Of a stretch of 64,000 bases of DNA, positions 1-64,000 are shown piece by piece. The position numbers were made by a program, and so were the translations under genes. The stretch is from NCBI GenBank assembly GCA_009392285.1, contig VFGU01000012.1:1-64000 (forward strand). The letters are read 5' to 3'. Within the stretch, counting starts at the first letter, position 1. Every line of letters begins with the position of its first letter. The DNA comes from SAR202 cluster bacterium. Lineage in GTDB: Bacteria; Chloroflexota; Dehalococcoidia; Lucifugimonadales; Lucifugimonadaceae. The notes under the pieces were generated by a model. That model was not told the origin of the DNA. It did no database searches and was given only the letters and a program-made list of their open reading frames with translations.

Positions 1-2
1 GA

Positions 3-176
3 ATTGATTGGGGTAGCCAACAATTAAAAAATAGAAAAGTTCGTAATGACCTAAAGCCTCAAGATGGAATTCCTGAAGACACTATACTCTGGGCTCATTT
101 ACAATCTTTAAGTGGGGGGGCTTGGAATGGTTGTGTTTATGATTACGAACTAATAAAGAAAAATTCCTCAATTTAG
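3..176 (+). CDS. C-terminal fragment of an unidentified protein (truncated by window start)
   Basis: Frame 3 is open from the window edge (IDWGSQQLKNRKVRNDLKPQDGIPEDTILWAHLQSLSGGAWNGCVYDYELIKKNSSI*), stop TAG 174-176. Confidence 0.55.
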   Translation: MDWGSQQLKNRKVRNDLKPQDGIPEDTILWAHLQSLSGGAWNGCVYDYELIKKNSSI

Positions 177-253
177 TGGCGACCCCGAGCAGACTCGAAC
201 TGCCGATCTCCTCCTTGACAGGGAGGCGTGTTAAACCACTACACCACGGGGCC
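177..253 (-). tRNA. tRNA-Asp (GTC), CCA encoded
   Basis: Reverse complement GGCCCCGTGGTGTAGTGGTTTAACACGCCTCCCTGTCAAGGAGGAGATCGGCAGTTCGAGTCTGCTCGGGGTCGCCA folds as a cloverleaf; anticodon GTC, discriminator G73. Confidence 0.95.
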
Positions 254-306
254 GTTTTATAATAAAAGAAATATTAGCGTTCAAAGTAAGGTAAGGTCAA
301 GAAAAA

Positions 307-528
307 TTAAAACTTTGAAGCGACTCCATTGAATCCTACCTCATGGGTGCCATCAGAAAATATAGTTAATGGAGTCATTCGATTTCCTTTGCAAACTTTT
401 TCAACACTAGTCCAAAACTCAGGATCAACTAATAAATTGATATTTTGAAATTCTTCCCCAATATCATCTAGCTCATTTATCAACATTTTAGAGTATTCGC
501 ATTCTGGGTGAGTAAAAACTGTTATCAA
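307..528 (-). CDS. small glutaredoxin-like (monothiol CxxS) thioredoxin-fold protein
   Basis: 73 aa; N-terminal beta strand then CEYS, cis-Pro TP motif (RMTPLTIF), C-terminal GF region. Confidence 0.55.
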   Translation of the reverse strand: MITVFTHPECEYSKMLINELDDIGEEFQNINLLVDPEFWTSVEKVCKGNRMTPLTIFSDGTHEVGFNGVASKF

Positions 529-712
529 ACTACCTTCTTAACACAATTTCTTTAGAGTTACAGATCAATACTATATAGATATGATTTAAAAAATAATACA
601 AAAATAATTAACTTTTATTACTTTTTTTGATTCTTTTGTCCATATTTTTAAAAAAAGGTTGACAAATTGCCTATTATGTGGAAAATATTGTGGTTGCTTA
701 ATTTTCTTAAAT

Positions 713-730
713 TTCGGGGTTTTCCCTGAA
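713..730 (+). promoter_or_regulatory. hairpin 1 of rpoB leader
   Basis: TTCGGGG-TTTT-CCCTGAA, 7-bp stem with one G-U. Confidence 0.6.
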
Positions 731-786
731 CTTCAAAAAGGTAATTAAAAAAAGTTGCAAACACTTAAAATATAATAAATGTTTTT

Positions 787-813
787 AAACCTCGAATTAT
801 TTCGGGGTTTTTT
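787..813 (+). terminator. Rho-independent terminator-like hairpin in rpoB leader
   Basis: AAACCTCGAA-TTAT-TTCGGGGTTT 10-bp stem followed by a T run, 33 nt before rpoB ATG. Confidence 0.75.
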
Positions 814-845
814 GCGTTTAATTTGGTCAGAAAAGGAGAGCTGTA

Positions 846-3800
846 ATGGTTCTAAGCATTCCTAACAATAGCAATGAAAGTTCGCTAAAAAACTTTGGCA
901 TTATTGATGAATCAAATTTTGATGCACCTGACCTAGTTCATATCCAAAAAGAAAGTTATGACTGGCTACTTGATGAAGGTATAAGAGAACTATTTAAAGA
1001 GATATCACCTATTAATGACTCTAGTGGTGACAGGTTTGAGGTAAGATTTATAGATCACGAAATTAGAGAACCTATAAGATCAGAAGAAGAATGCAGGAAA
1101 GAAGAAATAACTTACTCTGCTCCGCTATATGTGACCGTTGAACTGAAGATAATTTCATCTGGTGAAGTAAAACAACAAGTGCTGTTCATGGGTGATATTC
1201 CAAAGATGACGAAATATGGAACTTTTATTATAAATGGCGCAGAAAGAGTTATAGTTTCTCAGCTGGTTAGGTCTCCAGGGGCATACTTTCAGTCAAATCC
1301 TGATCCTGCTTCAGGCCGAACTTTATGTGACGCAAAACTTATTCCATATCGTGGTGCTTGGATAGAAATAGAAACCTCTAACAGGAACTTGATTACGGTG
1401 AAAATTGATCGTAAAAGAAAATCTCCCGTTACAACATTTCTAAGATGTATTGGTATAGAAACAGACGAAGAGATCCTTAATATTTTTAAGGATGTTGATA
1501 ACTCTGAATATCAATTTATAAAAACTACCCTTGAAAGAGATAGTGCTGTAAAAACCAGAGATGAAGCATTAATTGAATTTTATAAAAGAATAAGGCCAGG
1601 TGAACCTCCAAACCTTAATAATGCAGACAAATTAGTAGAAGAACTTTTTTTTAATGAAAGAAAATATGACCTAGGCAGAGTAGGAAGGTACAAGTTAAAC
1701 AAAAAGTTAAATTCAAATGCACCTTTATCAGAAAAAATAATAACCAGAGATGATTTGGTTGCAACTATGAAACATCTAATAAGAATTAATAATAACGAAA
1801 TTTCAGCAGATGATATTGATCATCTCGGAAATAGAAGAGTTAGAGGAGTAGGAGAATTAATTCAAAATCAAATTAGAGTTGGCCTTCTTAGAATGGAAAG
1901 AGTAATTAAAGAAAGAATGACAACTCAAATGGACCCTGAGGTTACTACACCGGCTGCGCTAGTAAACATCAGGCCAATTGTTGCATCATTAAGGGAATTT
2001 TTTGGTGGCTCTCAGTTATCCCAATTTATGGATCAGACTAACCCTCTTTCTGAACTTACACACAAAAGAAGATTGTCTGCACTAGGGCCGGGAGGACTTT
2101 CAAGAGAAAGGGCAGGATTTGATGTAAGAGATGTACACCATAGTCATTACGGCAGAATCTGTCCCATTGAAACACCAGAAGGGCCAAACATTGGTTTGTT
2201 GGGGTCATTGGCTGTTTATGGAAAAACTAATAATTATGGCTTTATTGAAACTCCATACAGAAGAGTATTTAATTATATAAGTTCGAACGATGCCGACATA
2301 GTTTCAAGAACAGTTACAGAGGATGTTAAAAGCGGCAAAAAGATAGTAGTTAAAAAAGGGCAAATTGTAAAAAAAGAGGACTTTGAGAAAATAAAATCTC
2401 TTGAGCCTTTTAACATAAATGTTACTCCTTATATTACTTCCAAACCTCAAGATGTTGAGTTTATGTCTGCTGATGAAGAAGAGGATAAGGTGATTGGTCA
2501 ATCTACAACTCAAATTGATCAAAAAGGTCAAATTGTTTCTGATACGGTTGACGTAAGGGAAGGAGAAGACGTAAAAAAAATTAGTCCAGAAAATCTGAGT
2601 CATTTAGACGTGTCTCCTCTTCAAATAGTTAGTGTGTCAACATCCTTAATTCCATTCTTAGAACATGATGATGCGAATAGGGCTCTAATGGGGTCAAATA
2701 TGCAAAGGCAGGCAGTTCCTCTATTGTTACCTGAATCACCTCTGGTAGGAACTGGTATGGAGCAAAGAGTTGCTCAAGAAAGTGGCCAAGTAATTGTTTC
2801 TAACCACAATGGAATTGTTTATTCTTCCACAAGCACTGAAATCCAGATTATGGACGAAGAAGATGAAATTCATACTTATGATCTAAGAAGATTTGTGAGA
2901 TCTAATCAAGGTACATGCATTAACCATATTCCTATAGTTAGCAAAGGCCAAAAAATAAAAATAGGGCAACCTCTTGCTGATAGTTCTTCAACAGATGGCG
3001 GTGAATTGGCTTTAGGACAAAATTTGACGGTGGCATTTATGAGTTGGGGAGGATACAACTATGAAGATGCGATTATACTTAATCAAAATTTAGTTAAAGA
3101 TGATAAATTTACATCTGTTCATATTGAAAAATTTGAAGTTGAGGCTAGAGAAACCAAACTAGGCGACGAAGATATAACTAGAGACATACCTAATGTTGGA
3201 GAAGACACTCTTTTGAATTTAGACGAGGATGGAATAATTCAAGTAGGAGCGAGTGTAAAACCAGGTGACATTCTAGTAGGAAAAATAACACCAAAGGGTG
3301 AAACAGAGTTAACATCCGAAGAAAAACTATTAAGGGCTATTTTTGGAGAAAAGGCTAGAGATGTTAAAGACTCTTCTCTGAGAGTTCCTCATGGCCAATA
3401 TGGAAAAGTAATTAATGTAAGAAGAATTTCTAGAAAAGACCTAAAACCAAGGAGAAAGGGTGGAATTACCCTGTCTGCTGGAGTTCAAGACCTTGTTAGA
3501 GTATGGATAGCCGAAAAAAGGAAAGTCACTGAAGGCGATAAATTAGCTGGAAGGCATGGTAATAAAGGAGTGATTTCAAAAATACTTCCTCAAGAAGATA
3601 TGCCTTGTTTGCCTGACGGTACACCCGTAGACATAATTCTTAACCCAATTGGCGTACCCTCAAGAATGAACTTAGGACAGATACTAGAAACTCATTTAGG
3701 AAGGGCTGCTGACCTTCTAGGGTTTAAAGCAAGAACTCCTGTATTCTCAGGAGCAGACGCTGTAACCGTAGAAGATATGCTAGCAAGAGCATGGTTTGTA

Positions 3801-4730
3801 TCTGAATCTAACGCTTTTAATAAAGTTGATTTAGACGATGAATCAATTAATTGGGATAAAGTCAATGAATGGATAAAAGATAGCGGGTTCAAAGCAGATA
3901 AGGTTTTTTCTGACAGCGCGTCTAACAAAGGTTATGCATCCAAGGCATGTTTATCTATTTGGTTAAAAAATGAAGCAGGAGTGGATATAAGCAATATAAA
4001 GGATTCAGAACTTATGCAATGTGCACTGGATGTTCAAATTAACCAAGGTCTATCCGCACCATTGTTTGGTAAAACAGTGCTTAGAGATGGAAAAACTGGA
4101 GAATACTTTGATCAGCCAGTTACTGTCGGAAATATGTATATCTTAAAACTTATACACCTTGTTGAAGACAAAATTCACGCAAGGTCGACAGGCCCGTACT
4201 CTTTAATAACTCAACAGCCATTAGGGGGCAAGGCGCAATTTGGTGGTCAAAGATTTGGGGAGATGGAAGTTTGGGCTTTGGAGGCTTATAGCGCTGCCCA
4301 CACCTTGCAAGAGATGTTAACTGTAAAGTCTGATGATGTTATTGGGAGAGTTAAAACGTATGAAGCAATTGTTAAGGGAGAGCCTGTTACACAACCGGGG
4401 ATACCAGAATCATTTCAGGTTCTTCTCAAAGAACTTCAAGGGCTTGGGCTCTCAATTGAACTAATCTCTGAAAACTCTGTTAGTGGTAATTTAGGTCAAG
4501 AAGACAAAGATACTATTGGCGATAATTTTGAAAGTTATGAACTTCCAGATGAATTAACAACAGACATCGCTTTTCCTGAGCCTGCAGAAGATACGCTTGA
4601 AGATCTTACAAAACAACTTATTGATGGCCAAGACAATAGCGGTCAAGAAATCTCAGAAGAATCTTTAGAAAGTTTGATGGATGCTGTTGCAGAAGAAGAA
4701 GTGGATGATTCAGAGAAGGAGGAAGAATAA
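846..4730 (+). CDS. rpoB: DNA-directed RNA polymerase subunit beta
   Basis: 1294 aa, characteristic RpoB sequence ([42 protein letters not shown]); SD AGGAGAG upstream; acidic C-terminal tail. Confidence 0.99.
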
Positions 4731-7700
4731 TGACAACAAGTGGAACTGAATTTGACGCAATAAGAATATCTTTAGCATCTCCTGACCAGATAAAAGCATG
4801 GTCATATGGTGAGGTGACCAAACCAGAAACAATTAATTACAGGACATTAAGACCTGAAAAAGATGGTCTATTTTGTGAAAGGATTTTTGGACCCATAAAA
4901 GACTGGGACTGTGGTTGTGGAAAATACAAGAATATTAGATATAAAGGTGTGATATGTGATAGATGCGGAGTTGAGGTGACAAGGGCTAAAGTTAGGCGAG
5001 AAAGAATGGGTCACATATCATTAGCTGCACCAGTTGCTCACATATGGTTTTCAAAAGGAACACCTTCAAGGCTAGGGGTGTTGCTGGACATATCACCAAG
5101 AAATCTAGAAAGAATATTGTACTTTTCTCAGTACATCATTACTTCAATTGATGAAGATACAAGATCAGAGGCTCGCCAAAATTTTGGAGATGACCTAGCT
5201 AAACTTCAAAAAGCACAAAATAATAAGTCTAAAGAACTTGCTCCAGAAGAATTAGAAAGTGCAATAGATAAACTTAATACAATAATCCAAGATCTAGATG
5301 ACCTGAAAGAGGGCGACCTTCTCAATGAGTTGCTTTACAGAGATTATAAGGATAAATATGGTCCTGTTTTTAATGCGGAAATGGGTGCGGATGCAATTTT
5401 AAAATTACTACAAAAAATTGATCTTGAAAAAATTAGTAATGACCTAAAAGAAGAGATAGGGATAACGTCTGGCCAAAAAAGAAAAAAATCATTGAAGAGA
5501 TTAAGAATAGTAGAAGCTTTTAGAAAAAGTGGAAACAAACCTGAGTGGATGATACTTAATGTTCTGCCCGTTTTGCCGCCTGATTTGCACCCAATGGTTC
5601 AACTCGATGGAGGAAGGTTTGCCACTAGCGATTTAAATGATCTTTATAGAAGAGTAATAAATAGAAATAATAGGCTTAAACATCTACTTGACTTGGAGGC
5701 TCCAGAAATTATTGTAAGAAATGAAAAGAGAATGCTCCAAGAAGCAGTAGACGCTCTTATAGATAATGGGAGAAGGGGAAGAGCCATACAAGGCAGTCAT
5801 AATCATGTCTTAAAATCGTTGACCGATTTGTTGAGAGGAAAGCAAGGAAGATTTAGACAAAACCTACTTGGAAAAAGAGTGGATTATAGCGGAAGATCTG
5901 TGATTGTTGTTGGACCAAATTTAAAACTAAACGAATGTGGCCTTCCTAGGAAAATGGCACTTGAACTATTTAAGCCATTAGTTATGAATGCGCTTGTAAT
6001 CCAGGGGTACGCTCACAACATAAAAAGTGCTAAGAGAAAGGCTGAGTCAGGAGATGATGAGGTTTGGGATATACTTCAAGAGGTAATAAAAGACCATCCT
6101 GTTCTTTTAAACAGAGCCCCAACTTTGCATAGGCTTGGAATACAAGCCTTTCAGCCGGTATTAGTAGAAGGAAGCGCAATAAGGTTGCACCCTCTCGTTT
6201 GTCCAGCTTTTAATGCTGACTTTGACGGAGATCAGATGGCCGTTCATGTGCCTCTTTCAGAAGAATCTATTCAAGAATGCAGAAGTTTGATGATGAGTTC
6301 TGAAAATATGCTAAGTCCAGGATCTGGAACACCAATAGTAGCGCCTACTTTAGACCTAGTTCTTGGAAATTATTATTTAACCGAATTAGAAGAATCCGAA
6401 GAAAAGGAGCCTAAAAAATACAATTCTATTGAGGATGTTATTTTCTCATATAACGTAGGAATGACCCCTTTGAGAGAAAAAATTGAAGTTCTTGAGTTAA
6501 GTCAAAATAATGAACCCTTTTATACTACTGCGGGGAGAATTATTTTCAACGAGATACTTCCAGATTCGTTTGAATTTATAAATGAAACTATCAATAAAAA
6601 GCTACTGCAAGAAATAGTTGTAAGGTGCCATGAAAATGAAAATAATAAGGTAACCAGCGATTTGCTAGACGGGTTAAAAAACCTAGGATTTAAATATTCC
6701 ACTAAATCTGGAACTACTATAGCGATAAAAGATATGGTTGTGCCTAAAGTTAAAAGTTCTTTGCTAAAAAATGCGGATAGTAAAATCTCAAAACTTGATG
6801 AACTTTATACTCACGGATTAATAAATGACGAAAACGAGAGATACCAAAAAACTGTTGACGTTTGGACGGAAACCAATGAAAAGTTAACTCAAGCTGTTAA
6901 AGAAACTCTACCTTATTTTGGTGGTGTTTATGCAATGTCTGAGTCAGGTGCAAAAGGTAATATTGAGCAAATAAGACAAATGGCCGGTATGAGAGGTCTT
7001 ATGTCAGACCCGAAAGGGAGAATTATTGAATTGCCTATAAGATCGAGTTTTGTTGAAGGTCTATCAGTGCTGGAATATTTTATTTCTACTCATGGAGCAA
7101 GAAAAGGTTTGGCTGATACTGCACTAAGAACAGCCGACTCAGGATATTTAACAAGAAGGTTGGCAGACGTGGCTCAAGATCTCATAATTTCATCGGTAGA
7201 TGATAAAACTGATGAAGGAATTTTAGTTAGAGATTCTGAAGAAAATAGCATCCAAGCTAGAATATCTGAAAGGATAGTTGGGAGATATCCATTTGAAGAC
7301 ATTAAAGATCCCAAGACAAATGAAGTTATCGCTGATTCTAACACTTTAATTACTGTAGAACTGGCTAATAAAATTCAGGATAGCGGGGTTAAGGAAGCAT
7401 TAGTTTATTCTCCTCTAGGGTGTAAATCAAAATATGGAATTTCACAAAAGAGTTATGGAGTTTCTATGGCATCTGGTCGCCCAGTTTTATTAGGTGAGGC
7501 AGTTGGAATTATTGCTGCCCAATCAATTGGAGAGCCAGGAACACAGTTAACTATGAGAACCTTTCATACTGGAGGGGTTGCTGGTCTTGATATTACTAGC
7601 GGATTACCGAGAGTTGTTGAGTTATTTGAAGCTAGAACCCCTAAAGGTGTTTCAATTCTTTCTGAAATAGATGGCAAAACTGAACTAACGGTAGGGTCAC

Positions 7701-8608
7701 AAGGAAGAACTATTAAGGTTAGCAATAAGATCCAGAAAGAGTTCGAGTATAAACTTCCTACAAAATCGAAATCCAAGATCAAGTCAGGTGACTGGGTAGA
7801 AGTAGGAGATATATTATCAACAGATGATTCAATAGTTTCTGAAACCCCCGGCTTGGCAAAAGTGATGAAAAGTTCTATAAAAATAAGTTGGGAAGAAAGC
7901 GATGAAAGAGAATACCTAATTCCGGCAGCATCACAAATTTTAGTTAGAGATGGCGAGGAAGTAAGTGCAGGACAAGCATTAACTGCTGGCCCAAAAAGTC
8001 CTCATGACATCCTGAGAATAATGGGTCAACAAGAATGTCAAAGATACTTGATAGATGAGGTTCAAGCGGTTTACAGATCCCAAGGTGTTTCCATTCACGA
8101 TAAACATATAGAGTTAATAGTGAGACAAATGTTGAGAAAAGTTAAGATAGAAACAACTGGTGATAGTGCAGAATTTCTACCCAATGAGTTGGAGGACAGA
8201 ATAAAGTTTGAAGAAGTTGTCGAACAAATGAAATCTGAAGGCAAAACTCCTCCTACCGCTAGCAAGGTACTGCTTGGGGTTACTAGATCTTCTTTAAAAA
8301 CAGACAGTTTCTTAGCCGCTGCTTCATTCCAAGAAACAGCAAGAGTATTAACAGAGGCTGCTGTTGGAGGCTCTGTAGATAACTTAAGAGGCCTTAAAGA
8401 AAATGTAATTATTGGAAGGTTAATCCCAGCTAGGCTTGATAAGTCTGAAGAGGGTTACGATAAATTAGGATTCAAGAATCTTTCTAAGAATATTTTTGCT
8501 AACAACGAAGAAATGAATGTTGATTCAGATGATTCAGAAACATCTTCTGAAGACTCTGAAGGCGCTACAGTTGATATCAGTGAAAATTCAGAGGACAATA
8601 GAGAATAA
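4730..8608 (+). CDS. rpoC: DNA-directed RNA polymerase subunit beta'
   Basis: 1292 aa; Zn-finger [24 protein letters not shown] and active site [16 protein letters not shown]; start overlaps rpoB stop (TAATG). Confidence 0.99.
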
Positions 8609-8627
8609 TAACCCTTATTAATAATAA

Positions 8628-8704
8628 GGGCGATTAGCTCAGTTGGTTAGAGTGCAGCGTTGACATCGCTGAGGTCGTAGGTTCGAATCCTTCATCGCCC
8701 ACCA
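8628..8704 (+). tRNA. tRNA-Val (GAC), CCA encoded
   Basis: GGGCGATTAGCTCAGTTGGTTAGAGTGCAGCGTTGACATCGCTGAGGTCGTAGGTTCGAATCCTTCATCGCCCACCA; anticodon GAC; one U-U mismatch in T stem. Confidence 0.93.
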
Positions 8705-8710
8705 TAATAT

Positions 8711-10486
8711 ATGCGTATACATAACGAAGATACAATAGAAGATATCAGATACAAAATAAGGCACTCGGCTGCACACATAATGGCAGAAGCTGTAATTAAT
8801 TTATTTCCAGGAACAAAAATTGGAATGGGGCCTCCTACTGAAAATGGGTTCTACTATGACTTCGATTGTCCTAAAGCACTTTCACAGGAAGATTTAAAAA
8901 TTATTGAGAAAGAAATGAGAAAGATAATTAAGTTAAAAACAAAATTTTCTGGAATAGTTGTATCTAGAAAAGAAGCGATAAAAAGATTTGAAGGTCAAGA
9001 TTATAAAATAGAAATAATTAATGGAATCCCTGAAGATGAAAAGATTAGTATTTGGAGCCACGAAAGCTGGGAAGATATTTGCAGAGGAGGGCATGTAGAA
9101 AGCACGAAAGATATTCCTGCATTTAAACTTTTAGATGTTGCTGGAGCATATTGGAAAGGGGATGAAAAAAACCCTATGCTTCAAAGAGTATATGGAACAG
9201 CATGGGAGTCAAAAGATGCTCTGAAAGAATATCTTAATAAATTAGAACTTGCTGCTAAAAGGGATCACAGAAAATTAGGTGTATCGCTAGACTTATTCCA
9301 TTTTGATCAGTTTGCTCCAGCAATGCCATTCTTTTTGCCAAAGGGAGCATTCCTTCTTAATAAATTAATAGACTATATGAGAGATAAGTATGAAATTCAT
9401 GGATACCAAGAAGTTGTAACTCCACAAATTTTTAGTTCAAAACTTTGGGATATGTCTGGCCACTCAGAACATTTCAAGGAAAATATGTTTTTTACAGAAA
9501 GTGAAAATAATAATATGGGAATTAAGCCCATGAACTGCCCATCTCACTACCTTTTATTTAGGTCTCAACTACATTCTTATAGAGACCTTCCTATAAGGTA
9601 TGCGGACTTTGGAAGACTTCATAGAAATGAAAGGTCGGGTGTTTCTCATGGACTAACAAGAGTTAAATCCTTTTCACAAGATGATTCTCATATTTTTTGT
9701 AGTTTTAATCAAATAGAAGAAGAGGTCTCATCTTTTCTAAAATTTTTAGAAGAAGTATATGCTGATTTTGGATTCGAAAATCCTACATATAACTTATCTC
9801 TTAGGCCAAAAAATAGGTCGGGTTCTGATGAAATTTGGGACAAATCAGAAAAAATAATGAATGATATTTTAAGTTCTTCGGGTATGAACTACTCAATTCA
9901 ACAAGGAGAAGGGGCATTCTATGGCCCAAAAATTGATGTAACTATTCCAGATGCTTTGGATAGAGAATGGCAGCTTGGCACTGTCCAATTAGATTTTTTT
10001 GCGGCAAGTAAATTTGGGCTAAATTATATTGCAGATGATGGATCAAAAGAGGAACCAGTAGTTATCCATAGAGCCATTTTTGGCTCTCTTGAAAGATTTT
10101 TAGGGGTACTAATTGAGCACTATGGTGGACAATTTCCTTTTTGGCTTAGCCCTGATCAATTTTCAATAATTCCTATCTCTGAAAACCATTTTAAATATAG
10201 CCTAAATTTACAATCAAAACTAAACGAATTAAAAATGAGAGGCAAGACTGACATATCCAATGACAGGTTTAATAACAAGATTAGAAAAGCCCAGATTAAC
10301 AAAACGCCCTTAATGATAATAATTGGCGACAAGGAGATTGAGTCTAATAATTTCACAGTAAGGCTTAGGGATGGCTCAAATATAACTGAACTAGAGCTGC
10401 AAAACTTTAAAATTTTATCTGAATGTACAGACAAAATAAACGATGATCAGGACCTCTCAAAATTATTAAAATATGGTAAAGTTTAA
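8711..10486 (+). CDS. thrS: threonyl-tRNA synthetase lacking the N-terminal TGS domain
   Basis: Starts almost directly at the editing domain (HSAAHIMAEAV); class II core (NERSGVSHGLTRVKSFSQDDSHIF; HRAIFGSLERFLGVLIEHYGGQFPFWL). Confidence 0.97.
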   Translation: MRIHNEDTIEDIRYKIRHSAAHIMAEAVINLFPGTKIGMGPPTENGFYYDFDCPKALSQEDLKIIEKEMRKIIKLKTKFSGIVVSRKEAIKRFEGQDYKIEIINGIPEDEKISIWSHESWEDICRGGHVESTKDIPAFKLLDVAGAYWKGDEKNPMLQRVYGTAWESKDALKEYLNKLELAAKRDHRKLGVSLDLFHFDQFAPAMPFFLPKGAFLLNKLIDYMRDKYEIHGYQEVVTPQIFSSKLWDMSGHSEHFKENMFFTESENNNMGIKPMNCPSHYLLFRSQLHSYRDLPIRYADFGRLHRNERSGVSHGLTRVKSFSQDDSHIFCSFNQIEEEVSSFLKFLEEVYADFGFENPTYNLSLRPKNRSGSDEIWDKSEKIMNDILSSSGMNYSIQQGEGAFYGPKIDVTIPDALDREWQLGTVQLDFFAASKFGLNYIADDGSKEEPVVIHRAIFGSLERFLGVLIEHYGGQFPFWLSPDQFSIIPISENHFKYSLNLQSKLNELKMRGKTDISNDRFNNKIRKAQINKTPLMIIIGDKEIESNNFTVRLRDGSNITELELQNFKILSECTDKINDDQDLSKLLKYGKV

Positions 10487-10488
10487 AT

Positions 10489-11625
10489 ATGGCTGAGGAT
10501 TCAATAAAAATACATAGGGGTCTCGTAGGAGTTTATTTCGACAGAACAAAAACTACGTTTATAAATGGAAAAGAGGGAATTTTAGAATACTGTGGCTACA
10601 GTATTCATGACTTAGCGGAAAATTCTACTTTTGAAGAAACTTCATATTTATTGCTCAATGGTAAACTTCCAAATCAGTCAGAACTCGAGCAATTTAACAA
10701 TAATTTAGTTGATGCTAGGCCTATTCCTTCTGAAATTTTGGACATAATAAGATCAATAAAAGATGCTCACCCAATGGATGTCTTAAGGACTGCTGTTTCT
10801 GCTTTATCTGCATTTGATGATGATACAGAGGATAAGAGTTATGAAGCAACCATGAGAAAGGGTATAAGATTAACTTCTCAAGTGCCTACAATAGTTATGG
10901 CGCACAATGCTATCAGGAATAACAAGGAGCCAATTGAGCCAAGCAAAACACTTTCACATGCTGCTAATTTCCTTTATATGCTAAACGGAGAAACGCCTTC
11001 TGAAAGTGCTTCGAAATTAATGGATAAAGACTTTATTGTGCATGCAGATCATGGTTCTAATGCATCAGCTTTTGCTGCAAGAGTAAGTGCAGGAACACAA
11101 GCAGACCTGCACAGCGCAGTAACTGCTGGAATTGCTGTTTTATCAGGACCTTCTCATGGTGGAGCAGCTGAAAATGTAATGAAAATGGTTAAAGAAGTTG
11201 GGTCAGCCGACAAGGCAAAAGATTATGTAACTAATCTCTTAAGAAATAAAGAAAGGGTGATGGGGTTTGGTCATAGAGTTTATAAATCTCAAGACCCTAG
11301 AGCTGGTCACTTGAGAGAAGGAGTAGAGCAACTTAGCCACGAAAAAGGTGAGCCTGAATGGTATGAAATACTGGTGGCAGTTATGGATGCTATGAAACCC
11401 TACCAAAGAAGAGGAATTAACGTTAACGTAGACTTTTTTGCGGGTGTAATTTATCACCTTCTTGGGATACCTACTGATTTATTTGTACCTATTTTTGCAG
11501 TCGGTCGTATACCAGGGTGGACTATTCAAGTTTTAGAGCAATATGAGCACAATATATTAATAAGACCTTTGCTAGAATATACAGGTGAGCATCAACAGAA
11601 ATATATCCCAATCGAAGAAAGATAA
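10489..11625 (+). CDS. gltA: citrate synthase
   Basis: 378 aa; GPSHGGAAENVMKM and GFGHRVYKSQDPRAGHLRE motifs. Confidence 0.95.
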   Translation: MAEDSIKIHRGLVGVYFDRTKTTFINGKEGILEYCGYSIHDLAENSTFEETSYLLLNGKLPNQSELEQFNNNLVDARPIPSEILDIIRSIKDAHPMDVLRTAVSALSAFDDDTEDKSYEATMRKGIRLTSQVPTIVMAHNAIRNNKEPIEPSKTLSHAANFLYMLNGETPSESASKLMDKDFIVHADHGSNASAFAARVSAGTQADLHSAVTAGIAVLSGPSHGGAAENVMKMVKEVGSADKAKDYVTNLLRNKERVMGFGHRVYKSQDPRAGHLREGVEQLSHEKGEPEWYEILVAVMDAMKPYQRRGINVNVDFFAGVIYHLLGIPTDLFVPIFAVGRIPGWTIQVLEQYEHNILIRPLLEYTGEHQQKYIPIEER

Positions 11626-12643
11626 TAAAAATATTCTAAGAGAAATATTTCAAGATTCTGCTGAGATTGACTATTCTACTTTTATAAATTTTGCTCTATA
11701 TAACAAAGACTACGGATTCTATTCTAATAAAAAAAGAATGTTGATGGCAGACTTTATAACTAGCCCATTAACTCATAAAAGTTTCGGAATAATGGTAGCC
11801 AAACAAATTGCTCAAATATGGGATTATTACAAAAACCCAAAACATTTTTCAGTAATTGAGCTTGGAGGAAGCACAGGAAAACTAAAAGATGACATTGTTT
11901 CATATATAAAAAAATATAATAGAAAATTTTATCGCTCTTTAATTTACTTGAACATAGACGCAACAAACAATGACTCCCTATTAGACATAGACTTTAATTC
12001 AAAATATGGATGCATTATTTCAAATGAATTTTTTGATGCACTACCTTTTGATAGATTCCAAAAAAGGGGGGGAAGTTTAAAAGAAATATTTATTAAGAAA
12101 AATGAGAAAAATGACCTTGTGGAAGTATTAAGAGATAGCAACAAAACAAATATTCTAGAACAAAAAATTATTGCAAAAATCCCAGAAGAATCAAGAATAG
12201 AAATCACAAATAACTTAAAAGAGATATGCAACAAATTGTCTTCATTTTTAGATCATTGCGTTATGCTAACTATAGATTATGGCTTTGAAGATTTAGATCA
12301 TTTGTTAATTAATAATCCCAATGGGCTCGTTAGATGCTTCGCGGGCCACAATATGGATAAAGACATTTTAAGTAACATTGGGAACAAAGATATTACTTGT
12401 GATGTTAACTTCCATTTTCTAGATCATTATTTAGAATCGGCAGGATTTAAAAAAATAGGATTTTGTTTACAAGAAAAGTTTCTCCAAAACATGGGAATAG
12501 CAAACTATTTTAATTCCACAAAAAATCCTATAGAAAAACAACAAATAGTATCGCTAATGAACCCAGATGGTCTAGGAGGGTTTAAAGTGTATTTTCATGA
12601 ATTATGCTCAAAAAACTTTGATCCACAAGGTCTGAATCAATAA
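11585..12643 (+). CDS. MidA/NDUFAF7-family SAM-dependent methyltransferase
   Basis: DFITSPLTHKSFGIMVAKQIAQIW, IELGGSTGKLKDDIV, SNEFFDALPFDRF; GTG start overlaps gltA by 41 nt (start uncertain). Confidence 0.8.
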   Translation: MSINRNISQSKKDNKNILREIFQDSAEIDYSTFINFALYNKDYGFYSNKKRMLMADFITSPLTHKSFGIMVAKQIAQIWDYYKNPKHFSVIELGGSTGKLKDDIVSYIKKYNRKFYRSLIYLNIDATNNDSLLDIDFNSKYGCIISNEFFDALPFDRFQKRGGSLKEIFIKKNEKNDLVEVLRDSNKTNILEQKIIAKIPEESRIEITNNLKEICNKLSSFLDHCVMLTIDYGFEDLDHLLINNPNGLVRCFAGHNMDKDILSNIGNKDITCDVNFHFLDHYLESAGFKKIGFCLQEKFLQNMGIANYFNSTKNPIEKQQIVSLMNPDGLGGFKVYFHELCSKNFDPQGLNQ

Positions 12644-13434
12644 AATTTTCCGTCTGACTTAGCTTCAGTTGTAGATGAAGAGTCATTAATTTTTTTTATT
12701 GATGTCTGGAATGCTGATTTCATTAATGCAACATCTGAGGCTATAGGCATCCACAAGAATCCTTGCTCAATTCTTCGAGAAATTTCCTCAGGAGTGCCAC
12801 AATGTATTCCTGTAGGAATTCCATGCTTCTTGCCGGCCTCCAAAACCTTATTTACTGCAGCAACGTGCTTTGGGTGTTGATTATCCATGCCTAAAGGGAC
12901 TCCAAGTGTCGCTGCTAAATCATTTGGGCCTATAAAAACTACATCAACCCCAGGGACTTCCATGATACTATCAATTTTATTGACCGCCTCGATATCTTCA
13001 ATCATTAATACTACACAAATCTCTTCATTGGCGTGCTGCATATAATCCGGATAAACTGCATTTGGTCTTGTTGCTCCAATGCCTCTTGTACCAAGAGGAG
13101 GATACCTACATGCATCTATCGCTCTTTTTGCTTCTTCAGCATTTTTCACATCAGGCACAACAACTCCCAATGCGCCAGAATCCACAACTCTTTTTATAAT
13201 TAGTGGATCACTGCCCGCAACTCTTACAAATACAGGAATTTCGGTGTGTTCGACAGCCCTAAAACAATGGACCAAATCTCCTAAATCAATTGAACTGTGC
13301 TCACACTCAATATTTATCCAATCCACTCCTGTTGTCGCTAGTGTTTCACACACCAAAGGGTTTCCACTTGAAACCCATGTGCCTATAGATGGTATTCCTT
13401 TTTTTATTTTTGCTTTTGCTATATTTTTCTTCAT
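12637..13434 (-). CDS. HpcH/HpaI-family aldolase (2-keto-3-deoxy-acid aldolase type)
   Basis: GTWVSSGNPLVCETLATTGVDWINIECEHSSID, VFIGPNDLAATLGVP. Confidence 0.9.
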   Translation of the reverse strand: MKKNIAKAKIKKGIPSIGTWVSSGNPLVCETLATTGVDWINIECEHSSIDLGDLVHCFRAVEHTEIPVFVRVAGSDPLIIKRVVDSGALGVVVPDVKNAEEAKRAIDACRYPPLGTRGIGATRPNAVYPDYMQHANEEICVVLMIEDIEAVNKIDSIMEVPGVDVVFIGPNDLAATLGVPLGMDNQHPKHVAAVNKVLEAGKKHGIPTGIHCGTPEEISRRIEQGFLWMPIASDVALMKSAFQTSIKKINDSSSTTEAKSDGKFY

Positions 13435-13524
13435 TTTTTAATTATTTTTGTGAATAGTTGTATTATGTATCAAGTTTAGAAAAGAAAACAATAGAATACT
13501 CTAACAATCAGCTTTAAGGAAGTT

Positions 13525-14193
13525 ATGGGAAGATTTAATAAACTGGAAACACTAAATTACATTAAAAAGGCAAAAGTTGTCCCTGTTTTTTATGACGCTA
13601 GTCTAGAAGTGACCATAGAGGTTGCCTCGGCTTGCTACAGAGGCGGAATAAAAATTTTGGAATTCACAAATAGAGGTGATCTGGCATGGGAGGTATTTAA
13701 AGAATTAGAAAAATATTGCAAAGAAAATTTACCTGAAATGGTTTTAGGCGCAGGTTCAATTTCTGATTCAACAATGGCAGATATGTATATTTCTATGGGT
13801 GCTAATTTTATTGTTGGACCTTTAACAAACCAAAATGTAGCGATTTCTTGTAATAGAAAAAAAATACCATACATGCCTGGATGCCTAACTCCCACAGAAA
13901 TATCAAATGCTGAAGAATTAGGTTGTGATGTTGTTAAAGTTTTTCCTGCTGACTCTTTAGGTGGGCCGTCATTTGTTAAATCCATTTTAGCTCCAATGCC
14001 TTGGTCATTGATTATGCCAACAGGAGGGGTTGATATGGATCCTGCAGGATTAAAAGAATGGTTTGATTCTGGTGTATTTTCGGTAGGGATGGGATCAAAA
14101 CTTTTTACTAAGGAGATAATGCAAAATAAAGATTGGGCGTTACTCGAAAAACAATGTAAAGAATTAAGTAAAATATTAAAGGACATCAGTTAA
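13525..14193 (+). CDS. eda: KDPG/KHG aldolase family (2-dehydro-3-deoxy-phosphogluconate aldolase)
   Basis: 222 aa; PVFYDASLEVTIEVASACYRGGIKILEFTNR, MPGCLTPTEISNAEELGCDVVKVFPA, MPTGGVD. Confidence 0.88.
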   Translation: MGRFNKLETLNYIKKAKVVPVFYDASLEVTIEVASACYRGGIKILEFTNRGDLAWEVFKELEKYCKENLPEMVLGAGSISDSTMADMYISMGANFIVGPLTNQNVAISCNRKKIPYMPGCLTPTEISNAEELGCDVVKVFPADSLGGPSFVKSILAPMPWSLIMPTGGVDMDPAGLKEWFDSGVFSVGMGSKLFTKEIMQNKDWALLEKQCKELSKILKDIS

Positions 14194-14203
14194 GGAGGGA
14201 TTT

Positions 14204-15226
14204 ATGAAAAATGTTGCAACTTTAGGAGAGATACTTGTAAGGCTCGCTACTCCAAAAAAGGAAAGGTTTGTTCAATCAAACAATTTTGACATTGATTATG
14301 GAGGAGGAGAATATAATGTTGCTGTTTCGTTAGCTCAGTTTGGGGTCCCAACAAAATTTATTACTGCTTTGCCTGAAAATCCTATTGGAGATGTTGCAAT
14401 AAATAGAATAAGAAGTTTTGGAATTGACACCTCCAGCATAATCAGGCAAGGCTCTAGAATTGGTCTTTATTACTTGGAACATGGGGCAGCCATGAGGCCA
14501 TCAAAAGTAGTTTATGATAGAGCTAAAAGTTCTATAAGTGAAGTAGAATTAGGAGATTTTGATTGGGAGAAAATTTTTAAAGGAGTAGGTTGGTTTCACT
14601 TCACAGGGATAACACCAGCGCTATCAAAAAAAGCTGCAGATGTCACATTAGAAGCTGCAAAAGCTGCAAAAAGTCTTGGGTTAAAAGTGAGTGCAGATAT
14701 GAATTATAGAAAAAACCTATGGTCACCCCAGGAAGCACAAAAAATCATGAAACCTTTGATGGATTATGTGGATATAGCTATAGGGAATGAAGAAGATGCA
14801 GAAAAATGCTTAGGGGTTTCGGCTGAAAATCAAGATGTGACGTCAGGAGAACTAAATCCAGACGCCTATAAAGGTGTTATAAATAAACTTTTTACTGAGT
14901 TCGGTTTTGAAAAGATTGGAATAACCCTTAGAGAAAGTTTGTCAGCAAGTGATAACAATTGGTCTGCAGTATATTCTGAGGGTGGCGAAATGTATGTAGG
15001 ACAAAAATATTCTGTCCATATGGTTGACAGGGTCGGTGGCGGAGATGCTTTTTCTGCTGGAATTATCTATGGAAATCTTCAAGAAATGCCTGCAAAAGAA
15101 ACTCTTAAGTTTGCTGTTGCCTCATCAGCATTAGCACACACAATTCATGGGGATTTAAATTTAGTTTCTCTAGACGAGGTTAATGCTGTGGCAAAAGGTG
15201 ATACTAGCGGGAGAGTTCAGAGATAA
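14204..15226 (+). CDS. kdgK: PfkB-family sugar kinase, probable 2-keto-3-deoxygluconate kinase
   Basis: 340 aa; DYGGGEYNVAVSLAQFG and DRVGGGDAFSAGIIYG ribokinase-family motifs; next to eda. Confidence 0.88.
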   Translation: MKNVATLGEILVRLATPKKERFVQSNNFDIDYGGGEYNVAVSLAQFGVPTKFITALPENPIGDVAINRIRSFGIDTSSIIRQGSRIGLYYLEHGAAMRPSKVVYDRAKSSISEVELGDFDWEKIFKGVGWFHFTGITPALSKKAADVTLEAAKAAKSLGLKVSADMNYRKNLWSPQEAQKIMKPLMDYVDIAIGNEEDAEKCLGVSAENQDVTSGELNPDAYKGVINKLFTEFGFEKIGITLRESLSASDNNWSAVYSEGGEMYVGQKYSVHMVDRVGGGDAFSAGIIYGNLQEMPAKETLKFAVASSALAHTIHGDLNLVSLDEVNAVAKGDTSGRVQR

Positions 15227-15753
15227 AAGGATTTTGTCTAACAAAAGTTACTCTCAGCCTCTTTTTATTTGTTTCTTTTTTCGGAACAATTTATGCGGAT
15301 GAGCAGGGTCAAAATAACAATCAGATGGATATATCTGGAGATAAATATGATCTTAGGGTTGGGCACACGGCAAACCCAAAAGTAGGATATCTAGACCTAA
15401 CATTTCAAATTAATAGCAAGGCAAAAGAAACTCAAAAAAACAATTACAAAATATCGGTAATTGCAGAAAAAGGAGAAGAAAAATTTAAAACATTTGCGCT
15501 AAATACTTCCGACTACCCTGATATATATAAATGTGTGTTTGATTTAGAAAGAAGTGGCAATTGGATTTTCAAAACTAACATTTCTAATAATAATATTGAG
15601 GAAAATATTGAATTTTCCATTTACATTGAGGATAGGAATAGGGAGACGAGTCCATTTTCACCATCATTTTATTTATTTGCAATAATTTTCCTAATTATAT
15701 TTTTAGCTCCGTTGTATATTTTTAGAAAAGCTATATTCTATAACTTAAAGTAA
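15223..15753 (+). CDS. secreted/membrane-anchored small protein (signal peptide, beta-sandwich-like domain, C-terminal TM); non-canonical start suspected
   Basis: Track ORF begins at ATG 15325, but the same frame upstream encodes KGFCLTKVTLSLFLFVSFFGTIYADEQGQNNQ (signal-peptide-like) with no ATG/GTG/TTG; ATA at 15223 overlaps the kdgK stop and has GGGAG upstream. Confidence 0.55.
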   Translation: MKGFCLTKVTLSLFLFVSFFGTIYADEQGQNNNQMDISGDKYDLRVGHTANPKVGYLDLTFQINSKAKETQKNNYKISVIAEKGEEKFKTFALNTSDYPDIYKCVFDLERSGNWIFKTNISNNNIEENIEFSIYIEDRNRETSPFSPSFYLFAIIFLIIFLAPLYIFRKAIFYNLK

Positions 15754-15768
15754 AATTATAGGGGGGTT

Positions 15769-16968
15769 ATGCCTGGATTTAGAGTTGCCTTAGTAGGAGT
15801 GGGACAGCGAGGACTGCAACACCTTAAGGCTTTATGCGACTTACAAGAAGAAGAGTTAATAACAATAGAGGCTTTGGTCGATCCATTTAGCGAAAATTTA
15901 ACCTCTGAGAAAATTAACAAATATGTGCCAAAATACAACGATTCTAATATCAAATTGTTTACTGACTATGAAAAATTCCTGGATGAATGTGAAGTTGATG
16001 GAATATGGTTTGTGATTCCACCAAATCAGCATACAAATCAAATAGAAAGAGCAGCACAAAAGGGAATTGCCATTTTTGCTGAAAAGCCTCAAAGCCTGTT
16101 TTTAGACGAAATTTTTCCAATGAATGATGCTATAGAAAAATACAATGTTCCTTCGATTTGTGGATTCCAAATGGAGTATGATTCCTGGTATACAAAAATC
16201 AGAGAGTATCTTAATGATAAGTGGGTGGCTTCTATGACGATGATTAATTGTGGGGCTGTTGAAACTCATGGTGTAAAACATACGATGATTAAGAAAGATC
16301 AGGGACCTGAAAATCGCATATGGACAGCAGATAGAAAATGGTCAGGAACTTCTATGGTTGAGGCAGGAATACATCAGACCGACCTGATGAGATATTGGTC
16401 AAACGATGATATTAGTTGGGTACAATCTTCATACGTAGAAAGACCCTCAAAGGCAATTAATGAAGAAGGTGATAATCCCATCGCTTATCACGTAACCTAT
16501 GGATTCAAAAAAGGGGGAACAGGAACCTTAATTTTAACTAAACCGGCAGGGGTGTTTTATATGGAAAGGTATGACTATATTTTGACTGCAAAATCAATGA
16601 TTAAATTTGAGGACAACTTAATAGCCTATGGGGTAGAAGAAGACAACTACTCTATTGAAAAAGGCAGAAAACATTTTCAAACTAAAGATGTTTACAAAGA
16701 AAATGAAACGAGCAAAATTTTGGCAAAAGGTCCCCACAAAGACGCGATGGGACAACATAATACAAAATTAATTTCTGAAAATTTTGTAAGGTCAATAATA
16801 TTAAATAAACCTGAATTAAGAAAAAACTCATTTAAAAGTTCCATAAATTCATTATCGGCTGTACTAGCAGCGAACGTCTCTTCTTCTATAGGAGGGCAAA
16901 AAATTGATATTGATGAATTTGAATCATCTGCTAAATTTTCTCAATTTAGGGCAAAACCCAATCAATAG
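15769..16968 (+). CDS. Gfo/Idh/MocA-family oxidoreductase
   Basis: N-terminal Rossmann FRVALVGVGQRGLQHLKAL, AEKPQSLFLDE (EKP motif). Confidence 0.92.
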   Translation: MPGFRVALVGVGQRGLQHLKALCDLQEEELITIEALVDPFSENLTSEKINKYVPKYNDSNIKLFTDYEKFLDECEVDGIWFVIPPNQHTNQIERAAQKGIAIFAEKPQSLFLDEIFPMNDAIEKYNVPSICGFQMEYDSWYTKIREYLNDKWVASMTMINCGAVETHGVKHTMIKKDQGPENRIWTADRKWSGTSMVEAGIHQTDLMRYWSNDDISWVQSSYVERPSKAINEEGDNPIAYHVTYGFKKGGTGTLILTKPAGVFYMERYDYILTAKSMIKFEDNLIAYGVEEDNYSIEKGRKHFQTKDVYKENETSKILAKGPHKDAMGQHNTKLISENFVRSIILNKPELRKNSFKSSINSLSAVLAANVSSSIGGQKIDIDEFESSAKFSQFRAKPNQ

Positions 16969-16971
16969 AAG

Positions 16972-18132
16972 ATGAAAATAAAGTCAGTTAAATTATGCTC
17001 TTTTCCCGTTAGAGGAGGGACTGAATGGACAACTCTTGAAATTCATTCCGATTCGGGTTTTTCAGGTTTTTCTGAACTTACGATGTCAAATTATTCTCTA
17101 AAAAACAACCTTTTAAACTTATTGAGTGACTTGTTAAAAAAAATTCAAGGCAAGGATTTAATTAATGACGAACAAATTAAAAAATTATTAAACACCGACA
17201 AAGAAAATTATGATCTTGCTTTAGCAACTTCTATTAGTGGAATAAGATCTGCCTGCTCAGATATATTTGCAAAGGAAAGTTCAAAACCATTAAAAGAATA
17301 TCTACAATCCAAATATTCATTAAAAAGCACCTTATTAAGTTTCGTTAGCCTATACGCTAATATTAATAGGTCGCTTCTTCCAGATGATGATGGCCCCATA
17401 AATAGAAGCCCAGAATCCTTTTCAAAGATGGCAAAAAGGGCTCTTGACGACGGATTTTCAAATATTAAGTGTGCTCCTTTTGATAACTATCCTAACAAAT
17501 ACTATAGAGACAATAGGTTTATTGAGGAAGGTTTAGCAAGAATAAAGGAAATAAAAAAATTATTAACTAAAGATAAAAATCTATTCGTCGATTGTCATTC
17601 AAAATTTGATGAAAAGAGTTCCTTAATTGTTGAGGAGGAATTATTCAAATTGGGCATAAGTTGGTTCGAGGAACCAATGAACCCTAAAACATTCCCTCAA
17701 GAATTAAAGGAAATAAAAAAAAGAATTAAAGGAAACCTTGTAGGTGGTGAAGAATTTTATGGCATGGAAAGATTTTCAGAATTATTAAAATCAAAAACGC
17801 TAGATATATTGATGCCAGATGTAAAATACTGCGGAGGAATAGAAGAGGCCGTAAAGATCGGGATGAGTTTAGATAAAATTTCAAATGGATCTTTCTCAAT
17901 ACATTGTCCTTCTGGTCCTATATCTTTACTAGGGAGCGCTCATGTCACATCTGCGCTTAACTCTGAACTGCCCCTAGAGCATGCAGTATATGAAATTTCA
18001 GACAGATCGGACCACCTGCACCCTCCAGAAAAAATAAAACAAGGTAAATTATTTTTCCCTAGAGGAAACGGACTTGGAGCAAAACCAAATTATAAAAAAA
18101 ATCATGAAGTTCTCATGGAAATGAACTTGTGA
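16972..18132 (+). CDS. enolase-superfamily (mandelate racemase/muconate lactonizing) protein
   Basis: KNLFVDCHSKFDE, SWFEEPMNP, VGGEEFYGMERF, DILMPDVKYCGGIEEA metal-ligand pattern. Confidence 0.88.
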   Translation: MKIKSVKLCSFPVRGGTEWTTLEIHSDSGFSGFSELTMSNYSLKNNLLNLLSDLLKKIQGKDLINDEQIKKLLNTDKENYDLALATSISGIRSACSDIFAKESSKPLKEYLQSKYSLKSTLLSFVSLYANINRSLLPDDDGPINRSPESFSKMAKRALDDGFSNIKCAPFDNYPNKYYRDNRFIEEGLARIKEIKKLLTKDKNLFVDCHSKFDEKSSLIVEEELFKLGISWFEEPMNPKTFPQELKEIKKRIKGNLVGGEEFYGMERFSELLKSKTLDILMPDVKYCGGIEEAVKIGMSLDKISNGSFSIHCPSGPISLLGSAHVTSALNSELPLEHAVYEISDRSDHLHPPEKIKQGKLFFPRGNGLGAKPNYKKNHEVLMEMNL

Positions 18133-18842
18133 TTATGGAGAAAAACAAGCCTAGGTGGGTAAGCAAAAGAAGGCTGATTAGTTTGCTTAATGACAGTGAA
18201 CTCAAACAAAATATTATTTCAATAGAGGCAATTAAATCTGAAAAAATCAAGGGAGTTAGGGGGCTGGGATCTTTTGGGGACGTGAATAAAAAAGTTGTGA
18301 TTGTGGAATCAAAAGATTTCTCATTATTTATAGGGCTTCCCTTTCCTTTTAAAGAAAAAAGTTTTGATTCTATCAAAGATCTTTTAGAAATTTTAAACAA
18401 AGACATTACTGTAGGGGTTCTATTTTTTGAGTTGGGATCATGGGTCTCTGGAATTGTGAGATACAAAAAAGTCTTGATATCAAAAAGAGGCTCTCGATAC
18501 ATTAGAGGAAAGCACAAGACTGGGGGGCAATCTCAAAGAAGGTTCGACAGAAACAGAGAAAAATGGATTGAGGGATTGAGCAAAAAAGTTTACGAGGATA
18601 TAAAGAAATACATTTTGCCTGAACAAAGTAATATTGATTATTTTGTTATTCTTGGAGAACAAAACAGGTTAAATGAATTTCTTAAAATCACAGACCTAAG
18701 CAAAGTCTTAAAAACAAAAATTATATTAAAAAAGTCTAGTATGAAAAACTACAACTCTAAAACAATTCTGAAAGCCTCTTCAAATTTATGGTCTTCAAAA
18801 ATATATTTAGATAATAAAAATGCTATAGTAGAAAAAATATAA
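18129..18842 (+). CDS. Vms1/eRF1-like VLRF1-family (acVLRF1-like) putative peptidyl-tRNA hydrolase / release factor
   Basis: Motif SRYIRGKHKTGGQSQRRFDRNREKW resembles the eRF1 domain-2 GGQ loop (GGQSALRFARLR) and the VLRF1 signature; remainder alpha/beta. Confidence 0.72.
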   Translation: MIMEKNKPRWVSKRRLISLLNDSELKQNIISIEAIKSEKIKGVRGLGSFGDVNKKVVIVESKDFSLFIGLPFPFKEKSFDSIKDLLEILNKDITVGVLFFELGSWVSGIVRYKKVLISKRGSRYIRGKHKTGGQSQRRFDRNREKWIEGLSKKVYEDIKKYILPEQSNIDYFVILGEQNRLNEFLKITDLSKVLKTKIILKKSSMKNYNSKTILKASSNLWSSKIYLDNKNAIVEKI

Positions 18843-18848
18843 TTAATT

Positions 18849-19769
18849 ATGAGCAATTTAGAGAGAGTAACATATTTTAACGGGAACTATGTTCCTGAAA
18901 GTGAAGTGAAGGTTCATTTTAGAGACCGAAGTTTTAAATATGGTGACGGCGTTTTTGATATGACAAGAACTTTTGGTCACAAAATATTTAAAATTGAAGA
19001 GCATGTGGAGAGGCTGTATAAATCATTAAACTATATGGATATCAAGATTGACATCTCAAAAAATGAAATGGTTGATATATCAAAAGCAGTTTTAGAAAAA
19101 AATTTGCATTTGCTGGGCCCCAACGAAGACTATTGGGTTGGTCAAAGAATTTCGAGGGGAGTAGACAGAGTTGGAGGTGAGCAGTGGGATCTAGACGGGG
19201 GGCCAACAGTTATTGTTGAGTGCGCCCCTCTTCCATTAAAACCAAGAGCATCATTATATGAAACTGGAATAAAAGTATGGACCCCTTCCACAAGAAGAAC
19301 GCCTTTTCAGAGCATGAGCCCAAGAGCGAAAACCCATAACTATATTAATTTAATTTTAGGGGATAATGAGGTCAAGCGAATAGACAAAGATGCATGGGCA
19401 ATTCTTTTAGATCTTAATGGCAATATAACGGAGGGAATGGGAAGTAACATATTTACTGTTGTTGGAGAAACTGTTTATACACCTAAATCTCAGCATGTCT
19501 TGGGGGGCATTAGCAGAGAAACGGTAATTGAGCAGGCAGGAAAAATTGGTATAAACGTCATAGAAAAGGATATTGAAGTCTACGAGGCGATAAATTCTGA
19601 CGAAGTATTTTTAACTTCCACAAGTCTTTGTATTTGCCCTGTCACTTTTTTTAACGGCAAGAAGGTAGGCAATGAAACATATGGGCCTATTACAAAAAGA
19701 CTAATTGAATCCTACAAGGATCTCGTTTCTTATGACTTTGTTAACCAATATTTATTACAACTGGATTAG
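18849..19769 (+). CDS. ilvE: class IV aminotransferase (branched-chain amino acid aminotransferase type)
   Basis: 306 aa; FRDRSFKYGDGVFDMTRTF, KTHNYINLILGDNE, ITEGMGSNIFTV. Confidence 0.88.
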   Translation: MSNLERVTYFNGNYVPESEVKVHFRDRSFKYGDGVFDMTRTFGHKIFKIEEHVERLYKSLNYMDIKIDISKNEMVDISKAVLEKNLHLLGPNEDYWVGQRISRGVDRVGGEQWDLDGGPTVIVECAPLPLKPRASLYETGIKVWTPSTRRTPFQSMSPRAKTHNYINLILGDNEVKRIDKDAWAILLDLNGNITEGMGSNIFTVVGETVYTPKSQHVLGGISRETVIEQAGKIGINVIEKDIEVYEAINSDEVFLTSTSLCICPVTFFNGKKVGNETYGPITKRLIESYKDLVSYDFVNQYLLQLD

Positions 19770-19781
19770 CGATGGACCAAA

Positions 19782-20675
19782 ATTAAATCGTCGGGAGAAA
19801 GAAAAAATTTAACTACGCGCGCTGCTGCCTTAGATATTTTACTTTCAATATTTTGGGGAGGGCACCCCACTGCCTTAAAAGCAGCTTTACCCTATGCTCC
19901 ACCAATAAGGCAGGGATGGATGCGATTTTTGTTAAGCGGCATCATAATTTTTATATGGGCAAGATACAATAATATTTCTTTAAGGGTTGAAAGGTCAGAA
20001 GTTGCTCCTCTTTTTAAGTTAGGGCTACTGTTTAGTGTCCAACTCCTCTTCTTAAACTACGGAATTAGCAAAACAACAGTTGCATCTAGCATAATTTTAA
20101 ACAGCACTTACCCAATATGGGTAATCATATTAAGCCCAATATTTATCAAAGGCGACAGGTTCACGCTTTTAAAATTTGCAGGAGTTATAGTTGCGTATTG
20201 CGGAATAATAGTTACATATTTTGACTCACTAGGTAACAGTAGCTATCTACTAGGAAATTCATTTTGTCTTGTTTCTGGGTTTTTACTAGGAGTCCGAACA
20301 ATATATTTAGCAAAAAATAGTGAGTCCATAACGCCAATGAAACTACTAATGTCACAGGCTGTATTTGGGACTCTTATATTTTTAACCTTGAGTTTGCTAA
20401 TTGAGACAGACCCTTACAAGTTTTCAATGATTTTAATTTGGTCAATCATATATCAAGGAGCCATAGTCGCGGGGTTTAATTTTATTGCCAATATATGGTT
20501 ACTTAAAAACTACAAACCCTCCCAAGTTACAGTAATACATTTGTCTCAACCTATCTTTGGGATTGTTATTGGCTGGGTGGTATTAAATGAACCCATTGGC
20601 TGGGTGGTAATATTAGGTTCGCTGCTGGTTATATCAGGTTCGCTGCTGGTAAGAAAAAACTCAAAAAATATTTAA
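19782..20675 (+). CDS. EamA/DMT-family transporter; N-terminus extends upstream of the track ATG, start codon unresolved
   Basis: Upstream of ATG 19920 the same frame encodes LDILLSIFWGGHPTALKAALPYAPPIRQGW, the standard first EamA helix; no ATG/GTG/TTG between TAG 19767 and 19920. Start 19782 (ATT) is only a placeholder. Confidence 0.7.
   Translation: MKSSGERKNLTTRAAALDILLSIFWGGHPTALKAALPYAPPIRQGWMRFLLSGIIIFIWARYNNISLRVERSEVAPLFKLGLLFSVQLLFLNYGISKTTVASSIILNSTYPIWVIILSPIFIKGDRFTLLKFAGVIVAYCGIIVTYFDSLGNSSYLLGNSFCLVSGFLLGVRTIYLAKNSESITPMKLLMSQAVFGTLIFLTLSLLIETDPYKFSMILIWSIIYQGAIVAGFNFIANIWLLKNYKPSQVTVIHLSQPIFGIVIGWVVLNEPIGWVVILGSLLVISGSLLVRKNSKNI
20568..20650 (+). repeat. two adjacent in-frame 15-nt direct duplications inside the EamA gene
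   Basis: ATTGGCTGGGTGGTA at 20568-20582 and 20595-20609; AGGTTCGCTGCTGGT at 20615-20629 and 20636-20650. Confidence 0.85.
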
Positions 20676-20765
20676 ATAAAAAAATATTCATTTTTAAGCA
20701 AGATTTGTGCTAAAATCAACATTTGAAAAATTTACATACAAAGATTTGCTTTAGGAGGCATAAAA

Positions 20766-21059
20766 ATGGCAGTAAAAATGAAGCCACTTGGTGATAGGGT
20801 TGTAATAGAACCTTCAGAGGATGACGCTGAAAAAAGCGCTGGTGGAATTTATATTCCTGACACAGCTAAAGAAAAGCCACAAAAAGGCAAAGTTGTTGCT
20901 GTTGGGCCAGGAAGGGTTAACGACGACGGAAAAACACTAGCAATGCCGGTTAAGGTTGGCGACATTGTTGTTTATTCAAAATATGCTGGCACAGAATACA
21001 GTGAAAATGGAACTGAATATTTAATAGTAAAAGAGTCAGATATTCTGGCGATAGTTTAA
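20766..21059 (+). CDS. groES: co-chaperonin GroES
   Basis: [45 protein letters not shown]; strong SD AGGAGG. Confidence 0.99.
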
Positions 21060-21069
21060 ATTAATTTAG

Positions 21070-22716
<1,647 letters not shown>

Positions 22717-22735
22717 TCACTTAAACAGAATAATT

Positions 22736-22768
22736 AAAAAGGGCTGGATTATTCCCGCCCTTTTTATT
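22736..22768 (+). terminator. bidirectional intrinsic terminator between convergent groEL and DUF5343 gene
   Basis: AAAAAGGGC...GCCCTTTTT 9-bp arms with A/T tracts on both sides. Confidence 0.88.
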
Positions 22769-23429
22769 TTTTGTCTTCTTTTTTGAGGCCCTCGTATAAA
22801 TTAACCATCCCGTCCATCCATGCCTTTTGAACTTGAGGTTCCCACGACGGATCAAAATCAGGATATTTTTCTAAGATTTTAGAAATAACAGTCTCACTTA
22901 TCCCAAGCTCTTCGGGTCTAGGGGAATTGCTTTGCTTAGGCGGAGCAACTTTCTCGGGCCTCTTTCCATTAGAAAGTCCGTGCCTTCTGGCAAGAATGTA
23001 GGCAGACAACTCTATACCTGCGTCTTGGCAAGCTTGAATAAAGAAGAGCTGGCACTTACTCAAAACCCCCTCATTAATTCCAAAAGATCTGAATGCTTCA
23101 TTAAACTGAGACCGTGTAGCCCTTTTTAGGTCAACCTCAAATATTGGCTTATACTTATCTTTTAAAATTATTCTAAGGTGATTTCGTCTTTCAGACCCAA
23201 CAGAAGCCACAAGCTCTTCAAGGGCTCTTACTGGGGTGCCCTCTTCGTTGATAAGGTCAAGGTTTTTCAGGGCGGTCATCAGTTGCTGCCCAGACGTGCC
23301 GGAATATCTTTGCCCCCATACGCTTCTATCTATCCTCGCCGGTATTCCCTCGCTCAGTAGTTCCAAAAAATTTCGGAATGTCCTATAAGAAACATAGGGC
23401 AGGCCAACTTTACCTAATTTTCTCTGCAT
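22764..23429 (-). CDS. DUF5343-family protein
   Basis: LPYVSYRTFRNFLELLSEGIPARIDRSVWGQRYSGTSGQQLMTALKNLDLINEEGTP resembles the DUF5343 N-terminal signature. Confidence 0.7.
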   Translation of the reverse strand: MQRKLGKVGLPYVSYRTFRNFLELLSEGIPARIDRSVWGQRYSGTSGQQLMTALKNLDLINEEGTPVRALEELVASVGSERRNHLRIILKDKYKPIFEVDLKRATRSQFNEAFRSFGINEGVLSKCQLFFIQACQDAGIELSAYILARRHGLSNGKRPEKVAPPKQSNSPRPEELGISETVISKILEKYPDFDPSWEPQVQKAWMDGMVNLYEGLKKEDKK

Positions 23430-23474
23430 TTCAAATATAAATCTTTATTAATTATGTATATCAATTCTACCACT

Positions 23475-23502
23475 CATTCCAAAAATAATCATTTTTAGAA
23501 TG
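23475..23502. promoter_or_regulatory. palindromic operator-like element between divergent DUF5343 and ParB-like genes
   Basis: CATTCCAAAAAT-AATC-ATTTTTAGAATG: 12-nt arms, one mismatch; additional GGAATG half-site at 23541. Confidence 0.55.
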
Positions 23503-23590
23503 CACAAATTTCCCAACAGGACAATATTTGAAACTACTTTTCGGAATGTTCAAAATTATGAATATAAATCAGAATATTTAGGAGGTTATA

Positions 23591-24505
23591 TTGAAAATAA
23601 AGATATTAAACATTGAATTCGATGCTGAGTCCACGGCAAAACTTGAATCAAGAAAGGAAACTAAAAGGTGGTCCAAGTTTTCTAACCAGTTTATTCCTGT
23701 TGTAGACAAGATTTCGAGTAAAAAATACAAACTTGTCTCAGGTGCTGAAAAAATACACCTCGCCACCGAAAAAGGCGAAGAGTCTGTTGAGTGTAATCTA
23801 ACAGACGACCTCACCTCAGAGCAAAAAGGGGCCCTTGATCTTAGGCTTTTATACCAAAGTTCAGACATATGTCCCATTAATTTAGGGGAGGAGTTTCTTT
23901 CTTTTAGAGAAAAATTCTCTGTCACCCAACAAGAATTAGCAAAAAAGACTGGAATAACCCCTGGAACAATACATCACTATGAAAGTTTAATAAAAACATT
24001 AGTGCCCTCATTAAAAGAGCATGTCAAACAGAAAAACTTAACCTTTAAGGAAGCAAGAAGCATAGCGGACATAGAGGATCATGAAAAACAATTTGAACTT
24101 GCAAAGCCATTCCTAGAAGGAATATTAAGTTCGGTGCATGTTGAAAAAATTGTTTCTCTAGCAAAAAAACACCCCAAAGTGGAGGTAAAAACAATTATTG
24201 AAAGTGTCACCAAGGGTAAGCCTATTGTTGAAAAAGTGATTGCAGAGACAGCAGAGGAAGATGCGACACAGGAAAATTCTATAGACTTCACTACAATCGA
24301 GTCTAGAATCCTAGATTTATCCACCGAAATAGACCTAATCCAATCAGAAGAAATCCCAGAGTTTAAAAGGCTTAAACTGATAAGTTCTTTAAGGATTTTG
24401 CAGGGCAGAGCCCAATTAGCGCTTACTTCGTTAAACACAAAAGCCAGTGGGTTCAGCCTATTAGGAGAAGACATAAAAAAAAGAAGTTCAGGGAAAATAA
24501 AATAG
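23591..24505 (+). CDS. ParB-like N-terminal domain plus KorB/ParB-type HTH protein (orphan, no parA neighbour)
   Basis: DLRLLYQSSDICPINLGEEFLSFREKFSVTQQELAKKTGITPGTIHHYESLI...LKEHVKQKNLTFKEARSIADI matches ParB/KorB HTH layout. Confidence 0.65.
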   Translation: MKIKILNIEFDAESTAKLESRKETKRWSKFSNQFIPVVDKISSKKYKLVSGAEKIHLATEKGEESVECNLTDDLTSEQKGALDLRLLYQSSDICPINLGEEFLSFREKFSVTQQELAKKTGITPGTIHHYESLIKTLVPSLKEHVKQKNLTFKEARSIADIEDHEKQFELAKPFLEGILSSVHVEKIVSLAKKHPKVEVKTIIESVTKGKPIVEKVIAETAEEDATQENSIDFTTIESRILDLSTEIDLIQSEEIPEFKRLKLISSLRILQGRAQLALTSLNTKASGFSLLGEDIKKRSSGKIK

Positions 24506-24509
24506 GGCT

Positions 24510-24725
24510 TTGAAAAAAACAGTTAAGTACAGTTTTTGTTTTGGAATACTATTTTCGGCAATGTATTCTATTTCGGGCACGATAATCTGTAGATTCATGC
24601 TTACTTGTTCAATTGATTGGAAAAGCTATATTATCGGATCAGTAATTATTACCGCCCTGGTGGTTTTGGTTGCTTTTTTAATATCCGCTGTGATTAGGTA
24701 TTTATACAACATAACAAAAGTTTAG
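24510..24725 (+). CDS. small two-TM membrane protein, unknown
   Basis: 71 aa, two hydrophobic segments; TTG start. Confidence 0.45.
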   Translation: MKKTVKYSFCFGILFSAMYSISGTIICRFMLTCSIDWKSYIIGSVIITALVVLVAFLISAVIRYLYNITKV

Positions 24726-24737
24726 TTTGGGAGAGAG

Positions 24738-26144
24738 ATGTCTGAAAACAATTTCGATGTAACGGTTTTAGGGGGAGGACCAGGAGGCTATGTCGCTGCG
24801 ATAAGGGCAGCCCAGCTGGGGCTGAAGACAGCACTGGTTGAAAAAGACGACGGCTCAGGTATAGCCGGCCTTGGTGGAGTTTGTCTAAATTGGGGGTGCA
24901 TTCCCAGCAAGTCTTTGCTAAAAAATGCTGAACTAGTTAACCAAGTTAATGATTCAGAAAAATGGGGGATTTCTTTTGACAATGTTACCTTTGATTTTCC
25001 AAAAGCCATTGCAAGAAGCAGAGATGTATCTAAACAATTAACTCAAGGAATCGAATACCTAATTAAGAAAAACAAGATACAACTGTATAAAGATGAGGGG
25101 CTTCTTGAAAGTGGAACCGAAATCTCCCTCAAGTCGAGCGGCGACAGAGTTTCTTCTAAAAACATCATATTGGCGACCGGGGCGAGGCCCAGAAGTCTGC
25201 CTAATCTTGAAATAGACCAAAAGACAATAATAACCAGTCGAGAAGCTTTGGAATTAGACGCCCTTCCAAAAGGAATTGGGATTGTTGGTGCGGGAGCAAT
25301 AGGGGTTGAATTTGCCTACCTGTTTAACGCATATGGAGTGGAGGTGACAATTTTTGAGGTGCAGGACCACCTTGTGCCAAACGAAGATGTCTCTATTTCA
25401 GAGGAACTTGAGCGAGTTTTTAAGTCAAGAGGAATAGGGTTTGAGTTGGGGGCAAAGGTCTCAAAAACAGAAGTTGATGGGGGCGGGGTTAAGGTGGAAT
25501 ATGAGGTAAACGGAGAACAAAAAAGCTATTCCGCAGAAAAGATTTTGCTGGCGGTTGGGGTTCAGGCAAACACCGACAACCTAGGCCTTGAAAACGCAAA
25601 CATAGAACTAGACAACGGTTTTATAAAAATAAACGAGTCTATGCAAACATCGGCCCCTAATATTTTTGCGGTGGGAGATGTAACAGGAAAGTTGATGCTG
25701 GCCCATGTTGCATCCACCCAAGGTGTAATAGCTGCGGAAACAATAGGTGGCACAGAAAGTTCCCCTATAAACTACACTGACATGCCAAGGTGCACATACT
25801 GCCAACCCCAAATAGCCAGCATAGGTTTAACTGAAAGGCAGGCGAAAGAAGAGGGGCATAACATAAAAACATCCCAATTCCCTTTCAAGGCGGTTGGGAA
25901 GGCCATATCAATTGGTGACTCCGAAGGATTTGTAAAAATGATAGCAGATCAGGATAGCGGAGAACTATTGGGAGCCCACATGATTGGGCCGGAGGTAACA
26001 GAAATGATAGCCGAAGTAGGGTTATTAAAATACTTAGAAGGCACAGACATAGAGATTGCTGAACTGACCCACGCACACCCAACCCTATCAGAGGCAATTA
26101 AAGAGGCTGCGCTGTCACTAAACAACGGAGCAATACACATGTGA
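24738..26144 (+). CDS. lpd: dihydrolipoamide dehydrogenase (E3)
   Basis: GGGPGGYVAAIRAAQLG, GGVCLNWGCIPSK, C-term HAHPTLSEAIKEAAL. Confidence 0.97.
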   Translation: MSENNFDVTVLGGGPGGYVAAIRAAQLGLKTALVEKDDGSGIAGLGGVCLNWGCIPSKSLLKNAELVNQVNDSEKWGISFDNVTFDFPKAIARSRDVSKQLTQGIEYLIKKNKIQLYKDEGLLESGTEISLKSSGDRVSSKNIILATGARPRSLPNLEIDQKTIITSREALELDALPKGIGIVGAGAIGVEFAYLFNAYGVEVTIFEVQDHLVPNEDVSISEELERVFKSRGIGFELGAKVSKTEVDGGGVKVEYEVNGEQKSYSAEKILLAVGVQANTDNLGLENANIELDNGFIKINESMQTSAPNIFAVGDVTGKLMLAHVASTQGVIAAETIGGTESSPINYTDMPRCTYCQPQIASIGLTERQAKEEGHNIKTSQFPFKAVGKAISIGDSEGFVKMIADQDSGELLGAHMIGPEVTEMIAEVGLLKYLEGTDIEIAELTHAHPTLSEAIKEAALSLNNGAIHM

Positions 26145-26148
26145 TTGC

Positions 26149-26703
26149 TCAGATCAGTTTATTTTCTTTATGGTCATACTTAAAAATAGAGTAATTGTTG
26201 TATCCCTCGGATTCCAGTTTTTCAACCCCACCCTCATTCCTGTCAAAAACAGATATAGTCTGTAACACCTTGCAGCCAACTTTTTCAACCTCCTTGATAG
26301 AGCTAATAATACTGTTTCCGCTAGTTACAGTGTCATCAACAATCGCAACCTTGCTCTCTTCTCCAACAGAACCTTCTATAACATTTGCAAGGCCATGCTC
26401 CTTTACAGAAGGCCTAATATAAAAACCTTTTAAACTTCTCCCAAAAAGAATGCTTGAAATAGCGATAGTTGAAGAGATAATTGGAATTGCAGCAGTAGCC
26501 GGCCCCCCAATCGAATCCACCTCCTTAGTTAAGTTACTCAGAATTATTTTTGAGATCAATTCTGCCCCAACTGGGTCCAAAGTGAGAAGCCTCCCGTCAA
26601 TATAAAAATTGCTTTGAGCTCCGGAAGCCAATGTGAAACTCCCCGTCCTAAAAACTTTCAACTCGTCTATCCTAGCCCTAAGGCTTTCTTTTAAATCACT
26701 CAT
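26149..26703 (-). CDS. pyrE: orotate phosphoribosyltransferase
   Basis: Start reassigned to MSDLKESLRARIDELK (26703), overlapping nadD stop; VAIVDDTVTSGNSI PRPP motif. Confidence 0.88.
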   Translation of the reverse strand: MSDLKESLRARIDELKVFRTGSFTLASGAQSNFYIDGRLLTLDPVGAELISKIILSNLTKEVDSIGGPATAAIPIISSTIAISSILFGRSLKGFYIRPSVKEHGLANVIEGSVGEESKVAIVDDTVTSGNSIISSIKEVEKVGCKVLQTISVFDRNEGGVEKLESEGYNNYSIFKYDHKENKLI

Positions 26704-27269
26704 CCGTAAACTTTGTTTTTTATAATATAGTCGAAAACTTTTGGGGGCACAAAGCGTCCCCAATCTTTTTCCATTTTAATGTTCTCTCTTATAGTAGAAC
26801 TTGAAACATCCATTTTATCAACATCGATCCAACTAAAATCTTTATTCAAATCTTTGCCTCCAATAAAATTTCTTGGCGCAACCAAGACTTTGACCTTTGA
26901 CAACAACTCACCACTGTCCTTCCATTCTCGTATTTGGGTTGCGCTATCCTCTCCAACAATTAAATGCACCAAACTCCCCTCTTGGCTCTCCGCAATTATA
27001 TCATTTACTGTGTCAATCGAGCGGCTCACCCCACCCCTTTCGATATCAGCACTAGAAACCTCCAAAAAATTGCACCCTTCAATGGCTAGTTTGCACATTT
27101 TTATTCTTTGGGTTGGCTTAGCTTTGGGGTTAGACTTTTGCTCCCAGGTTAAATTTAAAGGAGAAATAACAACCTTGTCTAAAGAGTATTGGTGGTGTGC
27201 CTCTTTGGCTATTTTTATGTGACCTAGATGTATTGGGTCAAAGCTTCCCCCAAATATTCCTATCTTCAT
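26700..27269 (-). CDS. nadD: nicotinate-nucleotide adenylyltransferase
   Basis: MKIGIFGGSFDPIHLGHI, SSSTIRENI. Confidence 0.95.
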   Translation of the reverse strand: MKIGIFGGSFDPIHLGHIKIAKEAHHQYSLDKVVISPLNLTWEQKSNPKAKPTQRIKMCKLAIEGCNFLEVSSADIERGGVSRSIDTVNDIIAESQEGSLVHLIVGEDSATQIREWKDSGELLSKVKVLVAPRNFIGGKDLNKDFSWIDVDKMDVSSSTIRENIKMEKDWGRFVPPKVFDYIIKNKVYG

Positions 27270-28468
27270 TTAAATTCCATTTCAACCTCACCAAATTTAA
27301 TTATTGATCCCTTTGTCACCCCAGCGTCCTCAAAAGCTTTTAGGTAGCCCGATTTATTCAAAAGGTTATGGAACTGAAGTTGAGCCTCTGGCTTACTTAG
27401 GTTGCTTCCTTTAGCGATCCTTACTAATTTATTATCAAATATCTCCACCACACCTCCAGAATAAGAAAAATTGGGTCTCTCAAAACCTTTTATTATGGGC
27501 GGCTCATGAATAAATACCTCTTGCACGGAAGGCGCAGTTTCTTTGGGCGGCTCCTTAGTTAGTTTTGCTATCAAACTTTTCAGTTTACCAACATCAATTT
27601 TCCCATCTATAACACAAAAGACCCTGTCCTGTTCAATGTCTAAAATTGGCTCTTTTGTAGTTTCTTCAAACCTATTAAGAATTAATATTTTTGCACACGA
27701 GGCAGGTGTTTTGCCAGTTATATTTTGCATCATCTGTTCATATACCTCTTTTGTGTTGTCATTATGGTTTATTGTCACTACTAACACCTTGATGTCAGCC
27801 AATAGGTGGGCGTATTTTGAAGCTTTTTTATAATTAATGAAGTCAGGGATCTCAATTATCTTAATATTTTCAATGTCACTTTTTATTTCCGCTATGTTTG
27901 GTGTTGTTGTTGTAAATGAATAATCTGCCTCTTTTGCAGCCATATTTGTTAATTTGTTGAGAATGTAAGTTTTTCCTGAGTTAGACAAACCAAAAAGAGC
28001 CACTTCTGGTAAGTCTTTTATTTCCAACTCAACACCTACCCTAACCCCACCACCTCCAGACTCTGCTAATAAAGGTTCTTGGTTAGTGGAATTTTTAAAG
28101 GTTCTATTTCCTCTCCCACCATCTCCTCCTCTCAATAAAGTTACATATTTGTTATTTATTACTACAGTTTCTTTCCCAGAAACTTTTATCAGGGTGTTAA
28201 CTGGCACATCTATTATTAAATCTTCTCCCTTTTTTCCATTTTTTTTTGACTTACCCCCGTTTCCACCATCTCCAGACTTTAAAACCTGGTCTTCCTCGAA
28301 AGATCTTAAATCCCAAATATTCCTATTTGGCCTAAATACAATGTCTCCCCCGTTTCCACCATCTCCTCCATCTGGTCCTCCCCTAGGCGCAAACTTTTCT
28401 TTTCTGAAAGAAACCCAACCATCTCCTCCATCTCCAGTTATTAATATTAATTTAACTTTTGTTTTCAT
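27266..28468 (-). CDS. obg: Obg/CgtA-family protein with degenerate G domain
   Basis: Gly-rich Obg fold (GDGGDGWVSFRKEKFAPRGGPDGGDGGNGGD) and OCT domain intact; G1 retained as GLSNSGKT, G3/G4 motifs lost. Confidence 0.9.
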   Translation of the reverse strand: MKTKVKLILITGDGGDGWVSFRKEKFAPRGGPDGGDGGNGGDIVFRPNRNIWDLRSFEEDQVLKSGDGGNGGKSKKNGKKGEDLIIDVPVNTLIKVSGKETVVINNKYVTLLRGGDGGRGNRTFKNSTNQEPLLAESGGGGVRVGVELEIKDLPEVALFGLSNSGKTYILNKLTNMAAKEADYSFTTTTPNIAEIKSDIENIKIIEIPDFINYKKASKYAHLLADIKVLVVTINHNDNTKEVYEQMMQNITGKTPASCAKILILNRFEETTKEPILDIEQDRVFCVIDGKIDVGKLKSLIAKLTKEPPKETAPSVQEVFIHEPPIIKGFERPNFSYSGGVVEIFDNKLVRIAKGSNLSKPEAQLQFHNLLNKSGYLKAFEDAGVTKGSIIKFGEVEMEFK

Positions 28469-28517
28469 TTTTATAATAAAAATAATAAATATGTTACTTA
28501 TGTTAACTGTGTTATTT

Positions 28518-28541
28518 ATAATTAAAAAATTTTTTAATTAT
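28518..28541. repeat. 24-bp perfect AT palindrome
   Basis: ATAATTAAAAAATTTTTTAATTAT. Confidence 0.9.
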
Positions 28542-28546
28542 TCACA
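28538..28546 (+). promoter_or_regulatory. DnaA-box-like site TTATTCACA
   Basis: Matches TTWTNCACA; in obg-dnaA intergenic region. Confidence 0.5.
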
Positions 28547-28646
28547 AATAATTTATTGGACTGTTAAAAATATCTAAAAAAATTAATACACTTTTTGTTT
28601 TTGGGAGAATATAACAAACAAATAACAATAAATAACAAGTATGATG

Positions 28647-29933
28647 TTAAAAGATTTTAAGTGAGTTCCTTATTTTTTGTAGGTTGTAGCGTAAATCAAA
28701 GTCAGAGTCTATAGACCCTTCCACAAACCTCACCGCGCTAAGGACAGTGGCATGATTTTTGTTACCAAGCAGGTTGCCAGATGCGGCCAGAGTTAAGTTG
28801 AGGTCTTTATTCAAAATAAAGCTAGAAATTCTTCTGGCATAAACAATTTGTGCGCTCCTGCTGTTGCTTTTTATTTCTTCTTCAGACACTCCTAGGTGAG
28901 TCGCTACCTCCTTTAGGACCTCGGAGGGCATAGGCTTGTTGTTAATCTTTATGTCGTCAAAACCTATAATCATGGATTTGGCGCTATCTAGGCTAATTTC
29001 CTCTTCTTTTAGTTGAGACATAGCCTTTAGCCGATTTAAGATAGACTCAATTTGCCTTATATTAACTTGGCAGAGTTGCGCCACATAATCTATGATTTCA
29101 CTGTTAATTTTTAAGTTTAGTCTCTCCGCTTTAAACTCAATAATTGCAACCTTTGTTTCATAGTCTGGGGGCTGGATGTCAACAACTAAGCCTGACTGAA
29201 AACGGCTAGTTAGCCTAGCCTCTACTTCAACTAATCTTGAAGGGTCGTCGCCAGCAAGAATAATTTTTTTATTTTCTAAATAAAGATCATTAAAGGTGTG
29301 GAAGAAGCCCTCCTGGGTCTGCGCCTTTCCACTTAAAAACTGAATATCGTCAACGATTAGAGCGTCACAAGAGCGGTATTCAGACCTAAAAAACTCTGTC
29401 TTCTTTTCTTTTATCGCTTTAATAAATTCATTTGTAAACCTCTCTGAAGTAACATATTTTACTTTTAGGCCCTGCTTTTGAAGAGAGTTGTGAATAGATA
29501 AGAGTAGGTGTGTCTTTCCGAGCCCTACATTTGAATAAACATACAAAGGGTTAAAGTCAGGCTCCGAAAAGTCTGAGAATTGTTTTGAGGCAGCAAAGGC
29601 TAATTCGTTGGACGGGCCCACAATAAAAGAGTCAAAGGTGTATTCTTTGTTTTTTGGCTTTGGTCCGGTATTAGTTTTTATTTTTGTAGCGTGGCGATTT
29701 GTTATTGTGACCTTTATATTAGACCCAGAAGATTCTTCCACAGCCCTTTTTATGTCAGGCATTAGCCTTTCATTAAGCATTTTTAATGCGAAGGGGCTGT
29801 CAACGCTTAGGGTTAATAATCCCTCATGGTATGAGACGGGCTCGATTGGCAAGATCCACATTTTAAAATTGATTGAGTTTACCTCTTCTTCAAGGATCCT
29901 CAAAGACTCTGACCATAAACTTTTTATATCCAA
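28647..29933 (-). CDS. dnaA: chromosomal replication initiator DnaA
   Basis: 428 aa; NVGLGKTHLLLSIHN, DALIVDDIQFLSGK, domain IV LLGNKNHATVLSAV; TTG start. Confidence 0.97.
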   Translation of the reverse strand: MDIKSLWSESLRILEEEVNSINFKMWILPIEPVSYHEGLLTLSVDSPFALKMLNERLMPDIKRAVEESSGSNIKVTITNRHATKIKTNTGPKPKNKEYTFDSFIVGPSNELAFAASKQFSDFSEPDFNPLYVYSNVGLGKTHLLLSIHNSLQKQGLKVKYVTSERFTNEFIKAIKEKKTEFFRSEYRSCDALIVDDIQFLSGKAQTQEGFFHTFNDLYLENKKIILAGDDPSRLVEVEARLTSRFQSGLVVDIQPPDYETKVAIIEFKAERLNLKINSEIIDYVAQLCQVNIRQIESILNRLKAMSQLKEEEISLDSAKSMIIGFDDIKINNKPMPSEVLKEVATHLGVSEEEIKSNSRSAQIVYARRISSFILNKDLNLTLAASGNLLGNKNHATVLSAVRFVEGSIDSDFDLRYNLQKIRNSLKIF

Positions 29934-29979
29934 TTATCTTTCCCTCTTATCCCTAAAATTTGACAAAAAAATACTACGG

Positions 29980-29993
29980 ATCAAATATTTGAT
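29980..29993. repeat. 14-bp perfect palindrome upstream of dnaA
   Basis: ATCAAATATTTGAT. Confidence 0.8.
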
Positions 29994-30160
29994 TTCAAAA
30001 TTTAGAGGCCCAAAATTATAAAGCCATTGCTGTAAAATATTATGAAAAATATTTATACAATCGATTAGACAAACATATCATACGGCAAGGCACATATGGC
30101 AATACCTTTCCTCGCGAAATATCCTAATAATTTTGTGAAATTTCTAAAAAAGCTGTTCTT

Positions 30161-30169
30161 TTTTTCACA
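30161..30169 (+). promoter_or_regulatory. DnaA-box-like site TTTTTCACA
   Basis: Matches TTWTNCACA in dnaA-fmt divergent intergenic region. Confidence 0.35.
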
Positions 30170-30179
30170 GGCTAGTTTA

Positions 30180-30197
30180 AAAGAACATTTGTTCTTT
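30180..30197. promoter_or_regulatory. LexA/SOS-box-like palindrome upstream of fmt
   Basis: AAAGAACA-TT-TGTTCTTT; core GAAC-N4-GTTC as in Gram-positive DinR/LexA boxes. Confidence 0.45.
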
Positions 30198-30216
30198 ATG
30201 TTGTACCATTAAAATT

Positions 30217-31122
30217 ATGAAAATTGTTTTTTTTGGTACAGATGATAACTCGCTGGTTGTCTTAAAAGGACTTCTTCTGGGTGGCCATGAAATAAAAATG
30301 GTTGTGACTTCTCAGGATTACCTGAAAGCTAGGAGTAAGAAAAAATACGCTTCTCCGGTTAATGAGTATTGTGTTGAAAATAAAGTTCCTAGTTCAGTCG
30401 GCTTGTCGTCAAAGAACTTGGAAGGCGTTGATGTGATCGTTGTAGCTTCATATGGCAAAATCATTTCAGAAAGTTTATTCAAAGCAGTTCCTTATGGTGC
30501 CTTAAATATCCACCCTTCCTTGCTCCCAAGTTACAGGGGCCCCTCTCCGGTCAGAACTGCACTATTAAACCAGGATAAAGAAACAGGGGTTTCTATAATT
30601 TCTCTTAACTCTAAAATGGATTCCGGGCCAATAATTAAACAAGAAAAGGTTGTTATCAAAGATGGGGACTCTTTAGAGTCACTGACGCATAAACTGTTTT
30701 CAAGGGGGCTTGAAAACTTGCTAGATATTTTGTCCAACCCCCAGGTCATAAAAAGTGCAAGGGCGCAAGAAGAAGCTAGGGCTACATATACCAACAAATT
30801 CTTAAAGGAGGACGGGATTATTGATTGGAAGCAGCCAGGAAAATCAATAATTTCTAAGATAAAGGCTATGGGCAAGTCTCCCGGCGCACACACAACAGTG
30901 GGGGGTAAAAAGTTTATAATTTATCAGGCAGTCTTAGGCGAGAAAGCAACAGGCCTAGAGCCAGGGCGAACAGGAATATCGATATTTAAGGGAACAAAAA
31001 CCCCTTTTATTCAATCAAAAGACCACCAAGTGCTAATAATGTCTTTAAAGCCAGAGAATAAGAAGGAAATTACTGGCACTGACCTTATAAACGGTTACCC
31101 TGAGCTATTCAATAAGGACTAA
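30217..31122 (+). CDS. fmt: methionyl-tRNA formyltransferase
   Basis: LNIHPSLLPSYRGPSPVRTALLNQDKETGVSIISLNSKMDSGPII. Confidence 0.95.
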   Translation: MKIVFFGTDDNSLVVLKGLLLGGHEIKMVVTSQDYLKARSKKKYASPVNEYCVENKVPSSVGLSSKNLEGVDVIVVASYGKIISESLFKAVPYGALNIHPSLLPSYRGPSPVRTALLNQDKETGVSIISLNSKMDSGPIIKQEKVVIKDGDSLESLTHKLFSRGLENLLDILSNPQVIKSARAQEEARATYTNKFLKEDGIIDWKQPGKSIISKIKAMGKSPGAHTTVGGKKFIIYQAVLGEKATGLEPGRTGISIFKGTKTPFIQSKDHQVLIMSLKPENKKEITGTDLINGYPELFNKD

Positions 31123-31412
31123 GATGAGGGCTCTATGACGGTGATTTCTCTTCTAGCAAGGTGGCCTCGAATTGTTGGCATATTTTCTTTCCACCAATCG
31201 CTTCCGTAAAAAGCATCCTCTTTGGTTTTTATGTCCTCTAGGTTTTCGTATGTTCTTATCCATATAAACCTTTCCTTTTCTTCGTCCATCCAGGCAGATT
31301 GTATGCCCATCCCAAACTCGAGGGTTTTAGGTGCGATAACCTCATGAAACAACTTCAACCAACTCTCCGCCATGCCCTTATTAATTGTGTATATTCTTAA
31401 TTGTCCAACCAT
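31119..31412 (-). CDS. NIPSNAP-family small protein
   Basis: 97 aa; QLRIYTINKGMAESWLKLFHEVIAPKTLEFGM...FIWIRTYENLED. Confidence 0.8.
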   Translation of the reverse strand: MVGQLRIYTINKGMAESWLKLFHEVIAPKTLEFGMGIQSAWMDEEKERFIWIRTYENLEDIKTKEDAFYGSDWWKENMPTIRGHLARREITVIEPSS

Positions 31413-31486
31413 AGATTTACCTTTACTGTGTTTTCTGTAATTATAGTAAATATCTTTACATAAAAGAACAGCAAGCAGAAGGCAAC

Positions 31487-32683
31487 ATGAAAATAGAAAA
31501 GGTTGAGTTAAGAGAGTTAAGCGGAACCCTTAAGACAGAAAATATTTTTTGGGAAGAAAGGCTGGTAAGGCCGATAGACATTTACCCTGACTATAGGGCT
31601 GAAGAATTCAACGAAACAAAATTTGGGAGAACACAAGAGGGGCACGAATATCCTATTTCAGCAGTATTTATTGAAATCAAGACCGATGAAGGGGTTACGG
31701 GAATAGGAGGGCCAATAGACATGGCCCAAGCATACTTAATAAAAGAGCAAATTTCTCACTTATTAATAGGAAAAGATCCTCTTGCAATTGAGTTGCTGTG
31801 GGACCAAATGCATAGGTTTCAGGTCCATGGAAGGCAGGGGACGCCAATGCTTGCTTTAAGTGCAATTGATTGCGCATTGTGGGACCTAAAAGGAAAATAT
31901 TACGACACCCCGGTTTACAAACTTATTGGTGGGCCAACAAGAGAAGAGGTTCCTGCATATGCAAGCATGCTGGGCTTTAGTGTTGAGGACTTAGGTCTAG
32001 TAAAAGAGAGAGCACAACAGTTTAAGGAAATGGGTTACGTTGCCCAAAAATGGTTTTTTCGGCACGGCCCAATGAGCGGGTACGAGGGGATAAAAAAGAA
32101 TGTTTCAATGGTCAAAACTCTTCGCGAAACTTTGGGTGAAGAATATGATATTATGCTTGATTGTTGGCAAAGTTGGGATCTTAATTATGCAGTAAAAATG
32201 ATTTCTCGTATCGAAGAATATGAACCACGCTGGCTTGAGGAGGTTGCTATGCCAGACAGAATAGACACATACAGACAGGTTAGGGAAAGCACCTCAATAC
32301 CCATTTCTGGAGCAGAGCATGAATATACAAGATGGGGCTTTAAAAGGTTTGTTGATGAAGAGGCCCTAGACATATTGCAGCCAGATATTTATTGGGCTGG
32401 CGGATTAAGCGAAACAATTAAAATAGCAAACTATGCCACAGTTCATGATCTAATAACAATACCTCATGGTCACTCTTCTAGGGCAGGGATCAATTTCACA
32501 TTGACCCAATCTCCGGTTCACACGCCCTATCAGGAATTTTTAATTAAATGGAATGCTATTCATCAGTTTTTTTTAAAAACCCCAATCAACCCTATTAATG
32601 GCATGATCGGAATACCTAGTGAGCCCGGCTTAGGGATGGAAATTGATAGTTCTAAAATAGAGTCTGAAAAGGTTATTAAATAA
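31487..32683 (+). CDS. enolase-superfamily (mandelate racemase/muconate lactonizing) protein
   Basis: SAIDCALWDLKGKYYDTPVYKLIGGPTREEVPAYAS; DIMLDCWQSW, WLEEVAMPDR, SGAEHEYTRWGF. Confidence 0.93.
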   Translation: MKIEKVELRELSGTLKTENIFWEERLVRPIDIYPDYRAEEFNETKFGRTQEGHEYPISAVFIEIKTDEGVTGIGGPIDMAQAYLIKEQISHLLIGKDPLAIELLWDQMHRFQVHGRQGTPMLALSAIDCALWDLKGKYYDTPVYKLIGGPTREEVPAYASMLGFSVEDLGLVKERAQQFKEMGYVAQKWFFRHGPMSGYEGIKKNVSMVKTLRETLGEEYDIMLDCWQSWDLNYAVKMISRIEEYEPRWLEEVAMPDRIDTYRQVRESTSIPISGAEHEYTRWGFKRFVDEEALDILQPDIYWAGGLSETIKIANYATVHDLITIPHGHSSRAGINFTLTQSPVHTPYQEFLIKWNAIHQFFLKTPINPINGMIGIPSEPGLGMEIDSSKIESEKVIK

Positions 32684-35600
32684 CCGAACTAGATCTTCGT
32701 CGCCTTCTGAATTTCTTTTTCGTCGGCACCAGATTATTAGAGCTTCCTTGCTCTCTTTTAGGAAAGTTAAACAGTGAGTCGTCTTTTGTCTCCTTAACTT
32801 TCTTACCAGCAAGTTTTTTGATTTTGGCGACTCTGTTTTTAGGCTTTATCTTAGACTCTTTGTTAAGATATTGCCCCGTAAAAGAATTATTAACTGCAGC
32901 TATATTTTCAGGAGAACCCTCTGCGATTAGTTCGCCTCCACTATCCCCTGCCCCAGGGCCAAGATCAACTATCCAGTCCGCATTTTTAATAACGTCTAGG
33001 TGGTGTTCTATTAAAACAACGCTGTTTCCGGCATCCACCAGCCTATGTAGTATTTTTATGAGCGAATTGCAATCTTCAAACGAGAGTCCCGTAGTAGGCT
33101 CATCCAAAATAAATAGTGTTTTTCCTGTGGCCCTCTTTGAAAGGTAAGTAGAAAGCTTGACCCTTTGGGCCTCCCCTCCGCTTAGAGTTGTTGCAGGCTG
33201 GCCCAATTTTATATATCCAAGCCCAACGTCGTTTAATGTTTCAAGTTTTTTGCTAATCGACGGATAAGGCGAAAATATTTTTAAGGCCTCTGCCACTGTT
33301 AGGTCGAGTATTTCAGAGATTGAAAGCCCCTTGAACTTTATTTTTAGCGCCTCTTGGTTATATCTTCTTCCTTTGCAGTCTTCACAAGGAACGCTTACAT
33401 CTGGAAGAAACTGCATTTGTATTTCGTTGTAACCGGCGCCCTCGCAGTTTTCGCATCTTCCACCCTTGACATTAAAAGAAAATCGCCCCGCCTTATATCC
33501 TTTAGCTCTGGACTCTGGAACTGAAGCAAAAAGTTCCCTAATTGGCCCAAATAGTCCTGTGTATGTTGCTGGATTTGATCTTGGGGTTCTCCCTATGGGG
33601 CTCTGATCAATATTGATCACCTTATCTAGGTTCTCGGTTCCCATGATCCCTCTATGTTTTCCTGGCATTTCTCTAGAACTATGAAAGTGTTTGTACAAAG
33701 ATTTGTACAATATTTCATTTACTAGAGTGCTTTTTCCAGACCCAGAAGCACCAGTCACACACACTAACAATTGCAAAGGAACGGAAATATCTAAGTCTTT
33801 AAGGTTGTTTTCCTCAGCCCCAATAATTCTCAACTCCTTGCCTTTCTGCTTGGGCCTTCTTTTTTTAGGAATTTGGATATTTTTTCTTCCTGATAAGTAT
33901 TCACCGGTTAATGATTTATTCGAGTTAATAATATTTTTTATTGGTCCCTGAGCAGTTACACTACCTCCTAGGTTTCCTGCTCTTGGGCCAAGGTCAACAA
34001 TGTGATCGGCAGCGCGCATTATAGATTCGTCATGCTCAACAACCAAAACGGTATTTCCCAAATTTTTTAACTCTATCAAAGTGTTGATTAGCCTGTCATT
34101 ATCTATCGGGTGAAGGCCTATAGATGGCTCGTCGCAAACGTACATAACGCCAGTAAGCCCCGAACCAATTTGAGACGCAAGCCGTATTCTCTGGCCCTCC
34201 CCCCCGCTTAGCGTTGAAGTAGGCCTGTTTAAAGAAATATAGCCAAGCCCAACCTTGTCCAAAAACTTAAGCCTTGAAGAAATTTCTTTAAATATTTGCG
34301 AGCCAATTTTTAATTCGGAACTACTCAGTAAGCCCGGCTCCTTTGAGTTTTTTTCTTGAGACTTAGATATCCATTGGTAGCAATCTTTTACCGAAAGATC
34401 AGATATTTCGAAAATGTTGCTATTTAGTATTTTAACCGACAGAGCGTCTTTTTTGAGCCTCTGGCCTTTGCATTCTGAGCACCTTTTTTGAGTCATAAAT
34501 GTTTGCAAAGAGTCTCGGACAGCACCAGACTCCGAGGAATGAAACCTTTTTTCAAGTATATTTACTATTCCCGTGAATTTTGTTCTCCAAATCCTTTCTC
34601 CTCCTCTTTTTGAAGAGTACTTTACAGGATAAACATCCTTTTTTGACCCATATAAAAGTAGTTTTAAAATATCTTGGCTCAAATCTTTAACCTTCTCTTC
34701 TAAAGAAAACCCGTGAACTTCGGAAAGAGTTCTAATGAAATTATATTCCCAAGCTAGAGAGCCGTTTTTTAGTGTCCACGGGACAATAGCCCCGTCAATC
34801 AACTTTTTCTCAGGGTTAGGGATAATTAGTTCGGGCTCAATTTGTAATTTATATCCTAGACCAGAGCAAGACTTACAGGCACCATAAGGTGTATTGAATG
34901 AAAAATTTCTTGGCTCTAACTCCTCTATGCTGATGTCACAATTAGCACAAGACAGGTTTTCTGAAACTATAATATCTTCCTCAGAAGAGCTTGCTATGAT
35001 TAGCCTGCCTTCTCCGAGCGACAGACAGGCTTCTACAGACTCATTAAGCCTCGATGCATCCATGCTCTTTTTTATGATAAGCCTGTCTACAACTACCTCT
35101 ATGTTGTGCCACTTATTTTTATCTAACCTAATTTCCTCTTCAACCTCAAAAATATTTCCGTCTACTCTTGCCCTGATATAACCATCTCGTCTTATTTTTG
35201 AAATAATATTTTTGTGTTCACCCTTCATGTGTTTAATTATTGGCGCCAACAACATAATCCTTTTGTTTTCCCCCAATTTGAGTATTCTTTCTGAGATTTC
35301 TTCAATAGATTGTTTGGATACTAGTTCTCCGCACGAGGGGCAATGAGGTCTTCCTATTCTCGAAAAGAGAAGCCTTAAATAATCATATATTTCTGTCACA
35401 GTTCCGACAGTAGATCTTGGATTTTTTGAGACTCCTTTTTGATCAATTGATATTGCTGGACTAAGCCCCTCAATAGAGTCAACATCTGGCTTTTCCATTC
35501 TCCCTAAAAATTGGCGAGCATAAGCAGAGAGAGACTCCATGTACCGTCTTTGACCCTCTGCAAATATTGTGTTGAACGCAAGAGAACTTTTTCCTGAGCC

Positions 35601-35708
35601 TGAAACACCAGTTATAACAACAAATTTGTCCCTGGGGATGTCTATGCTTATATTTTTTAGGTTGTTCTCTCTAGCACCTTTAACTTTAATTTTTTTTGAA
35701 ATTGGCAT
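32676..35708 (-). CDS. uvrA: excinuclease ABC subunit A
   Basis: 1010 aa; two Walker A (GVSGSGKSSLAFNT, GASGSGKSTLVNE), Zn motifs; basic C-terminal tail KKKFRRRRRSSS. Confidence 0.98.
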   Translation of the reverse strand: MPISKKIKVKGARENNLKNISIDIPRDKFVVITGVSGSGKSSLAFNTIFAEGQRRYMESLSAYARQFLGRMEKPDVDSIEGLSPAISIDQKGVSKNPRSTVGTVTEIYDYLRLLFSRIGRPHCPSCGELVSKQSIEEISERILKLGENKRIMLLAPIIKHMKGEHKNIISKIRRDGYIRARVDGNIFEVEEEIRLDKNKWHNIEVVVDRLIIKKSMDASRLNESVEACLSLGEGRLIIASSSEEDIIVSENLSCANCDISIEELEPRNFSFNTPYGACKSCSGLGYKLQIEPELIIPNPEKKLIDGAIVPWTLKNGSLAWEYNFIRTLSEVHGFSLEEKVKDLSQDILKLLLYGSKKDVYPVKYSSKRGGERIWRTKFTGIVNILEKRFHSSESGAVRDSLQTFMTQKRCSECKGQRLKKDALSVKILNSNIFEISDLSVKDCYQWISKSQEKNSKEPGLLSSSELKIGSQIFKEISSRLKFLDKVGLGYISLNRPTSTLSGGEGQRIRLASQIGSGLTGVMYVCDEPSIGLHPIDNDRLINTLIELKNLGNTVLVVEHDESIMRAADHIVDLGPRAGNLGGSVTAQGPIKNIINSNKSLTGEYLSGRKNIQIPKKRRPKQKGKELRIIGAEENNLKDLDISVPLQLLVCVTGASGSGKSTLVNEILYKSLYKHFHSSREMPGKHRGIMGTENLDKVINIDQSPIGRTPRSNPATYTGLFGPIRELFASVPESRAKGYKAGRFSFNVKGGRCENCEGAGYNEIQMQFLPDVSVPCEDCKGRRYNQEALKIKFKGLSISEILDLTVAEALKIFSPYPSISKKLETLNDVGLGYIKLGQPATTLSGGEAQRVKLSTYLSKRATGKTLFILDEPTTGLSFEDCNSLIKILHRLVDAGNSVVLIEHHLDVIKNADWIVDLGPGAGDSGGELIAEGSPENIAAVNNSFTGQYLNKESKIKPKNRVAKIKKLAGKKVKETKDDSLFNFPKREQGSSNNLVPTKKKFRRRRRSSSVI

Positions 35709-36457
35709 TATAAATCACTAAATTTAACTGTTTTTAATTGTACACCTATTATGTCTCTAATTGAGTTCTGAATTAGTTTTCTGCAATTACTTATTTCTTT
35801 TTCTGACAGATTAAGGCTTATTAAATCTTTATAATTTTTTCTCGCTATTGTCCTGAGTATTAACTGTTGTCCTACGGTAACCTTAACGCTTTGATCGAGA
35901 AGCCTTTTAGATTCAAAGCATGTCGTACAGTAAAATCCTCCAACATTTGAAGAGAAGTAGTGATCAGACCTCTCAAGCTCTTTGTCGCAATTTGTGCAAT
36001 CAAAAATACTAATCCCAAACCCCTGATGTTTTAATAGTTCAAACTCGAAGATTAAGATGTCCAGGGTGGGTATTTTCGAGTTATGGATGTTTCTGAGGGT
36101 ATTAATTAGTAAGCTTAGTATGGAAGAGTTGTCATCATTTTCAGAAAACAAAGACTCTGCCAGTTCCATCATATATTGGGCCTTTAAGATTAAATTGTAT
36201 TCTTTTTTAATTTCTAGAAATGAATGAATTGATTCAACTTGAGAGACTGAATTTAAAGATTTGCTGGGCCTATAATATAAAGCCACATAATTTAAAGGCT
36301 CTATGTGCCCAGACAACTTTGAACTTGGTTTTTTCGCACCTCTAGCAATGAATTTCATAATGCCATCGTCTGATATTAAAGTAAAAATGCGATCAGACTC
36401 CTTATAATTTGTGCACCTAGTTATAATGCCTTTTAGGTGCTTATTAGGTGTTTTCAT
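35708..36457 (-). CDS. recO: DNA repair protein RecO
   Basis: OB-fold N-term GIITRCTNYKESDRIFTLISDDG, CxxC...CxxC Zn site; adjacent recR. Confidence 0.85.
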   Translation of the reverse strand: MKTPNKHLKGIITRCTNYKESDRIFTLISDDGIMKFIARGAKKPSSKLSGHIEPLNYVALYYRPSKSLNSVSQVESIHSFLEIKKEYNLILKAQYMMELAESLFSENDDNSSILSLLINTLRNIHNSKIPTLDILIFEFELLKHQGFGISIFDCTNCDKELERSDHYFSSNVGGFYCTTCFESKRLLDQSVKVTVGQQLILRTIARKNYKDLISLNLSEKEISNCRKLIQNSIRDIIGVQLKTVKFSDL

Positions 36458-37080
36458 TAATCAATAGATGTTCTGTTTTGAAAAGCATTAGACAGAGTAT
36501 TAAAGTCAGAATACTCGAGGTCTGTTCCAGAAGCCAAACCCCTAGCAAGCCTAGTAAGTTTAATATTTTTATAGTTTTCGGAAATAATTTTATTTAAATA
36601 CATGCCAGTCGCTTCCCCTTCTAAGGTAGGGTTTGTCGCCAAAATTATTTCTTTTGTTTCACCCCTGTTTAGCCTCTTCATTAGTTCTTCAACCTTTAGT
36701 TTTTCGGGGCCAATTCCGTTCATAGGAGATATTGCGCCATGCAGTACGTGGAACGAGCCTTTGTGAATTCCTGACATTTCTATTGTAATTGCATCAATTA
36801 CGTTTTCCACAACACATATTTGCTCAGATTCTTTTTCATAACAGTAGCCACAGTTTTCAGAATCTTTGTCGCTAGTAATAAAACAACAAGTTTTGCAGTA
36901 ACCAAGGTTTTCTTTAACTTCCTTTAAGGCCTCTGCCAACTTTAGTGTCTCTTCTTTGTTTTGAGATAAGACAAAATAAGATAATCTTTGCGCAGTTTTG
37001 GGTCCTATGCCTGGAAGAGAGGAAAAAGCGATTATTAGTTTTTGAACTTCTACTGGAAGAGAGTTTTTACCAGAAGTCAT
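36457..37080 (-). CDS. recR: recombination protein RecR
   Basis: LPGIGPKTAQRLSYFVL, C4 zinc motif, Toprim CVVENVIDAITIE. Confidence 0.96.
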   Translation of the reverse strand: MTSGKNSLPVEVQKLIIAFSSLPGIGPKTAQRLSYFVLSQNKEETLKLAEALKEVKENLGYCKTCCFITSDKDSENCGYCYEKESEQICVVENVIDAITIEMSGIHKGSFHVLHGAISPMNGIGPEKLKVEELMKRLNRGETKEIILATNPTLEGEATGMYLNKIISENYKNIKLTRLARGLASGTDLEYSDFNTLSNAFQNRTSID

Positions 37081-37083
37081 CTC

Positions 37084-37386
37084 TTAAAATAAGCCAGGGA
37101 TTTTTATTCCGCCCGTAACCTTCTTCATCTTTTTCTGTGCAACTTTGTCAGCTTTATTTGTGGCATCATTTACAGCATCTTTAATAAATTTTTCTAACAA
37201 CGACTTATCTTTTTGCTCAAAAATTTTTTCAGAGACTGTTACCTCTTGAATGGTCTTGCCTCCAACCATCTTGATTGATATTCCACCAGATGACCCTTCA
37301 GTTTCCATTTTAGCAATTTCTTCTTGAGCCTCTTTCATTTTTTCTTGCATTTTTTTTGCCTGCTTCATCATTGCATTGTTAAACAT
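37084..37386 (-). CDS. YbaB/EbfC nucleoid-associated protein
   Basis: 100 aa, MKQAKKMQEKMKEAQEEIAKMETEGSSGG; between recR and dnaX. Confidence 0.92.
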   Translation of the reverse strand: MFNNAMMKQAKKMQEKMKEAQEEIAKMETEGSSGGISIKMVGGKTIQEVTVSEKIFEQKDKSLLEKFIKDAVNDATNKADKVAQKKMKKVTGGIKIPGLF

Positions 37387-37398
37387 TTTAGTTTCCTT

Positions 37399-38982
37399 TT
37401 ACTTGTTTTTAATTTTCGCACCCATAGAAATAGCATGCTGCACAACAGGTGTCTTGATTAAAGGGTTTTGTTCATTTTTATCCCCATTAACATTATCTTC
37501 AATAAAGATTTCAAGGTCTTTTTTGAAGAAGTTATTTATGGCGCTTTGGACTTTTTCTTTAACTTTCCCATTTTTTATTTCATTTAAGAAATTTTGTTTC
37601 ATAGTATTGCTTTTAAAGGTAAGAAAAATCTTGTCTCCATTAACTTCTGGCAATACAGACTTTAACAGCCCCCCTAAGAAGTATTTGTCTCCTTTTTCTC
37701 GCCTCAATGCCGAGCACACATTGTCCCATTCCTCTTTTAATAAAGACTTTTCGGGTGCCACATTTTCTTGAACCACTGGCTCTGAAGGCGCAGACTTTTC
37801 GGGTGCCACATTTTCTTGAACCACTGGCTCTGAAGGCGCAGACTTTTCGGGTGCCACATTTTCTTGAACCACTGGCTCTGAAGGCGCAGACTTTTCGATT
37901 AAACAGGCATCAAGTATTGCAATCTCTAAGCTTATAGGCGGGTGTTCATTGGAAGGAATATCAGAATTTAAAATAACAGATGTCACTGCGCCAAGAGTCT
38001 CTAGGGAGTATTTTTTTGACAGTCCCGAATATTTGCTGATTGTGTGCTCTGTTTCTTCAAGTAAAGCAGACAGGCCATTTTTTGTATATATAAGACCTCT
38101 AAGATCTTTTAGTAATCTGTCTTTTATCATTTTAGGGTCAATGCCGTTATTAACCTCACTTTGAATAAGTGCCAAAACCTTGTCAGTTTCTTTTTCCAGT
38201 ACCAGAGAGAGAATTTCTAATGAAGCAGAATGGGCCCCCATTCCTAAAAATTTCAGCAAGTGCTCTTCGTTTATATCCTCGTCGCCAATAGATGAAATTT
38301 GCTGTAAAAGATTTTCGGCATCCCTCAAACTTCCTGATGAATTGACAGATATAAGGTCTAGTGCAGAATTATCAATTTTGATTTTTTCTTCTTTAGCAAT
38401 AACAGACAAGTGATTTGAAATTTCTCTGTGATTTATTCTCTTAAAATCAAACCTCTGGCACCTGGAAATTATTGTTAGAGGCAATGAGTCTGCTTCTGTT
38501 GTTGCAAGTATAATCACCACATTTTGCGGGGGCTCTTCTAGCAACTTTAGAAAAGCTTGTTGTGCTGCACCCGTAAGACCATGAGCTTCGTCAATTATAT
38601 AAACTTTTTTTGAACCCATGTTCGGGGCATACATTGCTTTATCTTTAATATCTCTTATGTTGTCTATAGTTCTATTTGAGGCAGCATCAATTTCAATTAA
38701 ATCAATCATTTTACCCGCATTAATAGATGTGCAAACTTCACAAAATTCTCTTTTTCCAGGCTCCTGCATAGTGCAATTAGGAGATTCGGGGCAGTTTAAT
38801 GCTTTAGCCAATACTCTTGCGGTTGTAGTTTTGCCCACGCCTCTAGGCCCCGCAAAAAGGTACGCATGGCTTGTTCTAGATTGGTCAATGGAGTTTTTAA
38901 GGGTCTGTGTTATGTGCCCTTGGTCAACAATTTCACTAAATGTTAAAGGCCTCCATTTTTGATATAAAACTCTATTATCCAT
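37399..38982 (-). CDS. dnaX: DNA polymerase III subunit gamma/tau
   Basis: YQKWRPLTFSEIVDQGHITQTLKNSI, GPRGVGKTTTARVLAKALNC, Zn site. Confidence 0.97.
   Translation of the reverse strand: MDNRVLYQKWRPLTFSEIVDQGHITQTLKNSIDQSRTSHAYLFAGPRGVGKTTTARVLAKALNCPESPNCTMQEPGKREFCEVCTSINAGKMIDLIEIDAASNRTIDNIRDIKDKAMYAPNMGSKKVYIIDEAHGLTGAAQQAFLKLLEEPPQNVVIILATTEADSLPLTIISRCQRFDFKRINHREISNHLSVIAKEEKIKIDNSALDLISVNSSGSLRDAENLLQQISSIGDEDINEEHLLKFLGMGAHSASLEILSLVLEKETDKVLALIQSEVNNGIDPKMIKDRLLKDLRGLIYTKNGLSALLEETEHTISKYSGLSKKYSLETLGAVTSVILNSDIPSNEHPPISLEIAILDACLIEKSAPSEPVVQENVAPEKSAPSEPVVQENVAPEKSAPSEPVVQENVAPEKSLLKEEWDNVCSALRREKGDKYFLGGLLKSVLPEVNGDKIFLTFKSNTMKQNFLNEIKNGKVKEKVQSAINNFFKKDLEIFIEDNVNGDKNEQNPLIKTPVVQHAISMGAKIKNK
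37745..37897 (-). repeat. tandem repeat, 48-nt unit x3 (plus 9 nt), in dnaX linker
   Basis: gacttttcgggtgccacattttcttgaaccactggctctgaaggcgca repeated identically at 37745, 37793, 37841; encodes (SAPSEPVVQENVAPEK)3. Confidence 0.97.
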
Positions 38983-39494
38983 TATCTGCTTTCTAATGAT
39001 AGTTTAGCCTTTATGTGATCTAATTTTAAGTGCTTAATAATTTCAACAGTTTTTATAAACATTTTTTGTCTCATTTTTTTATTTTTATGGTCATACCCGA
39101 GAAGATGTAAAACTCCATGAGCAAGAATAATATTTAATTCTAATTGAATCCCAGTTTTAAAGGTTTTTGCCTGATCTTTTATTTTAGGGAAAGATATGAA
39201 TATATCTCCTAAGTGCTTGAGGTTTTGGTAATTATCAAAATTTTTATCGGTTAGTTTTCCCTCTTTCCAATTGCTGTTAAATGGAAATGCTAAAACATCA
39301 GTTGTCTCGTTTTTACCTAAAAAACTGCCGTTGAGTTCTTTTAGTTTTTCATTAGATGTTATTGATAAAGAAACCGATTCATCAAAATTATTTAAAGCCC
39401 CACACTTAACAGAAGATATTATGCAGTCCTTCATACTTCTTTTGCTGACTCTTTTTTTAAAATCTGAGTCGATATCAATTAAAATCTTGCTCAT
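38982..39494 (-). CDS. ybeY: endoribonuclease YbeY
   Basis: ILAHGVLHLLGYDHKN metal motif. Confidence 0.92.
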   Translation of the reverse strand: MSKILIDIDSDFKKRVSKRSMKDCIISSVKCGALNNFDESVSLSITSNEKLKELNGSFLGKNETTDVLAFPFNSNWKEGKLTDKNFDNYQNLKHLGDIFISFPKIKDQAKTFKTGIQLELNIILAHGVLHLLGYDHKNKKMRQKMFIKTVEIIKHLKLDHIKAKLSLESR

Positions 39495-39814
39495 TGCTTT
39501 AAGCCAACTATTAAATTCGCCTCTTCTTTAATTATTTTGTATTTTGAGGTTAGCAACATCATTTGCTTATTGTATTCTGATATTTCATTAAGTTCGTCAA
39601 GGCATTGCCTAATATAAAAATTTATTTCTTTTCTATCGAACCTTTTAACCTCCAAGTATGTTATGAAGTTTATTAAATTAGGTATTACAATTTCAGATAG
39701 CGTTGTTTTTATTGAGTGGTTTTTGATCGAATAGGACAGCATCTCGGTTTCAAGCAATACTTCTTTTGCTTCTTGTATGTAACTATCAAGTCTTTTAGAA
39801 TTTACTTCATTCAT
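39491..39814 (-). CDS. hypothetical small protein
   Basis: Start set to MNEVNSKRLDSYI, avoiding overlap with divergent mutarotase gene; stop overlaps ybeY start. Confidence 0.5.
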   Translation of the reverse strand: MNEVNSKRLDSYIQEAKEVLLETEMLSYSIKNHSIKTTLSEIVIPNLINFITYLEVKRFDRKEINFYIRQCLDELNEISEYNKQMMLLTSKYKIIKEEANLIVGLKQ

Positions 39815-39844
39815 AATATAGAAATTGTTTAAGGGGTATTTTAC

Positions 39845-40168
39845 ATGAAAAGAGTAGGTTTTATTTTTAAGATAAAAGAGGCCAAGATTGATGAGTACAA
39901 AAAACATCATAGGGCAGTTTGGCCTGAGATGCTAGAGGCACTAAGGAAAAATGGATGGAGAAATTATTCCATCTTTTTAAAGCCAGACGGAACCTTGTTC
40001 GGGTATTTTGAGGCCACCACAAGTTTTCAAGATTCGCTTGAAGGTATGGCAAAAGAAGAAATCAATTCAAAGTGGCAGGAATTTATGAAACCCTACTTTG
40101 AAGATATTAATGAAAATAGACCAGATGAGTCTATGATGGAATTAGAAGAAGTTTTTCATACTGACTAA
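39845..40168 (+). CDS. L-rhamnose mutarotase family protein
   Basis: MKRVGFIFKIKEAKIDEYKKHHRAVWPEMLEALRKNGWRNYSIFL. Confidence 0.92.
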   Translation: MKRVGFIFKIKEAKIDEYKKHHRAVWPEMLEALRKNGWRNYSIFLKPDGTLFGYFEATTSFQDSLEGMAKEEINSKWQEFMKPYFEDINENRPDESMMELEEVFHTD

Positions 40169-40172
40169 CAAA

Positions 40173-42677
<2,505 letters not shown>

Positions 42678-42750
42678 TTAAATATTCATTATTTATTATA
42701 TAATTATCCCAACTACAAATCCTTTAAAACTGCAGAAAAAATAATAGAAA

Positions 42751-43740
42751 ATGATTAGCAAAGATAAACAGTTATTAATGTTAACCCGCATGATGAGAAT
42801 TCGTTTATTTGAATCTGCCTTAATAGAGTGCCAAAAGTTAGGAGAAATTGTAGGCAGCCTTCATACTTATATTGGAGAAGAAGCAGTAGCGGTAGGTGCT
42901 TGCGTAGCACTGAACGATGATGATTATATTGCCGGAAACCATCGCTCTCATGGGCACCCTATAGCTAAAGGCGGAGATATTAATAAGGCTATGGCGGAAA
43001 TATTTGGTAAGCGAGATGGTTATTGCAAGGGAAAAGGAGGATCAATGCACTTGGCTGATTTTTCTATAGGCATACTTGGAGAGTCAGGGATAGTTGCCTC
43101 TTCAGTCCCAGTTGCAACAGGCGCAGCTTTAGCCTCAAAATTAAAGAACGAAGATTTTATATCTTTAGTTTTTTTTGGAGATGGTGCTTCAAATCAAGGC
43201 GCCTGCCACGAATCTATGAATCTGGCTGCCTTATGGAAACTTCCAGTAATATTTGTTTGTGAAAATAATCAGTTTGCCGTTACTACCTCATATAAAGATT
43301 CTGTTTCAGTAGATCATATATCTGATAGAGCATCTGCATATGGAATTCCAGGGGTGTTAGTAGATGGGCAAGATGCTCTGGCAATGTATGAGGCTACAAG
43401 TGAGGCAGTTAATAGGGCGCGAAGTGGTCAGGGCCCAACTCTTATTGAAGGATTAACTTATAGATATGAAGATCATTCTTTGGGGTTAGCTTCAGTTCGT
43501 AGGGATCAGTCATATCGAAGCGATGAAGAAGTTGAAAAATGGAGAAAAAGAGATCCCATTGAAGTATTAAAGAGCAATATGATGAAGCAAAATATAATTA
43601 CACAAAAAGAATTTGACGAGATTGAAGAAAAAGAAAAGATCTCTGTAGAAAAAGCAGTTGATTTTGCAAGGAAAAGCCCTTTCCCTGAACCTAAAGAATT
43701 GTACGATGACCTCTTCACTGATCCAATAGAATATGCATAA
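42751..43740 (+). CDS. acoA: 2-oxoacid/acetoin dehydrogenase E1 alpha subunit
   Basis: RSHGHPIAKGGDINKAMAEIFGK, GDGASNQGACHESMNLAALWKLPVIFVCENN (TPP motif). Confidence 0.85.
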   Translation: MISKDKQLLMLTRMMRIRLFESALIECQKLGEIVGSLHTYIGEEAVAVGACVALNDDDYIAGNHRSHGHPIAKGGDINKAMAEIFGKRDGYCKGKGGSMHLADFSIGILGESGIVASSVPVATGAALASKLKNEDFISLVFFGDGASNQGACHESMNLAALWKLPVIFVCENNQFAVTTSYKDSVSVDHISDRASAYGIPGVLVDGQDALAMYEATSEAVNRARSGQGPTLIEGLTYRYEDHSLGLASVRRDQSYRSDEEVEKWRKRDPIEVLKSNMMKQNIITQKEFDEIEEKEKISVEKAVDFARKSPFPEPKELYDDLFTDPIEYA

Positions 43741-43754
43741 ATGGAGCAAATAAA

Positions 43755-44729
43755 TTGAAAAATATTATGTATGTAGAAGCCCTCAATGAAGCCATTTTTG
43801 AAGAAATGGAAAGAGATGGTTCGGTTTACTATATGGGCGAAGATGTAAGAGCTTCAATTTATGGGGCTTCAAAAGGACTTTTTGCTGCATATGGAGAAAA
43901 CAGGGTTCTAGATACTCCTTTATCGGAAAATGGTTTTATTGGCGCAGCAGTAGGCTCAAGTTTAGTTGGGATGAGACCAATTGTAGAAACTTTAACTAGT
44001 TTTATGTGGGTTGCAATGGACCAATTAATCAGCCAGTTGGCGAAAATGAAGTACATGTTTGGAGGCCAAGCATCCTTGCCTGTAACAATTAGAGCAGTAA
44101 TGTATTATAACGGTGGAGCTGCAGCCCACCATTCTGACAGAAGTTACCCAATGTTTATGAACATGCCTGGAATAAAAGTAATTGTGCCCACTTTTCCTGA
44201 AGATGCAAAAGGCTTAATGAAAACTGCTGTAAGAGACAATGACCCTTGTATTATTTTTGAAGATGGAAATCTTGGAGGAATAAAGGGAGACGTTCCAGAT
44301 GATAAGGATGAAGAGTTTTTAATCCCGTTCGGAAAAGGTAAATTATTGAGGGAAGGAACAGATTGTACTGTTGTTGGAATAGCTGGAGGAAATATTCATG
44401 CAATAAATGCTGCAGAAAAACTGGAAAAAGATGGTATATCTGTTGAGGTAATAGATCCAAGAACACTTGTCCCGCTAGATAAAGAAATAATTTTAAAATC
44501 TGTAGAAAAAACTGGAAGATTAGTTGTTGTAGATCCGGCTCATAAAGTCTGTAGTGCTGCCAGCGAAATAATTTCAGTTGTTACTGAACAAGGTTTCTGG
44601 AACTTACAAGCTCCGCCGGCTAAAGTTGCAGCCGAACAAGTTCATATACCTTTTACTCAAGCTTTAGAGCCACTTATATTTCCAACAGAAGAAAAAATAA
44701 TGAATGCCGTGAAAGGCACTCTTGAATAG
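43755..44729 (+). CDS. acoB: 2-oxoacid/acetoin dehydrogenase E1 beta subunit
   Basis: transketolase-like AEQVHIPFTQALEPLIFPTEEKI; TTG start or ATG 12 nt downstream. Confidence 0.85.
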   Translation: MKNIMYVEALNEAIFEEMERDGSVYYMGEDVRASIYGASKGLFAAYGENRVLDTPLSENGFIGAAVGSSLVGMRPIVETLTSFMWVAMDQLISQLAKMKYMFGGQASLPVTIRAVMYYNGGAAAHHSDRSYPMFMNMPGIKVIVPTFPEDAKGLMKTAVRDNDPCIIFEDGNLGGIKGDVPDDKDEEFLIPFGKGKLLREGTDCTVVGIAGGNIHAINAAEKLEKDGISVEVIDPRTLVPLDKEIILKSVEKTGRLVVVDPAHKVCSAASEIISVVTEQGFWNLQAPPAKVAAEQVHIPFTQALEPLIFPTEEKIMNAVKGTLE

Positions 44730-44737
44730 AGGTACTC

Positions 44738-45886
44738 ATGGCTACTAATGTATATCTTCCACAATGGGGCATGGGCATGAATGATGCAACAATTATAAAG
44801 TGGCTGATAAAAGAAGGTGACCTAGTTAAAAAGGGCGATCAATTAGTAGAAGTAGAATCATCTAAGGTTAATGCAGAGATAGAAAGCCCAGAATCTGGAA
44901 CAATCGGTAAAATATTCTATGAAGAAGGCCAAGTAGCAAAGGTTGGAGAAATTTTAGCAATCATTCTTGGCGAAGGTGAGTCTTTGCCACAAGAAGCAAA
45001 TACTGAATCTGCCAAACAAGAAATTTCTGAAACTAGTGAACCAAAAGCAACAAAAAAAGTAAAAGTATCTGTTCAAATCACACCTATAGCAAGAAAGTTA
45101 GCAAAAGAATTAAATTTGGACATATCTTTAATTAAAGGGACTGGCCCAAATGGAAGAATAGTAGATAGTGATGTTAGAAGTTTTAATTTAGATACCAATA
45201 AGTCTTCAGAGGCATCTGCAAGCGTTTCTGGAATAAGAAAAGTAATAGCTACAAGAATGGCCCAAAGCAATGAGATTCCTGCAGTTACATTGGTGTCAAA
45301 AGTTGTATTAGACAAATTTAATAACTATCAAAAAACCCTAGTTACTGAATGGAGGAAAGATAAAATCAGGCCAACATCTCAGGATTTATTAATAAAGTGT
45401 CTAAGTAATGCAATTGAGAAACACCCTATATTTAACTCTCATTATGTTAATGATGAAATAAAAACTTTTAAAGAGATAAATATAGGTTATGCTTTTGCCT
45501 CAAAACAAGGCTTAGTGGTTCCTGTAATAAGAAATACAGAAAAGAAACCAATAATTGAAATAGCGAAGAAGATTAGGGAGTATTCAAAAATAGAGAAAAC
45601 TGGATTTAAGCCTGAACATTTTAGCAACGGAACATTTTCAATTACAAATCTTTCTTCCACAGTAGTTGATTATTTTGATCCTTTAATTAACCCCCCTCAA
45701 GTAGGAATTTTAGGAATAGGGAGGGCCTCAAACGAGCCATTTGTTGAGCAAGGAAAATTGAAAGAAAGAAAAATTACGTACATTAGCCTTACCTTTGATC
45801 ATAGAGTTGTGGATGGTTACCCTGCCGCAAAGTTTTTAGAAGAAATAATAAAAAATATTATGGAACCTTCCAACATTGATGGATAG
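44738..45886 (+). CDS. acoC: dihydrolipoamide acyltransferase E2
   Basis: lipoyl domain VEVESSKVNAEIESPESG; PSBD PIARKLAKELNLDI; catalytic DHRVVDGYPA. Confidence 0.88.
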   Translation: MATNVYLPQWGMGMNDATIIKWLIKEGDLVKKGDQLVEVESSKVNAEIESPESGTIGKIFYEEGQVAKVGEILAIILGEGESLPQEANTESAKQEISETSEPKATKKVKVSVQITPIARKLAKELNLDISLIKGTGPNGRIVDSDVRSFNLDTNKSSEASASVSGIRKVIATRMAQSNEIPAVTLVSKVVLDKFNNYQKTLVTEWRKDKIRPTSQDLLIKCLSNAIEKHPIFNSHYVNDEIKTFKEINIGYAFASKQGLVVPVIRNTEKKPIIEIAKKIREYSKIEKTGFKPEHFSNGTFSITNLSSTVVDYFDPLINPPQVGILGIGRASNEPFVEQGKLKERKITYISLTFDHRVVDGYPAAKFLEEIIKNIMEPSNIDG

Positions 45887-46862
45887 TAAAGACAGAGATT
45901 TTTCATCTGTAGGAATAATTGCAAATCCTTTGTCCGGAAAAGATATAAGAAGGTTGGTTGCAAGCGCCTCAGTGGTATCGACACATATGAAATCCAATGA
46001 GATTTTAAAATTATATGCTGGGCTGGTTGCCTATGGGATTAAGAAAGTTTATGTTATGCCTGATTATAGTGACATTTCTAGGCGAGCAAGAGAACAATAT
46101 TCAGAAAAAATTGAAACAATTTTAATAAATACAAATATATTAGATGCAGAAGAAACTACAATTAGAGCCGCCAAAAAAATGGAAGCAAATAAAGTAGGGT
46201 GCATAATTGTTTTTGGTGGTGACGGAACATGCAGATTGGTTTCAAAGCACATAAATACAACCCCTATTCTCCCAGTTTCAACTGGAACTAATAATTTATT
46301 TCCTTTGAATTTAGAAGGGACGGTTGTTGGGATTGCGGCAGCAAAATTTTGCTTATTAAAAAATATTAAAAAATATTGCACAAGAGAAAAAAAATTAGAG
46401 ATTTATGATGGCAATAATTTAATTGATTCATCTTTGGTGGATGTTGTTATTACTAAAACCCCATATATTGGCTCTAGAGCAATTTGGGACATAAAAAATA
46501 TTGACGAACTCTTTATAGCTAAAATTAGTCATGAAGGAATAGGCTTTTCTTCAATTGGCTATTCTTTATTAAAAAAGGATTTAGATTTTAATAAAGGCAT
46601 TCATATTACATTGGGTGAAAACGACTATAATAACCCTCAAAAAATAATGTCAGCAATAGCTCCTGGAAAAATTGAAGAAATAGAAATTCAAGGCTGGAAA
46701 GAATTTGATAATAATAATGAAATTGCTGTTAAATTATCTTCAGGGACAGTAGCATTAGACGGGGAGAGAACCATAGAATTTAGTTCTTCTCAAAAGATAA
46801 GTGTTAAATTAAATATAGAGGGCCCTTATTGCCTAAAAGTAAAGGAAATATTATCAACTTAG
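45876..46862 (+). CDS. acoX: AcoX-like ATP-NAD kinase family protein
   Basis: IIANPLSGKDIRRLVA, VFGGDGTCRLV, PVSTGTNNLFP; downstream of E1/E2 genes as in aco loci. Confidence 0.78.
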   Translation: MMDSKDRDFSSVGIIANPLSGKDIRRLVASASVVSTHMKSNEILKLYAGLVAYGIKKVYVMPDYSDISRRAREQYSEKIETILINTNILDAEETTIRAAKKMEANKVGCIIVFGGDGTCRLVSKHINTTPILPVSTGTNNLFPLNLEGTVVGIAAAKFCLLKNIKKYCTREKKLEIYDGNNLIDSSLVDVVITKTPYIGSRAIWDIKNIDELFIAKISHEGIGFSSIGYSLLKKDLDFNKGIHITLGENDYNNPQKIMSAIAPGKIEEIEIQGWKEFDNNNEIAVKLSSGTVALDGERTIEFSSSQKISVKLNIEGPYCLKVKEILST

Positions 46863-47653
46863 AATCAAAAATTTGTATACAAGCAGTTGAAAAGGCCGGA
46901 AAGAAATTAAAAAATTTTCAAGAGAATAATATTATTTCTGGCATCAAAAAATGGAATAAGCATGAGGCAGGTTTGGTAACCGAAGCAGATTTGCTATCAG
47001 AAAAAATTATATTGGAAACAATAAAATCTCAATCTTCATTCCCTATACTTTCAGAAGAGGCTTCAGAAGAATTTTCTTTTTCTAAAGATAATGAAAATTT
47101 TTGGGCTGTAGATCCGCTTTGTGGCACAGTCCCTTTTAGCAATTCTATGGAAACCTGGGGTTTAACTGTATCTTTCTTTTCGTCTGACAATTCTTCAGTT
47201 GGAGCAATTATGTGCCCTTCTTCAGACGAAATTATCTATTGCGATGAAAAAAAAGTATATAAGAATGGTGCTATTTTTAACCCAAAATCTCATTTTCCTG
47301 AAATTGAAGACATGACAGTATGTTTGGAAATAGAATCGGGCAGAAATTGGGTAGACTTATTTAAAGATAAGCTAGACTGGGTGAGGAATTTCTCCTATGT
47401 GAATTCTTTTGCTTCTGCGGTTTACCCTGGCTCCCAGATAATTCAAGGAAATCTCCCCATTATGGCTATTTATAAAATTTCTATTGAACATGTTGGAGCA
47501 TTAATGGCAATCGGTGATAAGTTGGGGATCAAATCAACTGATCTTGAAGGAAATGATTTAAGTGTGAATGATTTTAAAAATAAAATTCCCGAGTGGTTCT
47601 TGTATGGATGGCCTTATGCTCATAGCAAATTAATGGATAAAATAGGAAAATAA
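46829..47653 (+). CDS. inositol monophosphatase-family protein with altered catalytic motif
   Basis: ILSEEASEEF, WAVDPLCGTVPFSNSMETWGLTVS (DPLDGT altered to DPLCGT). Confidence 0.75.
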   Translation: MPKSKGNIINLESKICIQAVEKAGKKLKNFQENNIISGIKKWNKHEAGLVTEADLLSEKIILETIKSQSSFPILSEEASEEFSFSKDNENFWAVDPLCGTVPFSNSMETWGLTVSFFSSDNSSVGAIMCPSSDEIIYCDEKKVYKNGAIFNPKSHFPEIEDMTVCLEIESGRNWVDLFKDKLDWVRNFSYVNSFASAVYPGSQIIQGNLPIMAIYKISIEHVGALMAIGDKLGIKSTDLEGNDLSVNDFKNKIPEWFLYGWPYAHSKLMDKIGK

Positions 47654-47672
47654 GATAAAAGAGAGGAAACAA

Positions 47673-48062
47673 ATGTACAAGATTAATCACATACATATTA
47701 AAAGTAATGACCCTGAGACTGATGCTAATTGGTTTGTTAAGGCATTTAATTTCAAGATAACGAGTGACGAGGTTCGTGCGGTCGGAGATAGATTTATTTC
47801 ATGTGAAAGTGAAGATGGATTGCGGGTGAATATTTCCGGTGAAAGAACAAATGAAAAATTAGGGCCCAGTGACTCTGACCCTCACTACGGGCTAGAGCAT
47901 TTTGGGTTTGACTCTTCTGATATAAATGCAGACATATCTAGGTTAGAGAGTATAGGGGCAGTTTTGGCTGAAGGACCTATTGAGCAACCAAATGGGATGC
48001 AGATAGCATTTATAAAGACTCCTGGCAATGTAAGACTTGAATTAATTCAGTGGCCGGACTAA
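47673..48062 (+). CDS. VOC/glyoxalase-family protein
   Basis: INHIHIKSNDPETDANWFVKAFNF ... YGLEHFGFDSSD ... GNVRLELIQWPD. Confidence 0.85.
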   Translation: MYKINHIHIKSNDPETDANWFVKAFNFKITSDEVRAVGDRFISCESEDGLRVNISGERTNEKLGPSDSDPHYGLEHFGFDSSDINADISRLESIGAVLAEGPIEQPNGMQIAFIKTPGNVRLELIQWPD

Positions 48063-49051
48063 TAAATTTCATTTATTGTCTGTAATAAGGCATTAATATA
48101 GCCATAACAGTAGGCAAAAGCTGTCATTTTAGGATCTTTAGCGTTGATTTGTGGAACGTGATCTGGCATTAACATGTATTGATAGTTTACTTCTTTGTAA
48201 ACCTTAATTGCTTCATACATATTTATAGACCCCTCGTCTGGAAAAACTTCAGTAAAACTCAACTTATTCCCCCTGATATTCCTGAAATGAACATTAAAAA
48301 TTTTGTTTTTCTTTCCGAAGTATCTGATCACATCAAAAATTTCTTCCCCGGGGTTTTCCATCATTTCTGTAATGGTGCCTTGGCAAAAATTTAAACCATG
48401 AAATTCATTCTCTTTTATCGAAATAAATTTTTTTAAACCATCAACAGTTCCTAAAACTCTTGTTACACCCTTAAATCCTGGAGGAGTATACGGATCATGA
48501 GGGTGACAAGCCAGCCGAACCTTATTTTCTTCTGCAACAGGCACAACTTTGTCCAAAAAATATTCTATTCTTTCCCAAAATACGTCTTCAGATACTTTTC
48601 CAGCAATTGTTTCTGGGGCATTTTTATCTGCACTGTCCCATCTGAATGTTGAAAGTTTAGCTCCCCCTCTCCCAAGTTCACTATCAGTTCTTGGTATTCC
48701 TATAATATTTAGGTTATATTTTACCGCTGGTATTTCTGCATCCGAACACATTTGAATCAATTCACAGATTCTTTCAATTTCTATATCTCTTTCCGGGCTT
48801 TTTCCAGTTAAAATATTATAAAATTCTCCGCTTTTTGCTCTTGTGTCTAGATCAGCAGAACTTAAAGGAAGTTGAACCATATCTAATGCAAGACCATAAG
48901 ACTCCACTTTTTCCTTATATTCTTTAAGGTTTGAAGAAGTCCAGTTTTGGTGGCTTATTTCAGGAAAACCATTTATATGATTTACCCCAAGTTGCTTGAA
49001 TGTTTCATAATCGGCGTCGGTTCTTGCAGCAAATTGGGTTCCCAAATACAT
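48059..49051 (-). CDS. mannonate dehydratase-like (UxuA) TIM-barrel protein
   Basis: RLACHPHDPYTPPGFKGVTRVLGTVDGLKKFISI, LNFCQGTITEM, KNKIFNVHFRNIRG. Confidence 0.85.
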   Translation of the reverse strand: MYLGTQFAARTDADYETFKQLGVNHINGFPEISHQNWTSSNLKEYKEKVESYGLALDMVQLPLSSADLDTRAKSGEFYNILTGKSPERDIEIERICELIQMCSDAEIPAVKYNLNIIGIPRTDSELGRGGAKLSTFRWDSADKNAPETIAGKVSEDVFWERIEYFLDKVVPVAEENKVRLACHPHDPYTPPGFKGVTRVLGTVDGLKKFISIKENEFHGLNFCQGTITEMMENPGEEIFDVIRYFGKKNKIFNVHFRNIRGNKLSFTEVFPDEGSINMYEAIKVYKEVNYQYMLMPDHVPQINAKDPKMTAFAYCYGYINALLQTINEIY

Positions 49052-50508
49052 TATGCAGACCTTTCAACATAAACAGTTTTAGACTGAGTGAAAAACTCTA
49101 CAGCAGCTTTTCCTTGCTCTCTTGCGCCTGACGAAGATTCTTTCATGCCCCCGAAAGGAACTTGAGGCTCTACGCCTGCTGTCTCTCCATTGATCTTTAC
49201 AATTCCTGCATTAATATTATTTGCAAATTCCATTGCTAAGTTTAGGTTTGATGTAAAAATTCCTGCGCTTAAACCATAGGATGTTTGGTTAGCTATTTTA
49301 ATTGCATCCTCATAATTTTGAGTATTTATTAACGCTAGAACAGGCCCAAAAATTTCTTCCGTAGCAATCATGGAGTTGGGGTCAACATCACTAAACAGAG
49401 TAGGTTCAACAAAGTTTCCGTTCTTAAAATCTCCATTGCTTAATATATTTCCACCAAACTTCAATTCACATCCTTCTGACTTAGCTTGATCAATTTTCTG
49501 TCCAATATTCGACAATGATTTTTTATCAATTACTGGAACAACTATGTTGCGAGGATCCATTCCATCTCCAACTTTCATTGATTCAATTTTGTTGGTTAGT
49601 ATTTTTGTAAACTCTTCTTTAATTTGGCTGCTAACAATCGCTCTTGAAGTTGCAGTACATTTTTGTCCAGAATATTTCATAGCGCCTGAAAGAGTTATTT
49701 CAGCAGCTTGCTCAAGATTTGCGTCAGGCATTATTATGACAGGATTTTTTCCTCCCATTTCGAGTTGATATTTCATACCATTTTTAGCACATTTAACAGC
49801 TACGCTTTGACCAACATATGTTGAGCCAGTAAAACTAAGAGCATTTGTATAAGGGTGATCAATTAAGGCATCTCCTAACTCTGAGCCAGACCCAGTCACT
49901 AAGTTGTATACGCCCTCTGGCAGGCCAACAGCCTCCCACATTGCTGCAATCATAGAGCCCAAAAGAGGAGTAGAAGAAGCGGGTTTGTGTACAATTGTGT
50001 TTCCAAATACCAAAGCCGGTGCCATCTTCCAAATAGGAATAGCCAATGGAAAATTCCAAGGTGTGATAAGCCCAACTACACCTAAAGGAACCCTTGTTGT
50101 ATATAGCAAAATATTTGCATTAACTGATGGCACAACGTCTCCAACAGGATCAGAGCCTTGAGCAGCATAATATCTTAAAAGTGCTACTGACCTTCCTACT
50201 TCACCTTGGGCCTCTGCGATAGATTTGCCGCATTCTTTTGTTATGGCTTCAGCATATCTATCCGCATTTTCTTCAAGCCATGATGAGGCTTTATAAAGAA
50301 AATCACCTCTTTGTATTTGAGACATTTTGCCCCACGAATTAAAACTATCATAGGCGCTATTGATTGCTAAATTGGCGTCTTGTGCGCCTGAACTGGCAAA
50401 TTTGCCAAGCACCTCTTTCTCATTTGCGGGATTAGTGCTTTCAAAATATTTTTCAGTTGTTGGATCAACCCATTTGTTGTTTATAAAATTTTTGAATTCT
50501 TCAGTCAT
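49051..50508 (-). CDS. NAD(P)-dependent aldehyde dehydrogenase
   Basis: LITPWNFPLAIPIWKMAPAL, QLEMGGKNPVIIMPDA, SGQKCTATSRAIV. Confidence 0.95.
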   Translation of the reverse strand: MTEEFKNFINNKWVDPTTEKYFESTNPANEKEVLGKFASSGAQDANLAINSAYDSFNSWGKMSQIQRGDFLYKASSWLEENADRYAEAITKECGKSIAEAQGEVGRSVALLRYYAAQGSDPVGDVVPSVNANILLYTTRVPLGVVGLITPWNFPLAIPIWKMAPALVFGNTIVHKPASSTPLLGSMIAAMWEAVGLPEGVYNLVTGSGSELGDALIDHPYTNALSFTGSTYVGQSVAVKCAKNGMKYQLEMGGKNPVIIMPDANLEQAAEITLSGAMKYSGQKCTATSRAIVSSQIKEEFTKILTNKIESMKVGDGMDPRNIVVPVIDKKSLSNIGQKIDQAKSEGCELKFGGNILSNGDFKNGNFVEPTLFSDVDPNSMIATEEIFGPVLALINTQNYEDAIKIANQTSYGLSAGIFTSNLNLAMEFANNINAGIVKINGETAGVEPQVPFGGMKESSSGAREQGKAAVEFFTQSKTVYVERSA

Positions 50509-50509
50509 G

Positions 50510-51118
50510 TTACTTCCAAATTGTTTTTTTTAAGTGATTTGTTCTTGATTTTTTTATAATAACAGATTTATTTTCTATGTAACCCATATATAAACACCCA
50601 GCGATTATTGATGAGTCAGGAACTTCTAGTATCTTTTTTAATCCTTTTACTTTTATTGGCTTTCCAGTAGACCAGCCTATACCTACGCCCACAGCCCAGG
50701 AATATAGCGCCATATTTTGAATTGCAATGCTAGTTGATGAATAATTTTCTAAAGTCTCTTCTTCATTTTTTCCTGCTGAAGAGCAAACATACATAATTAC
50801 AGGGCATGATTCAAATTCTGCTCTAGCTTTATCTGCAATTTTTTGAACAGTTTTAGAATTATTATTACTAGAATTCTCTTTTATGTATTTCTCAATCTTT
50901 TTAGAAATTGAAAGCCTTTTTTCTGAGTTTTTTTGAATAATTATAAATTTCCATGGTTCTGTCATTCTGTGATTAGGTGCCCATATTCCCATTTCAATAA
51001 TTTTTGATATAACTTTTTTTGGAATAGTTTTATTCTTAAATGCTCTTACATTTCTTCTTTCTTTAATAATCTTTTCTATAATTTCATTGCTTTTCATAGT
51101 TACAAGCCCTTTTTTCAA
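50510..51118 (-). CDS. nitroreductase-family protein
   Basis: ERRNVRAFKNKTIPKKVISKIIEMGIWAPNHRMTEPWKFIII. Confidence 0.85.
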   Translation of the reverse strand: MKKGLVTMKSNEIIEKIIKERRNVRAFKNKTIPKKVISKIIEMGIWAPNHRMTEPWKFIIIQKNSEKRLSISKKIEKYIKENSSNNNSKTVQKIADKARAEFESCPVIMYVCSSAGKNEEETLENYSSTSIAIQNMALYSWAVGVGIGWSTGKPIKVKGLKKILEVPDSSIIAGCLYMGYIENKSVIIKKSRTNHLKKTIWK

Positions 51119-51121
51119 TTA

Positions 51122-52813
51122 ATGAAGTATATAATTAGCTATATACTTTTAAAGGATGCAATGAAACATAATTTACCACATGGAGATAATTACGGCTCAA
51201 TAAATACTAATATGGTCGGATTTAATGCAGCCGTTGTAACAAATCATTGGATGGCTTCTGCTGTGGGGAGAGACATTTTAATGAAAGGTGGAAATGCATT
51301 CGATGCAGCATGTGCAATTAGTTTTATGCTTGGAGTTGTAGAGCCGCAAATGTCTGGCATTGGAGGTGATGGCTTTATTATGATGTATGACTCAAAGAAA
51401 GATAAAGTCAATGTAATAAATGCTACAGGACCAGCCCCAGAATTTTCATATAAAATTGGCGATAGCATTCCTATAAAAGGAATTCAGGCAGCATCAGTCC
51501 CAGGAATAGTAAGTGGTGTTATAAAAATGCATAAATTAAAAGGTTCTTTGAGTCTCCAAGAGTGCCTTGCTCCTGCCGTAGAGGCTGCATCTAATGGTGT
51601 TGCTTTAAGCCAAGATCAGTCAACATCACTAAAGTCAGACTCTAAAGCCGAAAATTTTCAAAGTTCTTTGAAGATTTGGGGAGATAAGAAAAAAGGTTTA
51701 AAAAATTTTGGAGACAGAGTAATTAACAAAGATTTAGCAGAAACATTAAAATTAATTTCTATTGAAGGAGAAGATGCTTTTTATAGAGGCAAAATCGCTG
51801 ACAAAATTGTAAAAATTTCAGATGAAAATGATGGATTATTTTCAATAAATGATTTCAAAAATTTTGAAGCAGAAATTCAAGAGCCTATCAGCACTACATA
51901 TAGAGGTTATGATATTTTTGAGGCACCACCTAATTCTAGTGGAATAACATTACTTCAGCAATTAAACATCATTGAAAATTTTTCTCAAAAAGATTTGAGC
52001 CCATTCTCAAAATCTGCAATGCATCTGATGGTTGAAGCAAAGAGATTAGCCTTCTATGATCGAGAAAAGTATTTAGCTGACCCTAAATTCTTTGATGTTC
52101 CAGTTGATTTAATGCTTGATAAAAACTATGCCAAAGAATTATCAAATAAAATAAATATTAATGGGCCCAGAATAAGCAATGAAGAGTTGGCTATAAATTA
52201 TAAACCCGACAGAGTAGGAGATACAACCTATTTTTGTGTTGTTGATAAAGATGGCAATTCTGTGTCACAACTTCAAAGTATTCAAACCCAATGGGGATCT
52301 GGAATGGTAATTGATGGGACAGGAATTTTAATGAACAATAGAATGTCATATTGGCACCTTGATAAAAATCATATTAATTATTTAATTCCAGGAAAAAGAG
52401 TAAGGCATACTATGAATCCAGTGATGGTTTTCAAATCAAATGGCTCTGTAAATAAATTATGTCTTGTTAATGGTACTCCTGGAGCTGACACACAAGTACA
52501 AACAAATATGCAGATATTGTCCTCAATTATTGATCATAATTTCTTAGTTGGTGAGGCAGTAAGTATGCCAAGGTGGACTCATTTTCAAAATTTAACAGAA
52601 TCAACTATTCCTCATTCAACCTCAGAGTTCATAAGTTTAGAAAGCAGATTTGGTGATGAGATAGTTAAAAATATTGAAAGAATGGGGCACAAGATTAAAA
52701 TTGTTGGCCCTTGGGAGGGAAGTGGAAGTCAAGGGATGATAAGCATTTCAGAAAACGGATTGATTGGAGCTGCAGTTGATCCAAGAAGAGATGGTCAGGC
52801 ATTAGTGTGGTGA
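51122..52813 (+). CDS. ggt: gamma-glutamyltransferase family protein
   Basis: GGNAFDAACAISFMLGVVEPQMSGIGGDGFIMMYD; DTTYFCVVDKDGNSVS; true start probably ATG 51161. Confidence 0.88.
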   Translation: MKYIISYILLKDAMKHNLPHGDNYGSINTNMVGFNAAVVTNHWMASAVGRDILMKGGNAFDAACAISFMLGVVEPQMSGIGGDGFIMMYDSKKDKVNVINATGPAPEFSYKIGDSIPIKGIQAASVPGIVSGVIKMHKLKGSLSLQECLAPAVEAASNGVALSQDQSTSLKSDSKAENFQSSLKIWGDKKKGLKNFGDRVINKDLAETLKLISIEGEDAFYRGKIADKIVKISDENDGLFSINDFKNFEAEIQEPISTTYRGYDIFEAPPNSSGITLLQQLNIIENFSQKDLSPFSKSAMHLMVEAKRLAFYDREKYLADPKFFDVPVDLMLDKNYAKELSNKININGPRISNEELAINYKPDRVGDTTYFCVVDKDGNSVSQLQSIQTQWGSGMVIDGTGILMNNRMSYWHLDKNHINYLIPGKRVRHTMNPVMVFKSNGSVNKLCLVNGTPGADTQVQTNMQILSSIIDHNFLVGEAVSMPRWTHFQNLTESTIPHSTSEFISLESRFGDEIVKNIERMGHKIKIVGPWEGSGSQGMISISENGLIGAAVDPRRDGQALVW

Positions 52814-53829
52814 AGTTGTACTTGGTAACTATATTATTATTTTCACTGCTTGCTTTTAGCTGTGGGCCTAGTCAATCTGAGATTGAAGATACTATAGAAA
52901 GTAAATTTTTAAGTCTTATGGAATCTTTACCAACAGCCACACCCATCACAATACCTGATCCTTTACCAACAGCCACACCCATCACAATACCTGATCCTTT
53001 ACCAACAGCCACACCCATCACAATACCTGATCCTTTACCAACAGCCACACCCATCACAATACCTGATCCTTTACCAACAGCCACACCCATCACAATGATA
53101 GAACTTGAAGAAGATTTACGGAATTTGCTAAAAGAGCCATATGCTACCCCTGTAGCAAATTTAGCGAGCATTAATGATTTATATGAAGAATACAAAAAGT
53201 CTGTGGTTAAGATTGAGTACCAAGGCTCATCAGGAACAGGATGGGCTATTTCCAAAAATTATATTGTAACCAACGAACATGTGGTTACAGGGGCTAATTC
53301 TGTAGAGATATTTATACCTTCTGAAGATGGTAAAATAGTTAAAAAAGCCGGATTTGTAAAATCATGGGATGAAGATTCAGATCTTGCGTTTATTAAATCA
53401 GATAATCATGGGGCTGTTCCTTTAAAAACTAAGGAACTAACTTCTGAAGATGCTGGAATATCTGTAATTCAGATAGGATATTCAACTGGTGTTGTTAATT
53501 ATCCAGCCATTAGACAAGGTATCGTAGTTTCAGTATTCAATCAGATGGGCGCTTCAGGCCAATATGGCTCAGCTCAAAAATATCAAATTTTAGACGATAA
53601 AAATTATTCCGATGATCTTTTTCCAGTAGTAGTTGTAGACACGGGTGCTGACCCAGGTGATAGCGGTGGACCAATAATAGACTACGAGGGGAACGTAGTG
53701 GGCGTAATTTATGCACAAGTTCAATCGGTTGGAGGAAAAAGAGTTATAGGTCAACAACTTGCGGTTGGCATGAAAGAAGTAGATTCTTATTGGAAATCTT
53801 GCAAAGGTGCAGGAGGGGCTTGCGATTAG
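52807..53829 (+). CDS. lipoprotein trypsin-like serine protease (S1C-like)
   Basis: Lipobox LLAFSCG; catalytic TNEHVV, DSDLAFIK, DPGDSGGPII. Confidence 0.85.
   Translation: MVKLYLVTILLFSLLAFSCGPSQSEIEDTIESKFLSLMESLPTATPITIPDPLPTATPITIPDPLPTATPITIPDPLPTATPITIPDPLPTATPITMIELEEDLRNLLKEPYATPVANLASINDLYEEYKKSVVKIEYQGSSGTGWAISKNYIVTNEHVVTGANSVEIFIPSEDGKIVKKAGFVKSWDEDSDLAFIKSDNHGAVPLKTKELTSEDAGISVIQIGYSTGVVNYPAIRQGIVVSVFNQMGASGQYGSAQKYQILDDKNYSDDLFPVVVVDTGADPGDSGGPIIDYEGNVVGVIYAQVQSVGGKRVIGQQLAVGMKEVDSYWKSCKGAGGACD
52927..53095 (+). repeat. tandem repeat, 36-nt unit, 4 full + 1 partial
   Basis: ttaccaacagccacacccatcacaatacctgatcct x4, encodes (LPTATPITIPDP)n. Confidence 0.97.
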
Positions 53830-53863
53830 TATTTTTTTATTAAAGATCGTATAAAATGACTTT

Positions 53864-55060
53864 ATGAATAACAAAAATGCAGAGGAAAATCATCTTACAA
53901 AATCTTTTGGAAAATTTGGTGGAAGTTTTGTCCCTGAGACCCTTATCCCCGCTCTAGATGAATTAGAGGAATCTTTTTCTGAATCTATTGTTGACGAAGA
54001 GTTTAATACTGAGCTGAAACTGCTGCAGTCTAATTATGTTGGCAGACCAACCCCCTTATATTTTGCAGAAAATTTAACTAATCATTTTGGAGGAGCAAAA
54101 ATTTATTTAAAAAGGGAAGATTTGGCTCATACTGGTGCCCATAAAATTAATAATGCCCTTGGCCAAGGCCTAATAGCGAAGAGGCTTGGCAAAAAAAGAA
54201 TCATTGCAGAAACAGGTGCAGGCCAACATGGCGTTGCTACCGCTACTGCTTGTGCATTATTAGATTTAGATTGTGTTATATACATGGGTGAAGAGGATAT
54301 AAAAAGACAAGCACCTAATGTTTATAGAATTGAGCTTCTTGGTGCTGAGGTTATTCCAGTTACATCTGGGAGTAGGACCTTAAAAGATGCTGTAAATGAA
54401 GCCATAAGAGACTGGGTCGCTAATGTAGAAAATACCTTATATATTATTGGTAGTGCAGTTGGTCCTCACCCCTATCCATCAATAGTAAAGTATTTTCAAA
54501 AAATTATTGGAGACGAGACAAGATCTCAAATGGTTAGTCAGTTCGGTGGTCTTCCAGATTATGTGATAGCTTGTGTTGGAGGAGGTAGTAATGCCATAGG
54601 AATATTCTCTTCTTTTATTAATGACGATTCCGTAAGACTTATTGGTGTTGAGGCTGCAGGTAATGGGGTTGATTCTGGTAAGCATGCTGCAACAATGTCT
54701 AAGGGCTCGCCAGGCGTTTTGCATGGATCTTATTCTTATTTGTTGCAAGATGAAAAAGGGCAAGTCAATGAGGCTCATTCTATTTCTGCAGGACTAGATT
54801 ACCCAGGGGTTGGACCTGAACACAGTTACCTTAAGGATGTTGGCAGGGCAGAATATTTTTCCGCAACTGACAAAGAGGCATTAAAAGGATTTAATTTGCT
54901 TAGTGTTACAGAAGGTATAATTCCTGCACTTGAGCCAGCCCATGCGATTGGGTTTTTAGAAAAATTTATTAAAAAGACAAAAAAAAGTGACAAGTTAGTT
55001 TTACTGGTTAGTGGAAGAGGGGACAAAGATTTGGACACAGTAATGAATGCTAGAAATTAA
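53864..55060 (+). CDS. trpB: tryptophan synthase beta chain
   Basis: [50 protein letters not shown]. Confidence 0.97.
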
Positions 55061-55077
55061 CTATTTCTTATTAAATC

Positions 55078-58000
55078 ATGATCAATTATATTTTTCATAG
55101 AGCAAAAAGTCAGTGGAAAATTTTATCACTTCTCTGGCTTTCATTTTTAATAGCAAATACATTCATAATTTCAGGCCCTTCGTATCTAAGTTGGGTAAAA
55201 GGAATGATTTATAAAGATGCTTTAAGTCAAGTTCCAGTTACTACAAAAAATATAAGTATTACAACAGGAAATCAGCCACTAATTAAAGATTCTTTTGAAG
55301 AAAATGACTCTATTATTCTCAACCTTGCTAATTCAGATTTAGGTGATTTATTTATCGACCAAAACTCAGCCCTAAAGTCTACAGAATATTATTGGGGTAA
55401 GCTTGAGCCTGACAAAAGTAGGACAGCATCTCTATTAACTTTTGTAACATTAAGTAATAATGAAAAATTTATAAATTTAACTGGAGACACCTCTACAGTT
55501 AGTGATAGTGACAAAAAATATATAAGTGTTTTAGCCCCCCAACAAAGACTTGATGATCTAGGTTTAAAAGTTGGAGATATATTAAGAGCCGACTCAATAA
55601 AAGGCAGTGGAGGAAACTTTGATAGTGGGCTCAAAGAAACTAAGGAGAATATAAATAATTTTATTACTCAAATTGAGTCTATAGGAGGATCAGTTGAAGA
55701 TATATTTAAAGGGGTATCCACTGAAATGGTTGGCGATTTAGATGCTATCGCAAGTAAAGCTTTTATAGAAAGAATAGAAGATTTCAAGGAAGGGTTGTCT
55801 ACATTTGGAGTTAATAACATAGAGGAGTTAAACCAGTTTCTTAATGATGACTCGAATGATATTTTGACTTCAGATTTAGAGTTAAGAATATCAGGATATT
55901 TCAATGAGATTCCTGAAAATGAACTGTTTGGATATTATGAAGAATTATTTTTGCCTCCTTCGCCATGTATGACATGCCAACTTCCACTAGTTCTTGTTAT
56001 GGATCAGGAAGATTATTTTAATTTTCTTCAACCTTTAACAAAAGGTTTGCCAGTCAGGGCTTGGTGGTATCTTGATATAGCACATGAAAACCTTACTAAA
56101 AATATAGATAATGACTATTTACAAAATTTACAAAATTTTGAAAAAAATATGTTGATTTCTTTTCCTCAGGCAACTGTCTTAACGCAATTAGATAGGATTG
56201 CAGAAAAAACAAATGATGAAATGAATTTCGTTAGAGCCCCAGTGTTAATGATATTTTCATTGCTTGTGGTTTTTAGCTCAACTTTGTTGGCAATGTTTTC
56301 TTTTCTAATAAATCAAGAACGTAAAGAAGAGATAAATTATTTGTTCTTAAGAGGAATTTCAAAATTTGGGGTTATAAAATACTTTCTTTATGAATGGGTT
56401 ATTTTTGGAATTCCGATAATGATTTTAGCCCCTATATTAAGTAATATTGTTTTAAATTTTGTTATTTCTTCATATCTTAATCAGGACCCTATAGGAACAA
56501 ATTGGTCATCTATTTTTAAGCCTGAATCATTAGTGATTTCAGTTACTTTTCTATTAATTGCATGTTTGTTCAGTTTTATTATTTATCTAGCTTTTAACAA
56601 TCAAATTATTAATTCGAAAAGATTGTTTGTAATAGGTTCGTCTGTAAAAAATAATATTTTTACTAAATACTTTTTAGATATATTTATAGCGATTGGTGCA
56701 ATATTAATTTTCTTTGAACTGCGCATGAGAGTTATAAGTTCTGTTGCTGAGAATTTAATTTTAAATCAGTATACTTTCTTTTTATTGACTCTAGTTTTAA
56801 TGATTTTTTTAACCATGGTGCTTATAAGACTCTTGCCAATATTATTAAAAATTTTATCAATAGCTGGGACTGTCACTTATACTCCACTTTACTTGAGTTC
56901 AAAAAAATTATCTAAAAACTCTAGTTGGTATTTGTGGCTTTTTCTTATAGTCACTTTAGGTATCGCCTCTTTCATTGTTATATCAAGTATTCAAAGTTCA
57001 TTAGAAAAAAGTAAACGAGACAAGTCTTCATTCATTACTATAAGTGATTTTAGAATTTCAGAAAGTAGCCCTTTTGGAATAGAAGAGGAATACATTTCTA
57101 ATTTAATAGCTCAAGATGGTATAAATGTTGTTGGAAGAATGAATAGAATATCAGGAAATTCTGGAACAACTGGGGCAGGGACAAATGCACAACTATTAGG
57201 AATTGATAAAAATCTAGTAGATATAGCATGGACAAGACAAGATTTTTTTTATGAACCCAAAGAACAATTGTTTTCAAGTTGGCAACAAAATTTATATGAT
57301 CCTGGCATATTAATAGAAGATAATACCTCAACTATTAGTATAAAAAATCATTCTGACAAAGATTTAGAAGATTCCTTTTTATGGGCAATAGTTAAAGGGT
57401 CGGATGAACGAATTACTGCAGTTAGTTTGGGGCCTATAGAATCTAAAAAATGGACAACAAATTCAGTGCAATTAAAAAACATTAAATTTCCTGCCAGATT
57501 AGTAGCAGTTGAAGTTTATCAACCATCAAGCGAGGATAATTCAGTACCTTTTACGCTTTATCTTGACTCTATATCATTTTTGAATAACGAATCTGAAGTC
57601 GTGAATCAAATTTTCTTTAAAGATGAATTTAATTGGGCTCCTATGCCCACTTCTGAAGGTTTTGATACTAGTATTGAATTGGATGACCAAGGCTTGATTC
57701 TTAAATTAGGAAGTGGCTCTACTAAGGGTATAAGAGGAATTTATGTAAGTGATTATTTTGAGGGAATCCCTGTGATCGCAAGCGATGAGTTTATCTCAAA
57801 GTCAGGAAAAGACATTGAAGATCAGATAATTTTCAATGCAACTGGAAGTTATATTCCTATGAAAATTGTTAAATCTGCTAAATATTTTCCCGGAACTTCA
57901 GATAATAATGATTTTATTTTGGTGGACTTACAGTTATTAAAAAATTATTTGGAATTAACTAAGTTGCAGAGTTTTAGGCCCAACGAATTGGTAGTTGATA

Positions 58001-58542
58001 TTCAAAGTGAATACCAAGAAAAAATTTCTGAGTATGTTATTGAAAACTTTCCTTTGTCTTCTATTAAAGACAAATCAATGATAGAAGAAAAATCATTAGT
58101 TACTCCAATTGCTGTTATTAGTTGGAAAGGAATTTCTATTGTAGCTTTGGGGGCATTTTTGTCTTTGATATTTATAGGCCTTGTTGGTTTTTATATTGCA
58201 AATGAAATCCAATCATCTTTTGATAATGCTATTAACGAAGCAATAGGATTTGCGCCCTTGAGTAAATTTGTAATGTCATACTTTGAATATGGAGCTGTCA
58301 TATTTTCGGGGGTCGTCTCTGGTGGGGTATCCGGATTAATTATTTCTAGAATTTTGAATCAACTTGTGATGTCTTTAGATGAAAGCACCATCACAAATTT
58401 TCCTGAAACTTTAGTAATATCTTGGGGTTATGTTTTTTATGCATTATTATTACTCGGATTGCTTTATATTTTTTGCTCCTTCATATTTTCATTAATTTCA
58501 ACTAGGGCGAATATTGCAGAAGAATTAAAGAAAGTAAATTAG
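55078..58542 (+). CDS. FtsX-like permease, large ABC transporter membrane protein
   Basis: 1154 aa; N-terminal TM, large extracytoplasmic domain, FtsX-type helices near middle and C-term. Confidence 0.8.
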   Translation: MINYIFHRAKSQWKILSLLWLSFLIANTFIISGPSYLSWVKGMIYKDALSQVPVTTKNISITTGNQPLIKDSFEENDSIILNLANSDLGDLFIDQNSALKSTEYYWGKLEPDKSRTASLLTFVTLSNNEKFINLTGDTSTVSDSDKKYISVLAPQQRLDDLGLKVGDILRADSIKGSGGNFDSGLKETKENINNFITQIESIGGSVEDIFKGVSTEMVGDLDAIASKAFIERIEDFKEGLSTFGVNNIEELNQFLNDDSNDILTSDLELRISGYFNEIPENELFGYYEELFLPPSPCMTCQLPLVLVMDQEDYFNFLQPLTKGLPVRAWWYLDIAHENLTKNIDNDYLQNLQNFEKNMLISFPQATVLTQLDRIAEKTNDEMNFVRAPVLMIFSLLVVFSSTLLAMFSFLINQERKEEINYLFLRGISKFGVIKYFLYEWVIFGIPIMILAPILSNIVLNFVISSYLNQDPIGTNWSSIFKPESLVISVTFLLIACLFSFIIYLAFNNQIINSKRLFVIGSSVKNNIFTKYFLDIFIAIGAILIFFELRMRVISSVAENLILNQYTFFLLTLVLMIFLTMVLIRLLPILLKILSIAGTVTYTPLYLSSKKLSKNSSWYLWLFLIVTLGIASFIVISSIQSSLEKSKRDKSSFITISDFRISESSPFGIEEEYISNLIAQDGINVVGRMNRISGNSGTTGAGTNAQLLGIDKNLVDIAWTRQDFFYEPKEQLFSSWQQNLYDPGILIEDNTSTISIKNHSDKDLEDSFLWAIVKGSDERITAVSLGPIESKKWTTNSVQLKNIKFPARLVAVEVYQPSSEDNSVPFTLYLDSISFLNNESEVVNQIFFKDEFNWAPMPTSEGFDTSIELDDQGLILKLGSGSTKGIRGIYVSDYFEGIPVIASDEFISKSGKDIEDQIIFNATGSYIPMKIVKSAKYFPGTSDNNDFILVDLQLLKNYLELTKLQSFRPNELVVDIQSEYQEKISEYVIENFPLSSIKDKSMIEEKSLVTPIAVISWKGISIVALGAFLSLIFIGLVGFYIANEIQSSFDNAINEAIGFAPLSKFVMSYFEYGAVIFSGVVSGGVSGLIISRILNQLVMSLDESTITNFPETLVISWGYVFYALLLLGLLYIFCSFIFSLISTRANIAEELKKVN

Positions 58543-61500
58543 ATGCTATTTAGATTAATTTTAAGAAGATATTTACATAGGTGGAAATTTTTAGTTGTTG
58601 TTTTTGCAGGAATGCTTTTATCAAGTTCTACTATGTCTGGATCTCTAATGTACTTTGACTCTCTTAGAGATATTGCGCTTGATTTTGAATTAGCAAAAGT
58701 TTCTCCTGAGAAGATGGACATTACCGTTTCATCATCAGAAAAACCACTAATGGGAGAAAAATATTTATCTCTAAAAAGGGATATTGAATTTCAATTAATT
58801 GAACCATTAGGTAAATATTCAAACCAAACTTTTTTTGGCGTTAAATCATCAACTTTTTTACCTACTGAATGGAATGAGGGTGGTGAAGATTTAGTTAAAG
58901 GGGCAACATCTAGATCAACATCATTGTGCAATTCTGAAGAACAAATTTTAGATAATTCTGTTATTGAAATATGTAAGAGATATTATTTTACTTATTTTGG
59001 AAAAAATTCTTTTAATCAGTTTTTTAATTTAGAAAATAATCAGCCCTTAGAAAGTTCTGATCAAAATCATTTTGAAGTTTTTGTTGACTCTAATATGGCT
59101 AAAATTTTTAATATAAATATTGGCGATTCAATTGATATTGAGGCTTATTGGGATGAGCCTGATCCAATTGCCACAGTATTTATTTCAGGGTTTTATAATC
59201 TTGGAAGTGACACAATCTTTAATAATTTTTATGTTGAAAATTTTCAACAACAAGATTCATCATTTGTGTTCTCTAACCTAATTATCGCCAATGAAGAAGA
59301 CTTAAAAAAACTTGGAGATAGATTTATATCAATGGATTCTGATTTATATTGGAAGTTAGATATAAATGAAGAAAAAATAAATTCAAATGAGGTTGATAGT
59401 TTGAGTGATATCTTGGTTGAGGCACCTCCAAACCTATCATCTAAGTATGATAATTTTTCATTTAATACAAGCATTGTTGATTCATTAGATAATTTTGATA
59501 GTAACTTATCCACTGCTGCAATACCCATGAAAACAATATTGATACTTATTTCTGTAGTTGTAATCTTTTTTGTTTTTTCTTTAGTAAGCCTAATAGTTGA
59601 AGATCAGAAAGAAGAGATTACTTTTTTAAGTTCAAGAGGAGCAAGCCTTAGGCAAATATATCTAATATTTAATTTAGAATTTATTACAATGGCTATTTTG
59701 GTTTCTTTTATTGGGCCTTTTGCAGCTTTTATTGCAATAAAATTTGCCTCACTGCTTCCGTGGCTTTCAGATATGCTGGGAGGAAGCAATGTTTATGTTG
59801 GCATTACTTCAATGTCATTCTTGTTTTCTGCAATAGGAGGTTTAGTATCACTTTCTGCTGTAATTATTCCAACATTTTTCTTTTTGAGAAGTAAGTTAAA
59901 AATTTCATCGGTTGACCAAAGAGAAGAACCAACTGTCATTCAAAAATATTATTTGGACGTAGGTTTTTTATTAATCGCATTATTGCTTATGTGGCAGATC
60001 TCTCAGTCACAATCAGTATTTGTTCAAAATTTAATTGGAGAAAGCATTATAGCCAATATAATTCTGTTAATGCCTTCTTTTATTTTGCTGGGATCTGGAA
60101 TTGTGCTTTTAAGAATTTTTCCATTGATTATAAGAGCACTATCCATTCTTCTATCTTTAAGAATAATTTCAAGGATTGTTCCTTCATGGATTGTTTTAAG
60201 TCTTTGGCATATTGGAAGAAGTTCGAATACTTATTCAAGAATGTCTTTGTTGATTATACTTGCCGCTGCATTGGGTATGTTTACTTCAAGTTTTAAGGCA
60301 ACTTTAGACAGAAGCATAGAAGACACTGTTTCATATAGAGTTGGTTCTGAATTTAGAATAGATGGATTGCAAATTCCCTGGAATGGGGAAAGTAAAAACG
60401 TAAATAATTTTTATTTCAATAATAATGTTATTGAGGCTCACAGATCCTCTGAAAGGGTCAAGGCTTCTATTTTAGGTCCTTCTTTCACATTACTATCCAT
60501 CGATTCATCTAAATTAAAAGACGATAGTATTTTTTGGAGAGATGATTTTTCAGCTAAACTTGAGTCGTTATCTTCTAAAATTAACCCTTTGTCTTATGAG
60601 CCCATAAGATTACATAAAGACGCTGATTTATTAGGGATTCAATTAAGATTGATACTTGAACCATCAAGAGTATCTAATTATCATGGCGCTGGAGGCTCCC
60701 CTCATTTGATAATAGCCGTCAAACTTTCTGATGCTAACTCAAGATTCTATACAGCCTATTTTAATGCCACAGATTGTGCATTAGAAATGATGGCAAATAT
60801 TGAGTTTGCTAAGTCTAATGAAGATTATTGGTGTGACGTGATCACTCCAATAAAACCTGAACTATTGAATCCATATATAAGAACTGGAAGATGGTTTGGA
60901 ATAACAAAAAAAGACGATCCTAGAAACGCTCCTTTTATTCCAGAATATCCCGTCACATTGCATTCTATATTTATAAGTTCTCCTTCAAAGGCATTGGAGC
61001 CAGGAGCAATAGACTTTCATAAAATTATGTCTATTAAAGGAAGTACTGAAATGGGAATCCCAAAGCCCGAAAAAACATTAAGCGAATATTATTTTGATAG
61101 TGATTGGCACATATTAAATACTACTCCTCAGTCGCTATCTGATAATTTGATTTTTACGAAAGATAAAAAGGAATTCTTAAGGTATCAGTGGACTGATGGA
61201 GATACTAGACAGATAAGAGGTTTTTCGAAATATGATTCTGATAAACCAATAGAAGTAATTGTTAGTGACTCTTTCCTTAATGACATAGATGCAAAAATAG
61301 GTGATATTGTAACTGTAACAATAATGGCCAGTGAATTTTCAATTCAAATAAGAGATTCAATTAATTTTTTTCCTACTCTTTATCCTGATTCAGAGCCATT
61401 TGTAATCGCTGAATTAAGTGATGTTGCAACCGGAACTAATGTAAGAAAAGGAAAAGGGGATAATCAGGCGAACGAAATTTGGATTACACAAAAAAATCTT

Positions 61501-62052
61501 TCAGGAACCAATATCGTTTTAAGTGATGTGGTCAACGAATTAAGTTTACAGGGGATACCTTATGGATCTGTATTCAGCAACGAAAAATCTCTAGAAGGTC
61601 AAAAGATTGATCCCTTGGTTTTTGCAGGTTGGCAGACATTGCTTTTAATTTCTTTCGGCACAGTTGCATTAGTTAGTATTGTTGGGTTCTTAATTCATTC
61701 AAGAGTCTCTTTTAAAAAAAGAAATTTAGAATTTGCCACTTTAAAAAGCATTGGAATTTCTAGAGTTCAAATTATTGTTTTAATTGCTCTAGAGCAAATT
61801 ATTGTAATAGGGCTCGCATTGGCTTTAGGGATTGTTTTAGGTTCTAGGCTTTCTTCTACTGTAATGCCCTACTTAATCAGCCCAGAGTCTTCAGATTCAC
61901 TTGTTCCCCCAATGATTAATTCTGTTGAATGGTTAGATTTCAGTATGGTTTTTGGGCTGGTTGGAATATTATTTCTAGTAATAATTATTTTTACTATAAT
62001 TTCAGTGTTTAGAATTTCTATCAACGAAACAATGAGAATTAATTTAAAATAA
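58543..62052 (+). CDS. FtsX-like permease, second large ABC transporter membrane protein
   Basis: 1169 aa; EITFLSSRGASLRQIYLIF and LEFATLKSIGISRVQIIVLIALEQ (FtsX signatures). Confidence 0.85.
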   Translation: MLFRLILRRYLHRWKFLVVVFAGMLLSSSTMSGSLMYFDSLRDIALDFELAKVSPEKMDITVSSSEKPLMGEKYLSLKRDIEFQLIEPLGKYSNQTFFGVKSSTFLPTEWNEGGEDLVKGATSRSTSLCNSEEQILDNSVIEICKRYYFTYFGKNSFNQFFNLENNQPLESSDQNHFEVFVDSNMAKIFNINIGDSIDIEAYWDEPDPIATVFISGFYNLGSDTIFNNFYVENFQQQDSSFVFSNLIIANEEDLKKLGDRFISMDSDLYWKLDINEEKINSNEVDSLSDILVEAPPNLSSKYDNFSFNTSIVDSLDNFDSNLSTAAIPMKTILILISVVVIFFVFSLVSLIVEDQKEEITFLSSRGASLRQIYLIFNLEFITMAILVSFIGPFAAFIAIKFASLLPWLSDMLGGSNVYVGITSMSFLFSAIGGLVSLSAVIIPTFFFLRSKLKISSVDQREEPTVIQKYYLDVGFLLIALLLMWQISQSQSVFVQNLIGESIIANIILLMPSFILLGSGIVLLRIFPLIIRALSILLSLRIISRIVPSWIVLSLWHIGRSSNTYSRMSLLIILAAALGMFTSSFKATLDRSIEDTVSYRVGSEFRIDGLQIPWNGESKNVNNFYFNNNVIEAHRSSERVKASILGPSFTLLSIDSSKLKDDSIFWRDDFSAKLESLSSKINPLSYEPIRLHKDADLLGIQLRLILEPSRVSNYHGAGGSPHLIIAVKLSDANSRFYTAYFNATDCALEMMANIEFAKSNEDYWCDVITPIKPELLNPYIRTGRWFGITKKDDPRNAPFIPEYPVTLHSIFISSPSKALEPGAIDFHKIMSIKGSTEMGIPKPEKTLSEYYFDSDWHILNTTPQSLSDNLIFTKDKKEFLRYQWTDGDTRQIRGFSKYDSDKPIEVIVSDSFLNDIDAKIGDIVTVTIMASEFSIQIRDSINFFPTLYPDSEPFVIAELSDVATGTNVRKGKGDNQANEIWITQKNLSGTNIVLSDVVNELSLQGIPYGSVFSNEKSLEGQKIDPLVFAGWQTLLLISFGTVALVSIVGFLIHSRVSFKKRNLEFATLKSIGISRVQIIVLIALEQIIVIGLALALGIVLGSRLSSTVMPYLISPESSDSLVPPMINSVEWLDFSMVFGLVGILFLVIIIFTIISVFRISINETMRINLK

Positions 62053-62061
62053 GAGGGTGAC

Positions 62062-62919
62062 TTGATAAATAAACTTCATATTAATTGCACAGGGCTATAT
62101 AAAATCTTTAAAGTTTCAGATTTAGAGGTTGTTGCTTTAAGAGGAGTTGACCTAGATATAGGTTACGGTGAACTAATTTCAATTGTTGGTGCATCTGGAA
62201 GCGGGAAGTCTACTCTGCTCAATATTCTTGCCGGATATGAGTCTCCTTCAGCCGGAAATGTTCAAGTTGGAGATTTTGATTTATTAGGTATAAATCAAAA
62301 AGAAGCAGTTGAATATAGAAAATCAGAAGTAGGATTTGTTTGGCAACAGACAGGTAAGAATTTGGTTCCCTATTTAGATATATATAGCAATATTGAACTT
62401 CCTATGATGGCTTCAAATTTATCTAGATCAGAAAGAAAAGAAAGAGTCGATGGTTTAATCGAATTTTTAAATTTAAACTCAGTATCATCTAGGTTGCCAG
62501 AAAATATTTCTGGAGGGGAGCAACAAGTTTCAGCAATTGCTGTTGCTCTTGCGAATCAACCCCCTCTTTTATTGGCGGACGAACCTACAGGTGAACTTGA
62601 TGATGAAACAAGCGCTATGGTTTTAGAAAAGATGCGATATGTAAATGAAAATTATGGGACCACGGTGGTGATTGTTACACATGATCCAAAAATAGAAGAT
62701 CATGTAAATAGATCAATTGGAATGAGAGATGGAAAAGTTGTAAAAGAGGTTATAAGAAAAGAAAAGAAAAAGTCAGAGTTTGTAGTAATCGATTCTTTTG
62801 GAGGCGTTCAAATTCCGCAAGAGATTTTGTCTAAGTCAAAAATAGAATCAAAAGCAAGCCTTACGTCTGATAAAAGTAAAATTAGTCTTAACAAAATAAT
62901 TAAAAAAAATAAGAAATAA
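62062..62919 (+). CDS. ABC transporter ATP-binding protein with C-terminal basic extension
   Basis: GASGSGKSTLLNILAG, ISGGEQQVSAIAVAL, LLLADEPTGELD. Confidence 0.93.
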   Translation: MINKLHINCTGLYKIFKVSDLEVVALRGVDLDIGYGELISIVGASGSGKSTLLNILAGYESPSAGNVQVGDFDLLGINQKEAVEYRKSEVGFVWQQTGKNLVPYLDIYSNIELPMMASNLSRSERKERVDGLIEFLNLNSVSSRLPENISGGEQQVSAIAVALANQPPLLLADEPTGELDDETSAMVLEKMRYVNENYGTTVVIVTHDPKIEDHVNRSIGMRDGKVVKEVIRKEKKKSEFVVIDSFGGVQIPQEILSKSKIESKASLTSDKSKISLNKIIKKNKK

Positions 62920-62920
62920 A

Positions 62921-63592
62921 ATGATTAATTTAAAAAAAGTAAATAAAATTTTTAAGCTTTCCAGCGGTGACATAGAAGCGGTAAAGAATGTTAATTTAGT
63001 TATAAAAAAAGGTGAATTTGTAATTATCTCTGGTCCTTCTGGTGCTGGAAAAACTACCTTATTAAATTTAGTTTCTGGGATAGATTTGCCTTCTTCAGGA
63101 CAAGTATTGTTGAATAATAAGCCTGTAAATAAATTTTCAAAAAGACAGTTGAATGAGTTGAGAAGAAAGACAATAGGTATGGTTTTTCAAGCTCATGCCT
63201 TAATGCCTCTTTTGTCTGCTTATGAAAATGTTGAGTTACCTCTTAGAATTTTAGGAATGAGAGGGAAAGAAAGAAGAGAAAGGACTGAAGAAATACTAGG
63301 AATTCTGGGGCTTAGGTACAGAATGAGTCACAGACCTTATGAACTTTCTGGTGGGGAAAGGCAGAGAGTGTCAGTAGCAAGAGCATTAGTTAGAAAGCCT
63401 GAGATTTTAGTAGCGGACGAACCTACATCTCAACTTGATTCAGTGAATACTGAAATTGTTTTTGAACAAATTAAGGAGATATGTCAGACTTTTGATACAA
63501 CAGTTATTTTGGCAACGCATGACCAAAGAATGAAAAAATTTGGCGATAAATTATTTAATATGAGATCTGGAGAATTGGAGAAATCAAAATGA
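62921..63592 (+). CDS. ABC transporter ATP-binding protein (LolD/MacB type)
   Basis: [43 protein letters not shown]. Confidence 0.95.
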
Positions 63593-64000
63593 GCAATAAG
63601 GTAGCAATACTTATGGGAAGCACTTCTGATTGGCCAGCTATAAAGCCGGCTACAGAAATATTAGATTCACTTAAAATATCTTATGAGGTGAAAGTTTTGT
63701 CTGCCCACAGAACCCCTAAACAACTACTAGAATATATTGAAGAAAAAGTTAAAGAAGGATCTATAAAAGTTTTTATTGCAGGTGCTGGTGGTGCAGCTCA
63801 TTTGGCTGGAGTTATTTCTGCGCATACTGTTTTACCAGTACTTGGTGTACCAATGGAAAGTCAAAGTTTGAAGGGTCTTGATTCTTTACTTTCAACTGTT
63901 CAAATGCCTTCTGGAATTCCAGTAGCTACTTTTGGCATAGGGAGTGCGGGGTCTTCAAATGCCGCCCTATTTGCGGCAGCAATTTTAGGTATTGATGATG
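63589..64000 (+). CDS. purE: N5-carboxyaminoimidazole ribonucleotide mutase, truncated by window end
   Basis: Own translation (absent from ORF track): [50 protein letters not shown]...[29 protein letters not shown] overlap with upstream gene. Confidence 0.96.

Follow-up and report, generated by a model that had tools for sequence, protein, structure and literature searches.

A probable replication origin with candidate variant DnaA boxes between dnaA and obg in a SAR202 cluster bacterium

In the basal unwinding system (BUS) of bacterial origins, DnaA boxes face a run of DnaA-trios over a short spacer, and the trios lie on the 5'-tail strand (PMC8287927, PMC6669920). A DnaA-trio has the form 3'-[G/A]A[T/A]-5' (PMC7561715), its complement reads YTD (PMC8235120), and the definition of the BUS permits a species-specific box, for which binding is then the required proof (PMC8287927). 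In C. difficile, oriC2 contains CTACTACTATTACTACTA (PMC7561715). The base-contacting residues of DnaA are 399, 423, 432-435 and 438-439 (PMC5043019); D433 is highly conserved and is important for box position 7 (PMC8235120). The full-text literature that we searched did not describe an origin for any SAR202-type bacterium.

We analysed the first 64 kb (the window) of a 269-kb contig from a 751-kb metagenome-assembled genome (MAG), which is 56% complete and is referred to as G000. The host is presumably marine, to judge from the isolates of the closest Dehalococcoidia MAGs. As dnaA and obg both lie on the minus strand, the gap between them is 3' of dnaA and 5' of obg, and it is an AT-rich intergenic region adjoining dnaA. 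We believe that this gap is very probably the chromosomal replication origin, or at least its unwinding half, and that it would act like a basal unwinding system of the Bacillus type. Its best reading, from the sequence, is an oriC in which the core of the DnaA box has changed from TNCACA to TAACA in this genus.

A first-pass annotation had proposed a candidate origin at this place. Its description held: the gap next to dnaA is very AT-rich (15.2% GC), and the palindrome, the match to a DnaA box (TTATTCACA) and the TGTTA and TAACA pentamers are where it put them (Table 1). It missed two elements, namely the triplet run beside obg and an extra TAACA across the dnaA stop codon. As a side observation, EIPDF replaces DxPG and LNRFE replaces NKxD in the Obg protein, which scores below the NCBIfam cut-offs; the Obg of G006, a member of the same genus, looks intact.

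Table 1. Features of the dnaA-obg region of G000 (positions in the 64-kb window)
Feature	Position	Strand	Observation
Candidate oriC, dnaA(3')-obg(5') intergenic region	28469..28646	-	178 bp, 15% GC; canonical-box gap in family/order relatives
obg/cgtA, 400 aa, flanks trios	27266..28468	-	GTPase motifs look eroded
DnaA-trio run TTA TTA TTT TTA TTA (other strand 3'-AAT-5' type repeats), adjoining obg start	28474..28488	-	YTD fit in register
Spacer between last box and trios	28489..28491	-	exactly 3 bp in 9/9 genomes; sequence varies, length fixed
Proximal array, three abutting 9-mers facing trios: TAAATAACA (28510-28518), CAGTTAACA (28501-28509), TAAGTAACA (28492-28500); proposed variant DnaA boxes (TGTTA at 28492, 28501, 28510)	28492..28518	-	7 genomes of genus have the exact array a single time, at this site; 9/9 retain the last repeat
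Perfect palindrome, 24 bp, ATAATTAAAAAATTTTTTAATTAT, between the two arrays	28518..28541		intact in G000, G008; 22 bp in G002; degenerate in G005; absent in other five
Single canonical-type DnaA box TTATTCACA, facing dnaA	28538..28546	+	exact in G000, G008, G002; one mismatch in G005
Distal array, TAACA at 28612, 28623, 28633 (10-11 bp steps), facing dnaA	28608..28637	+	place and orientation match the ~21-bp-spaced canonical box array of relatives
Extra TAACA across dnaA stop codon (TAA+CA)	28645..28649	-	stop TAA then CA in G000, G008, G002, G005, G009, G004, G001
dnaA, 428 aa	28647..29933	-	ATPase and ssDNA-binding residues intact; DNA-contact residues N433, A435, S439 altered (E. coli numbering)

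We searched nine genomes of the same genus for dnaA and obg. Eight hold dnaA, and in all eight obg adjoins it, across a gap of 169-240 bp with 13-15% GC; counts over nine genomes given here take in G000. Read on the dnaA strand, the gap of the genus begins with two or three outward TTGTTA-type repeats 10-11 bp apart at the dnaA end, followed by a variable middle. On the obg side, TAACA recurs at intervals of exactly 9 bp, usually three times; three variable bases follow, and then five YTW triplets, the last of which lies near the obg start. G003 has the last two TAACA only and G006 the last one only, and the spacer and the triplets are kept in all nine. At the dnaA stop codon, G003 has ATAACA immediately past the stop and G006 is without a stop-associated TAACA.

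The triplets agree with DnaA-trios in sequence, strand and register. A five-triplet run follows the 3-bp spacer in every one of the nine genomes, and 42 of the 45 triplets fit YTD in register, compared with 2 of 45 at an offset of one or two bases; the background is 0.26. In G005, the run reads TTA TTA CTA CTA TTA. Thus, at least three 3'-NAN-5' trios lie on the correct strand and no more than 16 bp from a putative species-specific box. The strand and the geometry match those of the published BUS (PMC8287927, PMC6669920, PMC7561715). These results support the view that the trios are conserved more than the boxes.

The TAACA repeats stand out from the composition of the gap. The gap of G000 holds eight TAACA/TGTTA, one of which overlaps the dnaA stop, where 2.07 are expected; only one of 2000 dinucleotide shuffles scored as high, and no other 180-bp window of the 269-kb contig has more than five. 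In an unbiased count, TAACA was the top 5-mer both in eight gaps of the genus (z 12.8) and in four diverse ones (z 9.9). Seven genomes of the genus have one perfect match each to the composite pattern TAACA-N4-TAACA-N4-TAACA-N3-TTATTA, in every case in the dnaA-obg gap, and there was no other among the 100 genomes searched. When two mismatches were allowed, the pattern had three scattered matches outside the genus in these 100 genomes, and a reversed control had four. In G006, the gap has three TAACA/TGTTA (1.86 expected) and the full array is absent; a TTCACA lies about 20 bp ahead of the last TAACA repeat. Its gap is a possible intermediate between canonical and TAACA boxes.

The palindrome is the longest in the window (the next longest has 18 bp), consists entirely of A and T, and is joined to the lone canonical-type box TTATTCACA. 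When the gap was shuffled 5000 times, a palindrome of at least 24 bp arose once. Such a perfect palindrome in DNA of very low GC content could suggest that the gap is no more than AT-rich noise between genes, or that it forms a terminator hairpin for dnaA. We regard this as extremely unlikely, since the number of repeats, their spacing and the palindrome all beat composition-matched shuffles, the repeats stay conserved although the sequence between them diverges, and the palindrome is without a G+C-rich stem. Indeed, a terminator scan found no intrinsic terminator (a G+C-rich stem followed by a T run) in the gap, and the gap matched no Rfam family. Plasmid-type iterons were also considered and rejected: the neighbours are chromosomal housekeeping genes, and we saw no plasmid initiator.

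Thus, of the suggestion in the first-pass annotation that the region resembles an origin or iterons rather than a terminator, the origin is best supported: the repeats are conserved in the genus, related genera carry clustered canonical boxes in the same gap, the trios are in the right strand and register, and the scan found no terminator. The iterons do not stand, because the most likely role for the TAACA/TGTTA repeats is that of DnaA boxes in this genus. As for the symmetry that it described, the two arrays point outward, but they are not mirror images because their spacing differs (9 bp versus 10-11 bp). The palindrome exists but is confined to one sublineage. Together with its single TTATTCACA box, it is best seen as a later, sublineage-specific accessory outside the origin core, and perhaps serves as a helically unstable spacer.

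In the family and order relatives, most of the genomes examined keep the dnaA-obg order, and their gap bears canonical DnaA boxes and trios. Near dnaA there is a leftward canonical array with a spacing of about 21 bp (at 100/122/142 in G026, 175/197/217 in G015, 33/54/74 in G011 and 32/54/74 in G030); near obg there is a rightward box followed by YTD triplets (TTTCCACGCGC-TTACTGTTACTG in G031, CTCTCCACGCGC-TTACTGTTATTG in G022 and CTTATCACA-CTATTATTTTTATTA in G025). The parts of G010 and G020 that we sampled yielded a single cluster of at least four boxes within 500 bp, namely the one in the gap. Sequence comparison thus establishes the architecture, its conservation at the same locus, and the presence of canonical boxes in the corresponding gap of relatives. 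Since the gap of the relatives carries canonical boxes, this locus is of the origin type across the wider group, and what has changed in the study genus is the boxes rather than the layout. The check on repeat conservation proposed with the original annotation comes out in favour of its origin within the genus, where the repeats are conserved.

As the gap includes the 5' region of obg, part of its conservation could be promoter-related. One could go further and propose that the gap is simply a promoter or leader of obg, in which the repeats bind an unknown transcription factor and have no role in replication. The gap is directly 5' of obg and has a single weak match of the promoter type on the obg strand; that one match is below the shuffle mean of 2.4, however, and this proposal would explain neither the canonical DnaA boxes at the same position in relatives nor a triplet run at a fixed 3-bp spacing. 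We consider it very unlikely.

The boxes next to the trios are where G000 departs from the known type. The 9-mers TAAGTAACA and CAGTTAACA have 4-5 mismatches to TTATCCACA, and the gap has no cluster matching TTATCCACA within 16 bp of the trios in which the best box has two mismatches or fewer. The sole exact canonical-type box, TTATTCACA, points away from the trios. Thus, the expected clustering of DnaA boxes is present in the gaps of relatives as a canonical cluster, but not in the trio-proximal boxes of G000. Because of these 4-5 mismatches, we infer, rather than read directly, that DnaA binds the TAACA 9-mers. We would class the gap as a variant of a known origin type, since canonical boxes fail at the trio-proximal positions while the trios, the position, the orientation and the conservation hold.

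We found no exact canonical-box cluster elsewhere on the 269-kb contig. Dense one-mismatch matches at 240.1 kb lie inside the coding sequence of yidC, and those of G006 at 38.8-39.2 kb overlap the fmt 5' end and the fmt-dnaA intergenic region; we set both aside. In many bacteria, yidC-jag lies beside dnaA. Here, this pair (15599-17162 of locus L131; about 239.6-241.2 kb of the contig) is about 210 kb from dnaA. Because the incompleteness of the MAG limits a direct search, an origin elsewhere is possible.

Skew gave a mixed picture. Raw cumulative GC skew, calculated for the 269-kb contig and two congener contigs, was discarded as evidence because it follows gene strand. Strand-corrected skew at fourfold sites had no replication-linked flip in G000, G001, G002 or G003; as there is no flipping replication term, the GC-skew test is inapplicable to these four genomes. 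Strand asymmetry seems to have been lost in their sublineage, whereas G006, G010 and G020 have it. In G006, skew changes across the gap from -0.30 to +0.16 for plus-strand genes and from -0.07 to -0.32 for minus-strand genes, and the minimum of the corrected cumulative skew, at 40,562, is the end of dnaA (90% bootstrap interval 25-43 kb). In G020, whose 3.09-Mb contig starts at dnaA and was assumed to be circular, the ori-type switch lies near 3.02 Mb, which puts it about 75 kb before dnaA. In G010, the nearest ori-type switch is about 80-95 kb from the gap and several others make the chromosome a mosaic. The coarse skew of G041 is flat. The skew check that had been suggested thus places a switch at the gap in G006, agrees only approximately in two complete relatives, and is uninformative in G000.

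The switches of G010 and G020, 75-95 kb 5' of dnaA and, in G020, beside a parB homologue, raise the possibility that the gap titrates DnaA or controls dnaA and obg, with replication starting at another site no more than about 100 kb away, such as one near parB. This seems unlikely to us, since in-register DnaA-trios mark an unwinding site, the sampled parts of these genomes had no comparable box cluster near the two switches, and skew switches at the gap in G006. In addition, relatives differ by inversions in the order of the genes around dnaA, and such inversions can shift skew switches: the pyrE-nadD-obg-dnaA-fmt-dehydratase-uvrA block (26.1-39.1 kb) is inverted between lpd and gyrB compared with G006. 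It is plausible that an inversion of this kind displaced the switch from the gap. We therefore continue to favour an origin in the dnaA-obg gap, against which count the lack of a skew flip there in G000, G001, G002 and G003, the distant switches of G010 and G020, and the absence of the full array from G006.

At 22764-24505, a ParB-like protein with a ParB HTH domain (23591-24505, plus strand) stands beside a DUF5343-like protein; the two form a conserved pair near dnaA in relatives, and the G020 skew switch falls there. In G010, a very long repeat array with a CRISPR-like look and the frames SIPARAGEP/VYPRACGGA lies next to rpoC (L227, G010:C1:1690001-1710000).

In the DnaA protein of the genus, the Walker A/B, arginine finger, sensor 2 and ssDNA (ISM) residues K178, D235, R285, R334 and I211 are present in 9/9 genomes, and the oligomerisation residues are intact. 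Among the canonical DNA contacts R399, D433, H434, T435 and H439, only R399 and H434 are kept. All nine members of the genus have D433N; an aspartate is found in 19 of 21 relatives and in 62 of 63 readable loci outside. In the genus, residue 435 is A, V or S, and residue 439, which is mostly Y in relatives, is S, N or Q. Substitutions in the recognition helix of DnaA probably accompanied the change to a TAACA core. We rejected the idea that D433N alone sets this core, because G013 and G023 have N433 yet carry TTCAC-type boxes, and because D433 contacts box position 7 (PMC8235120), which is unchanged. As these two genomes share N433 with TTCAC-type boxes, the case that box and DnaA changed together is suggestive. 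Separately, G000 encodes a second protein with a DnaA ATPase domain (L002, G000:C13:6189-6590; 283 aa, PF00308 at 25 bits), possibly Hda- or DnaC-like.

We lean towards the view that the code between initiator and origin was rewritten in one genus of streamlined marine Dehalococcoidia: TTATNCACA would have given way to abutting 9-mers with a TAACA core, matched by the changes at D433, T435 and H439, with G006, where TTCACA stands beside the last TAACA box, as the intermediate.

Based on these comparisons, we propose a model for initiation at the gap. Domain IV of DnaA would bind the TAACA-type boxes at both ends, the three abutting ones on the obg side and the phased ones on the dnaA side. A filament of DnaA-ATP may then grow out from the trio-proximal box and cross the fixed 3-bp spacer onto the strand with the 3'-AAT/GAT-5' triplets. 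By stretching, this filament would melt the AT-rich stretch beside obg, where the helicase could be loaded. If so, a likely origin is now placed in an uncultured marine lineage in which both a canonical-box search and GC skew fail in G000. The canonical relatives, the intermediate congener and the fully changed species would form a natural series for studying how an initiator and its sites change together.

Among the closest counterparts are the canonical-box dnaA-obg gaps of other Dehalococcoidia (G026, G015, G011, G046 and G044). They resemble G000 in gene order, in the leftward array near dnaA, and in the rightward box and triplets near obg; their boxes are TTATCCACA/TTTTCCACA with a spacing of about 21 bp, and most of the gaps are longer and higher in GC than those of the study genus. 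The incC BUS of B. subtilis (DnaA-boxes 6/7 and trios) is likewise downstream of dnaA, with tandem boxes that face a trinucleotide run over a short spacer, following the same strand logic, and a box-distal second array. Unlike incC, G000 has three abutting 9-mers of the TAACA type in place of TTATNCACA, its spacer is 3 bp and not GC-rich, and its neighbour is obg, not dnaN. Lineage-specific DnaA boxes are known from the Epsilonproteobacteria, which have a TTCAC core, and from Thermotoga, which has a 12-mer. There, and probably in G000 too, divergence of the box accompanies changes in the recognition helix of domain IV. The study genus differs from both in having A for the core C of NCAC, giving TAACA, and in having N at position 433, where D is near-universal elsewhere.
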